From positions 1 to 24,977 of IMG/VR virus record IMGVR_UViG_3300029787_000305: DNA of 24,977 nt. One strand, given 5' to 3'. The translations under genes were made by a program, and so were the position numbers. The notes below the pieces were generated by a model that saw only the letters and a program-made list of their open reading frames with translations, was not told the origin of the DNA and made no database searches. Positions 1-24,977 of this stretch are shown one piece after another (the stretch's first letter is position 1; every line of letters starts with the position of its first letter). This DNA comes from a virus.

Positions 1-2850
1 TTTTACGTCATTGATAATTCCTTTCTTCACTAGCGGGAACAGCAATGCATAGTTTTCTATTGAAATAAATTTACTAAATTCTTTCAGGTTTAGTCTACTA
101 ATAACATCAAAGGTGGTGAGAGATCTCCCCATTGGTCCCCATTCTAGGATAAAGTTATCATTTAATTCAGTAATAATCTCTTTGATTACTCTGAATGTAG
201 TCTTTAGCTTAGGAGGATTTACTGTTTGAGCAGATCCAAGTTCGACATTGCTCTTTCTGTAGCCTGTTTGATACACCTTTTCGTCACCAGTGATCTCAGC
301 GATTCTAGTTTGAGTGGAATATTCACCTACTGCGTTAGGGTAATTCGTGCTAACCAAAACTTGAGGCACAAAGATGTTTAGATTACTCTGATTGAACTCA
401 GGTGTGGTTGTAGGCGCGGTCCTTAGCGTCCTCGATACAGACCCCGAAGCATCATAAGTAAGAATAGATGATTTAGAATTAAAGATATTGTAATCAGGTC
501 GGTTGGTTGGATACACAATAATGTACCAGGGGATCTGTCGAACAAGCAAGGGAGTAGTTTTCGTGGTCTTTGGCGCATCTAATAGAATGTCTGTTTGTTG
601 TACATGGAGCTTCCCTGTAGTCTCTATGTAATCCAACATTCGGTCATCATCATCTATCGTATAAGCTCTAAAGTTTGCCTTGTATCTAATATATTCATTA
701 ACCGCTTCTAGTCCACTGGTAGAGCTAGTGTCCATCAATTCGTAAGTGATCTTGGTATCTTTCAGTACATAGGAACCTTGATCGGTGGGCTGAGTAACAG
801 TCGAGCTAAGGACGGCACTCATGACGTAGAAGTTCTGCCTGGGAGCGGTCAATGAATAATCAAACTCAATACCGCTGGATGCATCTGCGCTAACAGATAA
901 AGTTCTCGCAGAGTCCCCACCCAAAAGATTAATGGCTTTCATCTTAACCTTCTCTGGCATCAGGAATGCATGGTCAATCTCAGACTTACAGAAGAATCTC
1001 TTAAGAACTCCACCCACTTTTACTTCTACAAAATCTCCATCCTGAACCTTGATGTTACTTCGATCCACTAACGTGTTATCATCTTTAACATAGAACTTCT
1101 GGAGAGTACCGTTGCTCAATCGAATCTCAATGTGTTTATCTACATCCGTGGCAAATACCTTCCAATTAGGAAGGATTAGTCTACCTGTCCCTTCACTCTG
1201 AGCAGGATCTAAGGATTTGTAGTTACGTTCAATATAAGCTAACGCAGCGACCTCATTAATTCTTTCTGAATTGCTACGGATGATTTCAAAATCCTCCAGA
1301 GAATCACTGGCTTCAGCAAATTTACGCAACAACTCTACATTTATATTGCCTAGAGTTCCATCTAAAATTCTGCTACCGATCATGGCAAAGCGTTGAGATG
1401 TGTTTATTGGAGTACCGTCATAGTTTTTTATTCTCGAAAGATACCGTCTAGCCTCAGGAGTAAGACTCCTTAAAATGGCTCTCTCAGTAACTCCTCTAGG
1501 TTTAGTGGCATCCCAATCCTTTACAAACTCGTTATTTTTTACAATGTAGGATACGTTCTCATCAATCCTAGGTCCGAACAGGTCGGAGCTACCTGTATCA
1601 TTGGAGATCATTTTAGTCTTAGCGGGATCAACTTCATAGGCAATATCTGCATCCATTATTCCTGTAGGATTGTCAGATGTAATTCTTGCCTTGATCATGG
1701 GATCATTTAAATCAAGTCTATTCTCTGCCACAGCCTTAGATATAATGGTATCCCTAGATACTTCGGTTCTTTTTTTAGGTAGAAGTGCAGAGCCCACTCT
1801 CTTTATAATTTGAGGAATAGATAAGGTGCTCCCTGTCGATCCATCCCCAGCCCCCGCAGCCAAACCCTGAATCCAATTGATATTTATAGTTATAAAAAAG
1901 AATCCTTGTGCGCCTCCCCCTGCGATGTGAGGATTAATCCAATCACATTGGAAGGTAGCTTGAGTTGTAGGGTTACAAGAGACAATACCGTCGCAAATGT
2001 TTCCATTAAATTCAACTCCTGGTCCGAAATCAGCGGTAAAATTCCTCATACCTACAAGCCCAGTTCCGTTTTGAAAAATAATATTTTCAAAGACAGTATT
2101 CAAGACACCGCTCCATCTATTAAAATAAGTGGAAGTTACAGTTGGGGTATACCCCAGAGGGCGTGAATTAAAAATACCACCCACTGCCACTCCCGCTCCA
2201 TTCAGATCCCATTTCAGTGGAGTAAATACAGAGAACAACTCCCCAGTAGGGTTCACAGATCCTGTATACAAAGGTATATCAATAAATAGTTCTTCTCCGT
2301 AATTCTCTCCAGACTCACCCCACCCTGGAACTATGTCTCCGTTTCCTAAGTTTATTACAGGATTTCCAAGGTCGGGACCCCCACCTTCGTTTTCGCAACA
2401 CTCTATATTGCCTTGGTCCTCATAAGTCCCACCACAACCCCATGCTCCTTCTACATAATTGTCAAACGACGGATCAGGACATCCATCTATAAATTCACAA
2501 CAATCAAAATTTAAGGGATCGTTTTCATCACAACCATCAGCAGTCTCATCAAAATTAGTTGCTTCAGGCACAGTACAACCTATTCTAAATTGGCTGCCTG
2601 GAGTAATAACTCCTCCACCAAAAGGTCCTGTTCCTTCTTGTGGGTCTCTAGGAGGCTCGTCAGGAAATGCTGACCCATCAACTGTCCCACCAGGAGGAAT
2701 TCCCGTGCCATCCAAAGGACTGTCTACACTTCCTTCCGTGACATCCGTAAAATCGTCAAAATTAAACGGACCCCTACCAGGAAGGAATGCACCACACCCA
2801 AAGGTTACTTCGGGACCACGATTAATAGTTCCACCAGTTGGGTCTGGCAT
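1..2850 (-). CDS. Large phage structural protein with Cys-rich N-terminal repeats (partial, C-terminus beyond left edge)
   Basis: I translated the minus strand from the ATG at 2850 to base 1 and found 950 codons with no stop, so the gene continues past the window edge. The start lies one base after the TAA of the preceding gene (TAAAATG). Seen: a Gly/Pro-rich N-terminus (residues 1-90), a Cys-rich tandem repeat (91-154; Cys 92, 107, 117, 118, then 124, 139, 151, 152), a beta-rich stretch with further Cys 286, 292 and 302 (about 155-320), a Gly/Ala/Ser linker (about 330-345), then a long mixed region with no motif I recognise. There is no signal peptide or membrane segment. As the last visible gene of a baseplate/fibre run it is probably a virion protein, perhaps a fibre or a peripheral baseplate component; this is inferred from position only. 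The Cys repeat resembles those of secreted adhesins. Confidence 0.85.
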   Translation of the reverse strand, partial: MPDPTGGTINRGPEVTFGCGAFLPGRGPFNFDDFTDVTEGSVDSPLDGTGIPPGGTVDGSAFPDEPPRDPQEGTGPFGGGVITPGSQFRIGCTVPEATNFDETADGCDENDPLNFDCCEFIDGCPDPSFDNYVEGAWGCGGTYEDQGNIECCENEGGGPDLGNPVINLGNGDIVPGWGESGENYGEELFIDIPLYTGSVNPTGELFSVFTPLKWDLNGAGVAVGGIFNSRPLGYTPTVTSTYFNRWSGVLNTVFENIIFQNGTGLVGMRNFTADFGPGVEFNGNICDGIVSCNPTTQATFQCDWINPHIAGGGAQGFFFITININWIQGLAAGAGDGSTGSTLSIPQIIKRVGSALLPKKRTEVSRDTIISKAVAENRLDLNDPMIKARITSDNPTGIMDADIAYEVDPAKTKMISNDTGSSDLFGPRIDENVSYIVKNNEFVKDWDATKPRGVTERAILRSLTPEARRYLSRIKNYDGTPINTSQRFAMIGSRILDGTLGNINVELLRKFAEASDSLEDFEIIRSNSERINEVAALAYIERNYKSLDPAQSEGTGRLILPNWKVFATDVDKHIEIRLSNGTLQKFYVKDDNTLVDRSNIKVQDGDFVEVKVGGVLKRFFCKSEIDHAFLMPEKVKMKAINLLGGDSARTLSVSADASSGIEFDYSLTAPRQNFYVMSAVLSSTVTQPTDQGSYVLKDTKITYELMDTSSTSGLEAVNEYIRYKANFRAYTIDDDDRMLDYIETTGKLHVQQTDILLDAPKTTKTTPLLVRQIPWYIIVYPTNRPDYNIFNSKSSILTYDASGSVSRTLRTAPTTTPEFNQSNLNIFVPQVLVSTNYPNAVGEYSTQTRIAEITGDEKVYQTGYRKSNVELGSAQTVNPPKLKTTFRVIKEIITELNDNFILEWGPMGRSLTTFDVISRLNLKEFSKFISIENYALLFPLVKKGIINDVK
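2389..2580 (-). repeat. Two tandem Cys-rich repeat units in the partial structural protein
   Basis: Unit 1 covers residues 91-120 (nt 2580-2491) and unit 2 residues 123-154 (nt 2484-2389). Each begins G-C-x-x-P, carries N-F or D-N-Y, and ends in a Cys-Cys pair; Cys spacing is C-x14-C-x9-CC in unit 1 and C-x14-C-x11-CC in unit 2. Unit 1 opens GCTVPEATNFD, which resembles the GCT-x-P-x-A-x-N-[FY] repeat I recall from secreted surface proteins of Bacteroidota and from some large viruses; that family link is from memory. The repeat is visible at protein level and is not a DNA-level duplication. Confidence 0.75.
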
Positions 2851-2851
2851 T

Positions 2852-5320
2852 TTAACTCGATCTCAAGGTGATTGTGGGGTCAGTGTCGTTTAAGTTTCCG
2901 TAATGGAAAGCCGCATCATTAATGGGAACACCTTTAAAGTTCCACATAACCGTGGGGTAAGTACACAGGCCCATTCTGGGGTTACCTAGGTAGCCTTGCC
3001 CTGCGGCGGTGCTGTATGGGTCTGTATTAGATGTTAGAACATCGGATACAGGGACCACGAAAGAACTGAATCTCCCACCGTCACGGGCTGCTACAGTAAC
3101 GCTTGCTGTAGTTTTCTTCTTCTTGGTTGAACTAGTGACAACAGTAGTTTGGTAGGGAGCAGGGAAGGTAGGAGTAGTTGCTGATTCAAGACCAGTTGTT
3201 GGTGTTGCAGCAAAGGCCACATAAATAGTAAATTCATCCCAACCTTTTTGTACCCAATGCCCCGTGTAAGACGCAGGATTAATTCCTTCTGCTTGCGCTC
3301 CCCTAAAGGTCTGAGGAAGACAATTTAAAAAGTCCACATCCACAGAATAATCAGCCAACCAAGTGGGGCGCTGGAATTTAATTTTCTTAGAGATGTAGTG
3401 AAAACTCACTTTCCAGCCTTGATTATTGTAGGTTCCTTCAAAAGTAGACAAAGTTGCGGGATCATTTCCAGCCTCGTTAGTGCCATCAGTTAAAGTTAAT
3501 TCCGAGTTACTCCCTGCCTGACTTCTATTACTGTTCCCAAAGAAAGTATTGATTCTGTCATTGGGATAGAGTCCTTTATTTTCAATGTCTTGTTGTATAC
3601 ACCACTGTGCTAAATCCCAATCAGGGTAGAAAGGAATTTGAACAGGAGCAGACTCACTAGCAAAAGCATAAGTGCTTCGAATATAAGATCTCAGTGCAGC
3701 AGGATCGCTTCCTAAAGTACCTTGATAGAAATTGTAGAGGGCTCCCTCTGGTCCAAAGTTGTAACCACCAAAGACATACCCTGTCGCTAGACTCATGGCA
3801 TTATTTTGAGCCAGAGAACCTGTACCACTCTCTAAGTTTTGAAGTCTAGGGTTCACCTCTTCGTAGAGTCTCCTTACTTCATAGTCTAGCTGGCCCTTAC
3901 CTACGGCAGGGTTAGCTAAAGACAACTGAGGAAAAGCTGCTGCAATTCCTGCTCTTTCGTTGTAGGCCAATTCCGCAGTTCTGAAGAAGGGGCGAATGTC
4001 CACAATATCATTGTCTGCAACAAGAGTAGATCCATTTTGAACCCACACATATGCAACAGGCATAATAGATTGTCCGACTAACTCGTATGCATTCTCTTCT
4101 AATTGCTCAGAGATGAGCGGTGCTAAGTTTAAGATATCATCGGGAGCGGGGAAGCTACCTCGAATGTCATACTCTATGTCATTCCCTGACGCAGCAGTGA
4201 AACCCATGTTGGAGTTGTTCTGATCTCCTGGAGAGGCCAGAATGCTTGGGGTATCTCCTGTAGTTTCAATATAATCCTTAGAGAAGTTACCTGTTTCTTG
4301 GAAATTAGCTTTAATCCCTGCTCCTCTGACGATACCTAACTGAGGCGTGGTAATTTTTTCTTTTCCTGAAGTCTTAAGAATATTTACTCCACTCATGTCC
4401 ACAGGCTTGCTGTAGATGAAGATCATATCGACTCTACTTTGGACACCTGCTACTGGAGTTTGCGCTCCATCAGAATTAGTATAGGAAAAATCATCAGGAT
4501 CAAAAGAAGGCACTTCTATAGTAAGCTCTGAAGGAATATCTACGATAGATAAACGGGAAACCCCTCTCCATCTTTTAATAAAGTAACTTTCTGTTCTAGG
4601 GAATTTAGCAAATCCGCTGTTGGGATTAGTGGTTTCAAAACTAGGTAGCAAGGTGGACCCTGCACTTGATCCCAAAGACTTGGCCCATAAAAGAGCCTGG
4701 GTTATAACCATTGGAGAGAAGTCTGAGCCTCCTCCTGTGATGTTTTTATCAGGTCCAGCGTAACCTAATTCGGTTGTGCCCTGCGTCACCTGTACACCTG
4801 TATTGTTGACAGGGGTATAGGGGTTGACTACAGGCCAAGTAAAGGCTCGTTCTGTAAGACCCGTCATACCTAGAGCGTCTTGAGAGAGAGTGCTTTTAAA
4901 CTGATCTAATGCAGCCTGAAGAGTGGCGTTTTTTCCACCTTTAAAACTTCCAGGATTAGGGAGGGCAGACTGCCAAGCATCCACATCACCAACCGCTGTT
5001 CCCATTACCCTTGCTAAATAGGCCAAAGCGGTCTTTTCCGAAGCATCATTAATTCTAGCAGTATATCTTCCTGGAAGAACTCTTACTACTCTGTCTCCTC
5101 CTGTTGCGTAGGGTCTAAGCTCATCAATATCGACTCGCTTGATACTTGTAAGTTGTGTCTCAGTAGCAAGCCTTACCTGATCTTTCAACCAATTGCAGTT
5201 TTCCTGTAGCTGCTTCAAGGGAATGTTATCTACCTCAAAGTAGTAAGGGTCATTAGCTTTAAAGAACCTAATAGGGTCTGTAAATCGGTAAGAACTTTCT
5301 TGATAAATTGTTTCAGCCAT
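2852..5320 (-). CDS. Tail-fibre/baseplate-attached structural protein with N-terminal DNxPL motif (822 aa)
   Basis: The ATG at 5320 follows directly on the TAA of the gene before it (TAAATG). Residues 26-49 contain D31-N-I-P-L35 followed by a leucine-spaced helix, closely matching residues 33-57 of the preceding 1210-aa protein, so both may dock to the same virion site. The middle (about 435-475) contains a D-I-R-P-F-F-R-T stretch followed by Y-N-E-R-A-G-I-A-A-A, then a short heptad-like segment (about 478-500) that could form a trimeric coiled coil. Near residue 733 is a run of four lysines between Ser/Thr residues, probably an exposed loop. No enzymatic motif is visible. Position downstream of the wedge genes and beside a beta-helix protein argues for a fibre, collar or decorating role. 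I do not recognise a named family; a baseplate structural protein that binds no receptor remains possible. Confidence 0.8.
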   Translation of the reverse strand: MAETIYQESSYRFTDPIRFFKANDPYYFEVDNIPLKQLQENCNWLKDQVRLATETQLTSIKRVDIDELRPYATGGDRVVRVLPGRYTARINDASEKTALAYLARVMGTAVGDVDAWQSALPNPGSFKGGKNATLQAALDQFKSTLSQDALGMTGLTERAFTWPVVNPYTPVNNTGVQVTQGTTELGYAGPDKNITGGGSDFSPMVITQALLWAKSLGSSAGSTLLPSFETTNPNSGFAKFPRTESYFIKRWRGVSRLSIVDIPSELTIEVPSFDPDDFSYTNSDGAQTPVAGVQSRVDMIFIYSKPVDMSGVNILKTSGKEKITTPQLGIVRGAGIKANFQETGNFSKDYIETTGDTPSILASPGDQNNSNMGFTAASGNDIEYDIRGSFPAPDDILNLAPLISEQLEENAYELVGQSIMPVAYVWVQNGSTLVADNDIVDIRPFFRTAELAYNERAGIAAAFPQLSLANPAVGKGQLDYEVRRLYEEVNPRLQNLESGTGSLAQNNAMSLATGYVFGGYNFGPEGALYNFYQGTLGSDPAALRSYIRSTYAFASESAPVQIPFYPDWDLAQWCIQQDIENKGLYPNDRINTFFGNSNRSQAGSNSELTLTDGTNEAGNDPATLSTFEGTYNNQGWKVSFHYISKKIKFQRPTWLADYSVDVDFLNCLPQTFRGAQAEGINPASYTGHWVQKGWDEFTIYVAFAATPTTGLESATTPTFPAPYQTTVVTSSTKKKKTTASVTVAARDGGRFSSFVVPVSDVLTSNTDPYSTAAGQGYLGNPRMGLCTYPTVMWNFKGVPINDAAFHYGNLNDTDPTITLRSS

Positions 5321-8300
5321 TTAATTATCTCTCTTCAAGTCGAATACACCAGCGGATTTAAATCCTAAAGTTCCTGAAAGGTCTCCTGTGTATGCTTCAG
5401 ATGCTCTACTGGTTTGGTTCCTAGAGCGGAACAATGTAACCTTTCTAGGTCTTCCTGAGTCTCCCAGACTTGCATTCTGCGCGTTAGCGAAAGTCTTTGC
5501 CGCCGACTCATCAAGCATACATTGTGTTGGGTTGCTTTCTACCATTTCCTGACAATAGTAGAATCCTGAAGTCCATAGTGCATCAGGACAACCATCATTA
5601 TTAGTGTCATAACTAAATTTAAGTAGATCAGGAGCTAAAGAACTAGCATTAACCTCTCCTGCGGGTACAAGACCAGACAGAGGAGCCGAACAGTTATACC
5701 CTTGTGAGAATATTTGGTAAGCAGGTCCCACAACACCAGAGAAGGCTCCCGCTCCATTTGGATTTGCTCCTTCAAAGTAACCACTGCAATCACTCTGTAA
5801 GAATCTTGCAGACCCTTTAGGTGTCCAGTAAATTCTAAACACTCCTTGATTATTAGAAGTGTTGTCATCTGCCCCGTACTGGTATGTGGTTGATCCACTC
5901 ACATTAATACCTGCTCCCACCAATGCAGACACCGTGGGAGTATTGAAGCCTTCTCCAAACATTAATCCTGTTGCCCCCGACACGGGGAAGAATTGGTTGA
6001 ATGGTACGTTTACACTAGTTCCTGATGGCGGCAGCCAGACCGAACTTCCCGCTCCAAATGTATCTAAAACACTCAATGCGCCTGTATCAGGCGTGAGCGC
6101 AGGGGCTCCGTAAGCGGGTATATTACCAGCAGGAGCAGCCACCGTGCCGTTATAGGAAGAACAGTATATTGCGCTAGGTCCATGGAATTGAGTATCTGCG
6201 GGATACATTCCACTAACAGAACAATAAGACGCATTTAGTCTTGAAGTGTCAGCAATATTCCAAATCATTAACTTGTCACAATCAGTTCCACTAGTAGTGT
6301 AGTAAGTTCCATCCATAGGACTATTATTAGCTCCAAATGGAAAGTGAACATTAATTGAATTAACAACGCTATCTTCTGTGGCGCGAATACATGTACCACC
6401 TTGAGTTGCCCATTGTCTACTTCCCGCTCCTGTTCCATACTTACCATCGGCAAATCCTCCAGTAATAATGAACTGAAGAAGAGAACCAGAATCAGTAAAG
6501 ATTGGGAAGTCGGGTATGGTTAAGTTTACTCCATTACTGTTTTCTAGATCTGCTAAGTGATAGGTAGTAATGGCACTAGAGTCTTGAGGATTGGGGAAGA
6601 ACTGCAAGGACCCAGAAACCAAGAGAGAACTAATGTTATATCCATCAATTCCAATAGGATAGTCTAGTCCGTCATCAATAAGCTCCAGCCCTGCGGTTGT
6701 TCTTTCCCACTGTTGCCCGTAAGCACCTAAGTCAGCTAAATTAATATTAGAATTCTTATTTGCCACCAAGCAAGCTCGGGTAGAGTGAAGCTCAACTGCT
6801 GTATGATGAAGAGGATTATCCAAATCAAAGGCACTAGCTTCCACACCGTAAGCATCTCTAACTCTCGGGGGTTGAATGTTGAGCGTAGAGTTGTTTTCCA
6901 CTAACCCATCAACGCCAAATTGGGCTACGACAGTAGGACCATGAAGGTTAATTTCTGATCCATTATCTCCATAAAGCCCTGCAACATATTTTTGATAAGT
7001 ATATCCTGCGGGACCCCAAACAAAGTTGCATCCACTTCCTGTGCCAAACAAGGAGGCTACAGAGTTGTTGGAAGCTTTAATCGCCATGCCGTAAGTAGGA
7101 ACTCCTGCAACCGTATCAGCGGGGACCCTACTCCTAATGTCTGCGTGGATAAGATTGAGAACAGAGTTATTATCCACAGAAATAGCAGGGAGGTTAGCTC
7201 TGTTTGTTCCTAAGTACTTTATAACTCCATGGCAACCACTAAATTGCATGTTGCCATATAAGTCTGGGATGTTATCTTTTCTAGCAAAGACAAAGGAGCT
7301 TTCATCTTCTAAGGCTAAATGTTGACCATTTCCTCTAAACTCCACCTGGTGTCGAGTATTCTGACCTGCATTGGTTGGAGAGTTTGGTGAATCAAAAACA
7401 AAGGTAGAATTCTTGCTTCTCAACGCCTGATTAGTATGGAAGCTTCCGCAAAGGTTTTCAAATTCTACCTGCGATCCTGTTGCCTCCACTCCCACATCGT
7501 TGCCATAAATATCCAGTAGTCCATTGAGACTAACCTGAGACTCATTTAATTGAAGACCAACATTTGTATTAACTTCACATGTAGTAATACCTCCTGAATC
7601 TTCGTCCGTTCTAAATAATTTAGCAAAACCTCCATGGAGTTTAGAGTTATCTAATTTAATTCCTATCGTATTTCTAGACGCAGCCACGATAACATCCTCT
7701 CCAGACGCTTGAAAATCTCCAGCGTAGGGATTAAATAGGTTGGATTGATTGGCGGTTCCTGACACTAAAGAACTGATAGAAACATCCGAATTTACGGCAT
7801 GGAAGCCAATCCCTTTGTCTGCGGCTCTCGTAGTAGTTGTTTCTAATTCATAGTTTCGATAAGAGAATGCAGATCTAGACAGAACAACTTTAGAGTTATT
7901 AAACTTAAATCCTGCTTCCCTACATCTAGCGGCAGCACAGTTTTCTAAAAGCACATCGGAATTAGTAACTTCAATACCTACATCTCTGCCTCCCCCAACT
8001 ACGGATTCTCCATTTACACAGAAGTTTCTGACAAATACAGGCCCATCACAATTTTTAATACTCAATTTGTCTAGCGTATTGAGGTATATTGATCCTCCTA
8101 CACGCGCTGCTCCTGTAGCAATAGGAGGTCTTTTGATAAAGTCTCCAGTGGCTTGATTTGTAGCTGAGAAATCAACACCGTGTAAGGTATCGTCATAAGA
8201 GGTAGTATTAGTATTCTCATACGGATCTAATTTAAATTTATCTAAAACTCCTGTAAGGAAAGTATTATTTTGTCCTAAACAAACACTTAAAGGAGCTTGG

Positions 8301-8953
8301 TCTAATGTTAATCTAGGATAAAGGAAGGAGTTAACCGAGGATACTCTTAGGTCACCAGCGCCACTAAGAACTCTAGTTTCGACATTTAATCCTGAGGTAC
8401 ATCCGTTATTTGCTAGACCTGAAAAGAGAGTAGAACTTACATCCTTAGAAGTAATTTCTTGGACCAAGGGGGTCATTTTGTTGTAGGTAGGAGCAGCTAC
8501 TACAGTGGTTATAGCCCCCGAAGCGGTATACACCTTGGTATAGGCTCTATTAATAATTTCAATAGAACCACCTTCTTCAATTCTAAAATTATGCAACTCT
8601 AGGGAACCTAGATCTCCAAAGTTACATACTTCAATAAGAACAGGAAATCTAACAACCTTCGGAACAGCAGCAATGCAAGAGCTAACTGTTGTAAATATGG
8701 TGTTATCCGCTGCTAGAGTAGCCGTAGGAGCCTCTGCGGAAACGGTAAGAGCCAGACCAGGAACCGCTGAAGTAGGAAAGCCAGCTTGCTCCCATAACTC
8801 ATAATCCCTTTCTTCTAGGTCGTATAATGGGAGATTGTCCTGCTCCCAGTTGTAGAAGCTGCTGGTATCATACTTGGACACATAGGGAGTCCAAGAGTTT
8901 TGCAGCATAACTGTGCCGCTAGAGGTGTATATGTCTTGTCTTTTGAATACCAT
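5321..8953 (-). CDS. Beta-helix tail spike/fibre protein (1210 aa)
   Basis: The ATG at 8953 overlaps the preceding TAA by one base (TAATG). Domains seen: an N-terminal adapter-like segment (33-57, D39-N-L-P-L43 then D-L-E-E-R), a linker, and about residues 290-910 a long ladder of short beta segments punctuated by N-S-x-[VLF] motifs (for example near 331, 436, 500, 595, 630, 668, 688, 734, 806), the pattern expected for a right-handed parallel beta-helix of the pectate-lyase/tailspike type. A C-terminal region has several Cys and a D-x-N-x-D-G-x-x-D loop (D1116, N1118, D1120, D1124) resembling thrombospondin-3 or dockerin calcium sites. Tailspikes with this fold bind or cleave surface polysaccharide, but I see no convincing catalytic Asp/Glu set, so enzymatic activity is not claimed. 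It may instead be a structural or adhesive fibre. Confidence 0.85.
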   Translation of the reverse strand: MVFKRQDIYTSSGTVMLQNSWTPYVSKYDTSSFYNWEQDNLPLYDLEERDYELWEQAGFPTSAVPGLALTVSAEAPTATLAADNTIFTTVSSCIAAVPKVVRFPVLIEVCNFGDLGSLELHNFRIEEGGSIEIINRAYTKVYTASGAITTVVAAPTYNKMTPLVQEITSKDVSSTLFSGLANNGCTSGLNVETRVLSGAGDLRVSSVNSFLYPRLTLDQAPLSVCLGQNNTFLTGVLDKFKLDPYENTNTTSYDDTLHGVDFSATNQATGDFIKRPPIATGAARVGGSIYLNTLDKLSIKNCDGPVFVRNFCVNGESVVGGGRDVGIEVTNSDVLLENCAAARCREAGFKFNNSKVVLSRSAFSYRNYELETTTTRAADKGIGFHAVNSDVSISSLVSGTANQSNLFNPYAGDFQASGEDVIVAASRNTIGIKLDNSKLHGGFAKLFRTDEDSGGITTCEVNTNVGLQLNESQVSLNGLLDIYGNDVGVEATGSQVEFENLCGSFHTNQALRSKNSTFVFDSPNSPTNAGQNTRHQVEFRGNGQHLALEDESSFVFARKDNIPDLYGNMQFSGCHGVIKYLGTNRANLPAISVDNNSVLNLIHADIRSRVPADTVAGVPTYGMAIKASNNSVASLFGTGSGCNFVWGPAGYTYQKYVAGLYGDNGSEINLHGPTVVAQFGVDGLVENNSTLNIQPPRVRDAYGVEASAFDLDNPLHHTAVELHSTRACLVANKNSNINLADLGAYGQQWERTTAGLELIDDGLDYPIGIDGYNISSLLVSGSLQFFPNPQDSSAITTYHLADLENSNGVNLTIPDFPIFTDSGSLLQFIITGGFADGKYGTGAGSRQWATQGGTCIRATEDSVVNSINVHFPFGANNSPMDGTYYTTSGTDCDKLMIWNIADTSRLNASYCSVSGMYPADTQFHGPSAIYCSSYNGTVAAPAGNIPAYGAPALTPDTGALSVLDTFGAGSSVWLPPSGTSVNVPFNQFFPVSGATGLMFGEGFNTPTVSALVGAGINVSGSTTYQYGADDNTSNNQGVFRIYWTPKGSARFLQSDCSGYFEGANPNGAGAFSGVVGPAYQIFSQGYNCSAPLSGLVPAGEVNASSLAPDLLKFSYDTNNDGCPDALWTSGFYYCQEMVESNPTQCMLDESAAKTFANAQNASLGDSGRPRKVTLFRSRNQTSRASEAYTGDLSGTLGFKSAGVFDLKRDN
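5577..5608 (-). other. Calcium-loop-like motif D-x-N-x-D-G-x-x-D
   Basis: Codons from D1116 to about residue 1126 of the 1210-aa protein read DTNNDGCPDAL. The spacing of D1116, N1118, D1120, G1121 and D1124 fits the calcium-binding loops of thrombospondin type 3 and dockerin repeats. Only one copy is present, and binding is inferred from spacing alone. Confidence 0.5.
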
Positions 8954-9561
8954 TAGAAATTAAGTGTCCATCTAAAAATTAAACTAAAATCATTAGTTTT
9001 TCTAATATTACTGAAAGTTCGATAAGCAACTAAGATTGATCTATTAGTTCCTGTATTGCCCGTAGGGTTCTTCATTAGTAACCCAATCTCATTAATATTC
9101 ATATCGTTACTGTCCCGTGTTAGGCCATTGCAAGCTTCCTCATCCACAACCAACGTATAGCGAACAGAGGCATCATCTATTCTTGTAATCTTATTTGCAG
9201 GAATCAAAGCGAAGAATTGATTAGCAACGATGTTAACCCCACTTAACTGTGAAGCATCTTCAATAAAGAGATTACTTCCCGTGCCATACTCGCTAACGGA
9301 ATTTAATGCTCCTGAGAGCCCTTGGATTGCACTAGTAACGCCTCCAGCGGGAGGTCCTGATACTCCGATCTGGAACCTATCAATCTGGTAGTCTAAAACA
9401 CTGGTCGATCCAGACCCATTAAACATGTAGGATAATCCCACTCCCATACCAGAAACAATAATGTTGTGGTCATCAAATACAACTTCTTCCTCACCATTGG
9501 GAAATTGTTTGATAATGGTAAGGTGTCCTGTAATTCCGATATCGTCTGTAAAATTTTTCAT
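8953..9561 (-). CDS. Small tail-fibre/adapter-like structural protein (202 aa)
   Basis: The longest frame begins at a GTG (9579), but I prefer the ATG at 9561: it forms a 4-base ATGA overlap with the stop of the preceding gene, as elsewhere in this cluster, and a GGAG lies 12 bases upstream. Residues 10-65 (G-H-L-T-I, then D-H-N-I-I-V-S-G, then Y-Q-I-D-R-F-Q-I-G) and 155-201 (I-N-E-I-G-L-L, then L-V-A-Y-R-T-F, ending F-R-W-T-L-N-F) resemble the two ends of the 670-aa protein encoded just before it. The I-x-E-x-G-L ... W-T-x-x-F arrangement is also familiar from the N-terminal attachment domains of phage tail fibres. It therefore looks like the bare scaffold of that family, perhaps a fibre base or adapter binding the baseplate wedge. 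There are no catalytic motifs. A fibre chaperone is a less likely alternative. Confidence 0.78.
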   Translation of the reverse strand: MKNFTDDIGITGHLTIIKQFPNGEEEVVFDDHNIIVSGMGVGLSYMFNGSGSTSVLDYQIDRFQIGVSGPPAGGVTSAIQGLSGALNSVSEYGTGSNLFIEDASQLSGVNIVANQFFALIPANKITRIDDASVRYTLVVDEEACNGLTRDSNDMNINEIGLLMKNPTGNTGTNRSILVAYRTFSNIRKTNDFSLIFRWTLNF

Positions 9562-11570
9562 GTAAAGTGTATTCTCCACTTAATTGTTAGGTCAGAGTAA
9601 TTCATAGCACCTGCTGCGGTCCCATTATCTTCAATAAAACCTAAGTTTTTTGTAAGGTGTTTCGTAGCAAATAGTTTATATTTCCTAGGATTATCTAGGG
9701 GTCCAAACGAATATGGTGGACTATTTCCTGCAAGACGAGAGGCTTCCGTGTCAATAGTCCACAGACCCATATTATATATACCACCGTAAAGGTTAGAATA
9801 ACCCACATCTCCTGACCCTAACAGCATAGAATATTCTACAATTCCAGAATTAGTACTATCGGCTCCCCCTGAGACACATAAGCCACTAGCGGTAGAACTC
9901 ATAGCATACCCTGTCGTAGTTCCTGGCGACCCAGACATTACCATATTAACAAACCCAGACACATCCATCGAGCTTGCTTCGTTTACGATACTATTGTAAG
10001 TTCCATGAACATAATAAGGGCTCGAACTTGCGTCAGCTAACCCCAGATAGGCAGCAGAATTATCTAAGGAACTCACAAGAGCAAAGGTGGAACCTCCTGT
10101 GCTTGATCCTTCGGGATAGCATCCAAGGTAGTAGGCTTGGGGTCCGAAAGAATCAAACCCACTTAACTGCTTCTCATAGTAGTTATTAGCGTAATTATTA
10201 AATAGACCAGGGAGAGTGTTCCCCTTAAATACATTATGAGGTACTAACCTCTGTGATCCTGCCACATTAGCCAATCCATTAGGGCCTCCAGGGTTCTTTC
10301 TATACGGGATAACATTTAAGTTTTGTCCCATATTAAAGTTGTCTAGAATATCAGAAGAGGTATCTAATAATGCAGTATCTCCATCCTCCACTCTCGTACT
10401 ATCGGGATTGGGAGGACTTGAGAGATAGTTGGTGGGAACATAAGAGCTAGTTCCATATGGTGGAATTACCCTAACAGTTCCATTGTCAGTGGGGAACCCT
10501 GGGACATGATCTCTATTTAACACAGAGCCTGAGAGGTCCCAATTGTTTATAACCCGACTATGTGCAAAATCAAGATCAGTAGGCCACCTTCCTGATTCTA
10601 ATTGCCAACCATATCCGTAAGTCCCTCCTTGGGTTTCTCCATCACTCTCCCATCCAATAGCATAAAGCCCTACATTGATGCCACTCACACCCGAAACAGG
10701 AGCCAAACCAGCAGTCCAGACTCGATACCAACCGTCACCCACTGGTATGGCTCCACCGTTCTGTTGCCAGTTATCAATGGAATAACCACTAACCTCTGCT
10801 CTGGCATTTCCGTGCTCTCTTGCGTTGGAGTATCCTAAAGAGATAGCACTAATTTCTCCCAACGGTGCAGTAGGTACGGCTCCTAAATCATTAAAATAAG
10901 AGGCAGTATTAAGCCTACTAAAGCCTAAGTTTCCTCTACTATTTTCGGTTCCGTCTGGATTATACCCTTCCCCATATATACTCATGCCAAAACTAACATT
11001 GGGGTGTCTATTGGTTGTTGCGGTGTCTCTAATGGGGACGAGATTATCTTGATCCACAGGATGCTTTATATACACGGAAGCGCAAAACCAATTATCTTGT
11101 CCCCCACTAATAGTAAAGTCTGTAGTATCATAAGTTACATATATTTTTTGTTGAAGGACGGAATTGGTATCATCATTTTTATCTTCTAGAGATAATACAT
11201 GAGCAATAGAAGAGGGCACAGTGGCATACTCAGGAGGAGGAGTAATGTCTGGTCTAGAGGAGACTATTAGCTCATTAGTAAAGCTGATGGCTTGTGAGTC
11301 ACTTGATGATGGGGTGGAATCATAGAAAAAGTTTCTTCGATAGGGAAGAGCATGAGCATTAAACTGATAAGCAGATGCGTCCTTACCGAAAGAGATAGCT
11401 TGGATAGTATAATTAGAAGTATCTAATAAAGCAGAAGCACTAGGAATTCCTGACAAGGAGGGAGATACCGTAAGCATATCTACAATAGCTTCACCAGCCC
11501 CATTCACAAGAAGATTACTTTCCTTGTGAATTAGCTTATCACCTTCCCAAATTTCTACTTCGCCTCTCAT
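9558..11570 (-). CDS. Tail-fibre protein with inserted carbohydrate-binding-like domain (670 aa)
   Basis: ATG at 11570 directly follows TAA (TAAATG); a GGAG lies 12 bases upstream. The N-terminus (residues 2-62: E-V-E-I-W-E-G, then S-N-L-L-V-N-G-A-G, then Y-T-I-Q-A-I-S-F-G) and C-terminus (595-669: I-Y-N-M-G-L-W, then K-L-F-A-T, ending L-T-I-K-W-R-I-H-F) resemble the smaller 202-aa neighbour. Between them lie about 500 residues absent from that neighbour. Residues about 155-385 (N-W-F-C-A-S-V-Y-I-K, G-D-G-W-Y-R-V-W, Y-G-Y-G-W-Q-L-E-S-G, S-S-Y-V-P-T) follow the pattern of concanavalin/CBM-type jelly rolls common in phage fibres, where the last two motifs usually read W-G-x-Q-L-E and S-Y-I-P-T. 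Inferred role: a baseplate-attached fibre that binds host surface glycans. Attachment is presumed through the shared scaffold. Confidence 0.82.
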   Translation of the reverse strand: MRGEVEIWEGDKLIHKESNLLVNGAGEAIVDMLTVSPSLSGIPSASALLDTSNYTIQAISFGKDASAYQFNAHALPYRRNFFYDSTPSSSDSQAISFTNELIVSSRPDITPPPEYATVPSSIAHVLSLEDKNDDTNSVLQQKIYVTYDTTDFTISGGQDNWFCASVYIKHPVDQDNLVPIRDTATTNRHPNVSFGMSIYGEGYNPDGTENSRGNLGFSRLNTASYFNDLGAVPTAPLGEISAISLGYSNAREHGNARAEVSGYSIDNWQQNGGAIPVGDGWYRVWTAGLAPVSGVSGINVGLYAIGWESDGETQGGTYGYGWQLESGRWPTDLDFAHSRVINNWDLSGSVLNRDHVPGFPTDNGTVRVIPPYGTSSYVPTNYLSSPPNPDSTRVEDGDTALLDTSSDILDNFNMGQNLNVIPYRKNPGGPNGLANVAGSQRLVPHNVFKGNTLPGLFNNYANNYYEKQLSGFDSFGPQAYYLGCYPEGSSTGGSTFALVSSLDNSAAYLGLADASSSPYYVHGTYNSIVNEASSMDVSGFVNMVMSGSPGTTTGYAMSSTASGLCVSGGADSTNSGIVEYSMLLGSGDVGYSNLYGGIYNMGLWTIDTEASRLAGNSPPYSFGPLDNPRKYKLFATKHLTKNLGFIEDNGTAAGAMNYSDLTIKWRIHFT
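9574..9577 (-). promoter_or_regulatory. Ribosome-binding site (GGAG) supporting the ATG at 9561
   Basis: On the minus strand GGAG lies 12 bases before the ATG at 9561. The alternative GTG at 9579 has no purine-rich sequence ahead of it. The spacing is long, so the ATGA overlap and re-initiation probably matter as much as this site. Confidence 0.4.
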
Positions 11571-14500
11571 TTAATTATCTAGCTCCACACTCTCAAAGTT
11601 ATTAAAGTTTGCCTGAGTGTTCCCAGTATTAGTGGTTCCCCACGAAGGACTCAAGCGATAGTTCAATCTACTGCCCCCACTTAGTTCCATAATTTCAGAG
11701 GTAATTACAGCATCTCTTGATGCAAGGCTAGTAGAATAAACTCCTGCGTCCTGTCCTATCAATCCATTATAGAACTTTAATGTATTCTGAAGTTGATCTT
11801 TTGTAAGATAAAGCTTATCTTCCTTAACAAATCTTCTGTTAGGAATACCGCTTGTCTCTATTCCATGGCCTGTTCCGATAGCTGCATTCTCTCTCTGGGT
11901 CACATCCTGTAACTCAATCGAATCAATTAGAAGATATTTCTGAGAGTTAGGGTTGGGAATGAAGAACAACTCCACAATGTAGTTGGTGCTATCCTGATTT
12001 ACCTGATTGGTAATCTTATAGACATCTTCAGGTATAGGAATGATATCTAAATACTCGGAGTTGTTGTGTATGGTAAAGTTTCTAGTATCAAAATCAATTT
12101 CAAATGTCTCAAAATTATTGTTATTAATATTTAAAAGAGTGTTATCATTTATGGTTCCCTCTTTCTGCGATATAACATTATTTAAACATACGGTTCCTTG
12201 GTTGTTTGTAGAAACAGCGTCATATGTCTTAAAGGTATAACGCTGAGACAAACTAAGAACTTTAGGTATCGAGATATCTTCTTCTTTAACATGCTCCCAT
12301 TTATTATTTGAAGTCCAGGACCAAATAATACCATCTCTAGGCTGCGTGTGAATCCAAGCTCCAATTCTTCCACCCCCCATCAAGTAACTGCTTTCCTCTC
12401 CTACGAGAGCTTTAACTTTTAAGTTAAACTTATGATCTTTTATAAAGTAGTTTCTTCTATCACCATAAGAAGATAAATCAAATCTCATCCTAGGCAAGCC
12501 CCCTAAAGCCTTACACTTGATTACTGTATTCTCAATCAAGGTGTTATCCATTCCAGGAACTGAGTTGCTCGCATCTAGTTTGAAAATAGTAAATTGATTT
12601 GCACTAGGGGCTCCAGAGATATCGGTAAATTCAATGCCACTAAGGATTGCGGGATTCCTGTAATCTGCATTATTAGGATTGCCAGAAACAAAAGTCCCCG
12701 ACAGAGGAATAACTGATTCTCCTGTGCTACTTGCTATAAAGGTTCCATTGGCTGTAGCGTTCCAGACATTGGTGGTGTTGATAGCACTTGCGCTATCTAT
12801 GGTAGGAGCCACCATATCGCCAACCGCTGATCCATCTATATCAAAATCACAGTTAAACAGCCCTTTACCAAAGACCTGAGCAAAGATATTGCCACCAGTC
12901 TTATCGACCTCATTTAAACCCAGAGGACTTCCAAAATATTTACAATGATCAGCCCAGGTCTTATGAACTCCCGTTCCAAAGCTAAAGTTAATGTAATCAT
13001 CATAGGAGTTAAGCACTAAACCACTCGCTATCGACTCATTAGCGGTGCTTAATAACTGATTTTTCCAATAGGCATTCGTTTGATAAGCCGAAGAATCAAA
13101 GTCGGTGTTCTGGGAAGCAGAATCAAAAGCTTTTTGTTCAAACAGTTGATGCATTGTATTGTAGATAAGAGGCAATTGCCCACGGTCTACATAACGATCC
13201 GTTGAACTGGTTCCAAAATAATTGGAGTTAAGACTACTTAATCCTCGGAAAGGGAAAGTTTGACTCGTAACAACCCCTGAGAACTCTCTGCTAGACTCAA
13301 GATTCTCACAGCTATGCCACACGCCCGATGGATTGACAGGATCGACCACAGGGAAGAACTTACCAGCAGACGCAACGTAACCCAACGTAAGCTCTCCAAG
13401 GGAGGAGGGCATGGAAGACTCGTAAGTAGAGGGATCGTAGCTCACAGGGCCATTGAAGCCCGTCCTATCGTAGTATCCTTCCTTGGGGAGCAAGTAACGA
13501 AGATTTCTCCTCCTCAAGGCTCTTCTGCCTACGTTGGCAAGAGGCGCGGCAGTCGTAGAGGAAAGCAGCGTATCGGTAATCTTGTCAACCTGATCCCTGT
13601 GGAAAGTATTGAGGCCACCTCTTCCGTCCTCGTCACCAGGAGACACAGTTCCCATGGAAACCCCACTGTATTCAAAGTTTCCTAGGATGGAGGCTGAAGT
13701 ATAGGACTCTCTAGTTCCGTCATGATCTAAGCCTAGATACAAAAACTTAGTGCTGGAAGCATCGTAATCATCTGAAGCACTTGCATTTAAGTTAACCCTT
13801 GGTATCGCATGACCAGGAGCAAATTCTCTAGCAACTCTACTCGCCTCATATAGAGCATTTTTTCCATCTGCTTCCAAGGTGTCTTGTGAGAAATCAAAAT
13901 CTCCGCTATTAAAATCAATAAACAGGTGCGAAGATTTACCGTTCCACAAATCGAGTAAGTTCTTCTCGTAATCCGAAATACTCAACATAACATCATCGAA
14001 GTTAGGTGGAGTCTGTACAGAGCTAAAGAACATCAACATCTCATTAAGAGATCCCAGGTTGGTGTCGGTAGTAATACCCTCGTTTAAAATAAAGTCTTTA
14101 ACCTGTGTTACAAAGGATTCCTTTACCTGGAAACACGAAAGTTTCTCGCCTAATAGCTCTACAATTTGAGGGGAAAGATTGCTATCCTTGTAGTATTTTA
14201 CTTCTTCAAAAGGAGGCAAAGGATAATTTACTTTATCTCTGTAGCTAAACAGGAACTCCATGTCTCCTGTAGCAGACAAGAAGTGGGGAACTTCCCCTAG
14301 AGCGTAATTAGGATGATCTAAGCCTTGCATATAGACTCCAGAACCTAATGGACCTAAGGATATAGCTGAATCCCATGCAAGTTTGTGCCCATTACGATAT
14401 GCTTCTCTTCTAGCAGTCTCATACCCTGGCTGAGTAATGATATGTGCGTGAAAGGGGAGCATCCTAGGCTCGCCAACAAGAGTGTAAATCCCGTCTAGTT

Positions 14501-15980
14501 GACCAAGCTCAGTTAAGTTGAACAGGCGTGGAACAGGAAACCTTTCTCCTCTAAATATAAAGCTATCAGGGAAAGCTTTGTAGAGTTCAAGCATAATGTA
14601 ATCTACTACATTATGAATATTAGCCTCTAGGCTGCTTGTGTTGTAGGCGTCCACTCCTGCTTCCTGAGCCAAGCCGAACGACCAAGTTTTAAGTGATTTA
14701 AATAGGGGAGATTCTGTTCCCAATGAATACCAGATTAAGTAAGGAACATAGGATTCCCATAGCTCGCTGGTAGCAGCGGAGACATCGAGGACACTATCAG
14801 TGATAAGGAGGTTGATCGCAGTCTGAATAGCCTCCATGGTTCCTGATCTCTTATACAGGTCGATTGCTTGCCTGAGTTGGTGTCTCCATTTGTCAGCGGA
14901 AACTCCTCTTAACTTCCATCCGATCAACTCTGCGATGTATTGCAGGTTTTCATCTTTAGCATTTTCTATGTCATAGATTAGACCTAAGTTGTCCACCTCA
15001 TTAGATATATCAGCAAACTCAAAACCAAGTAAGTTTGAAAACTTTCTAAACGGTCCTTTAGATACCCTGTCAGTAAGCTCTACGGACGCATCTATGTAAC
15101 TTTGAAAAGCATCTTTAACCGTGTAATCCTGTTGGTCGATAAAGAGCGGAGAATAAACTACATCTACTAAAGTTTGTAAATTCTCTAGGAGTTGGGTTCC
15201 ACTAGTGTATACAGGGAGTGCTCCCGCGCTGGTTTCAGTTCTAGCGTCTGCTGCTCCCGAAACAAAATCAGTAGGGATAAGACTCAAGGAGCCAAAGGTA
15301 GAACACGTTTCGTAATTTCTCCAAATATACTCCACGAACCCTTTAACTCCATCGACTGTTACTAGCTCGTTTCCTGTGTATAAAGTATTGAATGAACTGA
15401 GAACATAGCTTGAGGGAGAATAATCCAGACCCCCATCAGCAGAAGTGTTTAAGAAGTAAAACCAACCTAGAGCGTCTACCAGATAGTTATGAATACTACT
15501 GGGCTCTGTGCTATTGTTTAGAGCAGAGAGAGTGCCTATGTTATGCAGAGGACTTCCTTTCTCGGACCCCGTGGCTGGAATGATAGACGGCAGCAGGGTT
15601 CCTGAGAGATAGTCATTGAACTCTCCACTCGTATCGAAGTTTGCAAACGTAGTTCCTAGAGGCAGTAGGATTTTTTGCTCTAGAATAAACGGGTTAATCT
15701 TTGTTAGATTATTCTGCTTAACAAAGTATTGAGATATGCCTGATATATTTCCTAGGCTAGAGGTTTGCGAATTTGCTACACCTGAGATTGAAAGCACCTC
15801 GGAGATATTGGCAGCCCCTCGGATGTGTGAGTTGATCACCTGGGAGAGCGGGTTGATCTCTGTGCCGCTGAGGTCTAAGTCCTCCTGCTGGTACACCTTC
15901 GGAGTGATTAATTCTACAGCGTCTACATAATTGCTTTTGTAGTATTTTCTAGGATTAGGAGTGTACCGATTGTCTTGCAT
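11571..15980 (-). CDS. gpI/gp7-like baseplate wedge protein with large C-terminal extension (1469 aa)
   Basis: Starts in a TAATG overlap with the gp6/gpJ-like gene, the order J then I found in P2-type phages (T4 gp6 then gp7). Residues about 325-400 carry the P2 gpI signature: aspartate/leucine-rich helices, a W-K-L-R-G segment and Y376-K-R-S-G-T381 followed by an Ala/Ile-rich helix. In P2 this protein is under 200 aa, and T4 gp7 is 1032 aa, so this version is very long. The region beyond about 560 is not recognisable, except that residues about 1190-1360 look like a jelly roll (G-A-W-I-H-T at 1207-1212, W-S-W nearby), suggesting a carbohydrate- or protein-binding module. Role: with the gp6-like protein it should form the wedge core that triggers sheath contraction and carries fibres. 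The gpI assignment is fairly secure; the role of the extension is inference. Confidence 0.85.
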   Translation of the reverse strand: MQDNRYTPNPRKYYKSNYVDAVELITPKVYQQEDLDLSGTEINPLSQVINSHIRGAANISEVLSISGVANSQTSSLGNISGISQYFVKQNNLTKINPFILEQKILLPLGTTFANFDTSGEFNDYLSGTLLPSIIPATGSEKGSPLHNIGTLSALNNSTEPSSIHNYLVDALGWFYFLNTSADGGLDYSPSSYVLSSFNTLYTGNELVTVDGVKGFVEYIWRNYETCSTFGSLSLIPTDFVSGAADARTETSAGALPVYTSGTQLLENLQTLVDVVYSPLFIDQQDYTVKDAFQSYIDASVELTDRVSKGPFRKFSNLLGFEFADISNEVDNLGLIYDIENAKDENLQYIAELIGWKLRGVSADKWRHQLRQAIDLYKRSGTMEAIQTAINLLITDSVLDVSAATSELWESYVPYLIWYSLGTESPLFKSLKTWSFGLAQEAGVDAYNTSSLEANIHNVVDYIMLELYKAFPDSFIFRGERFPVPRLFNLTELGQLDGIYTLVGEPRMLPFHAHIITQPGYETARREAYRNGHKLAWDSAISLGPLGSGVYMQGLDHPNYALGEVPHFLSATGDMEFLFSYRDKVNYPLPPFEEVKYYKDSNLSPQIVELLGEKLSCFQVKESFVTQVKDFILNEGITTDTNLGSLNEMLMFFSSVQTPPNFDDVMLSISDYEKNLLDLWNGKSSHLFIDFNSGDFDFSQDTLEADGKNALYEASRVAREFAPGHAIPRVNLNASASDDYDASSTKFLYLGLDHDGTRESYTSASILGNFEYSGVSMGTVSPGDEDGRGGLNTFHRDQVDKITDTLLSSTTAAPLANVGRRALRRRNLRYLLPKEGYYDRTGFNGPVSYDPSTYESSMPSSLGELTLGYVASAGKFFPVVDPVNPSGVWHSCENLESSREFSGVVTSQTFPFRGLSSLNSNYFGTSSTDRYVDRGQLPLIYNTMHQLFEQKAFDSASQNTDFDSSAYQTNAYWKNQLLSTANESIASGLVLNSYDDYINFSFGTGVHKTWADHCKYFGSPLGLNEVDKTGGNIFAQVFGKGLFNCDFDIDGSAVGDMVAPTIDSASAINTTNVWNATANGTFIASSTGESVIPLSGTFVSGNPNNADYRNPAILSGIEFTDISGAPSANQFTIFKLDASNSVPGMDNTLIENTVIKCKALGGLPRMRFDLSSYGDRRNYFIKDHKFNLKVKALVGEESSYLMGGGRIGAWIHTQPRDGIIWSWTSNNKWEHVKEEDISIPKVLSLSQRYTFKTYDAVSTNNQGTVCLNNVISQKEGTINDNTLLNINNNNFETFEIDFDTRNFTIHNNSEYLDIIPIPEDVYKITNQVNQDSTNYIVELFFIPNPNSQKYLLIDSIELQDVTQRENAAIGTGHGIETSGIPNRRFVKEDKLYLTKDQLQNTLKFYNGLIGQDAGVYSTSLASRDAVITSEIMELSGGSRLNYRLSPSWGTTNTGNTQANFNNFESVELDN

Positions 15981-17560
15981 TAGTCTAGCAGTTCAACATT
16001 AATGGTGAGGTTATTTAATTGGATAATCTCATTGAAGTCCACATGGATATCATCTGAAACATTATCTATGGTAGAGTACCTGACCTGAGGCACTTCAAAG
16101 ATTGCTCTGTTCAGGTCTGCGATTACAAGCGTTTCTCCAAACTCCATGTTATCTACGTTCATAAAGTTTAAGATCTCTCCTCTCACTTGGTTAATAATTT
16201 GCTCTTGGTTTTTTCTCTCCTCACGATCAATGCGAATGGTGGTAACTAAATCCAGAGTTCTGATAAGACCATCCACTATGACCACATCGTCAGTTGCCAT
16301 CTTCTTTTTATTGATGTTAGTCAGCAACTGAGTTTTAAAGTTAGTGGTAGCTCGTTGTAATTGAAAATCAGAAGCATTTTCTAAAACATAAATATCAATG
16401 ATATTCGCAGAAGCATATGCTTTTCTAGTCGCAGCAGTTGCTTTACCTATGGTTCCAAAATCACTAATAAAGGTATTAGCAAATGTGGAATAATCCTCTA
16501 AGGTTACTAGTCTATCTTGCCTTCGGAATGTCAGAGGAGCATATCTCTTAGCATGATCTATGGTCTCTGCGTTAGCTCCCCCTGTGCCAACGGATGTATT
16601 GGTTAGAGTTCCTGTTCCCTTGTCGCTGGTGACCGTAAGGTTGAGTGCATTCTTAACGATGTTGCCTCTTGTTCCTCCTCCCACGCGATAGGTGATGAAG
16701 TAAGATGCAGTGTCATCAGGAGAGATACCAGCATCGCCGTCACCAAAAACAATTGAGGCTCCAAAGTTCTCATCGTACACTACTTCAAAAATTTTATCAG
16801 AGGTTCCTGATGCATAAAACACGTTAGGCACTTCTCGGTATGCACCATTTGCAGCAGAGGTAGGAGCAGTTACAAAAACTTCTACGCTACCATCAATAAC
16901 AGGACTCTGACTCAGCTTGATAGATTTAATTGCCTCAGTAGCAGCAAACTCTCCACTATCCGTAACTAATGCACCCTCTTGGATAACCAAGTTTGTGTAA
17001 ACATCTTTGTTAGCGCCCTGGGCTTCAGTAGCATTAAGGGTAATCTGTCCTGTAGTGTTGGCTGTATCCACCAAACCATTAACAACTTTATACAAAGTAA
17101 AAGTTAGTGCTCCACCATCCTCTGGCGAAGTGGTTTCTACCGTCCTCTGTGCAGCGGTGATGATCGTATCCCCTGACATAGGGGTGGTCTTTCCAAAGTT
17201 TAGTTGAGCATCAGCAGCAGCCGAAAGAGGGCCTCTTAACCTGACTCCGATTAGTTGGAGGAGTTTGATGATGCTGCCTCTCTGAGTTGCTGTGGCAAAG
17301 AAGTTCTCGTTAGCCAGCATATCCGCTTTCATTGACATCACCGATCCCATGTAGGCTACAAGTTCTATGAACATCATACCCAGGTCGGACTCTACAAAGT
17401 ACTCATACTCTAAAGGATAGACCGCTTTTGCATATTCAATTAACGAATTTCTTAGAGAAACGAAGTCCGTAGCGGCGAAGTTGATCAGCGTAGGACGCTT
17501 GGATTCAGGAATCTCAGCCAACTTCATAAAGTCTGAGTTTATGGTTCCAGAAAAGTTCAT
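15980..17560 (-). CDS. Baseplate wedge protein, gp6/gpJ family (526 aa)
   Basis: ATG at 17560 overlaps the gp25-like stop by four bases (ATGA), with GAGGT nine bases upstream. The N-terminus is typical of the T4 gp6 type: N-F-A-A-T-D-F (27-33), Y-P-L-E-Y-E-Y-F (48-55), E-S-D-L-G-M-M-F-I-E-L (57-67), then a helix with N-E-N-F-F-A-T-A-T-Q-R (84-94). The baseplate_J core follows: F-E-V-V-Y-D (258-263), I-V-F-G-D-G-D-A-G-I (270-279) and Y-R-V-G-G-G-x-x-G-N (291-300). The C-terminal part (about 480-526, V-I-A-D-L-N-R-A-I) is the usual gp6/J ending. In T4 and P2 this protein dimerises and links neighbouring wedges into a ring around the hub. All expected parts are present and the length is ordinary. 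Confidence 0.93.
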   Translation of the reverse strand: MNFSGTINSDFMKLAEIPESKRPTLINFAATDFVSLRNSLIEYAKAVYPLEYEYFVESDLGMMFIELVAYMGSVMSMKADMLANENFFATATQRGSIIKLLQLIGVRLRGPLSAAADAQLNFGKTTPMSGDTIITAAQRTVETTSPEDGGALTFTLYKVVNGLVDTANTTGQITLNATEAQGANKDVYTNLVIQEGALVTDSGEFAATEAIKSIKLSQSPVIDGSVEVFVTAPTSAANGAYREVPNVFYASGTSDKIFEVVYDENFGASIVFGDGDAGISPDDTASYFITYRVGGGTRGNIVKNALNLTVTSDKGTGTLTNTSVGTGGANAETIDHAKRYAPLTFRRQDRLVTLEDYSTFANTFISDFGTIGKATAATRKAYASANIIDIYVLENASDFQLQRATTNFKTQLLTNINKKKMATDDVVIVDGLIRTLDLVTTIRIDREERKNQEQIINQVRGEILNFMNVDNMEFGETLVIADLNRAIFEVPQVRYSTIDNVSDDIHVDFNEIIQLNNLTINVELLD

Positions 17561-18024
17561 GATAATTTTACCTCAACATCGAATACTTCGAAATCTCCAC
17601 TTGTCAATTCTAAATCTAAAGCAATCTTTAAGGAGTTGCCCCCTGAAGGACCAATATCTCCTAAAGGAATAACTTTAATCTTGGTGATAGTCGCTCCCAC
17701 TATGTAGCTATAAAAGGAACTAGTTATCTCTCTTTTGATTGCTTCAAAAGTAAGCTCATCAAGAGGTTGAAAAAGGAAGCGTCTAAGGTTAGTCCCGTAT
17801 CCTGGAAGCATCACTCTCTCGCTCCTGTCAGTGAGCAGCAACTGTTTGACAGCATCCTTAATCATATCCACTCCTGAGTTCTTGGAAAAGAATCCTCCTG
17901 TGGTCTTGCGGCTACCTAAAGGAAATTTCAAACCAAATAGATGGTTTCTCTGTGCCGTGGGCACTTGCTCCATATAGTTAGGGATGGTTTTCCCGTATAC
18001 ATTTACTGTCTGATTAGCGGCCAT
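17557..18024 (-). CDS. Baseplate wedge protein, GPW/gp25 family (155 aa)
   Basis: ATG at 18024 overlaps the TAA of the preceding gene (TAATG), with AGGA four bases upstream. Residues about 34-155 fit the gp25/gpW fold: F-P-L-G (34-37), a helix I-K-D-A-V-K-Q-L-L-L-T (55-65), E-R-V-M-L-P-G-Y-G-T (69-78), L-R-R-F-L-F-Q-P-L (80-88), the helix E-A-I-K-R-E-I (94-100), and final strands ending D-V-E-V-K-L. The E-R-V-x-x-x-x-x-G segment is the family hallmark. T4 gp25, P2 gpW and T6SS TssE share this fold and clamp the gp6-type dimer to the sheath. It is about 20 residues longer than T4 gp25, mainly at the N-terminus. The family assignment is secure. Confidence 0.93.
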   Translation of the reverse strand: MAANQTVNVYGKTIPNYMEQVPTAQRNHLFGLKFPLGSRKTTGGFFSKNSGVDMIKDAVKQLLLTDRSERVMLPGYGTNLRRFLFQPLDELTFEAIKREITSSFYSYIVGATITKIKVIPLGDIGPSGGNSLKIALDLELTSGDFEVFDVEVKLS

Positions 18025-20720
18025 TACATCCTAATATTTTTGAAGAAGCCTTTTTGAGCTTTGTAGTTAGTAGTTACTTCACTACTATCTAGGGGCTTAG
18101 AGTAAAACTTTAGGCTTCCTAGATGTCCGCGCAACCCACTAGTAATTCCACCTCGGTCCCCACCCAGGAAGTTCCCGTGCTGGTACATGCCATCAGTGTA
18201 CCCTCCTCCCACAATCCAAGGAGTGTAGAAGGTATTTAGTTTCGGACCAGTCTTAAGTGTGGTGGGACCATCAACAGTGGTGGAGGAATACTCAAAACTA
18301 TTGTCCTTCTTGAAGGAAGGCAGGTTAATTGTTTGCGTAGCGTCTACTCCAAAAGCAGTCGAAATAGCAGAGGTGGCTATTAAAGATCCATCCGCATAGA
18401 ATTTTATCTCATTATTTGGAGGGTCAACCGTAACATCTACTAATACAAATTGTGAGGAGACATCTCCAAATGTAGTGGAGGATAAATCCACTTTCATATT
18501 GTAAAAGGCAGTTGAGTTTTGACACTCTACGTCATTGATAAACGAAGCAGACGAAGCGTCTCGGGCTTGAGTTGGAGCGATAAAGAAACTTAGAGAAGAT
18601 ACAGGGTCATTATCATAATTGGCATTACTGTATCCCTGCCCCTGGTGAGTAATTCGTCGATCTCGGGTAAAGCCACATACCATCCCTCTCACGAAAGAAT
18701 CTCCTCGGTCGTTCTCTAGGGCATCTAAGTCTCGGAAGGCTCCTGTATGGTCCAAAGCCGATGCACCTTCTTTTACACCTACATTGTCTGAGCTAATAAT
18801 TGCCTTCGTTAAGGACGAGGCAGTAGAACTAAGCCATCCTAATTCTCCATTTACAATGTTAGGCACATGAACCCAGCATTCCATGGTAAAGCCACTTGGC
18901 GAATAAGTTAGGTCGTTGAACTCTGGAGTAGCGGGGAGCTTAAAGTAAGAGCCTAACGCTGACGCTGCTGCCGTATCACTAGATTTGTTTTCCACAATCC
19001 CCTCTAAGTAAGGAATTCCTAGTCCTGAGAAGAAGACTTCAGACTTTGCAGGTCCCACTAGCTGACCATTATTGTACATGTCTTCAGTAGCGCAGTTTGT
19101 GGTGGGAAAATCAATGGAGGATGGCAACTCCAACGTGGTCTCCAAGAAATTATAAATGGCAAAGAGACGGTCTGTAGCTATCTCATCGGTTAAGGACAAC
19201 ACGGTTCCTGAGAGAGTGCCTGACGGAGAGTATAAAATTGACCCTTTTCCAATTGTCGGTACATTTAAGTGATCAACAGACATGGACTCGGGCCTAGCAG
19301 CCGTAGCTACAAACTTAGGTTGAATGGGAAGTACAATTCCTCCCACTTCAGCTTGCTCAAAAACTAGAGCTTTTTGTTTTTCCAGATCCACTCCGAGGTT
19401 ATATTCCTCTAAGTAAGAGAAATCATTAATAGGAACATCTCCAGGAGCGAATGCAGGTGCGCTATCCTCTCCATAAATCTGTGGAGCCTTAACAGAAACC
19501 TCGATCTGCTTCTTTCTTCGGTTGATTTTGCTGTTGTGCAGTGCAATATCAGAGATAATCAGTTGTCTTTGGTTCTTAGTGATGGAAGAATCAGTACCGA
19601 ACTCTCCAATATACCTTTGAAGATCTCCTGAAAGATCAAAAACATGCTTATCTCTCTGCTGTATGAGGGTAGCTAGAAAATGATCTGCGTCATAGTACTG
19701 TTGTAAGGCTAAACTATCGTCTACCAAGTCTAAATCAAAGATGTTATCGGTATACTTATTCAAAGACCGCATGGAAATGGCCTGTCCCTTACCACCTAGG
19801 TTGGGATCATAGTCATAAGTCCACGCATCCCCTACAGGTACAATGCCTGAGATAGCTAAGTAGACAGGATCCAAGCCTCCAGACTGTGAATCATAATAAA
19901 GTCCGTCACTTGTTAGAACATAATGACCTGCTTCGGAGATAGGAGGCCCATAAGTGAGACGGAATACATCTTCTTGTTCTAAACCAGGGTCCACTGCGGG
20001 GCATCTTGTGAATGTAGTGTCGCTGAGGAACGGATCTAGCTCTGAGGAGTCTAGGAAGCAAGGCTCCAACGAAGGATCTCCCGCTCTAGAGGCAACAATC
20101 TCATTAATTGTTTCAATTTGAGCGTCACATCTAGTCACAAAATCAAGAGTCCTTTGAAGTTTTGCTTTATCAGAAGCGTAAGTAGTATTAATTAGATTCT
20201 CGGCATCTTCAGAAGATAGTGTTGCCTTTTTATCTGCTGAATTACCAGCTTGATAGGACTGAACTAGGGCGTACTTATCTAAACAATCAATAACACTTTC
20301 AATCTGATCTCCGATACTCTGAATATTCTGGTATACTTGGGCGGCAAAGGAAGCTCCATACTGCAAAGCTCCCAAGGCTCCTGTTAAATTATCCAGTGCT
20401 TGAGATGCGTCATTGTCAATCTCATTCCAGCCCTTGCCAAAGAACTTTATCGTGCCTGATTCTGTTACAAACTCTATAAGACCAGAATCTCTTGTCAACT
20501 TAGCAAAGACTTCTTTCATCTTATCGTTGGCTGCGTTCTTTCCTTCGGCAATTTTATCGCTCATGTCCCCTAAGACATCGCTTGGTAGAAGGTTAAGAGC
20601 CGCAGAGGCTAAGTTTAACATACAGCTAGGAACGCCATAGGACATACCTATTGCTTGGAAAACTCCTGTCCCTGTTTCCCCTTGTACTTTTAAGAATGTT
20701 TCTAAATCAAATGATGCCAT
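18024..20720 (-). CDS. Baseplate-associated protein with helical N-terminus and LamG/concanavalin-like C-terminus (898 aa)
   Basis: ATG at 20720 has a strong AAGAGGA upstream. Residues 1-210 are mainly Ala/Leu-rich helix (for example around 25-50 and 110-150), with no clear signal peptide. Around 345-415 is a charged, Gln/Lys-rich segment that could be coiled coil. From S609-G-F-T-M-E-C-W-V-H to about 885 the sequence follows a LamG/concanavalin-like jelly roll: a conserved-looking start, F-Y-A-D-G-S-L-I in the middle, and G-H-L-G-S-L-K-F-Y-S-K-P-L near the end. I do not recognise the N-terminal part. The gene lies between the spike and gp25 genes, so a hub or inner-baseplate role is likely. 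A glycan-binding jelly roll at this position is unusual: it may act as a binding module, as an assembly interface or as a fibre on the hub. Name and function remain open. Confidence 0.82.
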   Translation of the reverse strand: MASFDLETFLKVQGETGTGVFQAIGMSYGVPSCMLNLASAALNLLPSDVLGDMSDKIAEGKNAANDKMKEVFAKLTRDSGLIEFVTESGTIKFFGKGWNEIDNDASQALDNLTGALGALQYGASFAAQVYQNIQSIGDQIESVIDCLDKYALVQSYQAGNSADKKATLSSEDAENLINTTYASDKAKLQRTLDFVTRCDAQIETINEIVASRAGDPSLEPCFLDSSELDPFLSDTTFTRCPAVDPGLEQEDVFRLTYGPPISEAGHYVLTSDGLYYDSQSGGLDPVYLAISGIVPVGDAWTYDYDPNLGGKGQAISMRSLNKYTDNIFDLDLVDDSLALQQYYDADHFLATLIQQRDKHVFDLSGDLQRYIGEFGTDSSITKNQRQLIISDIALHNSKINRRKKQIEVSVKAPQIYGEDSAPAFAPGDVPINDFSYLEEYNLGVDLEKQKALVFEQAEVGGIVLPIQPKFVATAARPESMSVDHLNVPTIGKGSILYSPSGTLSGTVLSLTDEIATDRLFAIYNFLETTLELPSSIDFPTTNCATEDMYNNGQLVGPAKSEVFFSGLGIPYLEGIVENKSSDTAAASALGSYFKLPATPEFNDLTYSPSGFTMECWVHVPNIVNGELGWLSSTASSLTKAIISSDNVGVKEGASALDHTGAFRDLDALENDRGDSFVRGMVCGFTRDRRITHQGQGYSNANYDNDPVSSLSFFIAPTQARDASSASFINDVECQNSTAFYNMKVDLSSTTFGDVSSQFVLVDVTVDPPNNEIKFYADGSLIATSAISTAFGVDATQTINLPSFKKDNSFEYSSTTVDGPTTLKTGPKLNTFYTPWIVGGGYTDGMYQHGNFLGGDRGGITSGLRGHLGSLKFYSKPLDSSEVTTNYKAQKGFFKNIRM
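18029..18032 (-). promoter_or_regulatory. Ribosome-binding site (AGGA) for the gp25-like gene
   Basis: AGGA sits four bases before the ATG at 18024, inside the last codons of the preceding 898-aa gene. The short spacing and the TAATG overlap suggest translational coupling. Confidence 0.4.
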
Positions 20721-20724
20721 ATTG

Positions 20725-20731
20725 TCCTCTT
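20725..20731 (-). promoter_or_regulatory. Ribosome-binding site (AAGAGGA) for the 898-aa protein gene
   Basis: AAGAGGA, overlapping the TAA stop of the spike gene, ends four bases before the ATG at 20720. It is one of the two best Shine-Dalgarno matches in the window. Confidence 0.65.
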
Positions 20732-21845
20732 AGTATGTAGTAATTCCAGAACCACCGTAGTAATCTTCACTACTTCCGATATCAGGAGTAGCTTGGGGGA
20801 CTTCGTAGGTGGGATTTAACTGCACCTGAGATCCTGCAACATTAACCGTGGAGGAGGAGCGAATGTTAAAGTCTCCTTGTGTAGACTCCATGTTAATACT
20901 TGCTCCTTTCATATTTATAGACCCTGAAGCTTCAATGCCTATATTATTAGCACTAATATCTACTTTTCCATTTGTCTTAATACGAATCGCTCCATCAGCA
21001 CCATTAGTTTGTATTTCGATAACCTGATTGCTGCCATCTCCATTTAAACATTCGATAAAAATTCTGCCTTCTGCCGCTTTGGTGAATACGTTAACATCCT
21101 TCCACTTGCTTTGGATGTTGACATTACCTGCGGGGTCTTCTTCAGAGCCCATAGACCCTGTAGAGTTGTTTAGCATTTGTAATTCAAACCCATCAACTAC
21201 CACAATATCAGTTTGAGAATTACCATTTATATATTTTTGAGGACCTTCCGTCTCCACTAAAACGGCTCGTCCTGGGTCTGTCAAATTTTGAGGGTTGTCC
21301 GTAACTTTAATACTACTCCCGTTCCCCGACTTAAGAATAATACTATCCGTCAAGGGGTTGTCGTTTAATGAAACAGTTTTTCCCGTAGAAGATTGAACCT
21401 CTACCTTATGATTCATCATGGAATTGTTCTCCTCCTCCACGATATGCAAGCCACCCCCTTGAGTCCCAGTCCACTGCATACGCATGGGAACCCCTTTAGA
21501 TTTCTTTAGCTCTGGTGAGGCAACCTGAAGAGGAGTAAGATTTGCATTATCAACAGTTAGTGCTCCAGTAGACTCTTTCGGCTGAGGAGCGAATGTTGCT
21601 CCCAGATAGTACCACTGCTCTGATCCTGCGGGTTGACATACCAAAACTTGAGTTCCATCTTCAGGTATGGCAATAAATGCCCCTGCCTCATTAGATGCAT
21701 ATGGAGTAACATACATCACAGGTTGAAGTTTATTGGACTCTGAGGCTATCCTTGCTTGAAACATTCCAATATTAGTAGGATCTACCCTGCTCATCACTTC
21801 TGCAAGAGAAACCCTAGGGGTTAGATCAGCAACACGTTCAGTCAT
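20730..21845 (-). CDS. Baseplate spike/puncturing protein, gp5/gpV type without lysozyme (371 aa)
   Basis: I place the start at the ATG at 21845. The frame extends upstream to a TTG (21878), but GGAGAAAG stands seven bases before this ATG, which overlaps the hub gene stop by only eight bases (ATGACTGA). Residues about 25-88 look like the OB fold of gp5/gpV/VgrG spikes (G-M-F-Q-A-R-I, A-F-I-A-I-P-E-D-G-T-Q-V-L-V, W-Y-Y-L-G). Residues about 130-345 are a beta-rich repeat with short alternating hydrophobic strands and N/G turns (I-R-I-K-T-N-G-K-V-D-I-S, then I-G-I-E-A-S-G-S-I-N-M), fitting the trimeric beta-helix needle. The T4 gp5 lysozyme domain is absent: the OB fold leads into the needle through a linker of about 40 residues. 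The C-terminal tip shows no obvious His-x-His metal site and no PAAR protein gene is visible here. Role: pierces the outer membrane at the tail tip. Confidence 0.88.
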   Translation of the reverse strand: MTERVADLTPRVSLAEVMSRVDPTNIGMFQARIASESNKLQPVMYVTPYASNEAGAFIAIPEDGTQVLVCQPAGSEQWYYLGATFAPQPKESTGALTVDNANLTPLQVASPELKKSKGVPMRMQWTGTQGGGLHIVEEENNSMMNHKVEVQSSTGKTVSLNDNPLTDSIILKSGNGSSIKVTDNPQNLTDPGRAVLVETEGPQKYINGNSQTDIVVVDGFELQMLNNSTGSMGSEEDPAGNVNIQSKWKDVNVFTKAAEGRIFIECLNGDGSNQVIEIQTNGADGAIRIKTNGKVDISANNIGIEASGSINMKGASINMESTQGDFNIRSSSTVNVAGSQVQLNPTYEVPQATPDIGSSEDYYGGSGITTY

Positions 21846-24669
21846 TTTCTTTCTCCGTCGTTGATATAGGTCCACCAATTAAGGTGAACTCACTTGAGGC
21901 TTCTCCCGTAGCATCAATTTTATGCTTGAATCCTACAATCTGATACATGCCACTTAGGAACGTATTAAAAAAGTTTCGAGTAGGTCTAGTTCCTGTTTTG
22001 ATGACGGGAGGATCTTGTGCAAACAATAAACAATTACTTAGCATTCCCTTTCCCACAGTTGATAAGTGAAATAGCGGGGTGGTTTTCAAAGTAACATTGA
22101 ATGCTCTTCTTTGTGCTTGAGTCAAAAGCTGGGCCATAATTGAAGTGGGATCTCCTGGTTTTTCTTGATCTACCATAATCACAGGAGCGTTACCCTCCAA
22201 TTGCATTTGAATGGCTACCTCTCCTATTTGAGCAGCAATAGTTTGTATATTATAGGTTTGAGGTTCTACACGCCTCATGGGGGTGGACTGCTCCAGGGCA
22301 ACTTGCTCTGCTTTTAAATTATAATCTTCAACCAAGCTATGGGATACTCTTTTTTCTAATTCTCTAATTAAAGCGACCTTGTCATCAAGATTTCCATCAG
22401 CAAAGTTGTTAGCGAATAAAAAGTTAATGGCTTCCTCAGTATTCAGCACAGGGAGGGTAGCATGTTTGCTTGTTAATAAACCTGTTACCACCCCCGCAGC
22501 CTGTCGGTCAATAGACTTTTGCCACCCCATCTGCATCGCTGCGTAATAAGCTAATGAAACATCAGTTTTTAATTGAACCACGTTCGGGTTGGAGGTGTTA
22601 TACTTAAAGATAGGAAACTTGTTTTCTGCGCTGGCCTTCTGTAGTGCTGCAAGCGAATCATCTTCATCTAACTGGCTAACTCCAATGGAGAACTCTTCAG
22701 GAACTTCATACAGGTTTCCAAAAGGAGTTTTATTTACTGTATCTAATTTAGATAGAATAGTATCTCTAGCTTCTTTTTGATATTCTTCATCTAAGATAGA
22801 GCGATCTAAAGGGCCTAAGATGTTAGTACCTGCAAAAGATATAAAGGCATTTAGAGCAGTAAACCTAGCCTCTTTTCGTAAGGTCTTTAACTCTCCTAGC
22901 TGTTCGCTAAGAGCGACAGCCTGAGGGTCTCCTGCGACAACCGCTGAAACATCGGGAAGGCCCAGTTGTTGTATCTCCGTCTTTATATCATTAAACCTTT
23001 TATTGGCGGCTTTGATTTCAGGGACTTCTAAGGGGTCTTCAGCCGTCTTAACTAAATCCTTAGTGGCATATAGGTAGCTTTTTATTAAACCTAAGTCTCC
23101 AAAAATAATAGCCTCTCGGTTTTTTTGATATCTTACTTTGCCGTTTCCTGCGAAAGTTCTATGCTTTGCGTATAACGGTTTTTTGCCCCATAGTCCCGTC
23201 CACTTTTCATTATTTTCTACAAAGGTCACAGGGTTCAAAGGATAGCGTCCCTTCATTCCCGCTTTTAGTTTATCCATAACTCCGATAAGAGTTTCTTCGT
23301 GGTTTGCTATTAAATCAGAACTACGAGTATTTAAAACTATGTTAAAGGTATTATTTCCTATAAACTTAAGATACTGATCTGTTTCATTTTCATATTGAGC
23401 TTCTCTTACTTGTTTAGACATAGAGGTACTAGTGTAATCTTTATTTTCTTGTCCTTCTAGTGGAGTAGTGGTTAAAGAAAATCCTAAACTCATTAATACT
23501 TGACGCAAGTAACTATAGTGTTTAAAAGCCTCTCGGCTTTCACGGTCTGAGTTGCTCAATGCAACTGTTGCGTGAGAGCCAGGTTGGGAGGAAAATGGAG
23601 CTTGAGCGTTGATAAGCTTATTTACTTCTTCTTGAATAAAATCTAAAAGAAGTAAGTTTAAATTAGGTAACAAAACAATTACATTAGGATTGCCTGTTGC
23701 CTTAGCAATATAGTCTTTTAAGCAGTCAACAATCATGTCATGATAGTTGATCTCAGCCATTGAGGCTGCTGCATTAGCTCCTTTAAAATACTGTCTTTGT
23801 GCTAGTGCGGTAGTGCTAGACTCTGAAAGAAACACCTCTTGGATCCGTCCTCTTTGTTCTTGAGCCGTGGGACTTATCACTTCTCCTTTTCTTGGGCTAT
23901 AGGGGTTTATTTCATAAATCTTATCAAAACCCTCTAGCACATCTCGGTCAGGAGGAGAACTCAATAGTGCAAAATTTACCTGATCGCTCTCTCCTGTAGT
24001 CCTGGTATAGAGTCCATTCATGCTTAGATTTACTACATCTCCAGTGGCTGTTCTGTTGTCCATCTTAAGAAGCCCCTTAGGCGTGGGAGTAAGTTGCAAA
24101 GTAATAACTTTTCCTTTTGCTCCCTCAATGTTTGCTCCTGTCATGTACATCTGATATGGTCCCGCCCATGTAGCAGTGTCGAACCCGCTTCCATAAGCTA
24201 TATAAAGATTTTTATTTCCATAAGCTTTTTTATATCTTTCTATAAACTGATTTCTAAGCGCACTGTCTACGTCGGTTTGTCTAATTCCAGGACCAATAAA
24301 GCCAGCGGGATAAGTAGCGGGTCGCTGTCCCTGCTCTCCACTTAATAGCGCATTATCGGGGTTTTCTCTTTTAAATCCTGCTACATTTTCAGCAAAACCT
24401 TTAGTAAAAAATCTAGACTCAAACTCATTCTCTGGGTCTAGGAACTTTAATGTAGCTATGTGTTGACCCCCTCCCAAACCAAAGGAGTAATCAAAAGAAA
24501 TGAAGTTAGGGTTACTCTCCTTATTAAATAGAAGCAACTCCGAATCCTCCTCGATTGAATTCAAGAGGTTTTTGCTTGATCCTCCTGATTCAAATAGCTT
24601 GTTTATCGCATCAGCCGAATAACTAACGATAACATTTGCTGTGGGGATAATTGACGCTGGTTCATTCAT
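21838..24669 (-). CDS. Putative baseplate hub protein, gp27/gpD-like, enlarged (943 aa)
   Basis: ATG at 24669 overlaps the gp53-like stop (TAATG). The gene directly precedes the spike gene, the place of the hub (T4 gp27, P2 gpD) in many contractile phages. Sequence support is partial. The N-terminal 200 residues are beta-rich, with F-D-Y-S-F-G-L-G-G-G-Q near 55-65 and a Y-I-A-Y-G ... G-P-Y-Q-M-Y-M-T-G ... I-T-L-Q-L-T-P stretch (about 155-193) of the kind seen in hub barrel domains. The last 70 residues (about 873-933: M-Y-Q-I-V-G-F-K-H-K-I-D ... S-S-E-F-T-L) look like a second barrel. Between them lie about 600 mostly helical, charged residues that I cannot place; T4 gp27 is only about 390 aa. 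The long insert may build a larger hub or carry extra contacts. The hub call is inference from position and these edge motifs. Confidence 0.65.
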   Translation of the reverse strand: MNEPASIIPTANVIVSYSADAINKLFESGGSSKNLLNSIEEDSELLLFNKESNPNFISFDYSFGLGGGQHIATLKFLDPENEFESRFFTKGFAENVAGFKRENPDNALLSGEQGQRPATYPAGFIGPGIRQTDVDSALRNQFIERYKKAYGNKNLYIAYGSGFDTATWAGPYQMYMTGANIEGAKGKVITLQLTPTPKGLLKMDNRTATGDVVNLSMNGLYTRTTGESDQVNFALLSSPPDRDVLEGFDKIYEINPYSPRKGEVISPTAQEQRGRIQEVFLSESSTTALAQRQYFKGANAAASMAEINYHDMIVDCLKDYIAKATGNPNVIVLLPNLNLLLLDFIQEEVNKLINAQAPFSSQPGSHATVALSNSDRESREAFKHYSYLRQVLMSLGFSLTTTPLEGQENKDYTSTSMSKQVREAQYENETDQYLKFIGNNTFNIVLNTRSSDLIANHEETLIGVMDKLKAGMKGRYPLNPVTFVENNEKWTGLWGKKPLYAKHRTFAGNGKVRYQKNREAIIFGDLGLIKSYLYATKDLVKTAEDPLEVPEIKAANKRFNDIKTEIQQLGLPDVSAVVAGDPQAVALSEQLGELKTLRKEARFTALNAFISFAGTNILGPLDRSILDEEYQKEARDTILSKLDTVNKTPFGNLYEVPEEFSIGVSQLDEDDSLAALQKASAENKFPIFKYNTSNPNVVQLKTDVSLAYYAAMQMGWQKSIDRQAAGVVTGLLTSKHATLPVLNTEEAINFLFANNFADGNLDDKVALIRELEKRVSHSLVEDYNLKAEQVALEQSTPMRRVEPQTYNIQTIAAQIGEVAIQMQLEGNAPVIMVDQEKPGDPTSIMAQLLTQAQRRAFNVTLKTTPLFHLSTVGKGMLSNCLLFAQDPPVIKTGTRPTRNFFNTFLSGMYQIVGFKHKIDATGEASSEFTLIGGPISTTEKEND
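21849..21856 (-). promoter_or_regulatory. Ribosome-binding site (GGAGAAAG) that fixes the spike gene start
   Basis: GGAGAAAG on the minus strand has its GGAG core seven bases before the ATG at 21845. The upstream TTG alternative has no comparable site, so this decides the start in favour of the 371-aa product. Confidence 0.7.
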
Positions 24670-24971
24670 TAGATTTGAGGGATTAAGATTCTATCGTTTA
24701 CTTTAAATCCTTCAAACGGGTCATTAATTCCATTAACGTACATTAATAACCACCAGTTTTTCGGACTTCCATAGAATACATTGGATATTAGGTCAGGTCT
24801 ATGTTCATACCCTGCGGGGACATAACCTACTTCATAAGTATAAGCAGTCTTTAGATTTTCTGCCATGTGATCAAACTCAGGAGTGTTCAATATAGTGGTG
24901 GTTACCACTTTTCTATGAGGAACTTCGTTAACACCTAAGCTATACGGCCCACTTTTTGTAAAAACTACCAT
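24669..24971 (-). CDS. Baseplate wedge protein, gp53/LysM-like (100 aa)
   Basis: Short protein with the gp53-type signature: H-R-P-D-L-I-S (57-63), F-Y-G-S-P-K-N-W-W-L-L (66-76), V-N-G-I-N-D-P-F (79-86) and V-N-D-R-I-L-I-P (91-98). The Y-G-x-P-x-x-W-W and final x-I-L-I-P pieces form the LysM-like core that T4 gp53 and P2 gpX share; in T4, gp53 joins adjacent wedges. At 100 aa it is about half the length of T4 gp53 (196 aa), so it is a minimal form. The ATG at 24971 overlaps a TAA (24973-24971), which is probably the stop of the next gene to the right, but only two codons of that gene are inside the window, so it cannot be called. Confidence 0.87.
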   Translation of the reverse strand: MVVFTKSGPYSLGVNEVPHRKVVTTTILNTPEFDHMAENLKTAYTYEVGYVPAGYEHRPDLISNVFYGSPKNWWLLMYVNGINDPFEGFKVNDRILIPQI

Positions 24972-24977
24972 TAGGCT

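Follow-up and report, generated by a model that had tools for sequence, protein, structure and literature searches.

An internal insertion site for a jelly-roll module in a likely tail anchor protein of an uncultured contractile-tailed phage, next to its bare tandem paralogue

Organization of the locus

The IMG/VR record IMGVR_UViG_3300029787_000305 is a viral contig of 24,977 bases, referred to here as the window, for which no DNA-level similarity to any cultured phage has been found. Its minus strand carries a contractile-tail operon, in which a 155-aa gp25-type and a 526-aa gp6/BaseplateJ-type wedge protein, both recognised by PHROG profiles, are followed by proteins of 1469, 670, 202, 1210, 822 and 950 aa. 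The 670-aa and 202-aa products (hereafter the large and the small protein) are the subject of this work: their ORFs lie where the original prediction had placed them, at 9558-11570 and 8953-9561, and the stop codon of the large gene and the start codon of the small one overlap in an ATGA (9558-9561), which makes them tightly coupled genes.

Along the large protein, the N-terminal half of a putative anchor domain (residues 1-65; 11376-11570) is followed by a cassette with a jelly-roll, carbohydrate-binding module (CBM)-like fold (residues 78-361; 10488-11339), by a diverged middle of about 210 residues common to all large homologues (residues 362-572; 9855-10487), and by the rest of the anchor domain, its C-terminal half (residues 573-670 including the stop codon; 9558-9854). 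The small protein is the anchor domain without insert.

The upstream neighbour, of 1469 aa (11571-15980), is weakly Tail_P2_I-like, as a gpI-type baseplate subunit would be (phrog_6277, E 8.8e-4; Tail_P2_I, E 0.025, under the cut-off). Downstream, the 1210-aa gene (5321-8953) lies next to the small gene, an arrangement conserved in relatives; its product has no family match in PHROG and Pfam scans and is a candidate fibre or spike. By eye, an N-terminal motif is common to the 1210-aa protein and the 822-aa protein (2852-5320), FYNWEQDNLPLYDLEERDYELWEQ in the former and YYFEVDNIPLKQLQENCNWLKDQ in the latter, and may perhaps be a common docking segment.

The small protein and its likely role as an anchor

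The small protein matches phrog_5417 (E 9.6e-7, residues 23-202 to profile positions 23-156 of 156), as do all 59 aligned small proteins. This family is of unknown function in the database, and its profile leaves the large paralogues unrecognised except for one member (E 0.046). The AlphaFold2 model of the small protein has a pLDDT of 92.5, and the VIA fold search with it placed phage tail parts in all of the first five ranks (Z 9.1 to 5.5), unrelated rows scoring 4.5 and below: the best match was phiKZ gp139 (Z 9.1, rmsd 3.4 over 153 residues), followed, after the two phiKZ matches (Z 9.1 and 8.3), by three more phage baseplate, arm or connector parts. Among the BFVD fold matches, some are annotated as tail fibre. 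A plain Foldseek search of the PDB gave no match at E <= 0.001, a profile search of PDB sequences revealed no phage relative, and the Pfam tail-collar fibre families (P2-type fibre N-terminal domain) had no match in the 59 members.

The likeness to gp139 and the outer baseplate periphery of phiKZ (9xpg and 9xqd) extends over about 150 residues and also to the genomic setting, since genes for tail structure are found close to phiKZ gene 139, as they are to the small gene. However, no sequence homology was detected (12-13% identity), and the solved gp139 chain is longer, with 265 residues; the literature searched gave no paper on the role of gp139. In cultured Vibrio and Pseudomonas phages the small-type gene is located after wedge-region genes and before a long gene, which in a Pseudomonas phage is annotated as tail fibre. 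Because of this gene order, the phiKZ-baseplate-like fold and the enzyme-like C-terminal fusions on a third paralogue described below, the role of phrog_5417 is likely that of an anchor.

The middle of the large protein

The original prediction had seen in the large protein a single insert of roughly 500 residues. In fact the middle consists of two layers, which differ in their distribution among homologues. The large family comprises 118 homologues, and the insert state was counted on the 100 complete ones: compact forms of 300-430 aa account for 92 of these, five measure 600-730 aa and three exceed 1,100 aa. When compact and long forms are aligned, residues 362-572 of the window protein align to the compact middle and residues 78-361 have no counterpart. 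Thus, the supposed insert is not one module, as some 210 of its residues occur in every large homologue, and its mobile part is confined to residues 78-361. The expectation of a jelly-roll-like module lying inside the large protein, between the two domain halves, was borne out, and the module is separable, since insert-free relatives exist.

The cassette is absent from 92 of the 100 complete homologues, including the nearest relative by scaffold (L092:6509-7564, 86% identity), a compact protein of 352 aa as against 670 aa in the window. Blastn comparison of these two genes gives a DNA identity of about 78% up to codon 64 and of 86% from codon 521, and between these flanks a block that differs (residues about 64-521; 10009-11379), encoding 457 aa in 1,370 bases in the window and 139 aa in 417 bases in the relative. 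A centre that differs as a whole between conserved flanks indicates block exchange and not clean excision. Moreover, the insert state changes at least four to five times on the scaffold tree.

Different modules occupy the same site. In one homologue (L065:6048-7988) a kelch propeller (PF24681, E 2.4e-35) stands where the jelly roll would be; its several repeats fall within about residues 67-360, with the anchor ends on either side, and the literature searched gave no paper on kelch propellers in tail fibres. Three further proteins (L001, L003 and L004) carry a jelly roll there together with another jelly-roll-like segment, and one more such segment lies at a different site; these extra segments, read as jelly rolls from sequence motifs and weak at the HMM level, may tentatively be counted as such. 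All full-length cassette homologues found are located in the socket of large proteins, and partial ones occur in other proteins.

Fold and possible function of the cassette

Neither the large protein nor the window cassette had an informative match in PHROG and Pfam scans; six other cassettes match phrog_5939, annotated as 'tail protein'. In cultured phages, tblastn found no match for the large protein and, for the cassette, nothing better than matches at E about 1 or more. The predicted fold of the cassette is a jelly roll over about residues 81-330, whose matches also filled the results of the VIA search with the whole large model. The best match is residues 206-385 of a Pa193 baseplate chain (9b45_1; Z 11.2, 16% identity), together with an E217 baseplate chain (8env_K; Z 9.6). 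From their length and the published descriptions, these chains are taken to be Pa193 gp46 and E217 gp45, the fibre-holding subunits of the triplex (PMC11042391, PMC10329688).

Since a baseplate chain heads the matches, a structural role has to be reckoned with: the jelly roll could be, for example, a spacer or fibre clamp like the domain in the Pbunavirus wedge subunit and bind no glycan, and these top matches to fibre-holding subunits speak in its favour. We nevertheless regard it as rather unlikely. The jelly roll most like the window cassette, found in the Pa193 and E217 chains, belongs there to a wedge subunit, unlike the optional cassette of the anchor protein; absence from most homologues, and exchange for a kelch propeller as seen in one lineage, would be odd for an essential structural part. 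Furthermore, tailspike domains (K2-2 TSP, Z 9.7; CBA120, Z 8.6), CBM16, CBM22 and CBM61 (Z about 7), and CBM and lectin domains in general (about 7-8) match as well, and several of the solved fold relatives bind glycans. The glycan-binding module originally proposed is supported as far as a CBM-like fold inside the large protein is concerned; glycan binding itself is a prediction from the fold, the best match of which is a baseplate chain.

Homology between the ends of the two proteins

Direct BLASTP of the large against the small protein revealed nothing beyond chance, so that the resemblance first noticed by eye required profiles to be assessed. Families were built from IMG/VR relatives, and the wider profiles included 112 proteins of the small domain and 93 large proteins without insert. 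The profile-profile comparison proposed beforehand, of the ends of the large protein with the 202-aa protein, gave a match at both ends: small residues 10-69 with large 1-65 (Prob 95.6, P 1.1e-8), and small residues about 126-202 with large about 573-669 (Prob 70, P 4.1e-5; none of 300 column shuffles equally good). When halves that do not correspond were paired (N with C, or an end with the middle), the P values were 0.02-0.7. The register is the one seen by eye, pairing HNIIVSG/SNLLVNG and YQIDRFQIG/YTIQAISFG at the N-ends and INEIGLL/IYNMGLW, LVAYR/LFATK and LIFRWTLNF/LTIKWRIHF at the C-ends. In addition, an HMMER model of the small family matched the first 45 residues or so in 21 of the 118 large proteins (i-E <= 0.01, best 2e-5), with no matches among reversed sequences, shuffled sequences or 1,644 background ORFs.

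The predicted structures agree with this alignment. The model of the large protein is of low overall quality (pLDDT 60.5), with ends mostly at 70-92 (about 70-91 for residues 1-65 and mostly 80-92 for the C-terminal half), and seven secondary-structure elements of the two separate AlphaFold2 models coincide in the aligned register within a few residues. For small and large, respectively, these are E25-32/E12-18, H38-47/H23-34 and E60-66/E56-62 at the N-ends, and E132-139/E577-584, E156-163/E600-606, E174-186/E631-638 and E193-201/E661-668 at the C-ends. The differing loop lies in the small protein between E60-66 and E125-129 and contains one hairpin (99-119), and in the large protein it spans about 500 residues. 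From the alignment and the matching secondary structure, the two ends of the large protein would pack into one domain. A simple covariation analysis, with too few sequences, showed no enrichment of N-C pairs, with 5 where chance predicts 14.6 and 3 where it predicts 7.3; one covarying pair (small 41-176, compact 25-316) occupies nearly the same place in both families, which could be chance.

These results support the view that the large and small proteins are tandem paralogues of one domain; fold and context fit the anchoring of fibres or adhesins, and the packing of the ends is a prediction. Two further details of the original prediction need correction: the middle, which does lack a close counterpart, extends over about 66-572 and not 65-590, and the small protein, which shares both ends, has about 57 residues between them instead of none.

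It is rather improbable, and more so than a structural jelly roll, that the N-terminal segment (docking hairpin and helix) alone is homologous, the likeness of the C-ends being a convergent beta-strand ending of a kind common in phage tail proteins. With smaller profiles (59 and 55 members) the N-ends still matched (P 3.6e-6, and 7.3e-6 using the columns of the first sequence alone) and the C-ends were much weaker (P 0.0027, 1 of 150 shuffles equally good), and the HMMER model left the C-end unmatched in all 118 large proteins. Against this, the wider profiles align about 70 C-terminal columns in one register with the significance given above, and the four C-terminal strands coincide in both models. 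Phage tail genes swap ends freely, and the cultured relatives examined have a single small-type gene each, but that unrelated tail proteins each gained the same docking domain by recombination, with no duplication, is very improbable, given that both ends match in order, that the genes adjoin in nearly all relatives and that further tandem copies of the small gene are found in 20 of the loci retrieved, some of which come from contigs that overlap.

Further paralogues with C-terminal domains

In related contigs an extra small-type copy sits before the bare one, and several such copies carry C-terminal domains: an alpha/beta-hydrolase-like domain, under the curated cut-off, in L260 and L262, and a sulfatase (PF00884, E 2.1e-27) in L261. 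For a tail domain fused to enzymes, the most plausible role is that of an anchor. The original prediction had set the internal insert apart from the usual C-terminal fusion, which holds for the large protein and not for the small-protein paralogue of related phages.

In L261 (7143-11714) and L267 (7158-11705) anchor, alpha/beta-hydrolase-like region and sulfatase form a tail protein of 1,515-1,523 aa, and the anchor-sulfatase fusion suggests a phage enzyme directed against a sulfated polysaccharide. Two more anchor paralogues, L021:5175-7943 and L030:5793-7964, have C-terminal extensions of about 700 and 500 aa, respectively, in which Pfam recognised no family; by eye, that of L021 shows a GFGVGGG motif as in alpha/beta-hydrolases.

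Comparison with evolved Dit proteins

The closest known parallel considered here is the evolved distal tail protein (evoDit) of lactococcal, streptococcal and Lactobacillus siphophages, the N- and C-terminal regions of which align to the insert-free classical form, while one or two internal modules with a CBM fold are inserted in loops of the peripheral beta domain and have been shown to enable phage adsorption to exopolysaccharide-bearing hosts (PMC10688798, PMC7291167). In the same way, insert-free (L092) and insert-bearing (window) forms with aligning ends exist here, and the predicted fold of the insert is CBM-like (Z about 7 with CBM16/22/61, 7-10 with tailspike and lectin domains). Since internal CBM insertion is known from evolved Dit, the principle itself is not new.

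The systems differ, however, in several respects. The window scaffold is a phrog_5417-like anchor and not recognised as Dit, a protein composed of a belt and a galectin-like domain: no Dit family appeared in the Pfam and PHROG scans, and the scaffold fold matches are other tail parts. Its neighbours are gp25-/gp6-type contractile wedge proteins instead of the Dit-Tal context of siphophages, and in the window group a bare paralogue lies in tandem, a kelch propeller can take the place of the jelly roll, and a further paralogue bears enzyme-like fusions. All these features, from the scaffold and the contractile tail to the bare copy, the kelch module and the enzyme fusions, appear to be new. They extend the evolved-Dit principle from siphophages of Gram-positive hosts to another scaffold in contractile-tailed phages.

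Proposed origin and role of the insertion site

The explanation that we favour, and consider probable, is that the anchor was duplicated and that in one of the copies an internal loop became a socket for host-binding modules that can be exchanged. Both proteins would be built on one small beta-rich anchor domain, located in the outer baseplate with the gpI-type wedge subunit on one side and the fibres on the other. After duplication of the anchor gene, the downstream copy (202 aa) would have remained bare, and in the upstream copy the loop between strand 56-62 and the C-terminal sheet would have expanded, first by the middle of about 200 residues retained in all homologues and then, in some lineages, by exchangeable modules; the position in the virion and the order of these steps are those that we infer. 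Here the jelly roll (78-361) would be displayed from the anchor, most likely binding surface polysaccharide and raising adsorption, and modules would be gained, lost and swapped through recombination in the conserved flanks.

A broader reading, for which the chances seem to us slightly short of even, is that the duplicated anchor evolved two docking modes in adjoining genes: in one copy a loop inside the fold would receive exchangeable binding modules (a jelly roll, a kelch propeller or nothing), and in another polysaccharide-attacking enzymes (esterase-like, sulfatase-like) would be attached C-terminally, the bare copy being retained as the structural fibre link.

For the favoured explanation of duplication and socket, the tail anchor has a natural insertion site that accepts no module, one jelly roll, several, or a propeller, and that has the appearance of a plug-in point for parts used in host recognition. 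As insert-free and insert-bearing sister proteins exist, the host-recognition role of internal modules becomes testable in uncultured large phages. Counting against it, 22 of the 100 complete large homologues (L049, L051, L065, L077 and 18 others) begin at the equivalent of residue 20, without the first beta-hairpin; on reading the upstream sequence, there was no sign that the missing hairpin had moved to the C-terminus of the upstream gene.

Other observations

Distant relatives such as Vibrio phages allow a guess at a marine habitat for this phage. In the related contig L244 every tail gene is split into short ORFs, probably by sequencing frameshifts. Finally, an 898-aa protein encoded before the wedge genes (18024-20720) has a weak C-terminal match to Laminin_G_3 (concanavalin-like; E 0.0031, under the cut-off), which is possibly a further binding module.
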